The notes under the pieces are model-generated. The model was not told the DNA's origin and did no database searches. It worked only from the letters and a program-made list of their open reading frames with translations. The translations under genes were made by a program, and so were the position numbers. This document shows, piece by piece, positions 1-64,000 of a DNA stretch of 64,000 bases. Origin of the DNA: Hyphomicrobiales bacterium (GTDB lineage: Bacteria; Pseudomonadota; Alphaproteobacteria; Rhizobiales; Rhizobiaceae); contig UCLB01000025.1 in the NCBI GenBank assembly GCA_900473205.1, positions 1 to 64,000 of the forward strand, given 5' to 3'. Position 1 is the stretch's first letter. Each line of letters begins with the position of its first letter.

Positions 1-83
1 CGCTCGTGAAGGAAGTGGCGGAAGTGCGCCTCGCCTACCTCCCCACCGGAGGGGGAGATGCCCGGCAGGGCAGAGGGGGGTAG
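1..83 (+). CDS. C-terminal end of a probable ABC transporter ATPase (partial)
   Basis: An open frame enters from the left edge and ends at TAG (81-83). The visible tail reads LVKEVAEVRLAYLPTGGGD and then a Gly/Arg-rich end. It lies 30 bp before two same-strand ABC permeases and a binding protein that otherwise lack an ATPase, so the most economical reading is the ATPase of that transporter. The last 16 or so codons are made of an intergenic palindromic repeat (31-85), which also supplies the stop codon. Only about 27 residues are visible and none carries an ATPase motif, so the identity rests on context alone. Confidence 0.35.
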   Translation, partial: LVKEVAEVRLAYLPTGGGDARQGRGG

Positions 84-85
84 CC
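31..85. repeat. Palindromic intergenic repeat, copy 1 (RIME-like)
   Basis: A GC-rich unit with the cores CTCCCC...GGGGGAGATG and GCCCGGCAGGGCAGAGG. Its reverse complement matches the left arm of the repeat at 23159-23207 almost base for base, and the right arm at 23272-23321 in direct orientation. The style is that of rhizobial intergenic mosaic elements. Here it lies inside the end of an open reading frame rather than between genes. Confidence 0.8.
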
Positions 86-113
86 AAGGGCACAACGGAA
101 GAGGAGGCCACCC

Positions 114-989
114 ATGACGACCCTTCGGCACCGCATCCTCCCCGTACTCACCATCCTCCTCGCGATCCTGGTCATCTGGCACATCGCCGTCGTCTACCTC
201 AACATGCCCTTCGCGCGCGATCAGGCCGCCAGAGCGGGCCAGCAACTGACCTTTTCAGAACTCCTGCCGCAAACCTTTGCGCAGGAACGTCCCGTTTTGC
301 CTGCACCGCACCAGATCATCGCGGAGCTGTGGGATACGACCGTCAACAAGGCGATCACCTCCAAGCGCAGCCTCGTCTACCACGCGGGCATCACGCTTTC
401 GGCGACGCTGCTGGGTTTTGCCATTGGCACGGCGCTCGGTATTCTGCTGGCTGTCGCCATCGTCCATAACCGGGCCATGGATCGCTCGGTCATGCCGTGG
501 ATCATCGCCAGCCAGACGATCCCGATCATCGCGGTCGCGCCAATGATCATTGTCGTGCTGAACTCCATGGGAATTTCAGGCCTGCTGCCGAAGGCGCTGA
601 TTTCGACCTATCTCAGCTTCTTTCCCATCGTCGTCGGCATGGTGAAGGGGCTGCGCAGCCCTGAAAGCATTCAGCTGGATTTGATGCACACCTATCACGC
701 CGCACCGTCGCAAATCTTCTGGAAGCTGCGTTGGCCATCGGCCCTGCCCTATCTCTTCACGTCGCTGAAAATCGCCATCGCTATTTCGCTGGTCGGGGCC
801 ATCGTTGGTGAGTTGCCGACGGGTGCCGTGGCGGGGCTCGGTGCCCGGCTGCTCTCCGGCTCCTATTACGGCCAGACGGTGCAAATCTGGGCCGCGCTCT
901 TCATGGCAGCAGCCGTTGCGGCCATTCTGGTTTCGATTGTGGGCATCGCCCACACAGCCGTGCTGAAAAGAATGGGAGAGCGGCCATGA
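114..989 (+). CDS. ABC transporter inner-membrane permease (NMT1/THI5-type system)
   Basis: A 291-aa hydrophobic protein of the SsuC/TauC/ThiX permease type. There is an N-terminal membrane segment at residues 10-30, a periplasmic stretch with PAPHQI, then about five more membrane helices. The cytoplasmic coupling-loop region near residues 190-215 (LMHTYHAAPSQIFWKLRWP) is closely paralleled in the next permease. The start is preceded by GGAGG. Its stop overlaps the next start by 4 bp (ATGA), indicating an operon encoding a two-permease importer. The substrate cannot be read from sequence; relatives import pyrimidine precursors, sulfonates or related small organics. Confidence 0.85.
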   Translation: MTTLRHRILPVLTILLAILVIWHIAVVYLNMPFARDQAARAGQQLTFSELLPQTFAQERPVLPAPHQIIAELWDTTVNKAITSKRSLVYHAGITLSATLLGFAIGTALGILLAVAIVHNRAMDRSVMPWIIASQTIPIIAVAPMIIVVLNSMGISGLLPKALISTYLSFFPIVVGMVKGLRSPESIQLDLMHTYHAAPSQIFWKLRWPSALPYLFTSLKIAIAISLVGAIVGELPTGAVAGLGARLLSGSYYGQTVQIWAALFMAAAVAAILVSIVGIAHTAVLKRMGERP

Positions 990-1858
990 GCAATCCCGGC
1001 TGGGTCATCGGCGCAGTCCTGTTCTGGCTTGCCGCGTGGGCGTTGAACGAATGGCTGGTGCGTCAGCGCTTTCAGACACCTGCTGCAAGACGGGCGAGCA
1101 GCATCGCAATACCTCTCATCTTCGGGGCAGCGATCATCGTACTGTGGGAAGGCATGGTGCGCGGTTTTGCGATTCCCTCCATCCTCCTGCCTGCACCAAG
1201 CGCGATCTTCCTGCGGCTCATCGGCTCCGTCCCCATTCTCTGGGCGGATTTCCGGCAGACCTTTTTGAAAGCGGTACTGACGGGATATGTGCTGGGCTGC
1301 GGTCTGGGCTTTGCCGTTGCCATCATCATCGACCGCTCGCCCTTCCTGCAACGCGGTCTCTTGCCCATCGGCAATTTCGTTTCAGCACTGCCGGTGGTCG
1401 GCATCGCGCCCATCATGGTCATGTGGTTCGGTTTCGACTGGCAGTCCAAGGTTGCCGTCGTCGTCATCATGACCTTCTTTCCCATGCTGGTGAACACGGT
1501 GCAGGGCCTGTCCGCCTCCAGCCACATGGAGCGCGACCTGATGCACACCTACGCCGCCAGTTGGTGGCAGACGCTGGTCAAGCTGCGCCTGCCCGCGGCC
1601 TGGCCTTTCATCTTCAACGCCTTGAAAATCAATTCCACGCTGGCGCTGATCGGTGCCATCGTGGCGGAGTTCTTCGGAACGCCCATCGTGGGCATGGGAT
1701 TTCGCATCTCCGCCGAAATGGGCCGGAGCAATGTGGATATGGTCTGGGCCGAGATTGCCGTGGCGGCAATCGCAGGCTCGGGTTTTTACGGTTTGGTGGC
1801 GCTGGCAGAACGCGCCGTCACCTTCTGGCATCCGTCCGTCCGCAGTGGACGCACGTAA
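986..1858 (+). CDS. ABC transporter inner-membrane permease, second subunit
   Basis: A 290-aa permease homologous to its upstream neighbour. It has an N-terminal helix (residues 3-20), a second helix around 35-58, then LLPAPSAIF and a conserved five-helix permease core. The coupling-loop segment DLMHTYAASWWQTLVKLRLP mirrors that of the preceding protein, so the pair probably arose by duplication and forms a heterodimeric channel. It overlaps the upstream gene by 4 bp and is followed 22 bp later by the binding-protein gene. Specificity is unknown. Confidence 0.85.
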   Translation: MSNPGWVIGAVLFWLAAWALNEWLVRQRFQTPAARRASSIAIPLIFGAAIIVLWEGMVRGFAIPSILLPAPSAIFLRLIGSVPILWADFRQTFLKAVLTGYVLGCGLGFAVAIIIDRSPFLQRGLLPIGNFVSALPVVGIAPIMVMWFGFDWQSKVAVVVIMTFFPMLVNTVQGLSASSHMERDLMHTYAASWWQTLVKLRLPAAWPFIFNALKINSTLALIGAIVAEFFGTPIVGMGFRISAEMGRSNVDMVWAEIAVAAIAGSGFYGLVALAERAVTFWHPSVRSGRT

Positions 1859-1880
1859 ACAACGAAAAAAGGGAACAGCG

Positions 1881-2873
1881 ATGAGAAACAGACTTGCATC
1901 CATGCTTCTGGCCGGAGCGACGCTGATGACGGCGTTCGGCGCACAAGCCGCCGAAAAGGTCACGCTCCAGCTGAAATGGGTCACGCAGGCCCAGTTCGCC
2001 GGTTATTACGTTGCCAAGGACAAGGGTTTTTATGAAGCCGAAGGTCTGGATGTCGAGATCAAGCCCGGCGGCCCTGATATTGCGCCCGCGCAGGTTCTGG
2101 CAGGTGGCGGCGCAGATGTCGTCGTGGATTGGCTGCCGTCTGCGCTCGCGACCCGCGAAAAGGGCGTACCGCTCGTCAATATCGCCCAGCCTTTCAAGAA
2201 ATCCGGCATGATGCTGACCTGCCTCAAGGAAAGCGGCATTACCAAACCTGCGGATTTCAAGGGCAAGACGCTGGGCGTTTGGTTCTTCGGCAACGAATAT
2301 CCCTTCCTGTCGTGGATGGCGCATCTGAAAATTCCGACCACTGGTGGTGCCGATGGCGTGACCGTGCTGAAACAGGGCTTCAACGTCGATCCGCTGTTGC
2401 AGAAACAGGCCGCCTGCATTTCCACCATGACCTACAATGAATATTTGCAGGTGCTGGAAGCGGGTGTGAAGGCCAGCGACCTCGTGACTTTCAAATACGA
2501 AGACGAAGGCGTGGCCACACTGGAAGACGGCCTCTATGTTCTGGAAGACAAACTGAAGGACGCCAAGTTCAAGGACAACATGGTCAAATTCGTGCGCGCT
2601 TCCATGAAGGGCTGGAAGTGGGCGGAAGAGAACCCGAACGATGCCGCCGATATCGTTCTTGAAAACGATGCCTCCGGCGCACAGACCGAAGCACACCAGA
2701 AGGGCATGATGACCGAGGTCGCCAAGCTGACAGCAGGCTCCACCGGCGCGCTCGACAAGGCGGACTACGACCGCACGGTAAAGACGCTGCTTGGTGGCGG
2801 CTCCGACCCCGTCATCACAAAGGAGCCGACGGGCGCATTTACCACTGAGATTACAGATGCCGCTTTGAAGTAG
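1881..2873 (+). CDS. NMT1/THI5-like periplasmic substrate-binding protein
   Basis: I start this 330-aa protein at the ATG at 1881, which gives a clean signal peptide (basic MRNR, hydrophobic core, cleavage near AQAA-EK), although the frame is open farther upstream. The mature N-terminus (LQLKWVTQAQFAGYYVAKD, then GFYEAEGLDV) is typical of the NMT1/THI5 fold, whose members bind pyrimidine precursors and other small amphipathic ligands. The CCCFC motif of ThiY is absent (KQAACISTM is seen in that general area), so a thiamine-precursor role is not established. It is the last gene of the operon and is followed by a strong hairpin. Confidence 0.85.
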   Translation: MRNRLASMLLAGATLMTAFGAQAAEKVTLQLKWVTQAQFAGYYVAKDKGFYEAEGLDVEIKPGGPDIAPAQVLAGGGADVVVDWLPSALATREKGVPLVNIAQPFKKSGMMLTCLKESGITKPADFKGKTLGVWFFGNEYPFLSWMAHLKIPTTGGADGVTVLKQGFNVDPLLQKQAACISTMTYNEYLQVLEAGVKASDLVTFKYEDEGVATLEDGLYVLEDKLKDAKFKDNMVKFVRASMKGWKWAEENPNDAADIVLENDASGAQTEAHQKGMMTEVAKLTAGSTGALDKADYDRTVKTLLGGGSDPVITKEPTGAFTTEITDAALK

Positions 2874-2883
2874 GATTGAGAAC

Positions 2884-2912
2884 GCAAAGGCGCGCAATCT
2901 GTGCGCCTTTGC
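2884..2912 (+). terminator. Hairpin after the ABC transporter operon
   Basis: A perfect 10-bp stem, GCAAAGGCGC / GCGCCTTTGC, with a 9-nt loop lies 10 bp after the stop codon of the binding-protein gene. There is no long T-run after it, so it may act as an mRNA-stabilising or weak termination hairpin rather than a strong intrinsic terminator. Confidence 0.6.
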
Positions 2913-3203
2913 TCACCGCAAGCTGCGATACCTGTATAAAATGATATACAAAAACGTATATCCGACCTACCAGCTAGACGGATTGAATTACCCTTCGCGA
3001 CGAATTACATTCTGCCTCGACAGACTTGGGTTTTTACCTTGTGATAAACTTTGCCCTGTGGGAGGGCATGTTTTGTGGAGGACGCAGACATCTGCGAGGT
3101 GAGGGAAGTCTAGTCGCCCCAATTATTGCATTCATCGTCGCATGACCTTCAAGGCACGGAATGTGCGGTGGACGTGCGATCCGACATTTGAACGGACAGG
3201 CAC
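2913..3203. promoter_or_regulatory. Intergenic region before the RND efflux operon with a TetR-type inverted repeat
   Basis: There is no convincing gene here. At 2933-2950 there is a perfect inverted repeat, TGTATA-N6-TATACA, and a further TATA-rich half site (ACGTATATCC) follows immediately, as in operators of TetR-family repressors of RND pumps. The repeat lies about 250 bp upstream of the adaptor start, so a long leader or a separate upstream promoter is implied. No regulator gene is adjacent. The assignment to regulation is inference. Confidence 0.4.
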
Positions 3204-4385
3204 ATGCAGCGTAAGACAATCGCCCCCCGGCTCGCGGTCATCATGGTTTCGGCTCTCGTTTTGCCCGGCATTGCTGGTGCGCAGACCGCAGCAGACCGGA
3301 AAAACCTGCCCTCCATCGTCGTCAGCAAGGCCGCCACCCGGGATCTGGTCGACCGTGTCATTGCCACGGGCACGATCAAGCCAGTCGATGAGATCTACGT
3401 CCAGCCGCTGGTGGATGGTCTGTCGGTCGATAAGCTGAATGTCGATATTGGCGATAAGGTTGAGGCGGGTGCCGTGCTGGCGGAGCTATCGAAAGACAGC
3501 CTGCTCCTGCAAAAAAGCCAATTACAGGCAAACCGCGCCAAGGCCGAAGCAGGCGTTGCGCAAAACAAGGCGCAGGTCATCGAGGCGCAGGCAAATTACG
3601 ACGATGCCGTGCGCCAGCGTGATCGTGCTGACCGGCTCGGCAAATCCGGCTCGGGCTCCGTATCGCAGGTCGAACAGACTGCTGCCGCCGCAGATGTCGC
3701 CAATGCGCGGCTTCAGGCCTCCAAACAGGCAGTGACCGTGGGCGAAGCCGATATCAAGGTCGTGGATGCGCAGATCGAAGATATCGATCTCAAGCTGACG
3801 CGCACAAGCGTCAAGACCCCGGTTGCAGGTGTCGTCTCGGCCAAGAATGCCCGCGTCGGCGCCATTGCCAGCGGTTCCGGCAATCCGCTGTTCACCGTCA
3901 TCAAGGATAACGCAATCGAACTGGTCGCCGATCTCTCGGAAACCGATATTCAGCAGGTCAAGATCGGCCAGAAAGCCATCATCACCGTGGCCGGTGGTCG
4001 CAACAAGATCGAAGGCAAGGTGCGGATCGTCTCGCCCACGGTGGATGCAACCACCCGCCTCGGTTCCGTCCATATCGTTTTGCCAACCGATAGCCCGGCC
4101 CGCGCTGGCATGTATGGCAGTGCAGAGGTGGTGATCGCCTCCGCCAATGCCCTCGCCCTGCCCCTTTCTGCCGTAACCTCGGGCCGGGATGGTTCGACCA
4201 CAAGACGCGTTGAAAATGGTGTCGTCAAACAGGTGCCTGTCGAAATCGGCATTCAGGATGGCGGTTTCGTGGAAATCAAAAGCGGAATTTCCGCCGGTGA
4301 TGTGGTGGTGGAAAAAGCAGGCGCATTCGTGCGCGATGGTGATAAGATCAACCCGGTCCCGGCTGACGCCGCAGCCTCGAACTGA
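3204..4385 (+). CDS. RND efflux periplasmic adaptor (membrane fusion protein)
   Basis: A 393-aa protein with an N-terminal signal peptide (MQRKTIAPRLAVIMVSALVLP..., cleavage near AGAQ). A lipoyl-like half (residues about 55-95, VQPLVDGLSVDKLNVDIGDKV) is followed by an alpha-helical coiled hairpin rich in Ala/Gln/Lys (95-180), the second lipoyl half (TRTSVKTPVAGVVSAKNARVG) and the beta-barrel and membrane-proximal domains. It links the inner-membrane pump encoded 13 bp downstream to an outer-membrane channel. No outer-membrane factor gene is adjacent, so it probably uses a channel encoded elsewhere. Confidence 0.93.
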   Translation: MQRKTIAPRLAVIMVSALVLPGIAGAQTAADRKNLPSIVVSKAATRDLVDRVIATGTIKPVDEIYVQPLVDGLSVDKLNVDIGDKVEAGAVLAELSKDSLLLQKSQLQANRAKAEAGVAQNKAQVIEAQANYDDAVRQRDRADRLGKSGSGSVSQVEQTAAAADVANARLQASKQAVTVGEADIKVVDAQIEDIDLKLTRTSVKTPVAGVVSAKNARVGAIASGSGNPLFTVIKDNAIELVADLSETDIQQVKIGQKAIITVAGGRNKIEGKVRIVSPTVDATTRLGSVHIVLPTDSPARAGMYGSAEVVIASANALALPLSAVTSGRDGSTTRRVENGVVKQVPVEIGIQDGGFVEIKSGISAGDVVVEKAGAFVRDGDKINPVPADAAASN

Positions 4386-4398
4386 CTGAGAGAACACC

Positions 4399-7300
4399 AT
4401 GAACTTTTCCGCATGGTCCATCCGCAATCCGATCGCGCCGCTGCTCTGCTTTGCCTTGCTGCTGTTTCTGGGCGTCAAAGCCTTCTACGATCTGCCGATC
4501 ACGCGTTTTCCCAATATCGATGTGCCTGTCGTGGCGATTACCGTCACGCAGAGCGGCGCGTCGCCGTCTGAGCTGGAAGCGCAGGTTACCAAGGAAGTCG
4601 AGGACGCGGTTGCCTCCATCAGCGGCATCGATGAAATCCAGTCTACGGTCACGGACGGTCAGTCCCTGACCACGGTTCTGTTCCGCATCGAAAAGCCAAC
4701 GGAAGAAGCCGTTCAGGACACCAAGGACGCCATCGACAAAATCCGCAGCGAATTGCCTGCGGATATCGAAGAGCCCGTCGTCAGCAAGATCGATGTCGAG
4801 GGACAAGCCATCCAGACCTTTGCGGTCTCCTCCCCCAACATGACGCTGGAAGAGCTCTCCTGGTTTGTGGATGACACAATCAAGCGTGCGCTTCAGGGCC
4901 AGGCGGGCATCGGCAAGATCGACCGTTATGGCGGTGCGGATCGCGAAGTGCGCGTTTCGCTCAACCCGGCAAAGCTTGATGCTTACGGCATTACCGCGTC
5001 TGACGTGAACGCGCAGCTGCGCGGCACCAACGTCGATCTCGGTTCCGGTCGCGGACAGGTTGCGGGCAATGAACAGACCATCCGCACGCTGGGTGACACG
5101 CGTGATGTGGCGCAGCTGTCCAACACCACGATTTCGCTGTCCAATGGCCGCTTCGTCAAACTGTCGGAACTGGGACGCGTGACCGACACTTATGAAGAGC
5201 CGAAATCCTTCTCGCGCTTCAACGGCAATCCGGGTGTGACCTTCGCCGTCTTCCGCTCGAAGGGTGCCAGCGAAGTCTCCGTTGCGGAAACCGTGGCGCA
5301 AAATCTGGACAAGGTGCGCGCAGACCACCCCAATGTCGCGATCGATATGGTGGATGACGCCGTCTACTTCACCTACGGCAACTATGAGGCCGCGCTTCAT
5401 ACGCTGGTAGAAGGCTCCATCCTCGCCGTCATCGTGGTTCTGCTGTTCCTGCGAAACTGGCGCGCGACCCTGATCGCCGCCGTTGCCCTGCCCTTGTCCG
5501 CCATCCCGACCTTCTGGATCATGGATGTGCTGGGCTTCTCGCTCAACCTCGTCAGCTTCCTCGCGCTGACGCTGGCCACGGGTATTCTGGTGGACGATGC
5601 CATTGTGGAGGTGGAGAATATCTCACGCCACATAAAGATGGGCAAATCGCCCTATCGCGCCTCGCTGGAGGCCGCCGATGAAATCGGCCTTGCGGTGATC
5701 GCGACCAGCTTCACCATCATCGCCGTTTTCGTGCCGGTGTCCTTCATGCCGGGCATTCCCGGCCAGTACTTCATTCAGTTCGGCCTCACCGTCGCCTTCT
5801 CGGTCTTCTTCTCGCTCATGGTCGCGCGTCTCATAACCCCGCTGATGGCCGCCTATCTCATGCGCGCCGATGATGCCGTGGATGACCACCATGACAATGA
5901 TGGTCGCCTGATGAAGGCCTATACGCGCATGGTAACGGCGACCACCAGCAAGTGGTGGGCACGTTATCTCACGCTGCTCGGCGCCATTGGCTTCCTGATC
6001 GGCTCTGTCATCCTCCTGTCCGGTGTTCCCGGTAGCTTCCTGCCACCGGATGACGCCTCGCGCGTCGTGCTGTCCATCGAGCTTCCGCCCAATGCGACGC
6101 TCGAAGAAACCGATACGACGACATCGAAAATCTATCAGGCCGTGAAGGATATCAACGGCGTCGAAAGCGTCTTCATCCTTGGCGGCGCATCACCGAAGGG
6201 CGACCTGGAACTGCGCCGCGCAACCGTGCGCGTCATTCTCCAGCATATCGACCACTCGCTGCTGAAGACCCTCGTCAATAATGGGCTTGGTTCCATTCCG
6301 TTGATCGGACACTATCTTCCGAAGGTCGAAGACACCGGCAGAACGCGTCCGCAATGGGATGTCGAGCGGGATATTTTCGCCAAAGTGAACACGATCCCCG
6401 ATGTGCGCATCATCAAGCTCAATGACCGTGCAGAACGTGAGTTGAGCTTCAACTTCCTGTCGTCAAGCGAAGAGGATTTGCAAAAAGCCGTCGGCATCCT
6501 GGAATCGCGCCTGCGTGCCTCGCCCATTCTCGTCAATGTCAGCTCGGAAGGCGCGCTTCCTCGCCCCGAACTGCAAATCCGCCCACGCAAGGATGAGATC
6601 GCTCGCCTCGGCATCACGCCACAGCAGATTTCACAGACCGTGCGCGTGGCAACGATTGGCGATATCGATGCGCAGCTGACCAAGATTTCGCTGGATGACC
6701 GGCAGATTCCTATCCGCGTTCAGGCATCGCTCGATGTCCGGCGGGATCTGGCTGCCATCCGTGCGCTGAAAATCAAGACCGCGACGGGTGCGACCGTTCC
6801 GCTCTACAGCGTTGCCGATATCGACTATTCGGAGGGTCCAAGCTCCATCAAGCGCAACGACCGTAATCGAGTGGTCTCGATCGGCTCCGACGTTCCCTTC
6901 GGCACGGCGCTGGATACCTCGTCGGCGGAATTCCGCCGCATCGTTGCGGAAACGCAATTGCCTGCCACCGTGCGTCTTGCCGAAAGCGGTGATGCCAAGG
7001 TGCAGGGCGAAATGCAGCGCGGCTTTACCAACGCCATGTTGCTGGGTCTGTTGCTGGTGCTGGTCGTTCTCATCCTGCTGTTCAAGGATGTGATCCAGCC
7101 TTTCACCATCCTCTTCTCACTGCCGCTCGCCATCGGCGGCGTGGCGGTGGCGCTCATCATCACCAACCAGGCACTGTCCATGCCCGTTCTCATCGGTATT
7201 CTGATGTTGATGGGTATCGTTACCAAGAACGCCATTCTGCTGGTGGATTTCGCCATCGAAATGCGCCGCCATGGTATGGAACGGGTTCATGCCATGGTGG

Positions 7301-7728
7301 AAGCTGGCCGCAAGCGCGCCCGCCCCATCATCATGACCTCGATTGCCATGTCCGCAGGCATGTTGCCATCGGCACTGGGCGTCGGCGAAGGCGGCTCGTT
7401 CCGCGCACCGATGGCCACCGCCGTCATCGGCGGCATCATCGTCTCGACGGTCCTTTCGCTGATCGTGGTTCCGGCCTTCTTCCTCATCATGGATGATCTG
7501 TCGCGGCTTCTCGCCCACCTCTTCGGCCGCTTCATCGGCAAGAAGGAGGAGGAGCATCCAGTTCTGTCCAACGAAGAACTGTCGGAAGCAGCACGGACCA
7601 ACCAGGAGGCCCTGTCAGGGCTTGAGGAGCGTCTCGCCAATGTCGAGCAGAAGAGCGGCACAGGACCGAAAAGCGCCGATAAATCCGGCAGCAATGTCCT
7701 GCGGCTTCCCCCGCTCGCCGCGGAGTAA
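4399..7728 (+). CDS. RND-family multidrug efflux transporter (HAE1-type)
   Basis: A 1109-aa AcrB-like proton/drug antiporter. It begins with a first helix after MNFSAWSIRNPIAPLLC and has two large periplasmic loops. The helix-4 motif GILVDDAIVEVENI carries the paired proton-relay aspartates, and the helix-10 motif GIVTKNAILLVDF carries the relay lysine. The cytoplasmic tail of about 70 residues is charged, with KKEEEHPVLSNEELSEAART. The length is slightly above that of AcrB (about 1050) because of this tail. It is cotranscribed with the adaptor and followed by a terminator. The substrate is not predictable from sequence. Confidence 0.95.
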   Translation: MNFSAWSIRNPIAPLLCFALLLFLGVKAFYDLPITRFPNIDVPVVAITVTQSGASPSELEAQVTKEVEDAVASISGIDEIQSTVTDGQSLTTVLFRIEKPTEEAVQDTKDAIDKIRSELPADIEEPVVSKIDVEGQAIQTFAVSSPNMTLEELSWFVDDTIKRALQGQAGIGKIDRYGGADREVRVSLNPAKLDAYGITASDVNAQLRGTNVDLGSGRGQVAGNEQTIRTLGDTRDVAQLSNTTISLSNGRFVKLSELGRVTDTYEEPKSFSRFNGNPGVTFAVFRSKGASEVSVAETVAQNLDKVRADHPNVAIDMVDDAVYFTYGNYEAALHTLVEGSILAVIVVLLFLRNWRATLIAAVALPLSAIPTFWIMDVLGFSLNLVSFLALTLATGILVDDAIVEVENISRHIKMGKSPYRASLEAADEIGLAVIATSFTIIAVFVPVSFMPGIPGQYFIQFGLTVAFSVFFSLMVARLITPLMAAYLMRADDAVDDHHDNDGRLMKAYTRMVTATTSKWWARYLTLLGAIGFLIGSVILLSGVPGSFLPPDDASRVVLSIELPPNATLEETDTTTSKIYQAVKDINGVESVFILGGASPKGDLELRRATVRVILQHIDHSLLKTLVNNGLGSIPLIGHYLPKVEDTGRTRPQWDVERDIFAKVNTIPDVRIIKLNDRAERELSFNFLSSSEEDLQKAVGILESRLRASPILVNVSSEGALPRPELQIRPRKDEIARLGITPQQISQTVRVATIGDIDAQLTKISLDDRQIPIRVQASLDVRRDLAAIRALKIKTATGATVPLYSVADIDYSEGPSSIKRNDRNRVVSIGSDVPFGTALDTSSAEFRRIVAETQLPATVRLAESGDAKVQGEMQRGFTNAMLLGLLLVLVVLILLFKDVIQPFTILFSLPLAIGGVAVALIITNQALSMPVLIGILMLMGIVTKNAILLVDFAIEMRRHGMERVHAMVEAGRKRARPIIMTSIAMSAGMLPSALGVGEGGSFRAPMATAVIGGIIVSTVLSLIVVPAFFLIMDDLSRLLAHLFGRFIGKKEEEHPVLSNEELSEAARTNQEALSGLEERLANVEQKSGTGPKSADKSGSNVLRLPPLAAE

Positions 7729-7748
7729 GCTTAGCCGCCAACGACTTC

Positions 7749-7775
7749 AAACGCCGGGCATGTCCCGGCGTTTTG
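7749..7775 (+). terminator. Intrinsic terminator of the RND efflux operon
   Basis: The stem AACGCCGGG / CCCGGCGTT with a 5-nt loop is followed by TTTTG, 21 bp after the pump stop codon. Confidence 0.8.
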
Positions 7776-7815
7776 TATTTCAGCGCCAAAAAGCAACCGC
7801 AAAAAATCGCGCCAA

Positions 7816-7829
7816 TTGATCGAAATCAA
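7816..7829 (+). promoter_or_regulatory. FNR/FixK-type operator
   Basis: TTGATCGAAATCAA is a perfect match to the TTGAT-N4-ATCAA consensus of FNR, FixK and related regulators. It lies 133 bp upstream of the start of a Crp/Fnr-family gene whose own recognition helix carries the residues that read TTGAT half sites. Autoregulation or control by another oxygen- or NO-responsive relative is likely. Confidence 0.75.
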
Positions 7830-7962
7830 GTCCTGCTATCCAGCGGCTGCTATCGTCCACGGCATGGGAATAACGTCTTCAGACCGAGACAGGCCCGTTC
7901 CGCGATAAACTCACACCGCTCGGAACATCAGGCAGTCTCACCGTCTGGAAGGTTTCGGGAGC

Positions 7963-8652
7963 GTGACGGACGTGAACACGATGAAGCTCAACAGCAGGGA
8001 AAGAAGCATTCTTCTTCATGCGCCCTTCATTGGCGCGGGCGATGAAACGGTATCGGCGAGGTTCATGGAAGCGGCGACAATCGTCACCGCCCCTCCCCGC
8101 AACATTCTGTTTCGCGAGGGTGAGGCCGCGCAGTATCTGTTCTGCGTTCTCAACGGCTATGTCCGGCTGTATCGCCTGAGCAAGGATGGACGCGAGGCGG
8201 ATGTGCGCATTTGCGGGCCGGGCGATACGTTCAATGAATGCCTGATTTTCGGTGCCGACAAGTATCAGCACAATGCGCAGGCGGCTGATAGCTGCACCAT
8301 CGCCCGCTTCGATCTCACCCATATCAGAGCCATGATCGAGGACGAGCCGAAAGTGGTGAGGGCCGTTTTGCACTCCATGTCCAACAGCCTGCGCACGACC
8401 ATGGACTGCCTTGCCAATGACCGGCTGCAAACCGCGCCGCAGCGCGTGGCGAACTACCTCATCACCCACGGACCAAGTGGCGCGACATCCTACTCGTTGC
8501 GCCTGCCCTTCCAGAAAAGCGTGCTGGCCGGCAAGCTGGGCCTTGCGCCGGAAGCTCTCTCCCGCGCCTTCTCCAGCCTTCGCGATGCAGGCGTCATCGT
8601 CCGCGGACGCGTCATTCAGGTCAATGATATCGGCGCGCTAAAGCAGATTTGA
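7963..8652 (+). CDS. Crp/Fnr-family transcriptional regulator
   Basis: A 229-aa regulator starting at GTG 7963, with an ATG alternative at 7981. Residues about 25-130 form a cyclic-nucleotide-binding-like beta barrel (FREGEAAQYLFCVLNGYVRLYR, then GPGDTFNE). A long dimer helix follows, then a C-terminal winged helix in which LAPEALSRAFSSLRDAG holds the E..SR triad that contacts TTGAT half sites in FNR. The N-terminal cysteine cluster of oxygen-sensing FNR is missing, so it belongs with Dnr/NnrR/FixK-like sensors. The signal (NO, redox or a metabolite) is unknown. It converges on ureG, 24 bp away. Confidence 0.88.
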   Translation: MTDVNTMKLNSRERSILLHAPFIGAGDETVSARFMEAATIVTAPPRNILFREGEAAQYLFCVLNGYVRLYRLSKDGREADVRICGPGDTFNECLIFGADKYQHNAQAADSCTIARFDLTHIRAMIEDEPKVVRAVLHSMSNSLRTTMDCLANDRLQTAPQRVANYLITHGPSGATSYSLRLPFQKSVLAGKLGLAPEALSRAFSSLRDAGVIVRGRVIQVNDIGALKQI

Positions 8653-8676
8653 TTCCGCTCCAGCAGTGGCCGTAGC

Positions 8677-9288
8677 TTACAGCCCGCCGTGCTGTTTCAG
8701 GAAGCCGACGATATTGTCCACGCCGTCACCGCGTTTCATATCGGTGAAAACGAAGGGCATGTCCTTGCGCATACGCGTCGCATCCGTGTCCATCACGCCA
8801 AGATCGGCACCGACATAGGGCGCGAGATCCTTCTTGTTGATGACCAACAGATCGGAGCGTGTAATGCCGGGGCCGCCCTTGCGGGGAATTTCCTCTCCCT
8901 GACAGACGGAAATGACATAGATGGTAATATCGGCCAGATCAGGCGAGAAGGTCGCCGCCAGATTGTCACCGCCGGATTCGATGAAGACAATATCGAGATC
9001 GGGGAAGCGCTCATTGAGACCCGCAATCGCCTGAAGATTGATGGTGGCATCTTCGCGGATGGCGGTGTGAGGGCATCCGCCGGTTTCCACGCCGACGATG
9101 CGTTCGGATGGCAGAGCCTGCATGCGCACCAGCGCTTCGGCATCTTCCTTGGTGTAGATATCGTTGGTGACGACGGCGACCGAATAATCGGCGCTCATCG
9201 CCTTGCACAGTTTTTCCGTCAAAGCCGTCTTGCCAGAGCCGACAGGCCCGCCGATACCGACCCGAAGCGGGCCATTTCCCGATTTCAT
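8677..9288 (-). CDS. ureG: Urease accessory GTPase UreG
   Basis: A 203-aa SIMIBI-class GTPase that powers nickel delivery into apo-urease. The P-loop GGPVGSGKT is at residues 13-21. The Cys-Pro-His metal site sits in [14 protein letters not shown], the ESGGDN segment follows, and [12 protein letters not shown] is the guanine-specificity motif. The length is standard for UreG. It is the last gene of the urease cluster, 86 bp after ureF, with GGAAAATGGA before the start. It acts in the cytoplasm with UreD and UreF. Confidence 0.97.
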
Positions 9289-9374
9289 TCCATTTTCCTT
9301 CCGGATGATATTTTATTCCACATCAGTAAATTCGACATGTCGCAGAGAATAGATAAGCAAATTTCACGCCATTC

Positions 9375-10046
9375 TCATGACCGGAACAGCCGTGTTTCCT
9401 GCACCTCGTGGCGCATGGAAGCCGTATCGGCAAGAATGGTCGCGGAGCCCAGATCATCCAGCGTCGAAACCGCCGCACGCTGCGCCACGGATGCGATATC
9501 GCTTTCCAGATACGCAAGAATGGCAACGCCGTCTTTCTGGCCCGCCACGCCCAGACGAATACCCGCCGATACCAATTGCGACAAACCGGAATGCAGATAG
9601 GCGGCCAGCGTATCCTCAAGAGCCACGCCATGCGCCGAGGCCACCGCCCCCACCGCGACTGGATAAGGCGTTGATTTCACTAGGCGCTGAAACACATCAT
9701 GCGGCCATGCGGAAGCGGCATCCGTGAAGGCATCGCCCAGCAACACCGTTTCGCGGTAACGTTCCGCCGAACCGGCCAGCGCCTGTGCCAGTTGCGTCAG
9801 CTCGGTCAGTTTGTCGCGGTCCTCATGGCAGCGCCATGCCTGCGCCAACAAAACGGCGTCGTTCCAAAGCGTTCCGCGCTGCAAAAGCAGGCTGATCCAG
9901 TTCCGAAGATCGAGAGCGGTCGAAAGGCGCTGATCATTCACGGCACTTTCCAGCCCGCCGGAATAGGAGAAGGCTCCGACCGGAAAGGCCGGAGACATCC
10001 ATGCCAATAATCTTAGCAAAGCATCGACGCGACCTGTTTGCGCCAT
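9375..10046 (-). CDS. ureF: Urease accessory protein UreF
   Basis: A 223-aa all-helical chaperone with the family hallmark FPVGAFSYSGGLE near the N-terminus and the C-terminal end EMQETRLFRS-like (MRHEVQETRLFRS). UreF bridges UreD and UreG on apo-urease and gates GTP-dependent nickel insertion. The gene begins 3 bp after the ureE stop codon, implying translational coupling, and precedes ureG. Confidence 0.96.
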   Translation of the reverse strand: MAQTGRVDALLRLLAWMSPAFPVGAFSYSGGLESAVNDQRLSTALDLRNWISLLLQRGTLWNDAVLLAQAWRCHEDRDKLTELTQLAQALAGSAERYRETVLLGDAFTDAASAWPHDVFQRLVKSTPYPVAVGAVASAHGVALEDTLAAYLHSGLSQLVSAGIRLGVAGQKDGVAILAYLESDIASVAQRAAVSTLDDLGSATILADTASMRHEVQETRLFRS

Positions 10047-10049
10047 GGA

Positions 10050-10526
10050 TCAGTCGTGGCTGTGGTGGTGATCGTGGCCATGCGAGTGGCCGCCATGGGC
10101 GTGATAGGCACCACGGGCTGGCTGGAACGGCTCTTCCACGTCGCGCACCGTCGCGCCCAAACCTTCCAGCATGGCGCGGATAACATGGTCGCGGAGGATG
10201 AGAATGCGGCCTTCCTCGATCTGTGCCGAGAGATGGCGGTTGCCCAGATGCCAGGCAAGTTCGATGAGATGCAGCGTATCTTTCGCGGTGATTTCGAACA
10301 GCTTTTCACTGGCCGCGCGAACTTCCACCAGATCGCCGTTTTCGATGACCAGCAGATCGCCATGGGCAAACAACACCGGCTCTTTCAGGTCCAGCATTAC
10401 CATCTCGTCATTTTGCAAGTGCAGCAGCTTGCGGCGCAGATGTCTCTGGTCGTGGGCAAGTGTGACATAACCGGTGGGTTCGTCCGCAGGGGTGCCAGCG
10501 GGAAGATAGGATTGAACGCGCAGCAT
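10050..10526 (-). CDS. ureE: Urease nickel metallochaperone UreE
   Basis: A 158-aa protein with an N-terminal peptide-binding domain ([10 protein letters not shown] start) and a C-terminal metal-binding domain. The tail from about residue 139 is very His-rich ([17 protein letters not shown]), as in Klebsiella UreE, and should bind several Ni(II) ions. It supplies nickel to UreG. It is separated from ureC by a peroxiredoxin and a diguanylate cyclase gene, all on the same strand. Confidence 0.96.
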
Positions 10527-10636
10527 GATATTTCCAGGGTGAGTTTACGTCTGCGGAAATCCTGAAGGATAGCACCGGCGAATGCAAGCTGCCGATGAGA
10601 AAATGCGTCCCCAAACGGTCACGCATCCGCCAGTCG

Positions 10637-11473
10637 TTACGACGCCACGAGCAAGGTCGATTTCAGATTTTCGACCGCCTGAGCAATGGACAGTTCTTCC
10701 TCATGGCAAACGCAGTTGCGGCCCGAAGCCTTGGCGAGATAGAGCGCCTTGTCGGCGACGGCAAAAGTATCGTGCTTGGAACGGGAAGGCCCGATATCGG
10801 CAACGCCGACGGAGACCGTGGTCTGCACCTGCGTACCCTCGAAATTGACCGTCATGCAGGATACGCGAATGCGCGCCAGCTCGATGAGCGTCAGCCTATC
10901 TCTGCGAATGCCGCCACGAACGATCACCGCAAACTCTTCACCGCCCAGCCGCGCCACGCAGTGGAATTCACCGAACACATCGGCAATGGCCGCAGCCGCT
11001 CTCTTGATGACGAGATCGCCAGCCGCATGGCCGTAATTGTCGTTGATGCTCTTGAACCGGTCGAGATCGAAGATCGCCAGCGACGCGTCGTCGTAAACCT
11101 CATCGAAGCTCTGGTTGAATGCGCGACGGTTGGCGAGGCCGGACAAGGTGTCCGTCTTGCTCAAACGCTCGAATTCCGCATGCGACGCATGAAGCTTACG
11201 GATGGCAGTGCCCAGCACGCCAACCAGCAAGCCCGTCACGACGCTGCCTACGATCCACGCCATAATGACGCTGTAGCTCAGGGCTTCTAGCAAGGGCAGC
11301 GGCAAAATGTTGAAATAAGCCGCCACGGCATTTGCGAGACAGCTGACGATGACAGTCAGAATGATCGAAAGAAACACCATCTTTATCGCAAAAGTGCGGA
11401 AACTCTGCACTGCGCTCGGGTCACTCAAACTCATTTCCAATGAAATAAATTTTTTCAAACGTTCAGCCATCAC
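10637..11473 (-). CDS. Membrane-bound diguanylate cyclase (GGDEF domain)
   Basis: A 278-aa protein with two membrane helices (about residues 28-50 and 63-90), a short linker helix (KLHASHAEFERLSKTD) and a GGDEF domain with an intact metal site (IFDLDRFKSINDNYGH) and active-site GGEEF. No RxxD inhibitory site is present in the usual place five residues before GGEEF (HCVARLGGEEF), so product feedback inhibition is probably lost. There is no obvious periplasmic sensor. It lies between the peroxiredoxin and ureE on the same strand; a functional link to urease is not evident. Confidence 0.9.
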   Translation of the reverse strand: MMAERLKKFISLEMSLSDPSAVQSFRTFAIKMVFLSIILTVIVSCLANAVAAYFNILPLPLLEALSYSVIMAWIVGSVVTGLLVGVLGTAIRKLHASHAEFERLSKTDTLSGLANRRAFNQSFDEVYDDASLAIFDLDRFKSINDNYGHAAGDLVIKRAAAAIADVFGEFHCVARLGGEEFAVIVRGGIRRDRLTLIELARIRVSCMTVNFEGTQVQTTVSVGVADIGPSRSKHDTFAVADKALYLAKASGRNCVCHEEELSIAQAVENLKSTLLVAS

Positions 11474-11790
11474 ACCTCACCCTTGCATGACTTAATCGAT
11501 AAAGATCAGAGATTGGCCGTAAGTAAATCAAATGTCTAAATATTTAACGACCACAGGTATATTTGTGGATTACTTCACACGGTAACGATTTACTGATCGG
11601 GCGCTGACGTAAGGGAAGGCGCTGCTTAAAGCCCTTGAGATACAAGGTTGAGACGACTCGCTCTGTCCTACGCTTCAGGGTGATTGCTATAGCCCGACGC
11701 CATATGAGCATTCCCTTATTGACACAAAAAGGTCGGGCATTTGCGGCTCAAATTATTAACGGCGCTCCATGCGAAAAAAGCATAGAAAAC
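11474..11790. other. Intergenic region upstream of the diguanylate cyclase
   Basis: The region is AT-richer than the surrounding sequence, with TTAA/TATTTA stretches before the cyclase start that could hold its promoter. A 63-codon plus-strand frame here runs into the peroxiredoxin terminator and shows no recognisable protein features. I see no RNA gene or repeat. Confidence 0.4.
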
Positions 11791-11818
11791 AAAAAAGCCC
11801 GGATCATATCCGGGCTTT
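11791..11818 (-). terminator. Intrinsic terminator of the peroxiredoxin gene
   Basis: A perfect 11-bp stem, AAAGCCCGGAT / ATCCGGGCTTT, with a 3-nt loop. Read on the minus strand it is followed by a T-run (TTTTTTG) and lies 22 bp after the peroxiredoxin stop. It should separate that gene from the downstream cyclase and ureEFG, so these probably have their own promoter. Confidence 0.85.
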
Positions 11819-11839
11819 GCATGTAAAAGTTTTGTAAAA

Positions 11840-12376
11840 TCAGGCCGCTACGCGGGCCTTGAGATGTTCCAGAATGTTCTGCGGCGAGGACACGCTGTAG
11901 GGATCGCTCTCGCAATTGTCCGAATGGCCTTCTTCTTCAAACCACTGTTCGACCACACCGTCATTGACGATGGCCGCATAACGCCAGGAGCGCATGCCGA
12001 AGCCGAGATTGTCCTTGGAAACCAGCATGCCCATCTTGCGGGTGAATTCACCCGAACCGTCAGGGATGACCTTAACGTTTTCAAGGTTCTGGCCCTTGGC
12101 CCACGCATTCATCACAAATGCATCATTGACGGAAAGGCAGTAGATTTCATCGATGCCGAGCGCGCGGAATTCCGGTGTCAGCTTTTCAAAATCGGGCAGC
12201 TGAAAAGTCGAGCAGGTTGGCGTGAAGGCACCCGGCAGGGAGAAGAGAACGACCTTCTTGCCCTTGAAGTAATCGTCGGAGGTCACATCCTGCCAACGAT
12301 AAGGATTTGGGCCACCAACGGCCTCGTCGCGAATGCGCGTGCGAAATGTTACAGCAGGCACTTTTTTGCCGAGCAT
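11840..12376 (-). CDS. Prx5-like peroxiredoxin
   Basis: A 178-aa thioredoxin-fold peroxidase. The peroxidatic cysteine is C55 in LPGAFTPTCS. A second Cys in HSDNCESDP near residue 157 could act in resolution. The length and WFEEEGHSDN region match the AhpC/TSA Prx5 group, which reduces H2O2 and alkyl hydroperoxides using glutathione/glutaredoxin or thioredoxin. AGGAG precedes the ATG. The gene interrupts the urease cluster between ureC and ureE but ends in its own terminator. Confidence 0.92.
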   Translation of the reverse strand: MLGKKVPAVTFRTRIRDEAVGGPNPYRWQDVTSDDYFKGKKVVLFSLPGAFTPTCSTFQLPDFEKLTPEFRALGIDEIYCLSVNDAFVMNAWAKGQNLENVKVIPDGSGEFTRKMGMLVSKDNLGFGMRSWRYAAIVNDGVVEQWFEEEGHSDNCESDPYSVSSPQNILEHLKARVAA

Positions 12377-12535
12377 GGGTTTCTCCTGTGCGAGTGTAGC
12401 GTGAAAAGCCTTGGGAACAATTCACGCGGGAAAGCTAACTCTGCGATACCGCAAAATCCTTTGCAGTGCAGCAAAAATTGCCGCGCGCAGGGCAGTCATG
12501 CACAGAAGGAAACCCTTGGCCCGCAAGGGTAGCGG

Positions 12536-14245
12536 TCAAAACAGGAAGTAGCGCTGTGCCATTGGCAGAACTGTCGCCGGTTCGCACGTCAGAAGCTCGC
12601 CATCGGCCCGAACCTCGTAAGTCTCGGGATCAACCTCGATATGCGGTGTCAGCGAATTGTGGATCATCGACGCCTTTGAGATCCCGCCGCGCACATTGCG
12701 CACCGCAAGCAACTTCTTGGCAACGCCCAAACGCTGCACGATCCCACCATCCAGCGAGGCCTGCGAAACGAAGGTCACGGAGGAGTTGGTGCGCAGCTTG
12801 CCATAGGCGGCAAACATGGGGCGGTAATGCATCGGCTGTGGTGTGGGAATGGACGCATTGGGATCCCCCATCGGGGCCGCGGCAATCGAGCCACCCAGCA
12901 GAACCATTTCCGGCTTTACGCCGAAAAAGGCCGGGTTCCACAGCACCAGATCGGCACGCTTGCCGACTTCGATGGAGCCGATTTCATGGCTGATGCCGTG
13001 AGCGATGGCCGGGTTGATCGTATATTTCGCGATGTAACGACGAACACGAAAATTGTCGTTCTCGCCCGTTTCTTCCTTCAGGCGACCGCGCTGGCGCTTC
13101 ATCTTATCCGCCGTCTGCCATGTGCGGATGGCCACTTCACCCACACGGCCCATGGCCTGACTGTCGGAAGAAATGATCGAGAAGGCACCGATATCGTGCA
13201 GAATATCTTCAGCGGCAATCGTTTCCTTGCGGATGCGGCTTTCCGCGAAGGCGATATCTTCCGGTATCGATGGCGACAGATGGTGGCAGACCATCAACAT
13301 GTCCAGATGCTCCGCCAGCGTGTTGACCGTATAGGGCCGCGTCGGATTGGTGGACGATGGAATGACGTTGGGGTTGCCGCAAATCTTGATGATGTCAGGT
13401 GCGTGGCCGCCGCCCGCGCCTTCCGTGTGGAAGGCGTGGATGGTGCGGCCATTGATGGCCGCAATCGTGTCTTCCACGAAGCCGCTTTCGTTCAGCGTAT
13501 CGGTGTGGATCATCACCTGCACGTCGAAGGCATCGGCAACGCTCAGGCAATTGTCGATGGCAGCGGGCGTCGTACCCCAGTCTTCATGCAGCTTCAGCGA
13601 GGACGCGCCCGCAAGGATCATCTCTTCCAGCGGTTTGGGCAGCGAGGCATTACCCTTGCCTGCCAGCGCGAGATTCATCGGAAAAGCATCGAAGCTTTCG
13701 ATCATCCGCTCGATGTGCCATGCGCCCGTACAGGTGGTGGCCAGCGTGCCATGAGCCGGGCCGGAACCACCGCCCAGCATGCAGGTCACACCGCTCATCA
13801 GCGCTTCTTCAATCTGCTGCGGGCAGATGAAATGGATATGCGCATCCATCCCGCCAGCGGTCAGGATTTTACCCTCACCGGCAATCGCTTCCGTGGAAGG
13901 GCCGACGATGATGGTCACACCCGGCTGCGTATCCGGATTACCCGCCTTGCCGATGGCGTGAATGCGACCATCCTTCAAACCGACATCCGCCTTGTAGACA
14001 CCGCTGTGATCGACAATGACGACATTGGTGATGACCGTATCGACCGCACCCTCCGCCCGCGTCGCCTGGCTCTGCCCCATGCCATCACGAATGACCTTGC
14101 CGCCGCCGAATTTTACCTCTTCGCCATAGGTGGTGAAGTCCTTCTCGATTTCGATGAAGAGTTCGGTATCGGCAAGACGCACCTTATCGCCCACTGTGGG
14201 GCCGAACATGCTGGCATAGGCTGCGCGGGAAATCTTGTAAGGCAT
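12536..14245 (-). CDS. ureC: Urease alpha (catalytic) subunit UreC
   Basis: A 569-aa amidohydrolase carrying the di-nickel centre that hydrolyses urea to ammonia and carbamate. The ATG at 14245 (AAGGAG at good spacing, [17 protein letters not shown]) is the family start; the frame is open 57 codons farther but that stretch is unrelated. Visible motifs are HIHFICPQQ (first metal histidines), K218 in [10 protein letters not shown] (carbamylated bridging lysine), and [13 protein letters not shown] with the catalytic flap histidine. All key residues are intact. Confidence 0.98.
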
Positions 14246-14292
14246 GGAAATCAGACTCCTTGGGAGGCGGAGAAAACAAAGGCAGCGATCAA

Positions 14293-14730
14293 TCAGAAAC
14301 CGTCGGCAAGAGCGCGAAGTTCTTCGGCGCGTTTCGTGCTCATATCGGCAAGGCAGGACGAAACGAGCATCGGCTCCATGGTGCCGCCACGCGCCTGAAA
14401 GCCTGCCGCTTCGCAATTGGCATCGCGGAAGGAGACCCAGGCACGCTGCGCAGCAACCACCGCCTCGACTGCGCCCTTGCTGTCATCGTCAGCGGCCTTG
14501 TCCCAGGCACTCATCTTCTTGCGAACCTGCTGATAGGCGACATTCAAATCCTTGTCGGCAGCTTCGTATTCAATCGCAGCGCAGGCGTTCATATCCGCTT
14601 GCGTCGTTGGCGAGTCGCAATCCGGCTCTTCCTGCGCCCTGGCGTCATGAAGAGCGACGGAAGAAAACAGGCCCGCGCACAAAAGCACAAGACCGCATGA
14701 AAAACGTGGCATCACGCTGCTGCCCCACAT
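14293..14730 (-). CDS. LprI-like (DUF1311) secreted protein
   Basis: A 145-aa protein with a signal peptide ([20 protein letters not shown], cleavage near ARA-QE) and the mature pattern [15 protein letters not shown]...DLNVAYQQV, ending in [11 protein letters not shown]. This is the LprI/DUF1311 family, some members of which inhibit lysozyme. Four cysteines could form two disulfides in the periplasm. The first ATG overlaps the upstream stop (TGATG); an internal ATG at 14712 would give a tighter signal peptide. It sits between ureB/GFA and ureC, with no known part in urea hydrolysis. Confidence 0.8.
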
Positions 14731-15086
14731 CAGGCGGCTGCGCCATCATGAGCATGCGGTGTCAGCGCACGCGGATCGACACCATCGAGACAATTGGCAT
14801 TGACCGCGACCATCGGCGTACCATCGGGTGCGTCGGCATAGGCAAAGCTTTCAATGCCGCAATCACCGCAGAACAGATGGTGGATTTGCTTCTTGTTGAA
14901 GAGATATTCCTTCAGGTGATCTTCACCGGACAAAAGCGTGAACTTGTCCTTGGGCGCAAAGGCCAGCACAGAGCCGAGCCGTTTACAGCGGGAGCAATTG
15001 CAGGTCACCGACTTGTCGAGATCGGCATCCACCTCAAAGCTCACCGCACCACACTGGCAACTTCCATGATAATGTTCGGTACTCAT
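14730..15086 (-). CDS. GFA/CENP-V family zinc protein
   Basis: A 118-aa protein of the Gfa-like fold. Zinc-ligand cysteines are seen in GSCQCGAV, CNCSRCKRLG and FCGDCGIESF. Members include S-(hydroxymethyl)glutathione synthase, but most are of unknown function. I chose ATG 15086, preceded by GGGAGG, over a TTG two codons upstream. The gene begins inside the ureB stop region and its own stop overlaps the LprI-like start, so it is translationally coupled within the urease operon. It may handle a metal or thiol adduct; this is unproven. Confidence 0.85.
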   Translation of the reverse strand: MSTEHYHGSCQCGAVSFEVDADLDKSVTCNCSRCKRLGSVLAFAPKDKFTLLSGEDHLKEYLFNKKQIHHLFCGDCGIESFAYADAPDGTPMVAVNANCLDGVDPRALTPHAHDGAAA

Positions 15087-15088
15087 TG

Positions 15089-15394
15089 TCAAAGCCTCCC
15101 CATGACGAGTTTACGAAAACCATAGACTTCCCGCTTGCCGGAAAGCGGCACCAGCGTCACCTCGCGCTTCTGGCCAGGTTCGAAACGAACCGCGGTTCCG
15201 GCGGGAATATCCAGACGCATACCGTGCGCCTTCTCGCGCTCGAAATCCAGAGCCGCATTGGTTTCGGCAAAGTGATAATGGCTGCCGACCTGAACCGGTC
15301 GGTCACCCGTATTGGCAACCTCGATGGTGATGGTGGGCTGACCGGCGTTGAGCTCGATCATACCGTCTGCCGCTATGACTTCACCTGGAATCAT
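15089..15394 (-). CDS. ureB: Urease beta subunit UreB
   Basis: A 101-aa structural subunit beginning [11 protein letters not shown], with the conserved [19 protein letters not shown] and the [19 protein letters not shown] end. It packs against UreC in the (UreABC)3 enzyme and contributes to the flap over the active site. UreA and UreB are separate genes here, the usual bacterial arrangement, but a DUF1272 gene lies between them. Confidence 0.97.
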
Positions 15395-15412
15395 GATCTT
15401 TTCCTCTCGTCG

Positions 15413-15670
15413 TCACGCCGCTTTGACGGGTGTGCAGCCTTCTGCCTTCAAAACCCGCTTGGTCGAAGCCGGGTTGTTCACCAGCTTTGCCGCAGGGCGG
15501 ATGGGACGTCGCACCAATTCGCCACCGCAATTGGGGCATTTTCCGTCCAGCACCGTCGTTGCGCAGTCGCGGCAATAGGTGCATTCGAAAGAACACATCA
15601 TCGCGTCGAGACTGTCTGGGGGCAAATCCCTGTCGCAGCATTCGCAGTTTGGGCGCAGTTCAAGGGCCAT
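15413..15670 (-). CDS. DUF1272 zinc-ribbon protein
   Basis: An 85-aa protein with eight cysteines in paired arrangement: CECC, then CSFECTYCRDC, then CPNCGGELV. This is the DUF1272 pattern, probably binding two zinc ions. The C-terminal 30 residues (RPIRPAAKLVNNP...) are basic. It lies 12 bp after ureA and 18 bp before ureB. The function is unknown; its position suggests coexpression with urease and, given the metal-binding character, a possible role in metal handling, which is inference. Confidence 0.85.
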   Translation of the reverse strand: MALELRPNCECCDRDLPPDSLDAMMCSFECTYCRDCATTVLDGKCPNCGGELVRRPIRPAAKLVNNPASTKRVLKAEGCTPVKAA

Positions 15671-15682
15671 GATGCCGCTCCT

Positions 15683-15985
15683 TTAGCGAATGGGTTCGTG
15701 CACGGTCACCAGCTTGGTGCCGTCAGGGAAAGTTGCTTCCACCTGCACGTCATGGATCATCTCGGCAATGCCATCCATGACCTGATCACGCGAAATGACA
15801 TGCGCACCTGCTTCCATCAGCTCAGACACGGCGCGGCCATCGCGCGCGCCTTCGACGACGAAATCGGTAATGAGGGCAATGGCTTCCGGGTAATTGAGCT
15901 TTACGCCCCGCTCCAGACGGCGACGCGCCACCATGGCTGCCATGGAAATCAGAAGCTTGTCTTTTTCTCTGGGGGTGAGGTTCAT
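15683..15985 (-). CDS. ureA: Urease gamma subunit UreA
   Basis: A 100-aa subunit beginning [23 protein letters not shown], with [20 protein letters not shown] and ending in VTVHEPIR, all family hallmarks at the canonical length. It is a structural part of the urease trimer. It starts 19 bp downstream of ureD on the minus strand. Confidence 0.97.
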
Positions 15986-16004
15986 TGTCGTCCCGTTTCA
16001 TTCA

Positions 16005-16832
16005 TCAGAGATTCCAGACTTTCGGCACTGGCGCGCCATTTCGCAAGAGCGAAATGATCGGAAACAGCATTTTTCTCAAGGTGAATCCATCCGGCGCGGA
16101 CAGGCGCACGACAAGCTTTCCCTGCCACTCACTGGCACCGCCGGAAAACCCGGCAACAGCCCGTATTTTAGGCAAAAGTGCTTCCGCCAGAGGGCCTATG
16201 TAAAGGAGGGTTGCGAATGCGACCTGACCGGAAAGAACAGACGCCGCACTGGTCAGTTCGGCAATCTTTCCATCGAGACGCAGTTCTTCAGCATGAACCA
16301 GCTTGCCACCGTGGCGAATGCGCCAGCGGTCGTGAAACAGCCCCTCCTCCATCGCCTCACCCATGGCCTGACGACCGAGCAGAACGGCTTCCACGGCGAT
16401 GAATTCGGCGGAGGCATCGATATCCGCTTCCAGCCTGCGGGTCAGCGACGCGCGGTCGAAAAGGATGGTTTCCTGCGGCAGCCAGTGAAGCCTGGCATTG
16501 GGGCCGGCGGTGACGCGGGCCGTGACGGTGGTCGTGCCAGCGGCGGCCTTATAGACCTTCTCGCAGGCCTGCGTCGTGACGACGAGCGAGGTGCCCTCAC
16601 CGGCAACCGCCTGCCATTCGATCTCGTCTCCCCCGGTCAAGCCGCCGGAAGAGTTGATGAGAATGGCTTCCATTTCATTGGAAAACGTATCAGGCAGCCT
16701 GATCTTGGCGCAGCCTTCCTGAAACAATTCGTCCAGACGGCTGCGCCCATTCAGAGCTTTGGTTACAACGCGCCCGCGGCCTCTGGCGCGCTGCGGGCGG
16801 TGTTGAGGGATGCTTTGCTCGTCTGGCTGCAC
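16005..16832 (-). CDS. ureD: Urease accessory protein UreD (UreH)
   Basis: A 275-aa scaffold protein that binds apo-urease and carries nickel from UreG/UreF. Conserved parts include [23 protein letters not shown] and the [12 protein letters not shown] block. The start is most likely GTG 16832 (GGAG five bases before). No ATG lies between it and the first conserved block, so the gene must overlap the end of the upstream esterase by about 70 bp. It is the first urease gene in the transcription direction. Confidence 0.9.
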
Positions 16833-17986
16833 GTCGTCTCCGAAGCTTTCGCGGATGCGGAAGCGGGAACCGCTTTCACCGAGCAATCGGTTTTCGCAGT
16901 TGCATCGACAACCATCTGCCCTTCCTTGTTCTGGAAGAACTCCCACATTCTCTCAGCCGCATCAACCCGCTGCACCGTATCCGTTGTGGGCATCTTGCGT
17001 TCAACGGCCTGCTGCACCTTGCCAGCGGTATCGCTTGAAGGCTTGCGGATGATGGCGGCGGCGGAAGCAACCACATCCGCCTTCATTGTTGCGCGCGGCC
17101 AGGCATGGTCCCAGGCATCGATCACATAGGAGTGGATGCGTGCACCGCTTTTGCAGACATCGTAGGAATTCAGGGTGAAGCTATCGCTTGCCTTGCTCTT
17201 GACCGAGCCCTTGCAGCCATCGATTTCCGCCCAGCGCTTCAGCGCGGTTTCCCCGCCATATTGCCAATAAGACTTGCCGCCACCCTGATAGGGATTGGCC
17301 GGGTCTTTGAGACCGGCGAAGGCAACGATGGACAGCGGCTTTGCAGGCGTGCAGCTTGTCGCATCCGGCGCCCACTTGCCTTCGGTCTCGACCGGATATC
17401 CGGCGCGGAGCGAGGCGACGAAACCGGCAGCGGCAAAGTCGTTGCTGCCATTGCACAGAAACTGCGACAGCATGCGTCCGCCACCGGAATAACCGGAGCC
17501 GTAGAAGCGTTCTTCATCTACGCAGAATTTGGATTTGACCATGCTAATCGCGTCTCGAATGAAGCCGGGCTCATCCAGCCCACCCTCGCGCTTGGTCACA
17601 CCGGGCACGTTCCAGGCATTGGTGCCGGGCAGTTCGCCGTTCAAGCTACCCTGAAGCGCCACGACCACGATGCCTTCACGCTCGCCGACCTTATCCCAGC
17701 CGCTGCGATCCAACTGTCCGTTCGGATTGCTGTTGCTGCCATGAAAATCGAACACCACAGGCATTTTTTTATTTCCGTCATAAGAAGACGGAACAAAATA
17801 AACGCCCGCACGTTCAGACCCCTCAGACATCAGCGAAAACGCGTGTCTGCCGGGTTCCATTGTCCGACCGCAGGTTGAAGCCAAAGCTGCGGCGTTGGTT
17901 GCTGTGAGAATGGCAAAGCCCGCGACAAGAGCGCGAGCGGGACGAACGAACCGGAAAAACCGGCCAGCAGCAGTCGTAAAATTCAT
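16763..17986 (-). CDS. Secreted esterase / PHB-depolymerase-like alpha/beta hydrolase
   Basis: A 407-aa protein starting at ATG 17986 (AAAGG ahead), with a twin-basic N-terminus, a hydrophobic signal core ([18 protein letters not shown]) and the mature form from about STCGRTM. The fold is that of LpqC/feruloyl-esterase and PHB depolymerases: oxyanion region [10 protein letters not shown], nucleophile elbow GSGYSGGGR, and a likely catalytic histidine in DAWDHAWP. The C-terminal 80 residues are Ser/Ala/Lys-rich and look disordered. It lies between urtE and ureD and overlaps ureD. The substrate is unknown. Confidence 0.8.
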
Positions 17987-18220
17987 CGGCACGCCTTTAT
18001 TGGCACTGTTCCCGACACACTATGCCGGAAATTACGTGGAATGTAAGGGATCGACGGAAGCGGCGTGCGGATGGTTGAACCAGTGTGTCTCGCATGCAGC
18101 ATTTGCGCTGCCAATAACACAGGTTTTTTCTCAGTGAAACGCTAAAATTACGCATGAATGCTATGCGTCGTTGTAATATCGGTCACGAATTACATCATTT
18201 TTATCGGTTCGTGAGGTAGA

Positions 18221-18253
18221 TTTGACAGTATAAGGTATTATTATACCGTCAAA
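18221..18253 (-). terminator. Large inverted repeat at the 3' end of urtE
   Basis: TTTGACAGTATAA (18221-18233) and TTATACCGTCAAA (18241-18253) form a 13-bp stem with one mismatch, and GGTAT/ATACC gives an alternative inner hairpin. It overlaps the urtE stop codon. No T-run follows on the minus strand, so it could be a processing or stabilising hairpin or a protein-binding site as well as a terminator. Confidence 0.5.
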
Positions 18254-18936
18254 TGTCGCCGCGCTTCAATTGTATCCAGCGTTTCTGCCGCACCCTTATG
18301 CACGATCTCGCCGCGGTCCATGATGTAGACGTAATCGGCAAGCTCTCGACAAAAATCCAGATACTGCTCCACCAGCAGAATTGCCATACCCGTGGAATCG
18401 CGCAGATATTTAATCGCACGACCGATATCCTTGATGATCGATGGCTGAATGCCTTCCGTCGGTTCGTCCAGAACCAATATTTTGGGGCGTGTTACCAGTG
18501 CGCGGCCAATGGCCAGTTGCTGCTGCTGCCCGCCGGAGAGATCGCCTCCCCTGCGTGACAGCATGGATTGCAGCACCGGAAACAGGCTGAAAATATCGTC
18601 GGGAATGAAGCGTTCCTTGCGCGGTAGCGGCGCGTAGCCAGATTGCAGGTTTTCCTGCACCGTCAACAGTGGAAAAATCTCGCGCCCCTGCGGCACATAG
18701 CCCACACCGCGCTTGGCGCGCTGGTAAGGCGCAAGGCCATTCAGGCTCTCACCGCCGAAACTGATCGTACCGCCGCTGAGCGGATGCTGACCGGTGACGG
18801 CCCGCAGCAACGAACTCTTGCCGACACCGTTGCGCCCCAGCACGCAGGTGATCTTGCCCATTTCCGCATTTAGCGAAATGCCGCGCAAGGCTTGCGCTGC
18901 GCCGTAATGGAGATTGATGTTTTCGACGCTTAGCAT
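18241..18936 (-). CDS. urtE: Urea ABC transporter ATPase UrtE
   Basis: A 231-aa LivF-type ATPase: Walker A GRNGVGKSSLLRA, signature LSGGQQQQLAIGRAL, Walker B ILVLDEPTEGIQPS and the switch-region VEQYLDF (the usual H-loop position reads Q in the VEQ style of LivF proteins). TEGIQPS is characteristic of UrtE. It drives high-affinity urea import with UrtABCD. A TerB-like gene separates it by 13 bp from the rest of the operon. Confidence 0.95.
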   Translation of the reverse strand: MLSVENINLHYGAAQALRGISLNAEMGKITCVLGRNGVGKSSLLRAVTGQHPLSGGTISFGGESLNGLAPYQRAKRGVGYVPQGREIFPLLTVQENLQSGYAPLPRKERFIPDDIFSLFPVLQSMLSRRGGDLSGGQQQQLAIGRALVTRPKILVLDEPTEGIQPSIIKDIGRAIKYLRDSTGMAILLVEQYLDFCRELADYVYIMDRGEIVHKGAAETLDTIEARRHLTV

Positions 18937-18949
18937 TCATCCACCTATT

Positions 18950-19468
18950 CTAGTTCAGTAAAGTTCGCCTCAGTGCCTGCAGTGCAGAGTCCTGCTCACT
19001 GGTTTTTTCGCCACCCACTTGGGCGACCTCTTCGGCAATATCGATCAGTTGGCGTCGTTCATCGAAATCCAACGCGTTCGCCCAGATATCCCGGAAACGG
19101 CGAATTGGGTCTTCAGGGTTGACGACATTCTTCGAAGCCCATTCTCCAAAGACGATTACTTCTTCCATGTCTTTCGACGCGATGATGTTTTTCATCTTCT
19201 CACGAACGACCGATTTTGCCGCTTCCAAATGCATCGGCTTTTCGTTCGCGACGCACATGAAGAAGGCAACAGCAGCAATCGCGGGATCACGAATAGAGGC
19301 GATGGGTGCGACTTCGGCCTTCTTGCGAAATGACCGGCGCTTATAGGCCCCACGCATTTTCTCAACCGTGTCGATGATCTCGCTGCCCGCTTCCCGCATC
19401 ATCTTCAGCCGCCAATACCAAACTGCCGCACCACCGATTGCCATCACCAAAAGTCCAACCAAAGCCAT
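18950..19468 (-). CDS. TerB-like membrane-anchored protein inside the urt operon
   Basis: A 172-aa protein of unknown function. Residues 2-20 form a membrane helix followed by a basic stretch (MRGAYKRRSFRKKAE). From about residue 55 there are helical repeats, ending in LDFDERRQLIDIAEEVAQVGG with a following SEQDSALQALRR, the layout of TerB/tellurite-resistance-like helical domains. It lies 76 bp after urtD and 13 bp before urtE on the same strand, so it is very likely cotranscribed. No role in urea import is known to me for such a protein. Confidence 0.7.
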   Translation of the reverse strand: MALVGLLVMAIGGAAVWYWRLKMMREAGSEIIDTVEKMRGAYKRRSFRKKAEVAPIASIRDPAIAAVAFFMCVANEKPMHLEAAKSVVREKMKNIIASKDMEEVIVFGEWASKNVVNPEDPIRRFRDIWANALDFDERRQLIDIAEEVAQVGGEKTSEQDSALQALRRTLLN

Positions 19469-19544
19469 TAAATCAACTCCAGATTTTAAATTTCATGATT
19501 TAAATCCGGTTCTGATTGAAGGCGCAAGTCAGACCTCACTGTTT

Positions 19545-20306
19545 CTAGCGCCCCAAATAATTCTCGATCACCTTCGGATCGCTCGACACGAAATCGATCG
19601 ACCCTTCGGCCAGCACCGATCCCTCGGCCAGACACGTCACCTTGACGCCCAGCTCGCGGATGAAGCCCATGTCGTGTTCCACCACCACCACAGAGCGGGT
19701 CTTGGCGATTTCCTTCAGCAGCACCGCCGTCTCTGCCGTTTCCGCATCGGTCATGCCCGCCACCGGCTCATCCACCAGAAGGAGTTTCGGCTCTTGCGCC
19801 AGCAACATGCCGATTTCCAGCCATTGCTTTTGTCCGTGGGAGAGATTGGCGGCCAGATCGTTGCGGCGTGAGCTGAGGCGGACCGTGCCCAAAACCTCCT
19901 CGATGCGGGCCTCGTCCTCTTCCGTCAGGCGATAGAACAGCGTGGCGAAGACGCCGCGTTTGCGGTTGAGCGCCAGTTCCAGATTGTCCCACACCGTATG
20001 GCTTTCAAACACCGTCGGCTTCTGAAACTTGCGACCGATGCCGAGCTGGGCGATATCCGCCTCGTCTTTTTTGGTGAGGTCGATGCTGTCTTCAAACAGC
20101 ACCTTGCCTGTGTCTGGCCGGGTCTTGCCGGTGATGATGTCCATCATGGTCGTCTTACCCGCGCCGTTGGGGCCGATGATGGCGCGCAATTCGCCGGGCT
20201 CGACCACGAAGGACAGGGAATTCAACGCCTTGAAACCATCAAAAGAAACGGAGACGCCGTCGAGATAGAGCAGGCTTTTCGTTCTGTTTTCGGCAACCGT
20301 GTTCAT
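19545..20306 (-). CDS. urtD: Urea ABC transporter ATPase UrtD
   Basis: A 253-aa LivG-type ATPase with Walker A GPNGAGKTTMMDI, signature LSHGQKQWLEIGM and Walker B LLLVDEPVAGMTDAET, then VVEHDMGFIRELG. LSHGQKQWLE and PVAGMTD are typical of UrtD rather than LivG. It starts 5 bp after urtC. It is a cytoplasmic partner of UrtE. Confidence 0.95.
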   Translation of the reverse strand: MNTVAENRTKSLLYLDGVSVSFDGFKALNSLSFVVEPGELRAIIGPNGAGKTTMMDIITGKTRPDTGKVLFEDSIDLTKKDEADIAQLGIGRKFQKPTVFESHTVWDNLELALNRKRGVFATLFYRLTEEDEARIEEVLGTVRLSSRRNDLAANLSHGQKQWLEIGMLLAQEPKLLLVDEPVAGMTDAETAETAVLLKEIAKTRSVVVVEHDMGFIRELGVKVTCLAEGSVLAEGSIDFVSSDPKVIENYLGR

Positions 20307-20311
20307 ATCCG

Positions 20312-21490
20312 TTACTCCGCAGCCTGTTGCGCCGGTTTGACGGCAGCGTCATTTTCCGCACGCTTGGCCGCATCCTTAGAGGCTTCCACCCGCTTTTCGC
20401 GCCGTCCTGCCAGATAATGCTGCGCAGTGCCGACAATGCCCTTGGGAAAGAACAGCGTGACCGCAATGAACAGACCACCCAGTGCAAACAGCCAGAACTC
20501 GGGGAATGCGCCGGTGAAATAGCTCTTGCCGCCATTGACGAGGATTGCGCCGAGGATCGGCCCGATCAGCGTGCCGCGCCCGCCGACTGCCGTCCAGACG
20601 ACGACCTCGATGGAATTGGCAGGCGAGAATTCGCCGGGGTTGATGATGCCGACCTGTGGCACGAACAGAGCACCGGCAATACCGGCCATCATGGCCGAGA
20701 CGACGAAGGTGAAGAGCTTGATGTTTTCCACTCGGAAACCCAGAAACCGCACTCGGCTTTCCGCATCCCGTACACCCACCAGCACCTTGCCGAATTTGGA
20801 ATTGACGATGCCGGATGCAATCAGCAGGCACAGCGCCAGCATGATCGCCGTCATGGCAAACAGAACGGCGCGGGTCCCATCCGCCTGCACGGAAAAGCCG
20901 AGAATGTCTTTGAAGTCGGTCAGGCCGTTATTTCCGCCGAAACCCATATCGTTACGGAAAAAGGCCAGCAGCAGAGCATAGGTCATGGCCTGCGTGATGA
21001 TGGAGAGGTAGACGCCGTTGACGCGGGAGCGAAAGGCAAACCAGCCGAAAACGAAGGCCAGCAGGCCAGGCACCACAAGCACCATCAGCATGGCAAACCA
21101 GAACATATCGAAGCCCTGCCAGAACCACGGCAGTTCCTTCCAGTTCAGAAACACCATGAAATCAGGCAGGATGGGATGGCCATAGGTGCCGCGGGTGCCG
21201 ATCTGGCGCATCAGATACATGCCCATGGCATAACCACCCAGCGCGAAGAAGGCAGCGTGGCCGAGCGAGAGAATGCCGCAATATCCCCAGACAAGATCGA
21301 GCGCCAGCGCCAGAATGGCATAGGCCAGATATTTGCCGAGCATGGACATGATGTAGGTCGGAATGCGGAATGCGCTGTCTGCGGGAAGCAGCAGGTTGGA
21401 CGCGGGCACGAGAACCGCAATGGCGAGGATGATGCCGATGGCGATGAGGATCCGGCGGTCGAGCGCCCGAAGGAGGAAGCCGGTAATCAT
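20312..21490 (-). CDS. urtC: Urea ABC transporter permease UrtC
   Basis: A 392-aa LivM-type permease with about ten helices. It has the conserved LDLVWGYCGILSLGHAAFFALGG region near residues 60-95 and the coupling-loop segment VGVRDAESRVRFLGFRV. The C-terminal 30 residues are charged and Ala-rich. Its start overlaps urtB by 4 bp. It forms the urea channel with UrtB. Confidence 0.95.
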   Translation of the reverse strand: MITGFLLRALDRRILIAIGIILAIAVLVPASNLLLPADSAFRIPTYIMSMLGKYLAYAILALALDLVWGYCGILSLGHAAFFALGGYAMGMYLMRQIGTRGTYGHPILPDFMVFLNWKELPWFWQGFDMFWFAMLMVLVVPGLLAFVFGWFAFRSRVNGVYLSIITQAMTYALLLAFFRNDMGFGGNNGLTDFKDILGFSVQADGTRAVLFAMTAIMLALCLLIASGIVNSKFGKVLVGVRDAESRVRFLGFRVENIKLFTFVVSAMMAGIAGALFVPQVGIINPGEFSPANSIEVVVWTAVGGRGTLIGPILGAILVNGGKSYFTGAFPEFWLFALGGLFIAVTLFFPKGIVGTAQHYLAGRREKRVEASKDAAKRAENDAAVKPAQQAAE

Positions 21491-23103
21491 GCTTCGATGG
21501 CCCTTCCCTTGAGTGCGAAGAGACCGCGTGGCCGCTTCTGAATGAACAGGATGATGAGAACGAGAACGAGGATTTTGCCGAGAACCGCACCGACGGTGGG
21601 CTCAAGAAACTTGTTGAGCACGCCGAGCGAAAGCGCACCGACCAGTGTTCCCCAGAGATTGCCGACCCCGCCGAAGACCACCACCATGAAACTGTCGATG
21701 ATGTAGGACTGGCCAAGATTGGGCGAAACATTGTCGATCTGGGAGAGCGCCACACCCGCGAGCCCGGCAACACCCGAACCGAGCGCGAAGGTGAAGGCAT
21801 CGACCCAAGAGGTGCGAATACCCATGGAAGAAGCCATGCGCCGGTTCTGCGTCACAGCCCGCATTTGCAGACCAAAGGCCGAGCGCTTGAGCAACAGAAG
21901 CAGGGCAAAGAAGACGGAAAGCGAGAAGCAGACGATCCAGACGCGGTTCCAGGTGAAGTTCATATAGCCGACGCTGAAAGACCCGGACATCCAGCTGGGG
22001 TTGCCGACTTCGCGGTTCGTAGGGCCGAAGATGGAGCGTACGCCCTGCTGCAAAATCAGCGAAATACCCCATGTGGCCAGCAGCGTTTCCAGCGGCCGTC
22101 CATAGAGAAAGCGGATAACCCCGCGCTCCATGACGAGGCCAACGGCGGCGGTGACCAGAAACGCGACCGGAAGCGCAATGGCCAGCGACCAGTCGAACAG
22201 GCCGGGATAATGGCTGCGGATCACCTCCTGCACCATGAAGGTGGAGTAAGCACCGATCATGACCATCTCGCCATGCGCCATGTTGATGATGCCCATGACG
22301 CCGAAGGTGATGGCAAGACCGATGGCCGCCAGCAGCAACACCGAGCCCAATGACAGGCCGTACCAGATATTCTGCGCATAATCCCACAGCGCAAGCGAGC
22401 TTTGAATGCCGGAAATCGCCGCGTCGATATCAGGCTTCAGGCTGGTATCGACTGCCGGTGATGCGACCATAAGAATGCTGATCGCATCACGCCCGCCGAG
22501 TTTCTTGATGGTCTCGATGGCGGCGCGCTTTTCCTCGACCGAACGATCCGAAGCCAGTACCGAAACGGCGCGCGCCTCTTCCATACGGCCACGCACCTGC
22601 GCATCCGTTTCGTTGGCAAGCGCCGTCTCCAGCAATTGCAGGTTCTCGGCGCTCGGCGCTTTCAGCACCGCATCGGCTGCGGACAGTCGAACGGATTTTT
22701 CCGGGCTGAGCAGCGTCAGACCGCCGAGTGCCGCACGAATGACGCGGCGCAGATTGTTATTGACCTTAATCTTGGCAACCACAGCCTTCGGCGCTTCGCC
22801 CACACTTTCACCGGTCAGCGGGTCGATGAGCGTAAAGTTGGCGCCGGCGGGTTTGGTCATGAAAACGAGAGTGTCGGACTTGCGAACGTAAAGCTCGCCC
22901 TCCGCAAAGGCATTCAGCGGCGGGACCACACGCGGGTCTCCCGTCGCCGCAATCTGCCCGATCAAGGCCTCGGCCTGTTTGAAATCGGCAGTGCCGAGCG
23001 CGTCGATGAGGGGTTTAGGATCGGCTTGCTGCGCGTAGGTTGGAGCGGCGATCCCGAGCGTCAGCCATAGGAGCACGGCTCGAAGAAGAAATCGGATCGT
23101 CAT
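21487..23103 (-). CDS. urtB: Urea ABC transporter permease UrtB
   Basis: A 538-aa protein with a signal-like first helix, an extracytoplasmic alpha-helical extension of about 200 residues, and then a LivH-type permease from about residue 235 (GLSLGSVLLLAAIGLAITFGV, MGIINMAHGEMVMIGAY). The long N-terminal extension is normal for UrtB and distinguishes it from LivH. It is separated from urtA by 245 bp containing a large inverted repeat. Confidence 0.95.
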   Translation of the reverse strand: MTIRFLLRAVLLWLTLGIAAPTYAQQADPKPLIDALGTADFKQAEALIGQIAATGDPRVVPPLNAFAEGELYVRKSDTLVFMTKPAGANFTLIDPLTGESVGEAPKAVVAKIKVNNNLRRVIRAALGGLTLLSPEKSVRLSAADAVLKAPSAENLQLLETALANETDAQVRGRMEEARAVSVLASDRSVEEKRAAIETIKKLGGRDAISILMVASPAVDTSLKPDIDAAISGIQSSLALWDYAQNIWYGLSLGSVLLLAAIGLAITFGVMGIINMAHGEMVMIGAYSTFMVQEVIRSHYPGLFDWSLAIALPVAFLVTAAVGLVMERGVIRFLYGRPLETLLATWGISLILQQGVRSIFGPTNREVGNPSWMSGSFSVGYMNFTWNRVWIVCFSLSVFFALLLLLKRSAFGLQMRAVTQNRRMASSMGIRTSWVDAFTFALGSGVAGLAGVALSQIDNVSPNLGQSYIIDSFMVVVFGGVGNLWGTLVGALSLGVLNKFLEPTVGAVLGKILVLVLIILFIQKRPRGLFALKGRAIEA

Positions 23104-23158
23104 GTCAGCTCCTCATTGCGACGATGCTTCAGTGCGTTGGGTTGAGCACTGTGGGTGT

Positions 23159-23321
23159 GGCTACCCCCCTCTGCCCTGCCGGGCATCTCCCCCTCAGGTG
23201 GGGAGATTGGCTGGGCGCCACGACATTGCCACAACTCGACCAAAGAGATGGCCGGTCAGGTGCCGCAGGTCGATCTCCCCCCTTGAGGGGGAGATGCCCG
23301 GCAGGGCAGAGGGGGGTAACC
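23159..23321. repeat. RIME-like intergenic element: two inverted palindromic arms
   Basis: The left arm (23159-23207) and the right arm (23272-23321) are near-identical inverted copies with the core CTGCCCTGCCGGGCATCTCC; each arm can also fold on itself. They flank about 65 bp of single-copy sequence. A third copy lies at 31-85. The element sits between urtA and urtB within the operon and should form a very stable RNA structure, likely affecting relative expression of the binding protein and the permeases. Confidence 0.85.
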
Positions 23322-23348
23322 CTGGCTCAGTTTTGGCTATGAGCGCCT

Positions 23349-24638
23349 TCAGCTACCCTTGCCACCGCACTTACCCGTGGCAACGTTGAAGTTGCCGCAG
23401 GACATCGGCTTGCGCCAATCGGAGATCAGGTCCTTCGAGTCCGGCAGGTAATCCGACCACTCGTCGCCCACGACCTGCGGGGTCTGCTGCACGATCTGGA
23501 ACTGGCCGTCGGACTGGATTTCACCGATCAACACCGGCTTGGTGATGTGGTGGTTCGGCATGACAGTGGCGTAGCCGCCGGACAGGTTCGGCACGGAAAC
23601 GCCGATGATCGAGTCCAGCACCTTGTCGGTATCCGTCGTACCAGCGGCTTCGACGGCCTTGACCCAGGCGTTGAAGCCGATATAGGCGGCTTCCATCGGG
23701 TCGTTGGTCACGCGCTTGTCATTCTTGGTGAAGGCATGCCATTCCTTGATGAACTCTGCATTCACAGGGGCATCGACGGACTGGAAATAGTTCCAGGCAG
23801 CAAGGTGACCAACCAGCGGGCCGGTATCGAGACCGGCAAGTTCTTCTTCGCCAACCGAGAAGGCGACGACCGGAATATCTTCCGCCTTCACGCCCTGGTT
23901 TGCCAGTTCCTTATAGAACGGCACGTTGGCGTCACCATTGATGGTGGAGACAACGGCAGTCTTCTTACCGGCAGAGCCGAATTTCTTGATGTCGGACACG
24001 ATCGTCTGCCAGTCGGAATGACCGAATGGCGTGTAGTTGATCATGATGTCCTCTTCCTTGACGCCCTTCGACATCAAGTAGGCCTTCAGGATCTTGTTGG
24101 TTGTCTGCGGGTAGACATAGTCCGTACCGGCCAAAACCCAGCGCTCGACGCCTTCGGTGTTGGCCAGATAATCAACTGCCGGAATCGCCTGCTGGTTTGG
24201 TGCGGCACCGGTGTAGAAAATGTTGCGGGAGGATTCTTCACCCTCATACTGCACGGGATAGAAGAGAATGGAGTTCAGCTCTTCGAAAACCGGCAGAACG
24301 GATTTGCGCGAAGACGAGGTCCAGCAACCGAAGACGGCGGCGACCTTATCCTGAGAAATCAGCTGGCGGGCCTTTTCAGCAAAGAGCGGCCAGTCGGAGG
24401 CCGGATCGACAACCACGGCTTCGAGCTTCTTGCCCAGAACGCCGCCCTTCTTGTTCTGCTCATCGATGAGCATCAGCATGGCGTCTTTGAGGGTCGTTTC
24501 GGAAATCGCCATGGTGCCGGACAGCGAATGCAACACGCCAACCTTGATGGTGTCGTCAGCGGCAAAGGCACCGTGGAATGCGGTGGTAGACATGATAGCG
24601 CCAAGCAAAGCGCCACTCAGCATCTTTTGAAATGTCAT
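23349..24638 (-). CDS. urtA: Urea ABC transporter substrate-binding protein UrtA
   Basis: A 429-aa periplasmic protein with a signal peptide (SGALLGAIMSTTAFHGAFA-AD). The mature start DTIKVGVLHSLSGTMAISET, then VFGCWTSSSRKSVLPVFE and YPVQYEGEESS, are UrtA hallmarks. It captures urea for UrtBC. As first gene of the operon it is preceded by a structured leader containing a hairpin and a perfect 16-bp palindrome. Confidence 0.96.
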   Translation of the reverse strand: MTFQKMLSGALLGAIMSTTAFHGAFAADDTIKVGVLHSLSGTMAISETTLKDAMLMLIDEQNKKGGVLGKKLEAVVVDPASDWPLFAEKARQLISQDKVAAVFGCWTSSSRKSVLPVFEELNSILFYPVQYEGEESSRNIFYTGAAPNQQAIPAVDYLANTEGVERWVLAGTDYVYPQTTNKILKAYLMSKGVKEEDIMINYTPFGHSDWQTIVSDIKKFGSAGKKTAVVSTINGDANVPFYKELANQGVKAEDIPVVAFSVGEEELAGLDTGPLVGHLAAWNYFQSVDAPVNAEFIKEWHAFTKNDKRVTNDPMEAAYIGFNAWVKAVEAAGTTDTDKVLDSIIGVSVPNLSGGYATVMPNHHITKPVLIGEIQSDGQFQIVQQTPQVVGDEWSDYLPDSKDLISDWRKPMSCGNFNVATGKCGGKGS

Positions 24639-24674
24639 CGGAAGAACCCCTCTCCTGTTTAGCCTCTGTGGGCT

Positions 24675-24694
24675 CAGCGGTTTTGTTACCGCTG
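24675..24694 (-). promoter_or_regulatory. Hairpin in the urtA leader
   Basis: A perfect 7-bp stem, CAGCGGT / ACCGCTG, with a 6-nt loop lies about 37 bp upstream of the urtA start. A smaller AGCC/GGCT stem lies just before the RBS. No T-run is present, so it is more likely a leader structure than a terminator. Confidence 0.45.
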
Positions 24695-24733
24695 CTGGAG
24701 TGGGACTATCGGCCTCACGAGATTGAAACCGTA

Positions 24734-24749
24734 TACGTCAATTGACGTA
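24734..24749. promoter_or_regulatory. Perfect 16-bp palindrome upstream of urtA (candidate operator)
   Basis: TACGTCAATTGACGTA is a perfect palindrome in the DUF2735-urtA intergenic region, about 95 bp upstream of the urtA start. Its symmetry and isolation suggest a binding site for a dimeric regulator (a GntR or LacI-type site would look like this). The right half also contains a -35-like TTGACG. The regulator is unknown. Confidence 0.5.
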
Positions 24750-24806
24750 GGAGGGGTGGCGAAACAGGAACAGCGTGACGCCGCTGTGCTGCGGCGTGCC
24801 TGTCGA

Positions 24807-25007
24807 TCAGTTGTGCGGCTTATCGGCGTCGGAACTTTCCGAGATCGCTTCCTGATGATACCAGCTGTCGAAGTCTACATATGTCGTCTGCGCGCTAACA
24901 GCCTGCACCTTTGAGACGGCGTCCTTGCGGAAACCCTTAAAGCCTGCGCGGCCACCAACCGGAAACTGATAAATCTTTGCACTTTCCATGTTCGGTTCGC
25001 TTCTCAT
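24807..25007 (-). CDS. DUF2735 small protein
   Basis: A 66-aa protein with the family motif SAKIYQFPVGGRAGFKG. DUF2735 proteins are short rhizobial proteins typically found beside glnII, as here. An internal ATG at 24989 is an alternative start. It is divergent from glnII across a 487-bp region and runs in the same direction as urtA. No biochemical function is known; the neighbourhood suggests nitrogen control. Confidence 0.75.
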   Translation of the reverse strand: MRSEPNMESAKIYQFPVGGRAGFKGFRKDAVSKVQAVSAQTTYVDFDSWYHQEAISESSDADKPHN

Positions 25008-25378
25008 GACAGTTACTCTTCGTTGAATACCTCAAGCATTTGCTTCGTTCCGAATATAATACAAATCAAGCCTCATTTCACCCCTTTTGATTAAAAAAAT
25101 ATCACAAAGACTAAAATTTAGGCATAGCATCAAAGCATAAGTTCAAAGAACAGTCTTTATGCAGTTGGCGAGTGAAAATCGAAATTTTGAACGAAAAAAT
25201 ACGCGTCTTTTCAAAAACGGCATCATTTTTGATCAGAAAAATGGCCCTGCCCGCACAAAAGCATCGGAAATCTATGCGTTTTTCTTAAATTGAAATTTTC
25301 TAAAATAATTGAAATTCGAGATTTGCTGGGTGCAGCTTCCAAAAAAAATAGCGCGGCAAGCAACCTCACCTTTCAAAC
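25008..25378. promoter_or_regulatory. AT-rich intergenic region between DUF2735 and glnII
   Basis: Long A/T runs and low coding potential on both strands. An inverted repeat, CATTTTT-N6-AAAAATG (25224-25243), lies about 140 bp upstream of the sigma-54 promoter and could be an activator or bending site. I did not find a clear NtrC consensus pair by eye. Confidence 0.4.
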
Positions 25379-25394
25379 TGGCACGGCGAATGCA
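25379..25394 (+). promoter_or_regulatory. Sigma-54 promoter of glnII
   Basis: TGGCACGGCGAATGCA has the -24 GG and -12 GC dinucleotides at exactly N10 spacing, and the first six bases match the consensus (TGGCAC-N5-TTGCA) fully. It would place transcription start about 90 bp before the glnII ATG. Rhizobial glnII is classically NtrC/RpoN-controlled, which fits. Confidence 0.75.
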
Positions 25395-25494
25395 TCTACC
25401 TTGGCAGCACTTGAAAGAGAGAGTGGTCTGAAAAGACAGCTTTGCTCGCATAAGGATATCAAGGCTTCGCATCTTAACCTATGAGAGGTTCGTA

Positions 25495-26529
25495 ATGACT
25501 AAGTTCAAACTCGAGTACATCTGGCTGGATGGTTACAAGCCGGTAGCTAACCTGCGCGGCAAGACGCAGATCAAGGAATTCGACGAATTCCCGACACTCG
25601 AGCAGCTTCCGCTCTGGGGCTTCGATGGCTCCTCCACGATGCAGGCCGAAGGCCATAGCTCGGATTGCGTTCTGAAGCCCGTCGCCATTTACCCAGACCC
25701 AGCCCGCACCAACGGCGCACTCGTCATGTGCGAAGTCATGATGCCGGATGGCGTAACACCGCACGCTTCCAACAGCCGCGCGACGATCCTTGACGACGAA
25801 GGCGCATGGTTCGGCTTCGAGCAGGAATACTTCTTCTACGAAGACGGCCGTCCGCTCGGCTTCCCTGAGCAGGGCTACCCAGCTCCACAGGGCCCATACT
25901 ACACAGGCGTCGGCTACAAGAACGTCGGCTCCATCGCTCGCGAAATCGTTGAAGAGCACCTCGATCTCTGCCTCGAAGCCGGCATCAACCACGAAGGCAT
26001 CAACGCCGAAGTGGCCAAGGGCCAGTGGGAATTCCAGGTCTTCGGCAAGGGCTCCAAGAGCGCTGCCGACCAGATCTGGATCGCGCGTTACCTGCTTCTT
26101 CGCCTTTGCGAAAAGTACGGCATCGACGTCGAGTTCCATTGCAAGCCGCTCGGCGACACCGACTGGAACGGTTCCGGCATGCACTGCAACTTCTCCACCA
26201 AGTTCATGCGTGAAGTTGGCGGCAAGGAATATTTCGAAGCGCTCATGGGTGCTTTCGAAAAGAACTGGAAAGAGCACATCGACGTTTACGGCCCAGACAA
26301 CCATCTGCGCCTGACCGGCAAGCACGAAACAGCGCCTTGGAACAAGTTCTCCTACGGCATTGCTGACCGTGGCGCCTCGATCCGCGTTCCGCACTCCTTC
26401 GTCAACAACGGTTACAAGGGTTACCTCGAAGACCGTCGTCCGAACTCCCAGGGCTGCCCATACCAGATCGCTTCCGTCGTTCTGAAGACGATTGCAGAAG
26501 TGCCGCTCGCAAAGTCTGCTGCTGCCTAA
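25495..26529 (+). CDS. glnII: Glutamine synthetase type II
   Basis: A 344-aa eukaryote-type GSII that condenses ammonium and glutamate using ATP. The start MTKFKLEYIWLDGYKP, LPLWGFDGSSTMQAEG, WFGFEQEYFFYED, the NHEGINAEV region and NGSGMHCNFSTKFMR are intact. It is shorter than GSI (about 470 aa) and lacks the adenylylation-site region, so it is controlled mainly at transcription, consistent with the upstream sigma-54 promoter. It should assimilate ammonium produced by the neighbouring urease. Confidence 0.97.
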   Translation: MTKFKLEYIWLDGYKPVANLRGKTQIKEFDEFPTLEQLPLWGFDGSSTMQAEGHSSDCVLKPVAIYPDPARTNGALVMCEVMMPDGVTPHASNSRATILDDEGAWFGFEQEYFFYEDGRPLGFPEQGYPAPQGPYYTGVGYKNVGSIAREIVEEHLDLCLEAGINHEGINAEVAKGQWEFQVFGKGSKSAADQIWIARYLLLRLCEKYGIDVEFHCKPLGDTDWNGSGMHCNFSTKFMREVGGKEYFEALMGAFEKNWKEHIDVYGPDNHLRLTGKHETAPWNKFSYGIADRGASIRVPHSFVNNGYKGYLEDRRPNSQGCPYQIASVVLKTIAEVPLAKSAAA

Positions 26530-26535
26530 TATTTG

Positions 26536-26569
26536 AATGGCGTCGCTCGATCCGGGCGACGCCATTTTT
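26536..26569 (+). terminator. Intrinsic terminator of glnII
   Basis: A perfect 11-bp stem, AATGGCGTCGC / GCGACGCCATT, with a 9-nt loop and trailing T-run, begins 7 bp after the glnII stop codon. Confidence 0.9.
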
Positions 26570-26681
26570 CTGTCCAGAGTCCACACTTGCGAACCGCTGG
26601 TCGATCAGTTGACCTTTCTCCCTCCTCTTCACGCCGCGTATTCTTCGCACTGATGAACCAATTAAAACGGGATGGTGAGCG

Positions 26682-27452
26682 ATGGGCATTCTCCAAAAAT
26701 TCTCTCTGGAAAACCGCACGGCCATCATCACCGGCAGCGGGCGCGGCCTCGGCTTTGAAATCGCCAAGGCCTTCACCGAGGCGGGTGCGCATGTCTGGTT
26801 GACCGGACGTAACGCCGAGACGCTGCAAGCATCGGTCGACATCCTGCGCAACGCAGGAGGAAAAGCCGACTACGCCGCCTTCGATATAGCGGACACTGCC
26901 GCTGGCAGCGATTTGGTTCGACGCATCATGGACGAGGTCGGACACCTCGATATTCTCGTCAACAATGTCGGCGCGCGCGACCGCCGCCCGCTGCGCGATT
27001 TCAGGGACGAGGACGTATTGGATCTCATCCGCACCGACCTCACCTCCTCCATCTGCCTGTCGCGTGACGCAGCAGAAGCCATGAACGCAAATGGTTACGG
27101 GCGCATCATCACCATCACCTCCATTCTCGGCCATGTCGTGCGACCGGGCGATGCGATCTACCCCATCGCGAAACAGGGACTAACCGGATTGATGCGCAGC
27201 ATTGCCGTTGAATATGGCGCGCGTGGCATTACCAGCAACGCCATCGCGCCCGGCATGTTCGCGACGGAAACCAACGCCGCCCTTGCGCAAGACCCTGATA
27301 TGCTGGCTTTCGCCAAACTGCGTGTTCCCTTGGAGCGCTGGGGAAAACCGGATGAAATCGCTGGCGCAGCGCTGTTTCTGGCCAGCGATGCGGCCTCCTT
27401 CGTCAATGGTCATGTATTGACTGTGGATGGCGGCATGTCGGTCCGTCTTTGA
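26682..27452 (+). CDS. SDR-family oxidoreductase
   Basis: A 256-aa classical short-chain dehydrogenase. The cofactor motif TGSGRGLG is at residues 18-25 and NNVG at 94-97; the catalytic set is S147, Y160 and K164 (YPIAK). The C-terminal DGGMSVRL is typical. It resembles the gluconate 5-dehydrogenase/3-oxoacyl reductase group; the substrate is not determinable. It lies 94 bp before the transporter-kinase gene on the same strand and might be coregulated with it. Confidence 0.9.
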   Translation: MGILQKFSLENRTAIITGSGRGLGFEIAKAFTEAGAHVWLTGRNAETLQASVDILRNAGGKADYAAFDIADTAAGSDLVRRIMDEVGHLDILVNNVGARDRRPLRDFRDEDVLDLIRTDLTSSICLSRDAAEAMNANGYGRIITITSILGHVVRPGDAIYPIAKQGLTGLMRSIAVEYGARGITSNAIAPGMFATETNAALAQDPDMLAFAKLRVPLERWGKPDEIAGAALFLASDAASFVNGHVLTVDGGMSVRL

Positions 27453-27546
27453 GGCGAAGACCGCTGTATTTTCCTTGCAAACAAAGGTCTTTGGCTCGAA
27501 ACTGCACAATTGAGCATCATACCAAAAAAGGCGCTGGTTTTTAGGC

Positions 27547-30500
27547 ATGGCCGCACGGCAACGCATCATCCCCGTCAGGCGCGAATATAACCGCTGGGTC
27601 GCCAACCAGACGCTGGAAGATTATGCGCTGCGCTTTACCGCCAAAAGCGCGCGGCAGTTTTCCTCCAGCCGCATTTCCCACACCGCCATCGGCGCTATAT
27701 CGTTTCTGGCGCTGGAAGCCATCGGCGGCGCGATTACACTGTCCTATGGCACCACGAATGCCTTCTTCGCCATCCTCGTCGCCGCCACCGTGATGCTAGC
27801 GGTGGGTGTGCCGATCAGCCGCTACGCCATCCGCTACGGCGTCGATATCGACCTGCTTACGCGTGGAGCGAGCTTCGGCTATATCGGCTCCACCATCACC
27901 TCGCTCATCTACGCCGCCTTTACCTTCATGCTCTTTGCCATCGAGGCATCGATCATGTCCGGCGCGCTGGAGTTGGCGCTCGGCATACCCTTGTGGATCG
28001 GCTACATCATCTCCGCCGTCATGGTCATTCCGCTCGTCACCCACGGCGTGCGGCTGATCAGCCGCTTCCAGATCATCACCCAGCCTTTCTGGATCATTCT
28101 CAACATCCTGCCCTTCATCTTCATCGCCTTTATGGACTGGGGAAAATTCGATCTGTGGCGGGCTTTTGCCGGTATTCACCACGCCTCCGGCCCGCCGGGG
28201 ACGACAGCGGATTTCAATCTCATCGAATTCGGCGCGGCATCCGCCGTCATTCTGGCGCTGATGTCGCAGATCGGTGAGCAGGTGGATTTCCTTCGCTTCC
28301 TGCCTGCCGATGGCAAGCTGAAACTGCGGCATCGCTTTACCGTGTTTCTCGCCGGTGCAGGCTGGGTTCTGGTCGGTGTGCCGAAACTGCTGGCTGGCTC
28401 CTTCCTTGTGGTGCTGACCTTCAGCTCCGGCGTTCCCGTAGACCGCGCCGCCGACCCCTCGCAAATGTATCTCACCGCCTTCGGCTACATGATCCCCAAC
28501 GAGAACGCCGCTTTGTTGCTGATGGTGGCTTTCGTGGTTGTCTCACAGTTGAAGATCAACGTGATGAACGCCTATGCCGGGTCACTGGCGTGGTCGAACT
28601 TCTTCTCACGCCTCACCCACAGTCACCCCGGTCGCGTCGTCTGGCTCGTCTTCAACGTTCTGATCGCGCTGCTGCTGATGGAACTCGGCATCTATCGGCT
28701 CTTGGAAGAAACACTCGGCATCTTTTCCATTGTCGCCATGGCGTGGCTGTGCACCATCTCAGCCGATCTCTTCATCAACAAGCCGCTCGGCCTTGCGCCG
28801 CCGGGCATCGAGTTCAAGCGTGCGCATCTCTACGACATCAACCCCGTCGGCGTCGGCACAATGGCGCTATCGGCAACCATCGCGCTGACGGCCCATTTCG
28901 GCCTGTTCGGTACGCTGGCCGCTTCGCTTGCGCCCTACCTCACCCTCATCGTTGCGTTTACGGTATCGCCGCTGATTGCCTGGGGCACGAAGGGTAAATT
29001 CTACCTTGCGCGCAAACCGCGACAGAAGTGGAAACTGGAAAGCAGCATCACCTGCTCCATCTGCGAACATCCGTTCGAGCCGGAAGACATGGCCTGGTGC
29101 CCGGCCTATGCCGCGCCCATCTGTTCGCTCTGTTGCTCACTGGACAGCCGCTGCCATGATATGTGCAAGCCCAAGGCCAAGCTGAACTATCAGGTCGCGA
29201 CCGTCGCGCGCATCTTCTTGCCGAATGATCTTGTGGCCCGGCTCGCCACCCGGCTGGGGCGCTACGCCATGTCGGCGGCGCTGGCCATCATCGTCTTGGG
29301 CGCAACACTGGCCCTGATTGCCCATCAAGTGGGCACCTCCTCCCCCGCCACCGTGGATGTGGTCAACCGCACGATCCTTGCGGTCTTCTTCGTCTTTGCC
29401 GTCATCGCGGGCATTGTCTGTTGGTTTCTGGTTCTCGCCCATGACAGCCGCGTCGTGGCCGAGGAGGAATCGTCGCGCCAGAACACGCTTCTGCTGAAGG
29501 AAATTGCCGCCCACAAAAAGACGGACGCCGCATTACAGAACGCCAAGGACACAGCAGAAGCTGCCAACCGCGCGAAAAGCCGCTACGTTGTCGGCCTTAG
29601 CCATGAATTGCGCACGCCGCTGAACGCCGTTCTCGGCTATGCGCAAATCTTAGAGCGAGACGACACCATCCCGCAGCCGCGCCAATCCGCCATCAAGGTC
29701 ATCCGCCGATCCGCAGATCACCTCTCGGGGCTGATCGATGGTCTGCTGGATATTTCCAAGATCGAAGCGGGCCGCTTGCAGGTCTATTCCAACGAAATCA
29801 ACATTCAGGATTTTCTCGACCAGATCATCGATCTGTTCCGCCCACAGGCGCAGGCAAAAGGGCTGGAGCTGCTGCATGAGCGCACCCGCGCGCTTCCGCA
29901 ATATGTTCGTACGGATGAAAAGCGCCTGCGCCAGATCCTCGTCAATCTTCTGTCCAACGCCATCAAATTCACCGATGCTGGGCAAGTGCGCTTCGATGTC
30001 GCCTATCGCAGCCAGGTCGCGACCTTTACCATTTCCGATACGGGCCGCGGGATCGCCGAGAAGGATTTGAGCCGCATCTACGAACCGTTCCAGCGTGGGG
30101 AAGCCGAAAGCATTCGCCCCATGCCCGGCCTTGGCCTCGGGCTTACCATCACCCAGCTATTGACCAACACGCTAGGCGGTGAAATCTCCGTGCTCAGCGA
30201 GAAAAACAAGGGGTCGACCTTTAAGGTGCGGCTGATGCTGTCGGCGGTGGATCGTCCCAGCACCGCGCCAGCGCCGGAAAAAACCATCGTCTCTTATTCC
30301 GGCCCGCGCCGCACCATCGTTGTGGTTGACGATAATGAGGACCACCGCGAATTGATGCGCGAGGTTCTCGGCCCGCTCGACTTCGTGGTGCTGACGGCCC
30401 AGAGCGGCCCGGATTGCCTGACACTGATCGAAGGTGTCAAACCCGATCTTTTCCTGATCGACATTTCCATGCCCGGCATGAGCGGTTGGCAATTGGTAAC

Positions 30501-30945
30501 GAAGCTGCGCGAGGCAGGCCAGACCGCGCCTCTCATCATGCTCTCGGCCAATATTGGCGATGGCTCTATTGCCGGGGCAGGCGAGGACAATCACAACGAC
30601 ACGATAGCCAAGCCGGTCGATATCCGCCGCCTGTGCGACAAGCTCGCTGTGCATTTAGGCCTGACATGGGTTTACGACACCGATGCCCCTGCCCTACCCA
30701 CGCCAGCCAAAGCCGAAATCACCACGCCGGGACCATCGCACATCAAGGATTTGCAGCAGCTTGGCGAAATCGGCTATATCAGAGGCATCGAGGCAAAACT
30801 TGCCGATCTCGCCCGCACATCTGAAAATCTGGCCTTCACCGAAGAGCTGACAGGTTACGTACAGTCCTTCGACATGGCGGGCTACGCCGCCTTTCTCAGC
30901 CGTTTCGAGAACCAGCCCAGCATCAAAAAGGAGCGTCAGCCATGA
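27547..30945 (+). CDS. NCS1 transporter-hybrid histidine kinase fusion
   Basis: An 1132-aa protein. Residues about 15-490 are an NCS1-type permease (purine/cytosine/hydantoin family) with about twelve helices. Residues 500-545 form a Cys-rich module (CSICEHPFE...CPAYAAPICSLCC...CHDMC), probably zinc-binding. Two helices follow (about 572-596 and 607-631). The kinase has HisKA H686 in LSHELRTPLNAVLGY, an ATPase domain with NLLSNAIKF and DTGRGIAE, and a receiver with phospho-acceptor D972. About 100 residues follow. The design implies that transport or binding of a nucleobase-like solute controls phosphorylation. Its last 4 bp overlap the cognate regulator gene. Confidence 0.9.
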   Translation: MAARQRIIPVRREYNRWVANQTLEDYALRFTAKSARQFSSSRISHTAIGAISFLALEAIGGAITLSYGTTNAFFAILVAATVMLAVGVPISRYAIRYGVDIDLLTRGASFGYIGSTITSLIYAAFTFMLFAIEASIMSGALELALGIPLWIGYIISAVMVIPLVTHGVRLISRFQIITQPFWIILNILPFIFIAFMDWGKFDLWRAFAGIHHASGPPGTTADFNLIEFGAASAVILALMSQIGEQVDFLRFLPADGKLKLRHRFTVFLAGAGWVLVGVPKLLAGSFLVVLTFSSGVPVDRAADPSQMYLTAFGYMIPNENAALLLMVAFVVVSQLKINVMNAYAGSLAWSNFFSRLTHSHPGRVVWLVFNVLIALLLMELGIYRLLEETLGIFSIVAMAWLCTISADLFINKPLGLAPPGIEFKRAHLYDINPVGVGTMALSATIALTAHFGLFGTLAASLAPYLTLIVAFTVSPLIAWGTKGKFYLARKPRQKWKLESSITCSICEHPFEPEDMAWCPAYAAPICSLCCSLDSRCHDMCKPKAKLNYQVATVARIFLPNDLVARLATRLGRYAMSAALAIIVLGATLALIAHQVGTSSPATVDVVNRTILAVFFVFAVIAGIVCWFLVLAHDSRVVAEEESSRQNTLLLKEIAAHKKTDAALQNAKDTAEAANRAKSRYVVGLSHELRTPLNAVLGYAQILERDDTIPQPRQSAIKVIRRSADHLSGLIDGLLDISKIEAGRLQVYSNEINIQDFLDQIIDLFRPQAQAKGLELLHERTRALPQYVRTDEKRLRQILVNLLSNAIKFTDAGQVRFDVAYRSQVATFTISDTGRGIAEKDLSRIYEPFQRGEAESIRPMPGLGLGLTITQLLTNTLGGEISVLSEKNKGSTFKVRLMLSAVDRPSTAPAPEKTIVSYSGPRRTIVVVDDNEDHRELMREVLGPLDFVVLTAQSGPDCLTLIEGVKPDLFLIDISMPGMSGWQLVTKLREAGQTAPLIMLSANIGDGSIAGAGEDNHNDTIAKPVDIRRLCDKLAVHLGLTWVYDTDAPALPTPAKAEITTPGPSHIKDLQQLGEIGYIRGIEAKLADLARTSENLAFTEELTGYVQSFDMAGYAAFLSRFENQPSIKKERQP

Positions 30946-31868
30946 GCGTCCCGTCTGCCGCGCTAGCGAAGGATATCGTGCTTTTGGTGGATGACAGCCC
31001 GGACGCGCTGGGCTTTCTGACCGATGCGCTGGAGCAGTCCGGCTTTTCCGTTCTGATCGCCACCTCCGGGCAGTCCGCCCTCAATATCGCAGAGCGCATC
31101 ACCCCCGATATCATCCTGCTCGACGCCGTCATGCCATCCATGGATGGCTTCGAAACCTGCACGCGACTGAAATCCAATGCTGCCGTCACGCAGGTGCCGG
31201 TCATCTTCATGACCGGGCTGACCGAGACGGAACATGTGGTGCGGGCGCTCGAATCTGGCGGTGTCGATTATCTGACAAAACCCATCAATATCGACGAGCT
31301 GCGCGCCCGCATTCGCGTGCATCTATCGAATGCCCGCTCCGCCCAAAGTGCGCGCGTGGCGCTGGATGCCGCAGGTCGCCACCTGCTGGCGGTGCGGGCC
31401 AACGGCGCCATCCATTGGTCAACGCCACAGGCGACACGGCTCGTCAATGCCGCGACGGGTCGTGATGACGGGCTAGAGATCGTCACGCAGCATATTGCAG
31501 GATGGCTCGCCAATCGCGGAAACGACTTGGCTCGGGATGCACCGCTGACCATTCAGCAGGCAGACCGGGCCACGCTGCAACTGACGTTTCTCGGCGCGAT
31601 GGGGCCGGATGAGCATCTGTTCCGGCTGACGGCGGCGAGCGACAAACCGGCCGATGCGCTGCTGCGCCAGCATTTTGCTCTGACGATCCGTGAATCGGAG
31701 GTGTTGCTGTGGATCGCCAAGGGCAAGTCCAACCGGGATATTGGCGATATTCTAGGCTTGTCTGCCCGCACGGTGAACAAGCATCTGGAGCAGATTTACG
31801 TCAAACTCGGCGTGGAAAACCGCGCTTCAGCCGCAGTCAAAGCCGCCCATATTCTGCACGACGCATAA
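30942..31868 (+). CDS. REC-LuxR response regulator
   Basis: A 308-aa regulator: a receiver at residues about 12-130 with D61 as phospho-acceptor (IILLDAVMPSMDG) and KP at the switch end; a middle region of about 90 residues (AAGRHLLAVRANGAIHWST..., PAS-like in style); and a C-terminal LuxR HTH (LTIRESEVLLWIAKGKSNRDI, then SARTVNKHLEQIYVKLGV). The ATGA overlap with the kinase gene indicates a cognate pair. Its target genes are unknown; the upstream SDR and urea genes are candidates. Confidence 0.9.
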   Translation: MSVPSAALAKDIVLLVDDSPDALGFLTDALEQSGFSVLIATSGQSALNIAERITPDIILLDAVMPSMDGFETCTRLKSNAAVTQVPVIFMTGLTETEHVVRALESGGVDYLTKPINIDELRARIRVHLSNARSAQSARVALDAAGRHLLAVRANGAIHWSTPQATRLVNAATGRDDGLEIVTQHIAGWLANRGNDLARDAPLTIQQADRATLQLTFLGAMGPDEHLFRLTAASDKPADALLRQHFALTIRESEVLLWIAKGKSNRDIGDILGLSARTVNKHLEQIYVKLGVENRASAAVKAAHILHDA

Positions 31869-31872
31869 CAAA

Positions 31873-31895
31873 ACGGGCGCAGAATCTGCACCCGT
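31873..31895. terminator. Hairpin between convergent response-regulator and small-protein genes
   Basis: The stem ACGGGCGCAG / CTGCACCCGT has one mismatch and a 3-nt loop. It lies 5 bp after the regulator stop and before the end of the convergent small gene. There is no strong T-run, so its efficiency is uncertain. Confidence 0.5.
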
Positions 31896-31919
31896 CTGTC
31901 AAACGACTATATCAGCGGA

Positions 31920-32150
31920 TTAACGGCAGACGCGCGTTTCCTTGATGACGACACGACCGTGATGGTGCGTGCGAACCTTCTTCACGAAACAATCGCGGGC
32001 AACGCGGTGATGACGAGGACGATACTCTTCGCGCATCGGCGTACGAACCTTCTGCGTGGTGGTGACTGTCACCGTATCAGCATAGGACGGGGCCGAAAAA
32101 ACGAAGACGGAAGAAACTGCGATCAGCGAAGAGATGAGAAGTGTTTTCAT
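31920..32150 (-). CDS. Small secreted basic protein, unknown function
   Basis: A 76-aa protein with a clear signal peptide (MKTLLISSLIAVSSVFVFSA, cleavage near SYA-DT). The roughly 52-residue mature part is Thr/Val-rich then very basic and His-rich (RPRHHRVARDC, VRTHHHGRVV) with two cysteines that could pair. I do not recognise a family. It could bind a metal or polyanion in the periplasm; this is a guess from composition. Confidence 0.65.
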   Translation of the reverse strand: MKTLLISSLIAVSSVFVFSAPSYADTVTVTTTQKVRTPMREEYRPRHHRVARDCFVKKVRTHHHGRVVIKETRVCR

Positions 32151-32274
32151 GGCGAGACCTCATTGTTAGGTTGCGAACAAACGTTCGATCCTGCCACTGG
32201 TTCCCGCAAAAAACATTAAACCTGCGTAATGTTGCTCATCCAAAAAAGCGCAACCCTTCCAGCGACATAGGAGA

Positions 32275-32817
32275 ATGAATATTAGCGAAGAAACGAATAA
32301 TCTGATCGTCCTGTCCGGCTGCTCTGGCGGCGGCAAATCCACCCTGCTGGACGAATTTGCGAAGCGTGGTTACGCCACGGTCGAGGAACCGGGACGGCGT
32401 ATCGTCAGACAGGAAACGGAGCAGCAGGGAACGGCCCTTCCATGGATCGACATGGAAGCCTTCGCCCGCCGCGCGGTAGCCATGGCGCTGGCAGATCTGG
32501 ATAATGCGCCTGACAGCGGCTGGGTCTTCTTTGATCGTGGCCTCATCGATGCGGCTTCTGCGCTTCACCATGTTTGCGGCGATGGCTTTCTGCATGAGCT
32601 AAAGCGGAAGCATCGCTACAATCCCCTTGTCTTTCTGACACCGCCATGGCCGGAAATCTATGTGACGGATGGAGAGCGGCAGCATGATCTCGCAGCAGCT
32701 ATCGAAGAATATGAGCGCCTGCGTCGCGATTATAGCGACCTTGGCTATGAAACCATCATATTGCCGAAACTGAGCGTGCCTGAACGTGCCAATTTCATTT
32801 TGGGCCGTCTGGATTGA
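32275..32817 (+). CDS. AAA-type P-loop ATPase/kinase-like protein
   Basis: A 180-aa protein with Walker A GCSGGGKST (residues 15-23), FFDRGLIDA as a Walker-B-like segment and a C-terminal YERLRRDYSDLGYETIILP, matching the AAA_28 nucleotide-kinase-like group. The substrate is unknown. Its 3' end overlaps the convergent deacetylase gene by about 23 bp. The start is ATG 32275 with AGGAGAATG context. Confidence 0.8.
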   Translation: MNISEETNNLIVLSGCSGGGKSTLLDEFAKRGYATVEEPGRRIVRQETEQQGTALPWIDMEAFARRAVAMALADLDNAPDSGWVFFDRGLIDAASALHHVCGDGFLHELKRKHRYNPLVFLTPPWPEIYVTDGERQHDLAAAIEEYERLRRDYSDLGYETIILPKLSVPERANFILGRLD

Positions 32818-33535
32818 GCGAGCCATTCTGCAAAAGCTGCGACACGGTGACGAATTCGAAGCCGCGTTGACGCAGGCCATCGATGATCTGCGGCAGGGCC
32901 TGACGCGACACGTCGCGACTGCGATACATGACATGCAGGATGATGATCGATCCACTTCTGGCGTTATCGAGGACATATCGAGTCATCGCCTCGGCATTAT
33001 CGGCCACTTCGGGGAATGATTCCGGCTCGACATCCCACATGATGGTTTTGCGATCATGCTGCGAAAGATACCACGGCAGGGTCACAAGCTTTTTGCCATA
33101 GGGTGGCCGAAACAGGATTTCACCTTCATAGCCTGCGGCCCGGATAGCCACGTCGGTCCGCTCGATCTCCTCCTTCACCCGCGTTGATCCCATCCATGCC
33201 ATGCTAGAATGCGAATAGGAATGGTTGCCGATCTCATGGCCAGCAGCGATGACCAATCGTGCCAGCGGCAGGTTTTCCTCGATCTCCTTGCCGGTCAGGA
33301 AAAACGTCGCCGTAACATTGCGATCTTTCAGGATGCTCAAGACGTCCTGCGTGAAGCGCGGTGACGGACCGTCATCGAAGGTCAGCGCTATAACAGGCTT
33401 GTCGGTTTCCACCCGCGCGATGATGTCGCCGAACAATTGGCTAGTGCGGGATTTGCTGAATAGGTGCATGCCCGCCAAAGCACCGGCGAGGACGACAAGA
33501 ACGAAGAACCAGAGCACAAACCGCTTTACCGCCAT
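32795..33535 (-). CDS. Polysaccharide deacetylase (NodB-homology domain)
   Basis: A 246-aa protein from ATG 33535 (AGAGG ahead), anchored by an N-terminal helix (FVLWFFVLVVLAGALAGM). The NodB domain shows TFDDGPSPRF (catalytic and metal Asp), GNHSYSH (metal His pair), and FRPPYGKK. It should remove acetyl groups from a cell-envelope polysaccharide such as peptidoglycan or chitin-like material. The frame is open 26 codons farther upstream, but the later start gives a clean membrane anchor. Confidence 0.88.
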   Translation of the reverse strand: MAVKRFVLWFFVLVVLAGALAGMHLFSKSRTSQLFGDIIARVETDKPVIALTFDDGPSPRFTQDVLSILKDRNVTATFFLTGKEIEENLPLARLVIAAGHEIGNHSYSHSSMAWMGSTRVKEEIERTDVAIRAAGYEGEILFRPPYGKKLVTLPWYLSQHDRKTIMWDVEPESFPEVADNAEAMTRYVLDNARSGSIIILHVMYRSRDVSRQALPQIIDGLRQRGFEFVTVSQLLQNGSLNPDGPK

Positions 33536-33624
33536 TGCTACCTCTGTTTGCAATTTTCGCGAGCCGTCGATCTTCTCTGCCTTGTTGGCTCCATTATGGC
33601 AATTGCAAAACAACCAAACTTAAA

Positions 33625-33656
33625 ACGAAAAAAGCCCGGCATCGCTGCCGGGCTTT
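33625..33656 (-). terminator. Intrinsic terminator of the liv operon
   Basis: A perfect 10-bp stem, AAAGCCCGGC / GCCGGGCTTT, with a 6-nt loop. On the minus strand a T-run (TTTTTTCG) follows. It lies 22 bp downstream of the livJ stop. Confidence 0.88.
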
Positions 33657-33678
33657 CTGGTGCAATTCCGCTTAAGGC

Positions 33679-34797
33679 TTAGCTGCCCTGCTGGAAGTAG
33701 CTGTACTTGCCGTCTGGGCCTTTCTTCCACTCGTACATGACGTAGCCTGGAAGCTTCGGGTCGCCCTTTTCGTCGAAGGAGATTTCGCCGAGAACGGTGG
33801 AGAACTTGCCCTTCTTCATCGCAGCAGCGACTTTTTCTGGGTCGAGCGAGGCCGCATCCTTTGCAGCACCGGCAATGGTCTGCACGGCTGCGTAGGAGTA
33901 GAGCGTGTAGGCTTCAGGGTTGAAGCCTGCTGCCTTGAACTTCGCAACGAGGTCCTTGTTGGCAGGGTTGACGGTTGGATCAGGACCGAAGGTGTTCAGC
34001 GTGCCTTCAACGGCGTCGCCAGCGATGGAAGCCAGTTCGTTTGAAACGATACCGTCACCGGAAACGAGCTTGGCCTTCAGACCCTGGTCGGCAGCCTGAC
34101 GGATGATGAGACCGGCTTCGGTGTGGAGACCACCCCAGTAGATGACCGAGACGCCAGCTTCCTTCATCTTTGCGATGAGGGCAGAGAAGTCCTTGTCGCC
34201 AACGTTAACGCCTTCGTAGATGGCTTCCTTCATGCCAGCAGCGTTGAGCGCCTTCTTGGTTTCATCGGCAAGGCCCTGACCGTAAGGCGTCTTGTCATGG
34301 ATGACGGCAATCTTCGCGTCCTTGAAGTGATCTGCGAGATACTTGCCGGCAATGCTGCCCTGCTGGTCGTCACGACCGCAGGTACGGAACGTGTTCCACA
34401 AGCCGCGCTCGGTGAAGACAGGGTTGGTCGCAGCGGGCGTGATTTCGAGAATGCCGTTTTCCGCGTAGACTTCCGACGCCGGGATGGAAACGCCGGAGTT
34501 GAAGTGACCGACAACGAACTTGACGCCATCAGCAACGAACTTGTTGGCAACCGAGATACCCTGCTTAGGGTCGGACACGTCGTCGCCCAGCACGATCTTG
34601 ATCTTTTCGCCATTGATGCCGCCTGCAGCATTGATGTCTGCCGCAGCCTGTTCAGCACCCTTCTGGAGCTGTGCGCCGAAAGCCGCATTCGGGCCGGTCA
34701 GCGGGCCGCCGACGCCGACGAGAATGTCAGCCCAGGCAGAACCACTGAAGGCGACCATTGCGGTCAGCGCAACTGCGGAAAGAAGAGACTTCTTCAT
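33679..34797 (-). CDS. livJ: Branched-chain amino-acid binding protein LivJ/LivK type
   Basis: A 372-aa periplasmic protein from ATG 34797 (GGGAG ahead), with signal [23 protein letters not shown]. The mature start [23 protein letters not shown], the [14 protein letters not shown] ligand loop and [12 protein letters not shown] identify a type I periplasmic binding protein of the Leu/Ile/Val class. It is the last gene of the minus-strand liv operon, after DUF6867, and ends at an intrinsic terminator. Confidence 0.92.
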
Positions 34798-34913
34798 TAT
34801 ATTACTCCCAGTTCCATTGGTTGGGTTGATTATCCCTGCCTGCTCAGCACCCACCTCAACTGCTCAGGCTGTTCCACTCTTGCGGGTATTCTGAATTCAG
34901 AAAAACGCCGCTG

Positions 34914-35267
34914 TCAATCTTTCTTCTTATAAGAAAATGATGAAGTTCGGTCGTAGAGCCAATAGTAGTTATCGACCATCTGGCTGGTCCGGCGCATGCG
35001 GAAACCGACAGTCGAGAAAACCAGCAGAACGACCACATCCATCAGGTAATAAAAGCCGTCCAGCATTGGCCCGGCAAACAGCGCATAGTGCAAAAAGCGC
35101 ATCACGACGCCCAGAAGCAGCGTGTAGATGACCACCCTTGGATATTCGCCCCAGCCATCGGCCACGGACTTGCCTGTGCGCCATGCCGTCCAGAACCCGA
35201 GAAGCACAACCAGCCCACGCAACACGCAGCGAACGCCGCTGTCACTTTCGAAAAAAAGTCCCTGCAT
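34914..35267 (-). CDS. DUF6867 membrane protein
   Basis: A 117-aa protein with three predicted helices (about residues 16-34, 45-65 and 70-90) and a C-terminal MVDNYYWLYDRTSSFSYKKKD. I start it at ATG 35267, which has GGGGA at good spacing; an ATG 12 bp upstream is possible. DUF6867 proteins are found with rhizobial liv operons. It lies between livF and livJ on the same strand and may assist the BCAA transporter, but no function is known. Confidence 0.75.
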   Translation of the reverse strand: MQGLFFESDSGVRCVLRGLVVLLGFWTAWRTGKSVADGWGEYPRVVIYTLLLGVVMRFLHYALFAGPMLDGFYYLMDVVVLLVFSTVGFRMRRTSQMVDNYYWLYDRTSSFSYKKKD

Positions 35268-35431
35268 CTTTTTCCCCATCAGCGCCCTTGGCTTTTTTGC
35301 CGCGGGACCTGCCTTTGATTTCTCGCCCGCCGTTTGCCGGCAGGCTTTATTGTTATGTTGACCCAGCAGCCCCGTCGCAGTGACTGAACCTGCCGTTAAC
35401 CAGCGCCCGCCAGTGGCAGGCACGGATATTC

Positions 35432-36163
35432 CTAGTGGCGACCGCCTTCGAGATAGGCAGCGCGCACTTCCGGGTTGGCCAGCAGTTCCTTGCCGGAACC
35501 GCTCATCGTGACCTTGCCGTTGACCATGACATAGGCCCGGTCGGAAAGCTTCAGCGCCGCAAAGGCATTCTGCTCCACGAGGAAGACGGTCAGCCCCTCT
35601 TCCTTGTTCAGCGTCTTGATCGCCTCGAAAATGCCCTTGACGATCAAAGGTGCGAGACCAAGCGACGGCTCATCCAAGAGAAGCAGCTTGGGACGCGACA
35701 TCAGCGCGCGGCCGATGGACAGCATCTGCTGCTCACCACCCGAAAGCGTGCCGCCACGCTGGCTCTGACGTTCCTTCAGACGCGGGAACATCGTGAAGAT
35801 TTTCTCGACGTCTTCCTTGAAGTATTTCAGATTGTCGAGGTTGGCACCCATCTGGAGATTTTCCAGAACGGTCATGCGCGGAAAAATGCGACGGCCTTCA
35901 GGCGATTGCGCAATGCGGCGACGGGCGATCAGATGCGTCGGCACCTTCGTGATGTCTTCGCCATCGAAGATCACCGAACCTGTACGGGCCTGCGGGCTGC
36001 CGCAGATCGTCATCATCAGCGTCGATTTGCCAGCACCGTTGGCGCCGATAAGGCTGACGATTTCGCCCTTGTTGACTTCGACATCGACGCCAGCCAATGC
36101 GCGGATGTTGCCGTAATAGGTTTCTACGCCCTGGACTTTGAGAAGGGGTTCACCGGACATCAA
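35432..36163 (-). CDS. livF: Branched-chain amino-acid ABC transporter ATPase LivF
   Basis: A 243-aa ATPase: Walker A GANGAGKSTLMMT, signature LSGGEQQMLSIGRAL and Walker B LLLLDEPSLGLAPL, then FLVEQNAFAALKL. SLGLAPL is typical of LivF. It overlaps the livG stop by 4 bp. It powers import together with LivG. Confidence 0.95.
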   Translation of the reverse strand: MMSGEPLLKVQGVETYYGNIRALAGVDVEVNKGEIVSLIGANGAGKSTLMMTICGSPQARTGSVIFDGEDITKVPTHLIARRRIAQSPEGRRIFPRMTVLENLQMGANLDNLKYFKEDVEKIFTMFPRLKERQSQRGGTLSGGEQQMLSIGRALMSRPKLLLLDEPSLGLAPLIVKGIFEAIKTLNKEEGLTVFLVEQNAFAALKLSDRAYVMVNGKVTMSGSGKELLANPEVRAAYLEGGRH

Positions 36164-37023
36164 ATCGTCCCCCCAAGTTCTTCTGCAATTACGTCTTCCA
36201 CTTCATCATCCTCGACACCTAAGTAGGCGGCGATGACCTTCGGGTCGTTCTTCACATGGTCCGGCGTACCATCGGAAATCTTCTGGCCATATTCGAGAAC
36301 CACGACATGGTCGGAAATCTCCATGACAACAGACATGTCATGCTCGATGAGAAGCAGCGACGTGCCTTCGGTGCGAATGCCGCGTAACAGATTGTTGAGC
36401 GCCAGCGATTCCTTCGGGTTGAGACCTGCAGCAGGCTCGTCCAGGCACAGAAGTTCCGGCTCCGTGCACATGGCGCGGGCAATTTCCAGACGACGCTGCG
36501 CGCCATAGGGAAGATCACCTGCGGGATCGTCGGCACGTTCCGTCAGATCGGCCTTGTCCAGCCAGTATTTGGCTTTCTCGATGGCCGCTGCCGCCGCATT
36601 GCTGTAGGTCGGCAGGCCCAAAAGACCGAGGATCGTGTAGCCGGACGCCTTCATCAGCGTGTTGTGCTGGGCAACCAGCAGATTTTCCAGAACCGTCAGG
36701 CCGGAAAACAACCGGATGTTCTGGAAAGTACGCGCGACCTTGGCTTTCTTGGTGATCTCGAAATCCGGCAGACGCTCAAGCAGATGTTCCTCGCCCGTCT
36801 TGCGCCGCATGGTGATCATGCCCATCGTCGGCTTGTAAAAGCCGGTGATGCAGTTGAACACGGTCGTCTTGCCTGCACCGTTGGGGCCGATCAGCGCGGT
36901 GATCTCACCGCGTCTGGCCTCGAAGGAGAAGTCGTTGATGGCCATCAGGCCGCCGAACTTCATGGACAGGTGTTCGACCTTGAGAATGGTGTCTTTTGTC
37001 ATTGCACTGTTTCCGGAAGCCAT
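36160..37023 (-). CDS. livG: Branched-chain amino-acid ABC transporter ATPase LivG
   Basis: A 287-aa ATPase: Walker A GPNGAGKTTVFNCI, ARTFQNIRLFSGLTVLENLL, signature LPYGAQRRLEIARAM, Walker B LLCLDEPAAGLNPKE and LLIEHDMSVVM. AAGLNPKE distinguishes LivG. The start overlaps the livM stop (TGATG); an internal ATG at 37002 is an alternative. The C-terminus carries an acidic extension (VEDDEVEDVIAEE). Confidence 0.95.
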   Translation of the reverse strand: MASGNSAMTKDTILKVEHLSMKFGGLMAINDFSFEARRGEITALIGPNGAGKTTVFNCITGFYKPTMGMITMRRKTGEEHLLERLPDFEITKKAKVARTFQNIRLFSGLTVLENLLVAQHNTLMKASGYTILGLLGLPTYSNAAAAAIEKAKYWLDKADLTERADDPAGDLPYGAQRRLEIARAMCTEPELLCLDEPAAGLNPKESLALNNLLRGIRTEGTSLLLIEHDMSVVMEISDHVVVLEYGQKISDGTPDHVKNDPKVIAAYLGVEDDEVEDVIAEELGGTI

Positions 37024-38420
37024 CAGCCGTGACCTTCCTTGGTGAAGCTGCCGGAGACGGCTTTACGCTCTTTCAGGAAGGCCGTGGGTTCACGCGAACC
37101 GACGAAACCGCGTGGTTTGAACAGCATGACGATGACCATCGCCAGGCCGAACAGCAGCATGCGGTAGAGTTCCGGCGTAAAATCAGGGCCGAAGATGTGC
37201 TTGAGGAATTCCATCTCGCGCAGCAGTTCCGTACCACCGACCATGACGACCGCCGCAATGGCAATGCCCGTCAGCGACCCCATGCCGCCGAGAACGACGA
37301 TGGCAAGAATGACCGCCGATTCCAGGAACACGAAGCTTTCCGGCGAAACGAAGCCCTGACGCGCGGCAAAGAACGAGCCAGCAAAACCACCGAACATCGC
37401 ACCCGTTGCAAAGGCGGTGAGCTTGGTCTTGACGGTATCGATACCGAGCGAACGGCAGGCGATTTCGTCTTCACGAAGGGCTTCCCAGGCACGGCCAATC
37501 GGCATGCGGCGCAGCTTGATGGTCACATAGGCCGTGAGCATGCAGAGCAGCAGAATGACGTAGAAAAGGAAGATCTTGTAATAGGCCGAGGACATGGGCA
37601 GGCCAAAGACCTTGGCAAAATTGTTCGGCGCACCGACATCAAACGACCAGATGCCGAAGATGGATGCTTTGGCGATACCCGAGATACCGAAAGTGCCCCT
37701 GGTCACATCGGTCCAATTCAGAAGAACCAGACGAATGATCTCACCGAAGGCAAGCGTCACGATGGCAAGATAGTCGCCGCGAAGACGCAGAACCGGGAAG
37801 CCGAGAATGATGCCCCAGAAAGCAGCCAGAATACCGGCCATGGGTAGCAGCACCCAGAAGGACAATCCGAAATGGCTGGACAGGAGAGCGTAGGAGTAAG
37901 CGCCGACCGCATAAAAGGCGACGTAACCTAGATCGAGCAGGCCAGCGAGACCGACCACGATGTTCAGGCCCCAGGCCAACATCACATAGATGAGGATCTG
38001 GATGCCGAAGTTATCGACCAGCTTCAGCGATCCCTGAAAACCGAAGAGACCGACGGCAATGCCGGGATAGATCAGCAGGAAGATGAGCGCGATCTTGAGG
38101 AAATGTTTGTGGAAGAAGCCCTTGTCTTCGGAAATCTCCAGCACGCCGGACTTGGCTTTCGCCAGCTTGCGACGGTTAAGATGCGGGCGGATGAAGCCAA
38201 CGACGAGGAAGCGGCCAACGGCGGCGATGCCGACGAAGATGGCCAGCAGGCCCCAGCGCGTGCCCCAGATCAACTGGTTGTTGATGTCCTGATAGGTGAC
38301 GATGCCGACATAGAGAATGAACATTCCCAGCGACACGAGGCCTGCGAAGATACCTTCCTTCACAGCCTGCGCCATCAGGCTCGGACCGGACGTTCCGTTT
38401 TCGGAAGCGATATTTGCCAT
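37023..38420 (-). CDS. livM: Branched-chain amino-acid ABC transporter permease LivM
   Basis: A 465-aa permease. It has an N-terminal extension of about 110 residues with extra helices, then the LivM core (LAWGLNIVVGLAGLLDLGYVAFYAVGAYSYALL) and the coupling-loop segment MPIGRAWEALREDEIACRSLGI. The length is slightly above E. coli LivM (425). It pairs with LivH, whose gene ends 4 bp upstream. Confidence 0.95.
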   Translation of the reverse strand: MANIASENGTSGPSLMAQAVKEGIFAGLVSLGMFILYVGIVTYQDINNQLIWGTRWGLLAIFVGIAAVGRFLVVGFIRPHLNRRKLAKAKSGVLEISEDKGFFHKHFLKIALIFLLIYPGIAVGLFGFQGSLKLVDNFGIQILIYVMLAWGLNIVVGLAGLLDLGYVAFYAVGAYSYALLSSHFGLSFWVLLPMAGILAAFWGIILGFPVLRLRGDYLAIVTLAFGEIIRLVLLNWTDVTRGTFGISGIAKASIFGIWSFDVGAPNNFAKVFGLPMSSAYYKIFLFYVILLLCMLTAYVTIKLRRMPIGRAWEALREDEIACRSLGIDTVKTKLTAFATGAMFGGFAGSFFAARQGFVSPESFVFLESAVILAIVVLGGMGSLTGIAIAAVVMVGGTELLREMEFLKHIFGPDFTPELYRMLLFGLAMVIVMLFKPRGFVGSREPTAFLKERKAVSGSFTKEGHG

Positions 38421-38424
38421 TATC

Positions 38425-39327
38425 TTAAACCTTCTCGACTTCCGGACGGCCCAGAATACCGGTCGGCTTGAAAATCAACACGAAAGCGAGAATTCCGAAG
38501 GCTGCGACGTCCTTGTAGGCGATGGAGAAATAGGCAGACCACAGGCTTTCGATAAGGCCGATGAGCAAACCACCCAGCACCGCGCCCGGAAGCGAACCGA
38601 TGCCACCTAGAACAGCCGCGGTGAAAGCCTTGACGCCCGGAATGAAGCCGTCGTTGAACGAGGCAACACCGTAATACATCAGGTACATGGAGCCTGCGAC
38701 GGCTGCCAGCGCAGCACCCATGACGAAGGTGATGGAAATCGTGCGATCAACGTCCACACCAAGAAGTGCCGCCATCTTGCGGTCCTGCTCGGTTGCGCGC
38801 TGTGCACGGCCAAGCGGCGTCTTGTTGACGATATACCAGAAGGCGAACAGCAGAACCGACGTGATGACCACGATCAACAACTGCTTCAGCGAAATGGTGA
38901 TGGCGCCGAAGTGATACACCTCTGTCACCAGAGTCGGAATCGGCTTGTTGCGCGGGCCCTGCGTCACCTGAATGAAGTTGGACAGCGCAATCGACATGCC
39001 GATGGCCGTAATCAGCGGCGCAAGGCGGAAAGAACCGCGCAGAGGGCGGTAGGCCACACGCTCGATTGCCCAGTTCCACAGGCCGGTCATCAGCATGGCG
39101 ACGACCATCATCACCAGAAGCAGAATTGCAACGGGAATGCCTGCAAAAAACGATGTGAGAATAAGGAAGACGATCAGGGCAGCGAAGCCGCCGAGCATGA
39201 AAATATCGCCATGGGCGAAGTTGATCATGCCGATAATGCCGTAAACCATCGTATAGCCAATAGCGATAAGGCCATAGATCGATCCAAGAGTCAGCCCGTT
39301 TATGAGCTGCTGGATAAAGTACTCCAT
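38425..39327 (-). CDS. livH: Branched-chain amino-acid ABC transporter permease LivH
   Basis: A 300-aa permease beginning MEYFIQQLINGLTLGSIYGLIAIGYTMVYG, with GMINFAHGDIFMLGGF and the coupling-loop segment GRAQRATEQDRKMAALLGVDV. It is the first gene of the liv operon. Its Shine-Dalgarno (GGGGGA, six bases before the ATG) lies in the descending arm of a strong leader hairpin, suggesting translational control. Confidence 0.95.
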   Translation of the reverse strand: MEYFIQQLINGLTLGSIYGLIAIGYTMVYGIIGMINFAHGDIFMLGGFAALIVFLILTSFFAGIPVAILLLVMMVVAMLMTGLWNWAIERVAYRPLRGSFRLAPLITAIGMSIALSNFIQVTQGPRNKPIPTLVTEVYHFGAITISLKQLLIVVITSVLLFAFWYIVNKTPLGRAQRATEQDRKMAALLGVDVDRTISITFVMGAALAAVAGSMYLMYYGVASFNDGFIPGVKAFTAAVLGGIGSLPGAVLGGLLIGLIESLWSAYFSIAYKDVAAFGILAFVLIFKPTGILGRPEVEKV

Positions 39328-39333
39328 ATCTTT

Positions 39334-39403
39334 CCCCCGGACCTACTCTCAACGGAACAGGTCTCGTTTATGTTGATTCCGGGGGCTGCATTTTTTGTCC
39401 CCC
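39334..39403 (-). promoter_or_regulatory. livH leader: SD-sequestering hairpin with competing upstream arm
   Basis: Read on the minus strand, the order is GGGGG (39403-39399), CCCCCGGA (39385-39378), TCAAC (39376-39372), GTTGA (39353-39349), TCCGGGGG (39341-39334), then the livH ATG. CCCCCGGA can pair perfectly with TCCGGGGG, reinforced by TCAAC/GTTGA, burying the livH SD. Alternatively CCCCC can pair with the upstream GGGGG and free the SD. These pairings are mutually exclusive, the architecture of a translational switch. Confidence 0.6.
39368..39391 (-). CDS. Putative 7-codon leader ORF upstream of livH
   Basis: An ATG at 39391 reads MQPPEST and stops with TAA (39370-39368). It is preceded by AAGGGGGA at 7-base spacing, a better ribosome site than many real genes here. 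Its codons cover the anti-SD arm CCCCCGGA, so a ribosome on it would release the livH SD. The peptide has no Leu, Ile or Val, so it is not a classical attenuator peptide. Translation is unproven. Confidence 0.4.
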   Translation of the reverse strand: MQPPEST

Positions 39404-39684
39404 TTGGTTGAAATCCATATCGCGTTCAGGCGAAATGTGAAGTCAAAAATCTGTAAAACAGCTTTTTATTTGGAATTTCCACATTGAATGCTTCCTCAGC
39501 ACTCACAACGATCATAATTTTGGCAGAAACTGCCACAAAAAGCGCCTCATCATCGCAAAATCCTGCCAAGCGCCCTCTATTTTCATGCCTGCGCCAGAAA
39601 CCGGTTGCGTTGTAAATTGCGCTTTGAAAGCTTATGTCGTTTTCGTCGGAACGACGCGTCCGGCCACCGGCAAAAGGGACATCG
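39404..39684. other. Divergent intergenic region between livH leader and cysQ
   Basis: It should hold the promoters of both the liv operon and cysQ. AT-rich tracts occur around 39455-39545. No repeat or RNA gene is apparent. An ATG-initiated extension of cysQ from 39634 lacks a ribosome site and is not favoured. Confidence 0.4.
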
Positions 39685-40458
39685 ATGCTCGAAATATTGA
39701 CAGCGGCCACGTTGAAGGCGGGCAGAGAGATCATGTCGGTCCACGCCGCCGGTCCGCATGTGACCTACAAGAATGACTGTTCCCCGGTCACCGAGGCGGA
39801 CCAGCGTGCCGAGACGATCATACTGGATGCGCTGGCCGAGCATTTTCCCCACATCCCCGTCATTGCCGAAGAAGCCGCTGCCAACGGCATCGTGCCAGAG
39901 GCAGGCGACGAATTTTTCCTGGTCGACCCGCTCGATGGCACCAAGGAATTCATCTCCGGCAAGCAGGATTTCACCGTCAACATCGCGCTCGTCCGCAACG
40001 GTGCGCCGGTTCTCGGCGTGGTCTATGCGCCAGCGTTGAAAGTGCTGTGGACGGGCGATGGCAATGTGGCCTGCAAGGTACAGGTTTCCGATGAGTTCGA
40101 GCAGACAGAGGCGCGCAAGGTGCGCTGCCGCGCCAAGCCGACCATTCCGATTGCCGTCATCAGCCGCTCGCACTGCACGCCGAAGACGGAGGCCTTTGTC
40201 GCCGAGCATGGCCTGATCGACAGCATTTCCATCGGCTCCTCCCTCAAGTTCTGCATGCTGGCCGAGGGCGCAGCAGATGTTTACCCGCGCTTCAGCCGGA
40301 CCATGATGTGGGACACCGCAGCAGGTGACGCCGTCTTGCGCGCCGCCGGTGGCATAACACTCGATATGGCGGGCATGCCTTTGCGCTATGAGCTCAATGA
40401 TGGCGACCAAGACGGCCTGGCAAATCCGGATTTCATTGCCTGGGGCGCTGCTCCTTAA
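39685..40458 (+). CDS. cysQ: 3'(2'),5'-bisphosphate nucleotidase CysQ
   Basis: A 257-aa inositol-monophosphatase-fold enzyme that removes phosphate from PAP/PAPS, recycling the by-product of sulfate assimilation. Metal-site motifs are VIAEEAA, DPLDGTKEF and WDTAAGDAVLRAAGG. I chose ATG 39685 with AGGGAC before it. It stands alone between the liv operon and the DUF2793 gene. Confidence 0.92.
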   Translation: MLEILTAATLKAGREIMSVHAAGPHVTYKNDCSPVTEADQRAETIILDALAEHFPHIPVIAEEAAANGIVPEAGDEFFLVDPLDGTKEFISGKQDFTVNIALVRNGAPVLGVVYAPALKVLWTGDGNVACKVQVSDEFEQTEARKVRCRAKPTIPIAVISRSHCTPKTEAFVAEHGLIDSISIGSSLKFCMLAEGAADVYPRFSRTMMWDTAAGDAVLRAAGGITLDMAGMPLRYELNDGDQDGLANPDFIAWGAAP

Positions 40459-40530
40459 AATTTATTTTCGCATTTTCATTCACGGGCTCCGGCATGGCCG
40501 CACAATCTCCAGCGCAAAGGAGATTGAACC

Positions 40531-41571
40531 ATGACTGAACAGACATCGAGACTTGAACTTCCCTATATTCTGCCATCGCAGGCGCAAAAACACGTCACCC
40601 ATAACGAAGCTCTGCAAAGGCTGGATGCGATCACCCAGCTCGTCATCCACAGCGAGATGGCAGCACCACCGCAGACAGTCGAAGACGGTGACTGCTTTCT
40701 GATCGCCGCCAATCCCACGGGAGACTGGGCGCAAAAGGCACGCCACCTTGCATTCCGCCAGGATGATGCGTGGATTTACATTTCGCCCCGAGACGGCTGG
40801 CGCGCCTGCTTTGCCGAGACCGGCCGCATAAAAGTCCTGCGCGACGGAGAATGGCGGGACGCCCCCCTGCCCGACACGGCTTCCTTTCAGCAACTGGGTA
40901 TCAATGCCACGGCGGATGCGGGAAACAGGCTGATCGTCTCCTCCCCCGCCAGCCTGTTTACCAATGCGCCCTCCGGCGGCGGGCATCAGGTGAAAGTCAA
41001 CAAGGCAACATCGGGCGATACGGCGTCGCTGCTGTTTCAATCCGGCTGGGGTGGCCGTGCGGAAATGGGGCTAGCCGGAAACGACCGTTTCTCCATAAAG
41101 ACTTCGGCGGATGGCGCGAATTGGAGCACGGCCTTGTCGATTTCCGGTTCCGGTATCGTGTCCATGCCAGCCCGGCCTCTGGTGCGGGCGGGACGCGCAG
41201 CGGGCAATGTTTCCCATGCCGCCGGATCGGTGTCGGGCTTTACAGACCTTACCGTCCAACAAGGTGGCTTTGCGCTGGGCAATGTCGTCACCGGCACGCT
41301 GAAGGAATTGCAGGTGCCGGCAAGCGGCACCTATCTCATCACTCTTTCGCTTGCCGTCGTTTCGTCATCGGGCCACACGGTCAGCATCAGGATCAATGGT
41401 ACTACCAGTACGCTGGCGCTGAACGGCACGACATCGGCAGCGAACAGCCTGCAATCCGTTAGCTTCATCGCGGCTCTGGCCGAGAATGACCGTATTTCGC
41501 TGGCGCATAGCGGCACCTGCCAACTGGCTTATGGTGCAGGAAAGACGGAAGTCTCCTTGACGATGCTTTAA
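40531..41571 (+). CDS. DUF2793-domain protein (phage-tail-like)
   Basis: A 346-aa protein. The N-terminal ~120 residues (LELPYILPSQAQKHVTHNEAL, GDCFLIAANPTGDWAQ, AWIYISPRDGWRAC) are DUF2793, found in prophage and gene-transfer-agent tail regions. The C-terminal ~130 residues are Ser/Thr/Gly-rich with a beta-sandwich pattern (GTYLITLSLAVVSSSGHTVSIRING), like C1q/TNF-type fibre tips. There is a good AAAGGAG site. No other phage genes surround it, so it is either a domesticated tail-fibre gene or a leftover. Confidence 0.75.
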   Translation: MTEQTSRLELPYILPSQAQKHVTHNEALQRLDAITQLVIHSEMAAPPQTVEDGDCFLIAANPTGDWAQKARHLAFRQDDAWIYISPRDGWRACFAETGRIKVLRDGEWRDAPLPDTASFQQLGINATADAGNRLIVSSPASLFTNAPSGGGHQVKVNKATSGDTASLLFQSGWGGRAEMGLAGNDRFSIKTSADGANWSTALSISGSGIVSMPARPLVRAGRAAGNVSHAAGSVSGFTDLTVQQGGFALGNVVTGTLKELQVPASGTYLITLSLAVVSSSGHTVSIRINGTTSTLALNGTTSAANSLQSVSFIAALAENDRISLAHSGTCQLAYGAGKTEVSLTML

Positions 41572-41837
41572 ATCGTCGTTTGCGCTTGTCGTTTTCATCA
41601 AGAAAACGGCAGGCGCGGGAAGTCCGGCCAAGTCGGCCAACGCGCTATACTGGCAAAGGCCAGTTTCTGCCGATTGCTAACTACAGATGAATATTACGAA
41701 ATTCGGAAATGACTTGATCGGACAAGAGTTGACACAAAAAACAACAAAATGAATTTTCTTTTTGGCACAAGAATCCAGCAAAGCTCGAACAAATCAGGCG
41801 AAACCATTCAAATTCTTAATAAATTGTCTCTGACTGC
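41572..41837. other. AT-rich region upstream of sciP
   Basis: No gene or repeat is seen. The AT content rises markedly from about 41700, consistent with promoter sequence and with the boundary after the isolated phage-like gene. Confidence 0.35.
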
Positions 41838-41852
41838 TTAGGTAATTTTTAA
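41838..41852 (+). promoter_or_regulatory. CtrA box upstream of sciP
   Basis: TTAG-N7-TTAA closely matches the CtrA recognition sequence TTAA-N7-TTAA, 56 bp before the sciP start. In Caulobacter sciP is activated by CtrA, so a site here is expected. Confidence 0.6.
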
Positions 41853-41907
41853 AGGTACGGTCCTAAAGTGCGTCTGCATATGGTCTTGAGTTTGTGTAGA
41901 GTGTCCA

Positions 41908-42183
41908 ATGACCGAAATGATACGCCCACGAGTTAAATATGTCATCGGCCCCGATGGCAGCCCTCTAACGATTGCCGACTTGCCCCCTGCGGACACGCGC
42001 CGCTGGGTCATTCGTCGAAAGGCAGAGGTTGTCGCCGCGGTACGAGGAGGACTATTGAGCCTCGAGGAAGCCTGCGAACGTTACACGCTGACAGTGGAGG
42101 AATTCCTCTCCTGGCAGTCTTCCATCAGTGACCACGGCCTTGCAGGTCTGCGCACCACGCGCATTCAGCAATACCGCCACTAG
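41908..42183 (+). CDS. sciP: CtrA inhibitor SciP (DUF1153)
   Basis: A 91-aa helical protein with KYVIGPDGSPLTIADLPP, TRRWVIRRKAEVVAAVRGGLL and SLEEACERYTLTVEEFLSWQ, an HTH-like arrangement. In Caulobacter SciP binds CtrA on DNA and blocks its activation of target promoters in G1. ctrA itself lies 2 kb downstream in this window. Confidence 0.93.
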   Translation: MTEMIRPRVKYVIGPDGSPLTIADLPPADTRRWVIRRKAEVVAAVRGGLLSLEEACERYTLTVEEFLSWQSSISDHGLAGLRTTRIQQYRH

Positions 42184-42355
42184 TTTGCGCTTTCCCCTTC
42201 CAAAGGGGATATCGACGACAAAAATCGAGCGTCACCTTTCCTCAAAGATTTCGGGGAATGCGTGGCGCTGATTTGTTTTCAACGCACGATCCAATCTGAG
42301 CCCAGACCGTTCACAATTCCCCACATTTTCTTTTTTGGACAAGCTTATAAACTCA

Positions 42356-42378
42356 GCTCAATATAAACGGAGTTGAGC
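42356..42378 (+). promoter_or_regulatory. Inverted repeat over the ribosome site of the small GNAT gene
   Basis: GCTCAA-N11-TTGAGC ends 2 bp before the ATG at 42381, with an overlapping outer AACTC/GAGTT pair. It spans the RBS region (CGGAG). It could be an operator for a MarR-type repressor or an mRNA hairpin that masks the RBS. Confidence 0.45.
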
Positions 42379-42380
42379 AG

Positions 42381-42662
42381 ATGCAGATTTCCACATCCGA
42401 AACAGGATCAAAAGGCCGGTATGCGGCAACGCTGGATGGCCATGTCGGTGAGATGACGTTTTCGCGCGTTTCACCCACACTCGTCATCATCGACCACACC
42501 GGTGTTCCCGACGAACTGCGCGGGAAAGGCGTCGGCCAGGCGCTTGCCGCTCACGCCATCGAAGAGGCCCGCAAGGGTGGCTGGAAAATCATGCCGCTTT
42601 GCCCCTTCTTCAAGGCGCAGGCATTGCGACATCCCGATTGGGCGGATGTGATTTCGGGCTGA
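42381..42662 (+). CDS. Small GNAT-like N-acetyltransferase (YjdJ type)
   Basis: A 93-aa minimal GNAT fold with the acetyl-CoA loop ELRGKGVGQALAAHAIEEAR and the end LCPFFKAQALRHPDWADV, typical of the Acetyltransf_CG group. The substrate is unknown. Its stop meets the convergent GFA gene directly, with no room for a terminator. Confidence 0.85.
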   Translation: MQISTSETGSKGRYAATLDGHVGEMTFSRVSPTLVIIDHTGVPDELRGKGVGQALAAHAIEEARKGGWKIMPLCPFFKAQALRHPDWADVISG

Positions 42663-43100
42663 TCAATACCAGATATCACCCACGGTGCGGCCATCCATCG
42701 GCAAATCCTTGAAACTGTGGAGGCCCTCCAAGCGCACGACCGGTATATGCGCGACATCATCCGGTTCCGCCAAACGAAGGTTAACGGCAATTCGCACCCG
42801 GCCATCCTCCTGCACGACAGTGCCGCGCCACGAAACCAGATTGCCGCAGACCTTGCAGAAATTGAACGACAGAACATTCGATCCGCGCTGGTAGCCGACC
42901 AGTTGGCCTTTAGTATCTTCTACGGAAATGCCGTGCCCGTCATAATCATAGGCCCAAAGCACACCATAACGACGGCAGGCCGTGCAATTGCAGCTGGTGG
43001 CATCGATGATTTCGCCGCGAAACTCCCAATGCACGTTGCCGCACAAGCAGGAGCCACGGGTGATTTTTGGTGCGGAAAATGGTTTTGAAGTTTCGCTCAT
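42663..43100 (-). CDS. GFA/CENP-V family zinc protein
   Basis: A 145-aa protein, started at ATG 43100, with zinc-ligand clusters GSCLCGNV, SCNCTACRRYG and FNFCKVCGN. It is a second member of the family seen at 14730-15086 but clearly diverged from it. The fold is shared with glutathione-dependent formaldehyde-activating enzyme; the substrate is unknown. The frame is open 25 codons upstream without a good ribosome site. Confidence 0.85.
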   Translation of the reverse strand: MSETSKPFSAPKITRGSCLCGNVHWEFRGEIIDATSCNCTACRRYGVLWAYDYDGHGISVEDTKGQLVGYQRGSNVLSFNFCKVCGNLVSWRGTVVQEDGRVRIAVNLRLAEPDDVAHIPVVRLEGLHSFKDLPMDGRTVGDIWY

Positions 43101-43182
43101 CACATTCAGCCCTTCATTCCCGCCGCTTATGTCATCATTCTGAAAATGAGCATAATCGATAAATCTCACAGGCACAAAAAAA

Positions 43183-43206
43183 CCGCCCGAACATCGGGCG
43201 GCTTTT
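43183..43206. terminator. Bidirectional intrinsic terminator
   Basis: The stem CCGCCCGA / TCGGGCGG with a 3-nt loop is flanked by A-run and T-run (AAAAAAA...CTTTTT). It is most likely the terminator of fliJ (minus strand), leaving about 140 nt of 3' untranslated sequence. Confidence 0.75.
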
Positions 43207-43346
43207 TGTCAGTAGGTCATTAGAAACGATTGCGCCGGGCGGATCAAAGATCACAACGGCGAATAGACACGGCGTCGCGTCATTGAAAGCAGCCTCCTGA
43301 TCCACTGGCCACCGTCAATGAGGACGATTCGTTTCTTTTTTATGTG

Positions 43347-43697
43347 TCAGGCGCGTGCACGAATCGCAACGTCGCGATTTTCCAGAGCAGCTGCTCGTTC
43401 GTACTCGGCCTGGACTTCTTCCAGAACCGCTTCTGCCGCTTCTTCCTGCATCTTCAATTCACGAATGGAAACCTGCAGATTATCCGCACGCTGGCGGGCT
43501 GCTTTCGCAAAGGTCGGATAGGCGAAATGCGTAGGATCGGTAATTCCCGATTTGCTCTCCTCCAGAGAAATCTGATGGACCAACTCCTTGGCCATTCGTT
43601 CGAATTCGGACATCATCGACTGCAATTGCTGCAATTGACGACGTTTTTCGTTGACCTGAAATTCCTTCAGGCGAACTAGGCTGTCACGCGACTTCAT
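43347..43697 (-). CDS. fliJ: Flagellar export protein FliJ
   Basis: A 116-aa almost entirely alpha-helical coiled-coil protein (MKSRDSLVRLKEFQVNEKRRQL..., REL and EEVQAEYERAAAL). FliJ is the stalk/chaperone of the flagellar export ATPase FliI. I use ATG 43697 with GGAG ahead; a TTG two codons upstream is possible. It is divergent from ctrA across a 444-bp region, an arrangement seen in rhizobia. Confidence 0.8.
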   Translation of the reverse strand: MKSRDSLVRLKEFQVNEKRRQLQQLQSMMSEFERMAKELVHQISLEESKSGITDPTHFAYPTFAKAARQRADNLQVSIRELKMQEEAAEAVLEEVQAEYERAAALENRDVAIRARA

Positions 43698-43811
43698 ACG
43701 CAATACTCCGTGGATAGCGAGACCCCGGTCAAAACTGGAACCGACCCTTCACCCCGGCTGTGCCGGAATGATTCTGAAAAGTTACCCGACGTTAATAAAA
43801 AAATGGCGTCG

Positions 43812-43826
43812 TTAACCTTTCGTTTA
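43812..43826. promoter_or_regulatory. CtrA-like box in the fliJ-ctrA intergenic region
   Basis: TTAA-N7-TTTA is a one-mismatch fit to TTAA-N7-TTAA. It lies 115 bp before the fliJ start and 316 bp before ctrA, and could serve either promoter. Confidence 0.45.
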
Positions 43827-43906
43827 CGGGCATCGTTAATGATAAGGCAGATCATTTAAAGGTCGGTAAATGCCAAGCCCGAAAAAACACGGGCACGACA
43901 ATGTAA

Positions 43907-43970
43907 GAGTCGATTGAGTCACTTAGCGGGATTTGTTCACGTTATGATTCAAGTTTGGTGATGCGGATTC
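43907..43970. promoter_or_regulatory. Cluster of four GANTC (CcrM) sites upstream of ctrA
   Basis: GAGTC at 43907-43911 and 43916-43920, and GATTC at 43946-43950 and 43966-43970; a fifth (GATTC) lies at 43770-43774. GANTC is the CcrM methylation target. Random expectation is about one per 256 bp, so four in 64 bp is a strong cluster. In Caulobacter one such site makes a ctrA promoter fire only when hemimethylated. Confidence 0.75.
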
Positions 43971-44141
43971 GCGTTGAATAACAGTAGACTGGAGCCATTA
44001 TTTAATAAATTCTGCACACCTTGCCAAAGGTAATTAGAATTTGTTAACCATTTGGTGGCAGCCTGCAAATCAGGCAACGACTGGATCCGTATCGCGCAAA
44101 GGGCAATCATTTACCTTCCGCGGGCGGCAAAGGGGATAATT

Positions 44142-44846
44142 ATGCGGGTTCTACTCATCGAAGACGACAGCGCGACAGCTCAGAGCATTGAGCTGATGTT
44201 GAAGTCTGAAAGTTTCAACGTCTATACGACCGACCTTGGTGAGGAAGGCGTGGACCTTGGAAAGCTCTACGATTACGACATTATTCTGCTCGACCTCAAT
44301 CTTCCCGACATGTCGGGTTACGAGGTGCTGAGAACGCTTCGCCTCTCCAAGGTCAAGACGCCGATCCTCATTCTCTCCGGCATGGCTGGCATTGAAGACA
44401 AGGTTCGCGGCCTCGGTTTCGGCGCAGACGATTACATGACCAAGCCTTTCCACAAGGATGAGCTTGTCGCCCGTATTCACGCCATTGTTCGTCGCTCCAA
44501 GGGCCATGCCCAGTCGGTTATCTCCACCGGCGAGCTGATCGTGAACCTGGATGCCAAGACCGTTGAAGTCGGCGGCCAGCGCGTTCACCTCACGGGCAAG
44601 GAATACCAGATGCTGGAGCTGCTTTCGCTCCGCAAGGGCACCACGCTTACCAAGGAAATGTTCCTCAACCACCTCTATGGCGGTATGGACGAGCCAGAAC
44701 TGAAGATCATCGACGTCTTCATCTGCAAGCTGCGCAAGAAGCTGGCCAATGCTGCAGGCGGCGCAAACTACATCGAAACGGTCTGGGGCCGTGGCTACGT
44801 TCTGCGCGAGCCGGATGGCGCGACCGAATACCTTGAAACAGCCTGA
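44142..44846 (+). CDS. ctrA: Cell-cycle master response regulator CtrA
   Basis: A 234-aa OmpR-type regulator: receiver [20 protein letters not shown], phospho-acceptor D51 ([16 protein letters not shown]), conserved KPFHKDEL, and a winged helix ending in [14 protein letters not shown] start at ATG 44142 (AAGGGG ahead), although the frame is open 30 codons upstream. It controls cell-cycle, flagellar and division genes and is phosphorylated through ChpT, encoded nearby. Confidence 0.97.
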
Positions 44847-44872
44847 TATCCTCCCAAGCATACCCGCAAACG

Positions 44873-44902
44873 AAAAAACCGCCCTCCTCCGGCGGTTTTT
44901 TT
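44873..44902 (+). terminator. Intrinsic terminator of ctrA
   Basis: The stem ACCGCC / GGCGGT, extended by an A6/T7 tract, with a 7-nt loop, 26 bp after the ctrA stop. Confidence 0.88.
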
Positions 44903-44968
44903 GTGTTTAAACGATAGAATTCAAGCAATCTCAGCCCTCGTCTGGCAAAATCATATTGAGCAAAATCC

Positions 44969-45478
44969 ATGTTTTTCAGAGATGCTATATCGTCAGACGC
45001 CTCAAGCCTTGCGGCCATATCCATGGAAGTCTGGATCGGCACCTATCTGCGCAATGGCGTGAACGCCTTTTTTGCCGACTATGCTCTTTCCGAGTTCACC
45101 GCCGTTAAGTTCGAAGCGATCATCGCCGATGATGACGAGCACATCATCGTTTCGGAAAACGAAGACGGTATTGATGGCTTCATCCGACTATCTTTTGACA
45201 GTGCGGCACCGGTCCCCGGCTGCTCCGCTACAGAAGTCAAAACGCTTTATGTCCAGCCACGACATCACGGCAAGGGAATCGGAAAAGGTCTTTTGAACGA
45301 GGGGCTTGGCCGATGCGCCGAGTTGGGCATCGACTCGGTCTGGCTGACAGTAAATTCGGGAAACACGTCGGCACTTGCGTTTTATTCGGCGCTGGATTTC
45401 GAGACGATTGGCCAGACCCATTTTCGCATCGCAGATCAGGCTTACCTCAACGAGGTGCTACAGCGTCAGATAGCCTGA
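44969..45478 (+). CDS. GNAT-family N-acetyltransferase
   Basis: A 169-aa protein with the GNAT signature: VKTLYVQPRHHGKGIGKGLLNEG (acetyl-CoA loop) and VWLTVNSGNTSALAFYSALDFE. The N-terminus (FRDAISSDASSLAAISMEVWIGTYL) is typical of general GNATs. The substrate is not predictable. The ribosome site is weak. It is followed by the convergent chpT gene. Confidence 0.88.
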   Translation: MFFRDAISSDASSLAAISMEVWIGTYLRNGVNAFFADYALSEFTAVKFEAIIADDDEHIIVSENEDGIDGFIRLSFDSAAPVPGCSATEVKTLYVQPRHHGKGIGKGLLNEGLGRCAELGIDSVWLTVNSGNTSALAFYSALDFETIGQTHFRIADQAYLNEVLQRQIA

Positions 45479-45538
45479 GGCCATGCGGAAACAGGCCGCC
45501 ACACGGGCAGCCCGTTTTCATGTGTTCCGATTTTCGAA

Positions 45539-46189
45539 TCAGGCCGCTTCGACAGTGAATGCCGTAAACACGACGCGGTCTTCATGAACCTTGTATTCGA
45601 TCTTCATGCCCGCTTCTTCTGCCATCAGCAGCGTGTAATAGGGCTGAACGGAATGGGCATCGACGGCTTCTTCTTCGGTGCCTTCGGAAAGGGCAGCGAA
45701 TTTGGCCGGCACGCGCATCATCCGGCCTTTGACAGTAATTTCGAATCGGGCGTCCGTTTCCGGGTTTTCCAGAATGACATCCACATTGCCACCGCGCGGA
45801 ATGGCACCATAAGCAACGAGGAACAGGTTGAGCAGCAGCTTCACGCGGTTCTTCGGCACGATGGCGCGTGGGCCGCTCCAGCTGACTTCGGCTTTCTTCT
45901 CCGCAGCCGCAAAATCCTTGGCCGCCTTTTCCGCTTCGCCCGTATCAATGGAAGCACCGGCAGAACCGGAGGCACCGAAGGCAAGACGGGCAAATTTCAG
46001 GCGAACAGAGGCGTTGAGCGCCGATGTGCGGATAAGATCCAGCGCGTCTTCGTCCGAACCACCTTCATCGAGAAGCTCGAGCCCGTTGTTGATGGCGCCC
46101 ACCGGCGAGATCACATCATGGCACACGCGACTGCACAGAAGCGCCGCCAGATCGGGGCCGGACAGCGTCAGATTGGGTTTGCTCGTCAT
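45539..46189 (-). CDS. chpT: Histidine phosphotransferase ChpT
   Basis: A 216-aa protein with the phospho-accepting H24 in SRVCHDVISPVGAINNGLELL, a dimerising helical hairpin and a degenerate ATPase-like C-terminal domain. ChpT relays phosphate from CckA to CtrA and CpdR. AGGAG precedes the ATG. It lies 0.7 kb from ctrA, so the window holds phosphotransferase, regulator and inhibitor of the relay. Confidence 0.93.
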   Translation of the reverse strand: MTSKPNLTLSGPDLAALLCSRVCHDVISPVGAINNGLELLDEGGSDEDALDLIRTSALNASVRLKFARLAFGASGSAGASIDTGEAEKAAKDFAAAEKKAEVSWSGPRAIVPKNRVKLLLNLFLVAYGAIPRGGNVDVILENPETDARFEITVKGRMMRVPAKFAALSEGTEEEAVDAHSVQPYYTLLMAEEAGMKIEYKVHEDRVVFTAFTVEAA

Positions 46190-46259
46190 AAAATTCTCTC
46201 CTGCGCAAGGCTGCGCGGACGGTGTGGAAGTTATTAAGCCATAATGACACCATATTTGG

Positions 46260-46274
46260 TAAACCGATTGTTAA
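46260..46274. promoter_or_regulatory. CtrA-like box between chpT and eipA
   Basis: On the minus strand TTAA-N7-TTTA (plus strand TAAA-N7-TTAA), the same form as the site at 43812-43826. It lies 71 bp before the chpT start and 70 bp before eipA. EipA is reported to be CtrA-regulated in Brucella, which fits. Confidence 0.45.
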
Positions 46275-46343
46275 TATCATGGTTTCAAAATGCCAAATGT
46301 CTTAACAGGACAAAACGAACGAAACAGACGGACGGAATTGACG

Positions 46344-46934
46344 ATGCGACCTAACGAACTCCGCACCATCGCACGCCTCGGACTGGTAAAGATTTTCGTG
46401 GTACTCGCAAGCCTTTGCGTGTCATCCGCGCAGGCCTCTGCCCAGAGCAGCGATCAATACTCCTTTCAGGAAATCATTGACGCTGGCCACGGCTTTTTCG
46501 GTGAAACCACCGGAGGACTGGCAAAGGTGGTGGAACGCGCCTTCCAGCAATATGGATTGCCCAACGGCTATATTCTCGGCCAGGAAGGTTCTGGCGCTTT
46601 CGTCGCCGGCCTGACCTATGGCGAAGGCCAGCTTTACACCAAGAATGCAGGCCAGCACCCGGTGTTCTGGCAGGGTCCGTCGCTGGGGCTGGATTACGGT
46701 GGCCAGGGCACACGCGCCATGATGCTGGTCTATAATCTTCCGGCAGTCGATGCGCTTTACCGTCGTTACGGTGGTGTCAGCGGTTCTGCCTTCATCGTCG
46801 CCGGCGTCGGCATGACGGTGCTCAAAAACAGCGATGTCACCATTGCCCCGATCAGAACCGGCATCGGCGCACGTCTGGGCATCAATGTCGGCTATCTGAA
46901 GCTAACGCAGCAGCCGACCTGGAATCCTTTCTGA
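46344..46934 (+). CDS. eipA: EipA-family envelope integrity protein (DUF1134)
   Basis: A 196-aa periplasmic protein from ATG 46344 with a signal segment (LVKIFVVLASLCVSSAQASA) and the DUF1134 core (ETTGGLAKVVERAFQQYGLPNGYILGQEG, LDYGGQGTRAMMLVYNL, GGVSGSAFIVAGVG). EipA in Brucella is needed for envelope integrity and virulence. The upstream ATG at 46290 has no ribosome site. A candidate CtrA box precedes it. Confidence 0.88.
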   Translation: MRPNELRTIARLGLVKIFVVLASLCVSSAQASAQSSDQYSFQEIIDAGHGFFGETTGGLAKVVERAFQQYGLPNGYILGQEGSGAFVAGLTYGEGQLYTKNAGQHPVFWQGPSLGLDYGGQGTRAMMLVYNLPAVDALYRRYGGVSGSAFIVAGVGMTVLKNSDVTIAPIRTGIGARLGINVGYLKLTQQPTWNPF

Positions 46935-47100
46935 TTCGCATTCGACACATATTCGCGTAAAATGGCACCGGCTGCATCCATGATGGATAAGGCCTGGCGC
47001 AAGATTGGCGTGGCATAATCCGCGCCAGTTTGAATGAGCCGCACTGCGATGAACCCGATTTAAGTTCACCTTTGCGTTACCTTGAGTGGAGACGACCTGC

Positions 47101-48210
47101 GTGATCGAGTACGCTATTCTTTTCGGCCTGGGTTTTCTCTCCGCCATTCTGCTGGTTTCGCTGATGGCACCGGCCATTCACCGCCGTATCGTGGTCTACA
47201 CGGAAAAGCGCCTGCAGGCGACGATGCCGATCAGCCCGCAGGAAGTGCGTGCCCAGAAAGACATGGCACGCGCGCTCTACGCCGCAGAGAACGCTCGCAC
47301 CCGGCAGGAACTGGATGCCGAGCGCGAAAAGGCGCTGGCGCTGAAATTCAGAAACGACACCGCTGCCAGCGATGCCAGCCGCCTTCTGACGGAAACCCGT
47401 GAGCAGAAAGCGCAACTCGAACAGATGACGCTGGAGGCGAGCGATCTGCGCGCAAAGGCTCGTCGTCACGAAGATGCCGCAGCCCGCCTCAAGGCGACAC
47501 TCAACGACGCCGAAGAAACCGCGCTTGCCCGCACGCAGGAAATCTCCAACCTGACAAAACGTGTCAGCGCCATTTCGCGCGAACTGGATGACCTGAAGAT
47601 TGCGCTCTCCGCACGCGACATCGAGGTGGAGCAGGCCAAGCACAAAACGGCGACATGGCGCAAGGAACGCGAAACGATCACCAAGGAGCTTGACGAAGCA
47701 ACCGCCAAGAACCGCGAAGCCGCCACCCATATGAGCCGCGAAAGCCGCAAGATCGCCCGCCTTGAAGAGCAGCTGGCGCAGGAAGCGGCTCGCAATGCCG
47801 ACAATGAAATGCTGCTGGAACGCCGCGCGCAGGAAGTCACCCGCCTCAAGGAGCGCCTCTCTACGGGTGCAGAGCCCAGCACTGTCGAAGCCGCAGCTGC
47901 CACCGCCGCCCCGCTGATCCAGCTTGGCGCGACGGCTCAGACGCCGGACCAGATTGCCCGCGAAATCGAAGACATTCGCAATCAGGGCACGGCCCTAACC
48001 GAACGATTGCTGAACGGCAGGGGCAATGGAAATGGCGAGGCCATTCGCAAGGAAATCTCCCAAATCGCCGCGCGCATGATTGCTTTGACTGCCGCGCAGG
48101 AAGGCGAGGCTTCCCCCATCCCAGCCATGCTTGCCACTGCATCCGGCGAAAGCGGACGCAAAAACCTCGCCAGCCGCGCCAGCGATGTGATGTCACAGCA
48201 GAAAAACTAA
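47101..48210 (+). CDS. Single-pass membrane coiled-coil protein, unknown function
   Basis: A 369-aa protein starting at GTG 47101 (GGAG nine bases ahead). Residues 4-26 form a membrane helix, and residues about 55-260 are a long charged coiled coil rich in Ala, Glu, Arg and Lys (EAERE, TREQKAQLEQMTLEASDLRA). The C-terminal 100 residues hold a short helical block and a flexible end. I do not recognise a family. The layout resembles cytoplasmic-facing structural or division-associated proteins; that is analogy only. Confidence 0.75.
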   Translation: MIEYAILFGLGFLSAILLVSLMAPAIHRRIVVYTEKRLQATMPISPQEVRAQKDMARALYAAENARTRQELDAEREKALALKFRNDTAASDASRLLTETREQKAQLEQMTLEASDLRAKARRHEDAAARLKATLNDAEETALARTQEISNLTKRVSAISRELDDLKIALSARDIEVEQAKHKTATWRKERETITKELDEATAKNREAATHMSRESRKIARLEEQLAQEAARNADNEMLLERRAQEVTRLKERLSTGAEPSTVEAAAATAAPLIQLGATAQTPDQIAREIEDIRNQGTALTERLLNGRGNGNGEAIRKEISQIAARMIALTAAQEGEASPIPAMLATASGESGRKNLASRASDVMSQQKN

Positions 48211-48415
48211 GCGTTTTTTCTGCTCTCTCAAAAAAATCGCGATAGATCGCATTAAAAATAAAGACCGATAAAATTGTAGCTATCGGTTTAAAGCCCCTGA
48301 AAAGACTGCCCGGTAATGTCGTCATCACTGGCGGCGGATGGAAAATCTGCCGCAAAGACGAAACGCGGAAAAGACCGGCGGGCAAGCTGGCTGACGCAAA
48401 AAACGGGGTAAGATC

Positions 48416-48655
48416 ATGCTGAAGAAACTCTTTGCTGCCGCCATCTGCGGCGCCGTCATCGCCTCCGTCTCCACCCATGCCGATGCAGCAGGCCCCGGCG
48501 GTTTTGCGCGCGGATTTGCAGCCATCGAACGCGACGCCGTCACATCCATCCCGCCGCTTGCCAGCGCAGATAATATCGATGTTTCGCGTCAACAGACGTT
48601 CTCAGCGCTGGACCAATATTTCGGCAGCTTCGACCAGACACAGGCCGCCAAGTAA
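48416..48655 (+). CDS. Small secreted protein, unknown function
   Basis: A 79-aa protein with a signal peptide (MLKKLFAAAICGAVIASVST, cleavage near ADA-AG). The mature part of about 55 residues has no cysteine and ends FSALDQYFGSFDQTQAAK. GGGGTAAG precedes the ATG and an intrinsic terminator follows. No recognised family. Confidence 0.6.
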   Translation: MLKKLFAAAICGAVIASVSTHADAAGPGGFARGFAAIERDAVTSIPPLASADNIDVSRQQTFSALDQYFGSFDQTQAAK

Positions 48656-48705
48656 CGCAGCTCGCGCCAAGCGCCTCACACAGTTTCAAAGTTCATGACT
48701 GACTT

Positions 48706-48743
48706 GCCGCCGTTTCCCCCTCAGGGAACCGGCGGTTTTTTTC
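48706..48743 (+). terminator. Intrinsic terminator of the small secreted gene
   Basis: CCGCCG / CGGCGG stem with an inner CCC/GGG pairing and a trailing T7 run. It overlaps the end of the convergent EamA gene. Confidence 0.75.
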
Positions 48744-49608
48744 TTTCCGCCACGGCAATGCCGCCTAGCGTCAGAAACAAAGCGATGATCTGGTAGGGGT
48801 GAAGGGTTTCGCCAATGATGGCGACCGACAAAAGCGTGCCGAAGACGGGAATGAGGTTGATGAAAAGCCCCGCCCGATTGGGGCCGATGCGCTCTACGCC
48901 CAGAATGAAGAATATCTGCGCGACCAGCGACGGAAAAATCGCCGTATAAAGCGTAATCAGCCAGCCTTTGGTATCTGGCCAGAGCGCTGCGTCCTGAGAC
49001 ATTTCCCAAAACAGCAGAGGCACCGACGAAATCAAAGCCGCCATGGCCGGAATGGCCATCAGCGTGCGCCAGTTGACCTGCGGCTTCCAGCGCAGAATGA
49101 CGGTGTAGATGGCGTAAGACAGAACCGCGAGCAGCATGATTGCATCGCCGATATTCATGTCCAGCTGGATCAACGACATGAGATCGCCGTGGGATGCCAA
49201 AAGGCCCACGCCCGCAATCGTCAGAACAAAACCGATGATCTGCCCGGCAAAGACCCGCGTGCGGAACAGCAGAAAATTCAGGCCGAAAATGACCATGGGA
49301 ATACCGGCCTGAATAACCGCGACATTGATGGCAGAGGTATATTTCAGCGCCGTGTAAAGTGCCGCGTTGAAGCAGGTGTAACCCACCGCCCCCAGCACGA
49401 AGAAGTAGGGCAGCCGCGTCCTCACCACCGGCCAGTCGCGCACCAGCTGCGGCAGGGAAATTGCAGTGATGATGGCCACGGCCAGCGTCCATCTGAGAAA
49501 GGTCAGCACCATGGGGCTGATATGCCCGACGGCCAGTTTTCCGGCCACGGCGTTTCCACCCCAGCAGATCGTGGCGATGATCAAAACGAGATAGGCTCTG
49601 GATGACAC
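48721..49608 (-). CDS. EamA/DMT-family transporter
   Basis: A 295-aa protein with ten predicted helices in two EamA repeats: AYLVLIIATICWGGNAVAGKLA with TFLRWTLA in the first half, and the second half starting near GDAIMLLAVLSYAIYTVILR. These exporters carry amino acids or metabolites; the substrate is unknown. The start is a GTG at 49608 with a weak ribosome site. A longer reverse frame over the same region is a shadow. Confidence 0.9.
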   Translation of the reverse strand: MSSRAYLVLIIATICWGGNAVAGKLAVGHISPMVLTFLRWTLAVAIITAISLPQLVRDWPVVRTRLPYFFVLGAVGYTCFNAALYTALKYTSAINVAVIQAGIPMVIFGLNFLLFRTRVFAGQIIGFVLTIAGVGLLASHGDLMSLIQLDMNIGDAIMLLAVLSYAIYTVILRWKPQVNWRTLMAIPAMAALISSVPLLFWEMSQDAALWPDTKGWLITLYTAIFPSLVAQIFFILGVERIGPNRAGLFINLIPVFGTLLSVAIIGETLHPYQIIALFLTLGGIAVAERKKPPVP

Positions 49609-49827
49609 GGGGATATTCGACTTTCAGATGAACAACCGTCGCTGTTCTGCACCGCCGATTCGCGTTCTGCAAGCGCCGATAGTGGTTAACAAATGGCTTC
49701 CAAACTGAAATGTCTCGGAAAAAGCAAAGTTTCGCCGCATAAACAGGGTCGCTTTCCGCAAAACAACGCAGTATACATTCGCGGGTTTGAGTTAGGCGTT
49801 TTGGCGCCATGAGCAGGAAAGCAAGAA

Positions 49828-51126
49828 ATGACGAATGTCGTGGTGGTCGGCTCGCAGTGGGGCGATGAAGGCAAGGGTAAGATCGTTGACTGGCTGTCGG
49901 AGCGCGCTGATGTCGTCGTGCGCTATCAGGGCGGTCACAATGCAGGTCATACGCTTGTTATTGATGGCGTCAGCTACAAGCTGTCGCTTCTGCCCTCCGG
50001 TGTCGTGCGCCCCGGCAAGCTCGCCGTCATCGGCAATGGCGTCGTGGTCGATCCACATGCGCTGATCGCCGAAATCGGTCGTCTCGAAGCGCAGGGCGTA
50101 AAGGTCACGCCTGAAAACCTGCGCATTGCAGACAATGCCACCCTCATTCTGTCTCTGCACCGCGAACTGGATGGCATGCGCGAAGACGCCGCCTCCAACA
50201 GCGGCACCAAGATCGGCACCACGCGCCGCGGCATCGGCCCGGCCTATGAAGACAAGGTCGGTCGTCGTGCCATCCGCGTCATGGATCTGGAAGACAAGGA
50301 AGCGCTGTCCGCCAAGGTCGACCGCATCCTTACCCACCACAACGCGCTTCGTCGCGGCTTTGGTGCGGCGGAAGTCAGCCACCAGACGATCATGGACGAG
50401 CTGACATCGGTTGCCGAGCGCATTCTGCCTTTCAGCGAAACCGTGTGGCTGCTGCTCGACAAGAAGCGCCGCGCTGGCGAACGCATTTTGTTTGAAGGCG
50501 CTCAGGGTTCGCTGCTCGACATCGACCACGGCACATATCCCTATGTGACATCGTCCAACACCGTAGCTGGACAGGCCTCCGCAGGTTCGGGCATGGGTCC
50601 GGGCTCGCTCGGCTATATCCTCGGCATCACCAAGGCTTACACCACTCGTGTTGGCGAAGGCCCCTTCCCGACGGAACTGAACGACGAAATCGGCCAGTTC
50701 TTAGGTGAAAAGGGTCATGAATTCGGCACCGTTACGGGCCGCAAGCGCCGCTGCGGCTGGTTCGATGCTGCACTTGTTCGCCAGTCGGTCGCAACCAACG
50801 GCATCACCGGCATCGCACTGACCAAGCTCGACGTTCTCGACGGTCTCGAAGAGCTTAAGATTTGCGTCGGTTACAAGCTGGACGGGCAGGAAATCGAACA
50901 TCTTCCTGCAAGCCAGGGTGCACAGGCACGGGTCGAGCCGATCTACATCACGCTCGAAGGCTGGAAAGAATCCACTGTCGGTGCCCGCAAATGGGCGGAT
51001 TTGCCTGCTCAGGCTATCAAATACGTCCGTCAGGTCGAAGAGTTGATCGGCGCGCCGGTGGCACTGCTCTCCACAAGCCCTGAGCGAGATGACACAATAC
51101 TTGTGACTGATCCATTTGAGGATTAA
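49828..51126 (+). CDS. purA: Adenylosuccinate synthetase PurA
   Basis: A 432-aa enzyme converting IMP, aspartate and GTP to adenylosuccinate. The start [32 protein letters not shown], the [19 protein letters not shown]-type segment, and [12 protein letters not shown] are all intact. AGGAAAG precedes the ATG. It is followed 70 bp later by the large acidic membrane protein on the same strand. Confidence 0.97.
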
Positions 51127-51196
51127 TGTCCTCGACGATCGAGTTTCATAAACCATATCGGGCCAGTACGTCGCTGGCCTCGACGAGAAAGTGCTT

Positions 51197-53455
51197 ATGG
51201 CGGATTTTGTAGCAGTCATTCGCAAGGCCGTGGATGGCTTGGCGAACAATACTCCCGAAAACCGGGCAAAGGTGTACGACAAGGCGCGTAGCGCAGTCGT
51301 GCGCCAGCTCGAAAACATGAAGCCGCGCCCGCCAGAAGAATTGTTGAAGCGGCAAATCCTCAAGCTGGACACGGCCATTGCCGAAGTCGAGGGCGAATAT
51401 TCCGAGGCGCTTCCACCACTGGAAGACGAGCAGGATTATGCCGAACCGGCGGCAGCCCCGGTCGCAGCCGATGTTTCCTCGCCCTATTACGAGGAAGACG
51501 TCGCTGAAGAACAGCGCCAGCATGAGGACGAGCCCGTTGCCGCCGAGCCGGAGCCTGTCGCCCCGGTCGAGGAAGAGCATCAGCCTAACTACGCGGCCTA
51601 TCATCAGCAGCCAGAGACGGCAGCTGAAGAACTTTATGCCGAACCGGAACCGGTAGAGCCGGAATATGCCCGCCACGAGCCTAAGCCTGAGCCTGAGCCT
51701 GAGGCAACTTCCTATTTCACCAGCAAGGAAGAAGAGCCGCGTTACGCTGACGAGCATTACGAGCCCGTTGCCGAAGCAGAGCCAGAGCCGGTTGCTGAAG
51801 AAGACCATGCCCATGCAAACTGGGCAGGTCAGGATACGGTCGCCGAGCCAGCTTGGGCACACCAGCAGGACGAAGAGATTGCCCAGCAGCCAGTCGCTGA
51901 GCCTCATCACGAACCAACACACCGCGCCGACGACAGCGATGTTTTCCACGAAAACACGCCCCTGCCCTATGCAGCCAGCTACGCAGCACCATCCCCCTAT
52001 TATCAGGATGTGAATGCCGAGCCGGAGCAGGCTGAAAAGCGCTCTGACGATGTTCATTTCGGCGATGCCCCGGCATTTTCCGATGCGGATTACGGCCAGC
52101 CGGAGCCGAAGGCCGAGGCGCAGAAGCAGTCGCCTGCTGTTGTCGAAGACTATTCCACCTATTTTCAGGATACGGCGCTCGATCTGCCGCCAAAGACCAG
52201 CCCGGGCCTTCCCCGCGCCGACAATGATCCCTTCGCGCCGCAGCCCGGCCAGAAGGGTGACGCCGAGCGCACGCCGTGGGACGATCTGGAAGAGCTGATC
52301 GGTTATGACGGCGCATCCGGCAACAACTCGGGCAACGCAGGCAAGAGCGATTTCGAATCGGGTCTTGCGGCAGATGGCATTCCTGCTGCGGCCTATCGCA
52401 CCAAGAAGAAGCCGCGTCGCAATTATGCGGCCATCGTTCTATCGCTCTGCGGCGTCGTGCTTCTGGCCGGTGGCGCCTATGCGCTGTGGACCAACCGTGA
52501 AGCCCTGAACGACATGGTGGGCGGCCTCGTGCAATCGGCACAGACCGGCACCACGTCCACGCAGCCGACGGAAACCGCGTCCAACCAACCGAATACACCG
52601 GCGACGAGCACGCCTGCGCAGCCAAGCACCAATGCCCAGCAGCCAGCGACGCAGACGCCTCCGGCAGCAACGGATGATGGTTCGGTCACCGGCACCAAGT
52701 TCACCCAGCGCCTTCTGGCGGATGGGAGCGAAAAGGATGAGGGTGCAGGCCCCGGCGCGAACGGCCAGCCAGTGACCGCTGAAGGCCAGTCTGTCTACCA
52801 GCAGACCGAAGCCGCACCTCCGGCAGGACAGACACCGGCTGCGGGAACGCCTGCCGCCTCGGGTCAGGCAGCAGCCCAACAGCCAGCCGCCGCCGCTTCC
52901 GGCCACCGCATGTTCCTCTACGAAGAGGTGCTGGGCCAGACCGTGCCGACCGCCATCGAAGGCACCGTCTCCTGGTCGCTGCAAAATGAAGCGGATGCCG
53001 AAGGCAAGCCTTCTGCCACCGTTCAGGGTCAGATCACCATCCCCGGACGCGGTCTCAGCGCCTTGATCACCTTCAAGCGCAACACAGACCCATCGCTGCC
53101 AGCCAGCCATCTGGTCGAGATCGTCTTCTCGGTGGGTGCCGGTTTCGAAGGCGGCGCTATCGACAGCGTTCAGCGCATCGCGATGAAAAGCACCGAGCAG
53201 GATCGTGGCAACGCGTTGATCGCGGTTCCGGCCAAGATCACCGACGATTTCCACATGATCGCGCTCAACGACTTCCCGGACGCTCTCAAGACCAATCTGG
53301 AACTGATGCGGACGCGTGACTGGATCGACATCCCCGTCTCTTACCGCAACGGTCGCCGCGCGCTGTTGACCCTGCAAAAGGGTGCGGATGGCAAGGCTGC
53401 ATTCGATACCGCTCTTCGCGAGTGGAGCGCTGCAGCGCCGACGACTGGTCAGTAA
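51197..53455 (+). CDS. Large acidic/Pro-rich single-pass membrane protein
   Basis: A 752-aa protein, ATG 51197 chosen over GTG 51191. Residues 1-75 are helical (ADFVAVIRKAVDGLANN). Residues about 78-390 are low-complexity, dominated by Glu, Pro, Ala, His and Tyr (EPEPVEPEYARHEPKPEPE). A single membrane helix lies at about 409-431, preceded by KKKPRRN, so the acidic part is cytoplasmic. A Thr/Pro/Gln/Ala linker (about 435-570) leads to a 175-residue folded periplasmic domain (HRMFLYEEVLGQTVPTAIEG). No named family recognised. Confidence 0.8.
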   Translation: MADFVAVIRKAVDGLANNTPENRAKVYDKARSAVVRQLENMKPRPPEELLKRQILKLDTAIAEVEGEYSEALPPLEDEQDYAEPAAAPVAADVSSPYYEEDVAEEQRQHEDEPVAAEPEPVAPVEEEHQPNYAAYHQQPETAAEELYAEPEPVEPEYARHEPKPEPEPEATSYFTSKEEEPRYADEHYEPVAEAEPEPVAEEDHAHANWAGQDTVAEPAWAHQQDEEIAQQPVAEPHHEPTHRADDSDVFHENTPLPYAASYAAPSPYYQDVNAEPEQAEKRSDDVHFGDAPAFSDADYGQPEPKAEAQKQSPAVVEDYSTYFQDTALDLPPKTSPGLPRADNDPFAPQPGQKGDAERTPWDDLEELIGYDGASGNNSGNAGKSDFESGLAADGIPAAAYRTKKKPRRNYAAIVLSLCGVVLLAGGAYALWTNREALNDMVGGLVQSAQTGTTSTQPTETASNQPNTPATSTPAQPSTNAQQPATQTPPAATDDGSVTGTKFTQRLLADGSEKDEGAGPGANGQPVTAEGQSVYQQTEAAPPAGQTPAAGTPAASGQAAAQQPAAAASGHRMFLYEEVLGQTVPTAIEGTVSWSLQNEADAEGKPSATVQGQITIPGRGLSALITFKRNTDPSLPASHLVEIVFSVGAGFEGGAIDSVQRIAMKSTEQDRGNALIAVPAKITDDFHMIALNDFPDALKTNLELMRTRDWIDIPVSYRNGRRALLTLQKGADGKAAFDTALREWSAAAPTTGQ

Positions 53456-53475
53456 GGATCGTCATCACTGAAACG

Positions 53476-53511
53476 AAAAAGGCCCCGGATGCAATCATCC
53501 GGGGCCTTTTT
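53476..53511. terminator. Strong bidirectional terminator
   Basis: A 15-bp perfect stem (AAAAAGGCCCCGGAT paired with ATCCGGGGCCTTTTT) and 6-nt loop between the convergent large membrane-protein gene and rpoH. Confidence 0.93.
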
Positions 53512-53541
53512 GTATTTCGTCATACTGTCGGGAGAGATGCC

Positions 53542-54444
53542 TTAAGCATCGACAACGCGCAGAGCCTTCGCAGCCTCCAGCGCTTCCTTCTGAACCGCTT
53601 CCTGCACCTTTTCAAAGGCACGGACTTCGATCTGGCGAACACGTTCACGGCTGATATCGAACTCAGTAGACAGATCTTCCAGAGTCACCGGATCTTCGGA
53701 AAGACGACGGGCTTCGAAGATGCGGCGTTCGCGCTCGTTCAGCACGCCCATGGCCTTGGCCAGCATGCGGCGGCGTGTTTCCAACTCGTCCTGCTCGATC
53801 AGAACAGCTTCCTGGCTTTCGTGATCGTCCACCAGCCAGTCCTGCCACTGTCCTGCTTCGCCTTCTGCCGCCCTGATAGGGGCGTTCAGCGAAGCATCGC
53901 CGTGCAGACGGCGGTTCATGGAGATGACTTCTTCCTCGGACACCTGAAGCTTAATCGCGATCTCGGTCACATGCTCCGGCTTCAGATCGCCGTCATCGAT
54001 AGCCTGAATCTTGCCCTTGAGGCGACGCAGGTTGAAGAAGAGGCGCTTCTGGTTGGCCGTCGTGCCCATCTTAACCAGCGACCAGGAACGCAGGATATAT
54101 TCCTGAATGGATGCCTTGATCCACCACATGGCATAGGTCGCCAAGCGGAAACCGCGCTCGGGGTCAAATTTCTTCACCGCCTGCATCAGGCCCACATTGC
54201 CTTCTGACACCACTTCGCCAATCGGCAAGCCATAACCGCGATACCCCATGGCAATCTTTGCCACGAGACGCAGATGGCTCGTCACCAGCCGATGCGCTGC
54301 ATCGCGGTCACCATGTTCGGCATAACGCTTGCCAAGCATGTATTCTTCCTGCGGCTCCAGCATCGGAAACTTGCGGATTTCATCGAGATATCGATTAAGA
54401 CCGGCTTCACCGGCGGTAATGGAAGGCAAACTATTGCGGGCCAT
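53542..54444 (-). CDS. rpoH: Heat-shock sigma factor RpoH
   Basis: A 300-aa sigma-32: region 2 (AHRLVTSHLRLVAKIAMGYRGYG, then FRLATYAMWWIKASIQEYIL), the RpoH-specific QKRLFFNLRRLK box, and region 4 HTH (LEDLSTEFDISRERVRQIEVRA). Rhizobia often have two rpoH genes; only one is in this window. AAGGGGG precedes the ATG. Confidence 0.97.
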   Translation of the reverse strand: MARNSLPSITAGEAGLNRYLDEIRKFPMLEPQEEYMLGKRYAEHGDRDAAHRLVTSHLRLVAKIAMGYRGYGLPIGEVVSEGNVGLMQAVKKFDPERGFRLATYAMWWIKASIQEYILRSWSLVKMGTTANQKRLFFNLRRLKGKIQAIDDGDLKPEHVTEIAIKLQVSEEEVISMNRRLHGDASLNAPIRAAEGEAGQWQDWLVDDHESQEAVLIEQDELETRRRMLAKAMGVLNERERRIFEARRLSEDPVTLEDLSTEFDISRERVRQIEVRAFEKVQEAVQKEALEAAKALRVVDA

Positions 54445-54500
54445 AAAGCACCCCCTTATCTTTGTTTTAGGCTGGCTCCCCTTTCAGGCAAGCCAAAGTA

Positions 54501-54522
54501 GCGGGTCGAGTTTCGACCCCGC
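54501..54522 (-). promoter_or_regulatory. Hairpin in the rpoH upstream region
   Basis: GGGTCGA / TCGACCC with a 3-nt loop, extended by GC pairs with one bulge, lies about 60-80 bp before the rpoH start. It could be a terminator for the upstream methyltransferase or a leader structure. No T-run follows. Confidence 0.35.
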
Positions 54523-54625
54523 ACGAACCCACGTAACAAATATGTATTGCGCGCACTTGTTTCAAGCGCACGCACTCATTCGCGCGTTCTAAAATAACTC
54601 GGCTATTGGTCGCACGGAAAACCGA

Positions 54626-55408
54626 TCAGCGATAAATTCGTTCCGAAAAATTCGTCAGGCCGGACCGGATCATCAACTCGTAAATCATCCGGCGACCCAT
54701 CGGATTGTGCAGCCGTGTGACCTTGGCACCGAGAAACTCCGTTTCCACATGCTCGAAGGCGAGCAGTTCGGGCGCCTGCGTCACCACCTTCTCATAGAAA
54801 TCGTGATATTCGCGGCGACACACATAGGTCTTGTATTTCGTCATACAGAAAGCGCTGAAATCATCGCCATGCTGCCGCAGAAAATCAGACACGCCGACGG
54901 TGACTTCCGGCCATTGCGGATTGAACGTATCATCAAAAGCAATCACACCGTGGTCAGCCAGAACATCCATGGCCAGTTTGCTGTCGGCCAGAACGTGGTG
55001 CAGCATATGGCCGCCATCAATGCTGAAAAAGCGGACCCTGCCGACCTTCTCCAGCACCTCGTCCGGTGTCAGTTGCGTACTGTCGCCTTTGATCACCAGA
55101 CTTTCATCGACCTTGAGGTTCAGGCGGTTGCCATTATCCAGAAAACGTTCGTACTGACGGCATTCGCCATCGGCATCATCGAGGTCGAACAAATCCACGG
55201 CAAGCACGTCACCGTCATTGCCAACAGCCTTGCGCAGCAGGAAGTAGGAGCGCCCATAGAATACGCCGATCTCGGCAACGCCGCCTTTCAGTGATTTCCG
55301 TTGCTGGGCGTGAAGCAGTGATGTGAACACCAAAGCGTCGGGAGGATCAATATAACCTTCGACTTTTTGCAGGTCATGAAAGATGAATTTACGGTCATTC
55401 ACGTTCAT
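54626..55408 (-). CDS. Class I SAM-dependent methyltransferase-like protein
   Basis: A 260-aa protein with a Rossmann methyltransferase outline: GGVAEIGVFYGRSYFLL (SAM motif I), VLAVDLFDLDD (motif II acidic), and FFSIDGGHMLHHVLADSKLAMDVL (motif IV, as in Methyltransf_24). The end GRRMIYELMIRSGLTNFSERIYR is basic. The substrate is unknown; relatives are often in surface-polysaccharide loci. AGGGAT precedes the ATG. Confidence 0.75.
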   Translation of the reverse strand: MNVNDRKFIFHDLQKVEGYIDPPDALVFTSLLHAQQRKSLKGGVAEIGVFYGRSYFLLRKAVGNDGDVLAVDLFDLDDADGECRQYERFLDNGNRLNLKVDESLVIKGDSTQLTPDEVLEKVGRVRFFSIDGGHMLHHVLADSKLAMDVLADHGVIAFDDTFNPQWPEVTVGVSDFLRQHGDDFSAFCMTKYKTYVCRREYHDFYEKVVTQAPELLAFEHVETEFLGAKVTRLHNPMGRRMIYELMIRSGLTNFSERIYR

Positions 55409-55693
55409 TGTGCTTTATCCCTGTTTTCTGCATCTAAAAGAGCAGATTGAATAAAATTCAATCCAGGATAGTTTTATTTAGACTATTATGCACTCACGCT
55501 ATACTTCTTATTGCACCGCAAAAACTAAGAGTAATTGAAGCAAAAATGAGACAGTGTGACTTTTTGCTTACTATTGAATATTTCTAATAATCTAATTTAC
55601 GAATATTATTTGACACTTACCGGAATTATTTGCAGCGAAAAGCGCTCCGGAAGATGCCTCTCCCAGAGCGCTGTTATCGTGAATTCAGGCATT
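55409..55693. other. AT-rich intergenic region
   Basis: An AT-rich stretch with many short stop-interrupted frames. It probably contains the promoter of the methyltransferase gene (minus strand) on the left. No repeat, terminator or RNA gene is evident. Confidence 0.35.
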
Positions 55694-56716
55694 TTAGGCC
55701 CGCAGCGCCGCCGCCAATTCGGCCATATCGTCAGGCATATCGGTCTCGAATTCCATCACCTCGCCGGTGCGGGGATGTTCGAAGGCCAGCAGATAAGCGT
55801 GCAGAGCCTGACGCGGAAACAGGTTCACCACGTCTCTTGCATGGTCAGGCAGAAGATTGGCCTTGGTGCGGAAGGCCGCGCCATATTCTGGGTCACCAAT
55901 CAGCGGATGGCCGATATGGGCCATGTGCACGCGAATCTGATGCGTGCGGCCAGTTTCAAGACGGCACTCCACCAGTGAGGCAAGGCATGTCGCATCCGGC
56001 TTTTCGTGGAAACGCTCTACAACATCATAATGCGTGATCGCCTCACGCGCGTCGTTGGAATCTTCGTTCTTCACCGCCCGCTTGGTGCGGTCTGCCCCAC
56101 GGCCCAAAGGCGCATCGATGGTGCCGCGCAACGTCTTCGGGCGCCCCCAGACGATGGCCTTATAGGCCCGTTCCAGCGGCCCGGTGCGACCGTGGTCGGC
56201 AAATTGTGCGGCGAGATTGCGGTGGGCATTGTCGTTCTTTGCCACGACCATCACGCCGCTGGTTTCCTTGTCCAGCCGGTGAACGATGCCGGGGCGCTTG
56301 ACGCCGCCAATGCCGGAAAGGCTGTCGCCGCAGTGATGGATCAACGCATTGACCAGCGTACCGGTCCAGTTGCCAGCACCGGGATGCACGACCAGACCAG
56401 CGGGCTTGAGCAGAACGATCAGATCGTCATCCTCATACTCCACCTCCAGCGGAATATCCTCGCCCTTGGGCTCCGGGTCTTCCGGCTCGGGCATGGTGAT
56501 CTCCACGCGGTCGCCCGGATGCACTTTTTTCTTCGGCTCGGTCACGGCCTTTTCGTTGAGAAAAACAGCCCCCTGCTCGATCAGCGCCTTGATGCGACTG
56601 CGCGAAAGATCGCCACCGACTTCAGCCGCCAGCCATGCATCGAGGCGGCCTTCGGCATCTTCCCCGGCAATCAGGACTTTCCTTGCGTCTCCGCCTTGTT
56701 TAAAGGGGTCGTTCAT
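55694..56716 (-). CDS. RluA-family 23S rRNA pseudouridine synthase (RluD-like)
   Basis: A 340-aa protein from ATG 56716. An S4 RNA-binding domain near residues 25-90 (RIKALIEQGAVFLNEKAV) precedes a catalytic domain with the aspartate in GIVHRLDKETSGVMVVAK, and LETGRTHQIRVHMAHIGHPLIGD. The domain layout is that of RluD, which modifies helix 69 of 23S rRNA, but RluC is not excluded. It is divergent from DUF6476, 39 bp away. Confidence 0.9.
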   Translation of the reverse strand: MNDPFKQGGDARKVLIAGEDAEGRLDAWLAAEVGGDLSRSRIKALIEQGAVFLNEKAVTEPKKKVHPGDRVEITMPEPEDPEPKGEDIPLEVEYEDDDLIVLLKPAGLVVHPGAGNWTGTLVNALIHHCGDSLSGIGGVKRPGIVHRLDKETSGVMVVAKNDNAHRNLAAQFADHGRTGPLERAYKAIVWGRPKTLRGTIDAPLGRGADRTKRAVKNEDSNDAREAITHYDVVERFHEKPDATCLASLVECRLETGRTHQIRVHMAHIGHPLIGDPEYGAAFRTKANLLPDHARDVVNLFPRQALHAYLLAFEHPRTGEVMEFETDMPDDMAELAAALRA

Positions 56717-56755
56717 TCTTATTTTCCGATCCATCAGCAATGTCCAGGGAACCCG

Positions 56756-57145
56756 ATGACGCAGATCGAGCAAGACGAACAGGAAGACAAGCCGTTAGAT
56801 CCGGCCATGGAAAAAGTTCGCCGCAAGATGATCCGTTTGCAGATCGTGTCGGGCTCCGTGATGTTTATCAGCCTTATGGCTGTCTTCGGTGCCGTTGTCT
56901 ATAAGGCGGTTGGCCCTTCCAAAACCGCAACCACGGCAACGACGAACAATGCCACGGCGGTTCCGGCAGATGCGCCTGTTACCGCCACCGCCAGCTTGCC
57001 ACAGGGCTTCACCATCGAAAACGTCTCCTTCGCCAATGGCGATATGCTGTTTTACGGACGTTTGGCCAATGGCACGCGCAAGGCGCTGGTCTTCAACGTG
57101 CAGGCAGGCCGCTTCGTGGCAGACATTACCATTGATGCCCGGTGA
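56756..57145 (+). CDS. DUF6476 membrane protein
   Basis: A 129-aa protein starting at ATG 56756 (CAGGGA ahead). A charged cytoplasmic N-terminus (TQIEQDEQEDKPLDPAMEKVRRK) is followed by one helix (about residues 29-50), a Thr/Ala-rich linker and a small C-terminal beta domain (GFTIENVSFANGDMLFYGRL). It fits DUF6476, an uncharacterised alphaproteobacterial family. Its 3' end overlaps the SpoU gene by 11 bp. Confidence 0.75.
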   Translation: MTQIEQDEQEDKPLDPAMEKVRRKMIRLQIVSGSVMFISLMAVFGAVVYKAVGPSKTATTATTNNATAVPADAPVTATASLPQGFTIENVSFANGDMLFYGRLANGTRKALVFNVQAGRFVADITIDAR

Positions 57146-57968
57146 TCTTGCCCTCAGCGTCATCGATGATGCTGACGATCCGCGCATTGCCGCCTTCCGC
57201 GACATCCGCGAACGCGACCTGACCGGCAGGCAGGGCCGCTTCATCGTGGAAGGCACGGTCGTTCTGCGCATGCTGGCGGCAGCGCATAAGGCGGGTCGCG
57301 ATTTCGAGGCGGAAAGCATTCTGATCCTCGAAAACCGCCTGGCGGGCGTGGCGGACATTCTCGAACAGTTTCCGCCCGATGTGCCCGTCTATGTGGCGAA
57401 AGCATCGGTGCTGGATGCCGTCGTCGGCTTCCATTTGCATCGCGGCATTCTGGCATTGGGAAAGCGCAAGACCGAAAGCACCATGGTGGAAACGATCCGC
57501 CGCTTGCCGCAATCCTCTCTGGTGCTGGCAGGTTGCGGCATTTCCAACCACGATAATCTCGGCGCGATGTTCCGCAACGCCGCAGCCTTTTACGCGGATG
57601 CCGTCTTCATGGACGCCACATGCTGCGATCCGCTCTACCGCAAATCCCTGCGCGTCTCGGTCGGCTCGGTTCTGTCCGTGCCCTATCATCGCGGCGGCGG
57701 GGCGGTGGAGATGCTGGAGGCACTGGCAGCCGAAGGCTTCGATATCTGGAGCCTCTCCCCCGCAGGCACCGAGGAAATCCGCCAGATACCGGCATCGAAC
57801 CGCATGGCGCTCGTCATAGGCACCGAGGGCGATGGCCTGCCATCGGATGTGCTGGCACGCTTCCACACCGCCCGCATCGCGCAATCGCCGCAGCTCGATA
57901 GCCTCAATGCCGGCACGGCCTCCGGTCTGGCGCTCTACCAGATGGCAAGCGCCATCGGGCGTGTCTAA
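57135..57968 (+). CDS. TrmH/SpoU-family RNA 2'-O-methyltransferase
   Basis: A 277-aa SPOUT methyltransferase. The N-terminal substrate-binding domain includes GRQGRFIVEGTVVLRML; the trefoil-knot domain shows GISNHDNLGAMFRNAAAF, ALVIGTEGDGLPSDVL and the final SLNAGTASGLALYQM (motifs 1-3). ATG 57135 overlaps the DUF6476 stop, indicating coupling. It probably modifies rRNA or tRNA; the target is unknown. Confidence 0.9.
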   Translation: MPGDLALSVIDDADDPRIAAFRDIRERDLTGRQGRFIVEGTVVLRMLAAAHKAGRDFEAESILILENRLAGVADILEQFPPDVPVYVAKASVLDAVVGFHLHRGILALGKRKTESTMVETIRRLPQSSLVLAGCGISNHDNLGAMFRNAAAFYADAVFMDATCCDPLYRKSLRVSVGSVLSVPYHRGGGAVEMLEALAAEGFDIWSLSPAGTEEIRQIPASNRMALVIGTEGDGLPSDVLARFHTARIAQSPQLDSLNAGTASGLALYQMASAIGRV

Positions 57969-58030
57969 CCGCACAATCGAACTCTTCGCACACCATCCTG
58001 TGGGCATTCTCATATTAGCGCTTTACATAC

Positions 58031-58069
58031 GTTATATCATTACATATCGAGGACGCGTAACATTGTAAC
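58031..58069 (+). promoter_or_regulatory. Tandem Zur-like boxes upstream of aztD
   Basis: GTTATATCATTAC (58031-58043) and GTAACATTGTAAC (58057-58069) are 13-mers spaced 26 bp apart, resembling the GTTAT-N3-ATAAC style of alphaproteobacterial Zur operators. They end 12 bp before the aztD start. Zinc repression of a zinc chaperone is the expected logic. Confidence 0.5.
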
Positions 58070-58081
58070 GCGGAGAATAAG

Positions 58082-59299
58082 ATGCATAGGTCCTTCCTGA
58101 GATATGCAGCGGCAAGCGCAGGGATAGCGCTGTCGTGCCAGGCATTTGCCGAAGAGGAAAAACAAAGCTGGCGCCTCTTTATTGGCGATCACACCGCCCC
58201 GGTCGTGCGTGCGCTCGATCTTGCAGACGGCAAGCAGTTGGGCAAGTTCGATATCACCGGCTATGCCGCCCTGACCGCCAGTGAATCCGGCCAGACCGTC
58301 TATGCCGTTCAGTCGGATGCGGACACGACCCACGTCATCAGGACCGGCATCGCGCTGTCCGACCACGGAGAACACAGCGATATCGAGATCACCGATCCGG
58401 CGCTGCTTCCCCTCAAGATCGAAGGCAAAAAGCCCGGCCATGCCGTGCCGCACGGCGACCATGTGGTGATCTTCTATGATCGTGGCGGCGTGGCGAATAC
58501 CCATTCGGAAGATGCGTTGCTCGAGGGCAGCACTGCCCATAAAAGTCTTGATACCACGGCACCCCATCATGGCGTCGCCCTGCCGATGGGCGATTACATG
58601 CTGGTTTCCGTGCCCAACCTGAAAGCAGAAACCAAAGCCGGTGACCTGCCGCCACGGTTTGGCCTGCGCATCGTGGACAGCAAAGGCGAACAGGTTGGCG
58701 AAGTCGCCACCTGCACTGGCCTGCACGGAGAAGCCAGTTCCGCCAAAATCGCCGCTTTCGGCTGCGAAGAAGGCGTGCTGATTGCCTCACCCGTTTCCGG
58801 CAGGGAGCCGAAACTGACGATGCTGCCCTATGACAAGGAATTCCCGAAGGGCAAGGTCGGCACGCTTCTGGGTGGCAAGGCCATGCAGTTCTTTCTGGGC
58901 AATTACGGCGATGACAGGATCGTGCTGATCGACCCCGATGCCGAAAAGCCCTACCGCCTCATCGACCTGCCGACACGCCGCGTGGATTTTGCGCTGGACC
59001 CGGCCCAAGTCAAAAACGCCTATGTGCTGACCGAAGACGGCAAGCTGCATCTGGTCGATACGCTGAGCGGCGAAATCCGCAAATCCGAAACGGTCACTGA
59101 GCCCTACAGCAAGGATGGCCACTGGCGCGACCCACGCCCGCGCCTTGCTGTTGCTGGCGACGTGATTGCCATCACCGATCCGCGTCATAGTCTGGTGCGG
59201 CTGGTCGATACGCAGAGTTTGAAGGAAGTGCGCACCCTGCCGGTTGAAGGACAGCCCTTCACCATCGTGGCCGTTGGCGGCTCCGGCCTCGTTCACTAG
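58082..59299 (+). CDS. aztD: Periplasmic zinc metallochaperone AztD
   Basis: A 405-aa protein with a signal peptide (cleavage near AFA-EE) and a beta-propeller pattern of repeated strands (LALDL..., TVYAVQSD, YVLTEDGKLHLVDTL). His-rich loops DHGEHSDIE, HGDHVVIF and HKSLDTTAPHHG are candidate zinc sites. AztD passes zinc to the binding protein AztC. The aztABC genes are not adjacent, so it acts alone here or with a ZnuABC system encoded elsewhere. GGAGAA precedes the ATG. Confidence 0.85.
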   Translation: MHRSFLRYAAASAGIALSCQAFAEEEKQSWRLFIGDHTAPVVRALDLADGKQLGKFDITGYAALTASESGQTVYAVQSDADTTHVIRTGIALSDHGEHSDIEITDPALLPLKIEGKKPGHAVPHGDHVVIFYDRGGVANTHSEDALLEGSTAHKSLDTTAPHHGVALPMGDYMLVSVPNLKAETKAGDLPPRFGLRIVDSKGEQVGEVATCTGLHGEASSAKIAAFGCEEGVLIASPVSGREPKLTMLPYDKEFPKGKVGTLLGGKAMQFFLGNYGDDRIVLIDPDAEKPYRLIDLPTRRVDFALDPAQVKNAYVLTEDGKLHLVDTLSGEIRKSETVTEPYSKDGHWRDPRPRLAVAGDVIAITDPRHSLVRLVDTQSLKEVRTLPVEGQPFTIVAVGGSGLVH

Positions 59300-59322
59300 G
59301 ACTTTTGCGAATAGCAAACTCG

Positions 59323-59350
59323 ATGCCCGGCCTCTACGCCGGGCATTTGT
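59323..59350 (+). terminator. Intrinsic terminator of aztD
   Basis: A perfect 9-bp stem, ATGCCCGGC / GCCGGGCAT, with a 6-nt loop and a short T-rich tail (TTGTCATTT). Confidence 0.7.
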
Positions 59351-59454
59351 CATTTATGAATCAAATCTTAATCCAAAGCATTTGCATTAACCTTGTCTCA
59401 AAACCGACCATTAAGATTTACAAATTAGTAATGAGCGGAACGAGAGGTTTCGCG

Positions 59455-60039
59455 ATGCGTGGCGTATTTGTCGTCGTTCTTCTTTTGACCGCCTTGGCAG
59501 GGTGCGCGACGGCTCCGTCGCAGATCACCAATGCCTGTGCGATTTTCGAACAGCGGAACGGCATATTCAACAACTGGAAAAAAGACGCGCAGGCGGCAGA
59601 ACGGGAGTTCGGCGTGCCGGTGCCGGTCATGATGGCAACCATCTACACCGAGTCCAGCTTCCAGCCCTATGCGCGCCCGCCGCGCAACAAACTCTTCGGC
59701 TTCATTCCCTGGGGACGCAAATCCACCGCCTATGGCTATGCCCAGGCGCTGGATGGCACATGGAAGGTCTATCAGCGCGAAACAGGCCGCTGGAACGCCA
59801 GCCGCACCGACTTCACCGACGCGATCCACTTCGTCGGCTGGTATCACGCCAAGAGCAACCGCCAGAACGGCATTGCGCTGAACGATCCCTATAATCTCTA
59901 TCTCGCCTATTACTCCGGCCATGCGGGCTATTCGAACGGCGTCTGGCGCACCAATACCGCCATTCAAAAGGCCGCCCGCCGCTCTGCCAACATGGCCATC
60001 CGCTATGAGAAGCAGTTGCAGGATTGCGGGTATCGGTAA
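59455..60039 (+). CDS. Lipoprotein with lytic transglycosylase (SLT) domain
   Basis: A 194-aa protein from ATG 59455 (AGAGG ahead). The lipobox LLTALAGC gives a lipidated Cys near residue 16. The SLT-like core has the catalytic-type Glu in ATIYTESSFQPYA and GYAQALDGTWKVYQ, followed by FVGWYHAKSN and a YLAYYSGHAGY signature. It should cleave peptidoglycan strands from an outer-membrane position. The frame continues 50 codons upstream without a lipoprotein start. Confidence 0.85.
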   Translation: MRGVFVVVLLLTALAGCATAPSQITNACAIFEQRNGIFNNWKKDAQAAEREFGVPVPVMMATIYTESSFQPYARPPRNKLFGFIPWGRKSTAYGYAQALDGTWKVYQRETGRWNASRTDFTDAIHFVGWYHAKSNRQNGIALNDPYNLYLAYYSGHAGYSNGVWRTNTAIQKAARRSANMAIRYEKQLQDCGYR

Positions 60040-60114
60040 GGGCTTCGTAGCTTACATCAGTCCGGGGGACTTCGCACATGGTCTGCCTGTGGATGGAAGT
60101 CATCTACCTCTCCA

Positions 60115-60201
60115 CGTCATCCTCGGGCTTGACCCGAGGATCTAACCACCTCTCGGTTTTGGCAACGTGATTGGATCCTCGGGACAAGCCCGAGGATGAC
60201 G
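60115..60201. repeat. Inverted pair of 28-bp palindromic repeats
   Basis: 60115-60142 (GTCATCCTCGGGCTTGACCC core) and 60174-60201 are inverted copies differing at one base, separated by 31 bp. Each unit itself folds (CCTCGGG/CCCGAGG). The motif is a common short interspersed repeat in alphaproteobacterial genomes and lies between two convergent genes, where it probably also serves as a terminator. Confidence 0.85.
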
Positions 60202-60234
60202 GCAATGGGCTTGGCCAAAGCTTTCTTGAACACA

Positions 60235-60846
60235 TCAAACATAAGGCGTCAAAAACGCTTTGGCCGCCTCTATCTCGTTCCCACGAATGTCATGCCCGCC
60301 AGCATGCCATTCCATCTCAACCTCCCCGCCCTGCACCCTGAAATAATCCGCCAGAGCATTTGTTAGCGGCACGGGGCAGATCGGGTCGCGCTCCCCCGCC
60401 GTTATCAGCACGCGGCGAGAGGCAGGCGCTGGTGCGGGCTTTGGCTCGAATGGGATCAGCGGGTGCATCAGCACAGCTGCATCGAACAAATCGGGGAATT
60501 CGATCAGGACATTCGCCAGAATATTGGCACCGTTGGAAAAGCCAAGGCCGATGACGAGGCCCGCTTCGTGCTCATCGCGGTTGGCGGTGACGAAGGCGGC
60601 CATCTGTTGGGTGGCGCGATCGAGATCAGTCATGTCGTAGACGCCTTCCGCCGTTCTGCGGAAGAAGCGGGCCGCACCGAATTCCGAGACATCGCCACGC
60701 GGTGAAATGACGGTGGCATTCGGCAATAGCCGCGCGCCGAAATCAAAGAACTGGTTTTCGTCTCCGCCCGTGCCGTGAAAGACGAAAAAGGCAGGCTGGC
60801 CCGGCGCGCCGGCGCGGAGCTTGTGAAGATAACTATCCTTGCTCAT
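60235..60846 (-). CDS. Alpha/beta hydrolase (phospholipase/carboxylesterase type)
   Basis: A 203-aa protein from ATG 60846 (GGAGAG ahead). FVFHGTGGDENQFF (oxyanion region), GLGFSNGANILANVL (nucleophile elbow GFSNG), LITAGERDPICP (acid) and HAGGHDIRGNEI (catalytic His). The family often pairs with VOC ring-cleaving dioxygenases, as here (60 bp apart), suggesting a joint role in quinone or aromatic detoxification. Confidence 0.88.
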   Translation of the reverse strand: MSKDSYLHKLRAGAPGQPAFFVFHGTGGDENQFFDFGARLLPNATVISPRGDVSEFGAARFFRRTAEGVYDMTDLDRATQQMAAFVTANRDEHEAGLVIGLGFSNGANILANVLIEFPDLFDAAVLMHPLIPFEPKPAPAPASRRVLITAGERDPICPVPLTNALADYFRVQGGEVEMEWHAGGHDIRGNEIEAAKAFLTPYV

Positions 60847-60906
60847 GCAACTCTCCTGAGCGACCGGCGGCATTCAAGCCGCGCGGCCGTTCTTTATCTT
60901 TCTGTT

Positions 60907-61839
60907 TCAGTCTTCCAACGGCTCCAGATGCTGCTCCAGCGTGGCGCGCAAATGTTCGTGCTGCGAAGGCAGTCGAAGCGCCTCGCCCAGATGCGCCGTA
61001 TCCTCGTCGCGGTCGAAACCGGGCTCGTTGGTAGCAATTTCAAACAGCACGCCACCGGGTGCACGGAAATAGATCGCCCAGAAGTAATCGCGGTCGATGA
61101 CCGGCGTGACCTGATGGCCCGTGTCCATCAGCGCCTTGCGGACTTCCAACTGCTTCTCGCGATTTTCGACTGCAAAGGCGATGTGGTGAACCGAACCGGC
61201 TCCCAAACGTGCACCTGAAATATTCGGCATGGTCTCGATGTCGATCACATCCGCACCATTGCCACCCGGCATGCCCAGACGCAGCACGCCGTCCTGACGG
61301 TCGACTTCCTGATACCCCATGAACTTCAACAGTTCCGCGGTTGCACCTTCATCTGCAAGACGCAGCGACGCACCCTGAAAACCGCGGATGGCCTGATCTT
61401 CACCGACGCCATTGGCTGTCCACTGCGCGCGTTCGTCGTCCTTGATCTCGACCAGCGCGAAACCATCGCCATCGGGACCGGCAAAATGCAGGCGCTTGTT
61501 GCCGAAAGCCTCATCGGCCTTCAGCCCATCCACATTGGCCTTGGCAAGACGGTCCTGCCAGTAGCCAAGCGAACCCTGCGGAACGGAAAACAGCGTCGTG
61601 CCAACCTCACCCGTACCGGGACGACCGCGTGCGATGTGCGGGAATGGGAAATAGGTCATGACCGAGCCGGGGGTGCCGACTTCATCGCCATAATAGAGGT
61701 GGTAGACGTCAGGCGCATCGAAATTGACGGTCTTCTTGACGCGGCGCAGGCCGAGCGTGTCTGTGAAGAAGTGGTTGTTGCCGCGTGCGCTGGCCGCCAT
61801 GGATGTGACGTGGTGCAAGCCTTTGATCTGATCCAACAT
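60907..61839 (-). CDS. VOC-family ring-cleaving dioxygenase
   Basis: A 310-aa protein with two VOC modules: IKGLHHVTSMAASARGNNHFFTDTLGLRRV in the first half and GSVHHIAFAVENREKQLEV in the second, with GGVLFEIATNEPGF at the end. His and Glu ligands for Fe(II)/Mn are in these segments. It resembles the MhqA/MhqO group that cleaves hydroquinone-type compounds. It is followed by the hydrolase gene on the same strand. Confidence 0.88.
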   Translation of the reverse strand: MLDQIKGLHHVTSMAASARGNNHFFTDTLGLRRVKKTVNFDAPDVYHLYYGDEVGTPGSVMTYFPFPHIARGRPGTGEVGTTLFSVPQGSLGYWQDRLAKANVDGLKADEAFGNKRLHFAGPDGDGFALVEIKDDERAQWTANGVGEDQAIRGFQGASLRLADEGATAELLKFMGYQEVDRQDGVLRLGMPGGNGADVIDIETMPNISGARLGAGSVHHIAFAVENREKQLEVRKALMDTGHQVTPVIDRDYFWAIYFRAPGGVLFEIATNEPGFDRDEDTAHLGEALRLPSQHEHLRATLEQHLEPLED

Positions 61840-61916
61840 TTTAAACCCCTAGAGATTGGCGGGCTCGCGGGAAGCGATGCCCTTCGTTCATGGGCTCAAG
61901 ATGGTGCAGATCACGC

Positions 61917-61935
61917 CGTTCGTATAGACGGAACG
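61917..61935. promoter_or_regulatory. Inverted repeat upstream of the dioxygenase gene
   Basis: CGTTC-N9-GAACG, with a further GAACG nearby, lies about 80-95 bp before the dioxygenase start. It could be an operator for a quinone- or aromatic-responsive regulator; no such regulator is adjacent. Confidence 0.35.
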
Positions 61936-61999
61936 TTCAGAACGGATTGTTCTTAATTTGGAAACGATGAACTGAATTGTTCAGCAAATGACGCGCCAC

Positions 62000-63067
62000 T
62001 CAATGGTCGTCGTCATTGGCACCCTTCACCCAGTAACCGGCCGTCACAAACGCCGTCTTCGGAAGCTTGGCTTCCTCGGCCAGCATTTTCTTGACGATGC
62101 GGGCTTCGCCCTTCTCACAGCCAACAAAAACATGCAGCCCTTGAGGACCGGACCATGGGTGCGCACGCAGCGCCTGCTCCAGCAAACCCGCCGATCCAGC
62201 GGCCTCGCCGTTGCGATAGAGCCAGTTCCAATTCATGTCTGCTTTGGAAACAATAGCCTGCCGCTCGTTCTCATTGTCGATTTCGGCATAAACGGTCAGT
62301 TTTTTGCCGGCTGGCATTTCCTCGGCCATGCGCAGCATCACAGGAAGCGCGGTCTCGTCACCGGCGAAAACATAGGTCTGCGCATCCGGCAACTCACCTC
62401 CGGGGCCGACGATGCCGACGACATCGCCTGCCGCCGCCGTCGCGCCGAAATGCGCACCCGGCATATCGTCGCCCTCATGCATGACGAAATCGAGATCGAT
62501 TTCCCCGCGCTCGACATCACCGGAACGGATGGTGTAGACGCGCCGCGCCTGCTCGTCCTCGCCCTTTGCCCAGACAATGGCACCCGTTTTCGACAGATGC
62601 GGCCAGACTGGCGTGCGGGACTGATCGCGCAGAATGAGGATGCGGACATGCAGACCGCCACTCACCAGCCGCTCGATGCCCTTGTCGATGGCAATCACCA
62701 CCCGGCGCATGTTCGGCGTCAGATTATAGGCCCGGACGACACGCCCGCTGAAGAGATTGGGCATCTCGCGCATATCCGAGCCATGGCCTTCCCAGCGGAA
62801 GTCCAGAGACGTATCGCCGGTAAACTCGACGATATGTTCGGCGACCATCGCCTTGACGGACAGCAGCACATTTTCCGAAACGCAGTTGATCCTGACTGCG
62901 AAGCGCCCATCCTCGGCATCGAATGTGCCGTTGCCGTAATCCGCCTCGAAATGCAACGCCGCACCCTGACGCGTCATCGTCATATACTCGGCAAAATGCT
63001 CGTGAAAAGCATCGACAATCGCGGCTGGATCGGGAAGAGCGACAGATGTTTGCGCAGAAAGAAGCAC
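62000..63067 (-). CDS. Siderophore-interacting protein (DUF2218 + FAD/SIP domains)
   Basis: A 355-aa protein. Residues about 12-95 are DUF2218 (VDAFHEHFAEYM, FAVRINCVSENVLLSVKAMVAEHI). The FAD domain follows (VVRAYNLTPNMRRVVIA, RRVYTIRSGDVERGEIDLDFVMH) and a SIP domain ends the protein (YVFAGDETALPVMLRMAEEMPAG, VFVGCEKGEARIVKKML, TAGYWVKGAND). It reduces ferric siderophores in the cytoplasm. No siderophore biosynthesis or receptor genes are in the window. Confidence 0.9.
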   Translation of the reverse strand: MLLSAQTSVALPDPAAIVDAFHEHFAEYMTMTRQGAALHFEADYGNGTFDAEDGRFAVRINCVSENVLLSVKAMVAEHIVEFTGDTSLDFRWEGHGSDMREMPNLFSGRVVRAYNLTPNMRRVVIAIDKGIERLVSGGLHVRILILRDQSRTPVWPHLSKTGAIVWAKGEDEQARRVYTIRSGDVERGEIDLDFVMHEGDDMPGAHFGATAAAGDVVGIVGPGGELPDAQTYVFAGDETALPVMLRMAEEMPAGKKLTVYAEIDNENERQAIVSKADMNWNWLYRNGEAAGSAGLLEQALRAHPWSGPQGLHVFVGCEKGEARIVKKMLAEEAKLPKTAFVTAGYWVKGANDDDH

Positions 63068-63148
63068 CGGCTTAAACCTTCAGATTACAGTCCGGTTATC
63101 TTTAGAGCAGTCAATTTAAAAGTGCAAAGCTGTTTTTTCGCCGTGCGA

Positions 63149-63841
63149 TCAAACTTTTTCGGGCAACTGCCAATCAATCGGCTCCCGACCCCGCGAGACG
63201 AGAAACTCGTTCGCTTTGGAAAAATGGCCATTGCCGAAAAAGCCGTTATGGGCAGACAGCGGCGATGGGTGTGGCGATTTCAGAACGAGATGCTTCGTCT
63301 GGTCGACAAAGGCGGCTTTCTTCTGCGCGTAAGAGCCCCACAGCAGGAAGACGACGCCGTCACACTCATCATTGACGATGCGGATGATGGCATCGGTAAA
63401 TTTCTCCCAGCCCTGACCCTGATGCGAGGCCGCGCGGGCTTCTTCCACGGTCAGAACGCTGTTGAGCAGCAGCACTCCCTGTTTGGCCCAGCTTTCCAGA
63501 AAGCCGTGCTTGACGGGCTGGATGCCAAGATCGTTCTGCAATTCCTTGTAGATATTGACGAGCGAGGGCGGAATGCGCACGCCCGGCTGCACGGAAAAGC
63601 ACAGACCATGCGCCTGGCCCGCACCGTGATAGGGGTCTTGGCCGAGAATGACGACCTTCACCTCATCCAGCGGCGTCAGGTCCAGAGCGCGGAAATACTC
63701 GCTGCCCTTGGGAAAGATGTGCTTGCCAGCCGTTTTTTCGGCCAGCAGAAACTCTTTGAGCTTGAGCATGTAGGGGCTGGCGAATTCTGCGGAAAGAACA
63801 TGTTTCCAGCTGTCTTCCAGTTTGACGCCTGCGTCTGCCAT
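63149..63841 (-). CDS. ung: Uracil-DNA glycosylase, family 1
   Basis: A 230-aa enzyme. The catalytic Asp is in [21 protein letters not shown] (D69), the minor-groove His is in [13 protein letters not shown], and [11 protein letters not shown] lies before it. It removes uracil from DNA as the first step of base excision repair. All key residues are intact and the length is typical. Confidence 0.96.
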
Positions 63842-63855
63842 GAAAAACCCCGTGA

Positions 63856-64000
63856 TTATTTGAAGCGATTGCCGCGCTCAAGCACTTCGATCTTGTACCC
63901 ATCCGGGTCGCAGATGAAGAAGTATTTCGCGAAAGGCGCACCTTTGTATTCCGCATTGACGATCTTGCCGACCGAAAGGCCAAGCGCCGTCAGGCGGGCA
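63856..64000 (-). CDS. C-terminal part of a VOC/glyoxalase-like gene (partial)
   Basis: The minus-strand frame enters from the right edge and ends at TAA (63858-63856). The visible 48 residues read [19 protein letters not shown]..., then [16 protein letters not shown] and a final [22 protein letters not shown] is the C-terminal signature of glyoxalase I/VOC enzymes, with the metal-ligand Glu. It lies 14 bp upstream of the ung start on the same strand, so the two may be cotranscribed. Confidence 0.75.

Follow-up and report, generated by a model that had tools for sequence, protein, structure and literature searches.

A covarying hairpin beside the livH Shine-Dalgarno sequence in Rhizobiaceae, with a predicted competing leader fold in a few lineages

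Results

In the window, by which we mean the whole 64,000-nt stretch of DNA analyzed here, the list of open reading frames (ORFs) gives the minus-strand order livH-livM-livG-livF-(169 aa ORF)-livK, with liv gene names that we assigned from the protein sequences. Presumably a braD-like permease gene, livH is the first gene of the operon (38425-39327, minus strand); its ATG begins at 39327, and its leader occupies the gap from livH to a divergent ORF whose start is at 39634. We take this operon to correspond to Atu2427-Atu2422 of A. fabrum C58 and to resemble the agrobacterial Atu2422 / rhizobial liv/bra system that imports branched-chain amino acids and GABA. Among the best 80 of 572 livH matches, Agrobacterium supplied the nearest named relatives, and LivK of S. 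meliloti is called homologous to Atu2422 in one report (PMC3712013). Elsewhere in the window, an Rfam match to RF02514 (5' ureB sRNA) at 13804-14093 on the plus strand lies antisense to a urease alpha-subunit-like ORF (12536-14416, minus strand) and may reflect conserved coding sequence instead of a real sRNA.

Upstream of the leader, a putative promoter (39417-39446, minus strand) comprises TTGACT (39446-39441), an 18-nt spacer and CGATAT (39422-39417), as judged by position and by a block seen in relatives' leaders. Since a consensus scan of the leader region gave no sigma-70 promoter match, we infer both the promoter and the transcription start, which would be near 39416-39411. The block, resembling TTTTTGnCTTCACATTT, recurs at 39417-39446 in the window and at the same place in most of loci L001-L080, among them loci of named Agrobacterium, Rhizobium, Neorhizobium and Ciceribacter; it is more than a -35 box seems to require and may be an operator. 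From its 5' side, the minus-strand leader carries GGGGG (39403-39399), which is the 5' arm of a hairpin P1 and also a Shine-Dalgarno (SD)-like sequence ahead of a possible 7-codon upstream ORF, MQPPEST* (39391-39368). This ORF overlaps CCCCCGGA (39385-39378), which by sequence, pairing and folds serves as the P1 3' arm (CCCCC) and as an alternative anti-SD arm. A conserved A-rich linker, AACATAAACGAG (39374-39363), follows between P1 and a second hairpin, P2, with the final G of the linker being the first base of P2. The latter comprises GACCTGTTC (39363-39355), the loop CGTTGA (39354-39349) and GAGTAGGTC (39348-39340), and as its helix ends at 39340, a single nt (39339, the C of the SD) separates it from the G-run of the livH SD, CGGGGGA (39339-39333).

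The initial annotation had proposed mutually exclusive hairpins in this leader, built from GGGGG (39403-39399), CCCCCGGA (39385-39378), TCAAC (39376-39372), GTTGA (39353-39349) and TCCGGGGG (39341-39334). The order and coordinates of these minus-strand elements were as described, the complementarity of the arms was correct upon recomputation, and TCCGGGGG does include the livH SD (CGGGGGA, 39339-39333). The two folds are indeed exclusive in the window, with near-equal predicted energy: with a start at 39416, the fold with P1 and P2 and the anti-SD fold were each predicted at -27.6 kcal/mol, while a start at 39414 gave -26.6 vs. -27.6 kcal/mol; constrained ensembles for the 39416 start came to -29.55 for P1 plus P2 and -30.03 for the anti-SD fold, with a saddle at -13.3 kcal/mol. 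Given these near-isoenergetic and exclusive folds, the prediction for the window is a bistable leader, the predicted share of the anti-SD state at 37 C being 0.74-0.86. In equilibrium folds of growing prefixes, which are not a kinetic simulation, P1 and then P2 appeared, both earlier than the anti-SD fold. The stability of the whole region was ordinary (z -1.05), with 32 of 200 shuffles folding at least as well. No terminator was found in a scan of the leader, and an RNA thermometer was rejected because the predicted opening of the window SD (0.17 at 20 C, 0.10-0.18 at 28 C and 0.04-0.07 at 42 C) goes in the wrong direction.

For comparison with relatives, we collected 180 livH loci, comprising the best 80 of 572 matches in genome contigs, a further 30 loci from 61 genomes, another 30 from 247 genomes of the family (113 with a match) and 40 more chosen by hand from the family list, so that 70 of the 114 matches in the family were used. 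A start was obtained in 173 of the 180 loci (the start-codon pattern failed in L021, L032, L035, L051, L056, L067 and L077), yielding 139 unique leaders, with leaders containing N left out. Of these, 24 are without an assigned start and are absent from the counts of SD openness, P2 randomizing, P2 stability and upstream ORFs. Alignment A2 holds 30 leaders of Agrobacterium and close kin, with rows picked by eye; it omits L107, a leader of the window's genus that has P2 without such a C-run. Alignment A3 holds 112 leaders of the family.

P2 (39363-39340), to which the initial annotation made no reference, is the sole helix of this leader with strong comparative support. Where gaps of 0-25 nt were allowed, the longest upstream helix ended 1-2 nt before the G-run of the SD in 103 of 139 leaders and 0-3 nt before it in 113 of 139. 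With a gap of 0-3 nt imposed, an unbroken run of 6 or more pairs was present in 104 of 139 leaders vs. 9.8% of 2,780 dinucleotide shuffles; among the other 35, 22 have 5 pairs and 13 have 2-4 pairs, and in six of these 13 (L010, L014, L061, L064, L071 and L104) a helix with one C/A mismatch is otherwise kept. The arms are diverse (GATGCGG/TCGCATC, GGCCGGA/TCTGGTC, GGTCTGA/TCAGACC, GATATGA/TCATATC, GACACAAT/ATTGTGTC and GGAATG/CATTCC), the loops measure 5-32 nt (32 being the set limit) with no conserved sequence, and P2 is predicted above 0.5 in 85 of 105 leaders. On the SD side, the columns of A3 are invariant or nearly so.

Of 136 genes with an SD in this genome, 24 carry a helix at that place that is 6 or more pairs long; since the position alone is not rare, a single instance means little and it is the conservation that is rare. 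A P2-type helix was seen in 0 of 18 scorable leaders from outside the family (20 leaders fetched of 79 matches). In this genome, a covariance model of P2 plus SD matched only livH at E <= 5 (917 candidates, 150 scored), and a dispersed element was therefore rejected. Over 297 genomes of the order, the model gave 11 matches, ten of them in the family (eight at livH starts, the others being L189 and L192), while the eleventh, L193, is from outside the family and shows no livH start in three forward frames over 240 nt read; this order-wide scan says little on absence because its strict filters missed leaders that exist. No Rfam family matched P2 or the leader at gathering score in the window and the loci of 20 relatives, and a permissive threshold added only a weak chance match.

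Covariation was then scored helix by helix. In A2, P2 had 96.7% paired cells, 46 double-change cells and a covariation score of 0.637, each reached by 0 of 500 shuffles, with slid controls at 24-45% paired. In A3, the corresponding values were 82.6%, 135 and 0.513 (again 0 of 500 for each), with slid controls at 19-61% paired and 19-49 double-change cells; the P2 counts here are lowered because the GGAATG/CATTCC rows are about two columns out of register. The number of P2 pairs with any double change was 5 in A2, equalled by 402 of 500 shuffles, and 7 of 7 in A3, where 129 of 500 shuffles reach 7, and one A3 slid control was richer in pair types than P2 (24 vs. 23). Parsimony on a livH tree that takes in 77 of the 112 A3 leaders assigned P2 39 double-change events, 38 one-sided changes that kept pairing and 25 losses, compared to 1-7 double-change events in six slid controls. 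This comparison shows P2 to be a selected RNA secondary structure, because the two arms vary in step even as the sequence and the loop drift; compensatory pairs and a fixed place by the SD, as would mark a conserved cis-acting structure, were both found.

The pairings of the proposed switch fared differently, in that its arms failed by the refuting condition of the initial annotation itself. In A2, CCCCCGGA:TCCGGGGG was 74.2% paired: the outer four pairs are possible in all 30 leaders and the fifth in 25, but the inner three are lost in 19, 17 and 21 of 30 (kept in 9-13). Its five double-change cells all fall at the fifth pair (34 of 500 shuffles), and its score was reached by 2 of 500. TCAAC:GTTGA was 66% paired in A2, with no double change and no covariation. 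P1 had 95.5% standard pairs in A2, with no double change and no covariation beyond shuffles; a group comprising L007, L011 and L096 has GAGGG/CCCTC in place of GGGGG/CCCCC, one column off, amounting to at most one P1 event. RNAalifold on A2 draws a CCCC:GGGG(SD) helix closing over P2, which decides little because both strands are near-invariant, as P1 and the SD alone would give.

Among the A2 leaders, the predicted closed state exceeds 0.5 in seven, namely the window, L001, L003, L006, L008, L061 and L064, with L061 and L064 belonging to another group beside five of the window clade; it is 0.32-0.36 in L073 and L084, and at most 0.14 in 21 of 30. The nine window-clade leaders were predicted to range from 0.13 to 0.95. 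The anti-SD helix was thus rejected as a conserved element, given its lost inner pairs, the unsupported TCAAC:GTTGA and a closed state in few leaders. Across 115 leaders, mean SD openness was 0.41 vs. 0.37 with a shuffled 5' part (P = 0.22), so that SD closure, being no different from shuffles, was rejected as a family property. Upon randomizing of the P2 5' arm in 105 of the 115 leaders, predicted SD openness went from 0.39 to 0.30 (P about 1e-5), a modest drop that 64 of the 105 leaders show. For several clades, folding predicts a closed SD even in the presence of P2, through a 5'-terminal AAUCCCC. In clades other than that of the window (L034, L036, L042, L047, L137 and L148), the segment predicted to pair with the SD is the 5'-terminal AAUCCCC, AAUCUCCC or AAUCCUCC, so that the same SD would be closed by a different route. 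The bistability of the window, where the C-run of P1 reaches the SD, looks like a lineage-specific by-product or addition.

With regard to an unpaired core of the riboswitch type, the P2 loop varies, but in every one of the 30 A2 leaders P2 is preceded by the linker AACAT(A)nACGAG, a segment that is rich in A across the family. In the window, AACATAAACGAG is conserved although unpaired in the fold with P1 and P2, and GAG preceded by AA, AC or AT lies ahead of P2 in 101 of 139 leaders; this conserved linker leaves room for a bound factor. Of the marks of a metabolite riboswitch, no known class matched and exclusive SD-closing folds are not conserved in relatives. As for the upstream ORF, ATG CAG CCC CCG GAA TCA ACA TAA (39391-39368) lies downstream of GGGGG and shares bases with the anti-SD arm. 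An ORF of the form MQPP..T* is found in 11 of the 115 start-assigned leaders (the nine of the window clade, L013 and L092), and 19 of the 30 A2 leaders are without it. The rarity of this ORF, its lack of branched-chain codons and the absence of a terminator speak against a leader-peptide attenuator.

Discussion

We classify P2 as a structured cis element at the translation start, based on its exact position and strong covariation. Our preferred reading, held tentatively and at somewhat less than even odds, is that P2 is a translation-initiation hairpin that limits pairing of the SD, in an insulating or presenting role. With a 3' strand that stops 1-2 nt before the G-run of the SD in family livH leaders, P2 would occupy the RNA just 5' of the SD and restrict which upstream sequences are able to close the G-run; it may also offer the 30S subunit or SD-targeting sRNAs an SD in a constant context. 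Its job at translation initiation is one that we infer. Upstream, the hairpin P1 and C-rich segments differ between lineages, and in the window and a few relatives the C-run of P1 can extend its pairing to the SD, in competition with P1 and P2, which would make the leader bistable. As a two-way switch is possible in these leaders but not conserved, the hairpin is the part worth testing.

Ranked next to this insulating or presenting role, though distinctly less probable and in our view unlikely, is binding of a regulator, with P2 and the linker being the site where a trans-acting factor lands or has the SD presented to it (Hfq together with an AbcR-type sRNA, ribosomal protein S1 or an RNA-binding protein), such that the SD is exposed to an anti-SD sRNA or the hairpin itself is bound. 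The A-rich linker kept before P2, throughout A2 and in its shorter form more widely, is in keeping with such a site, as are two AbcR (ar15) sRNA genes, L181 and L182, which lie near each other in this genome and both carry C-rich stretches. The transport genes whose expression rises in S. meliloti when hfq is lost are reported to include livH, M, G, F and K (PMC2848018), and AbcR1 of this species is reported to repress livK via its ribosome-binding site (RBS) (PMC3712013); action of AbcR1 at the livK RBS is also described in PMC8844928, the liv operon is listed under Hfq-controlled uptake (PMC3484140), and Hfq is reported to bind atu2422 mRNA in A. tumefaciens (PMC4201532). However, the AbcR1 evidence as given in PMC3712013 concerns livK and not livH, a crude duplex score for AbcR1 that does not consider accessibility gives 79 of 136 genes a rank equal to or higher than that of livH, and the P2 loops differ in length and sequence. 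We find it doubtful, more so than regulator binding by itself, that P2 and the linker form a family-wide RNA element acting as a handle (for Hfq and sRNAs, an RNA-binding protein or the ribosome), to which a competing C-run, possibly gated by the upstream ORF, would add a true bistable switch in the window and some relatives. We regard with comparable doubt the idea that P2 is mainly an mRNA-stability hairpin, one that guards the 5' region against degradation and whose position next to the SD is secondary. Hairpins in 5' leaders can stabilize mRNAs, and P2 is a stable local hairpin of free sequence and conserved structure, as judged by a stability comparison biased in favor of this idea because the segment was cut at the best helix. 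Nevertheless, P2 is not at the inferred 5' end of the mRNA (leaders of 75-114 nt), and its gap of 1-2 nt to the SD in most leaders points to initiation rather than stability.

As for the leader switch of the initial annotation, a structured leader at the SD and two competing folds in the window have held up, but a conserved switch has not. That Leu/Ile/Val or some other signal makes the leader toggle between P1, with the SD free, and CCCCCGGA:TCCGGGGG, with the SD closed, now seems improbable to us. The window folds are isoenergetic and exclusive, the outer four pairs are possible in every A2 leader, RNAalifold draws CCCC:GGGG over P2, the closed state is predicted in two groups and a conserved linker precedes P2, all in line with a switch; weighing against it are the inner pairs lost in 17-21 of 30 leaders, TCAAC:GTTGA without support, a closed state that is low in the majority of A2, no Rfam match and no conserved P2 loop. 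More improbable still, by a little, is that in the window group ribosomes on MQPPEST*, with GGGGG as its SD, cover CCCCCGG and block the anti-SD pairing, thereby opening livH. While the SD-like GGGGG is plausibly spaced, the ORF is kept in 11 leaders with differing spacers and one CCG/CCA change is synonymous, the ORF is missing from most of A2, the anti-SD state is 0.01 in two of its 11 carriers (L013 and L092), L061 and L064 are predicted to be closed without it, MQPPEST* has no Leu, Ile or Val codons, and changes in the peptide are not clearly constrained.

Among known systems, we take rhizobial leader-peptide attenuators (e.g. trpL) to share with the window a short ORF before a metabolic operon; the ORF of the window differs in having no branched-chain codons, no terminator and a presence in only 11 of 115 leaders. 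The livK RNA motif (RF01744) is likewise a candidate structured RNA, taking its name from a gene for branched-chain amino-acid transport, but it is listed for Pseudomonadales in the account we cite (PMC2864571), and its covariance model gave no match above gathering score in the window and the loci of 20 relatives. A candidate motif of marine alphaproteobacteria that lies upstream of rhtB, and some copies of which precede livM and livK (PMC2704228), is similar in host group and in nearness to liv genes; unlike P2, about half of its copies are then followed by a U-run suggesting termination (PMC2704228), and the comparison here was through Rfam only. Regulation of livK/Atu2422 by AbcR1/AbcR2 (ar15) resembles our case in acting after transcription, at an SD that belongs to the same transporter system in rhizobia and Agrobacterium, but there a trans-acting sRNA acts on livK whereas P2 is a cis hairpin on livH, the first gene of the operon. 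SAM-II of S. meliloti metA is a rhizobial leader in which RNA structure sets access to the SD, but it belongs to a known SAM-binding class (PMC9373788), in contrast to the livH leader, which is without an Rfam match. Among the open-licence papers searched, no title or abstract describes a conserved hairpin at livH/braD in rhizobia, nor do the cited portions of the Hfq/AbcR literature describe a livH leader structure. The main text of a C58 ncRNA survey with 20 5' UTR leaders contains no atu2422, atu2427 or 'branched' (PMC3738593), and a paper on S. meliloti start sites makes no mention of livH (PMC3616915).

Hfq and AbcR are known to regulate the liv system at livK. A covarying hairpin that abuts the SD of livH, the first gene, suggests that control is also exerted in cis, at a second level of which the cited portions of this literature hold no description. 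With its natural compensatory variants, the livH leader offers a clean test case for an SD-abutting hairpin. Should P2 and the linker indeed serve as a handle, they would set the synthesis of the main importer of amino acids and GABA.

A last observation pertains to the variants of P2. It is GGAATG/CATTCC, or nearly so, in L164, L166, L167, L169-L173, L176 and L178-L180, in which the distance from SD to start is 12 nt; we would guess these leaders to be Mesorhizobium- or Brucella-like. In several leaders, e.g. L166, L169, L172 and L179, a second SD-like AGGGGAAAT lies about 10 nt before P2 and could be a standby site.
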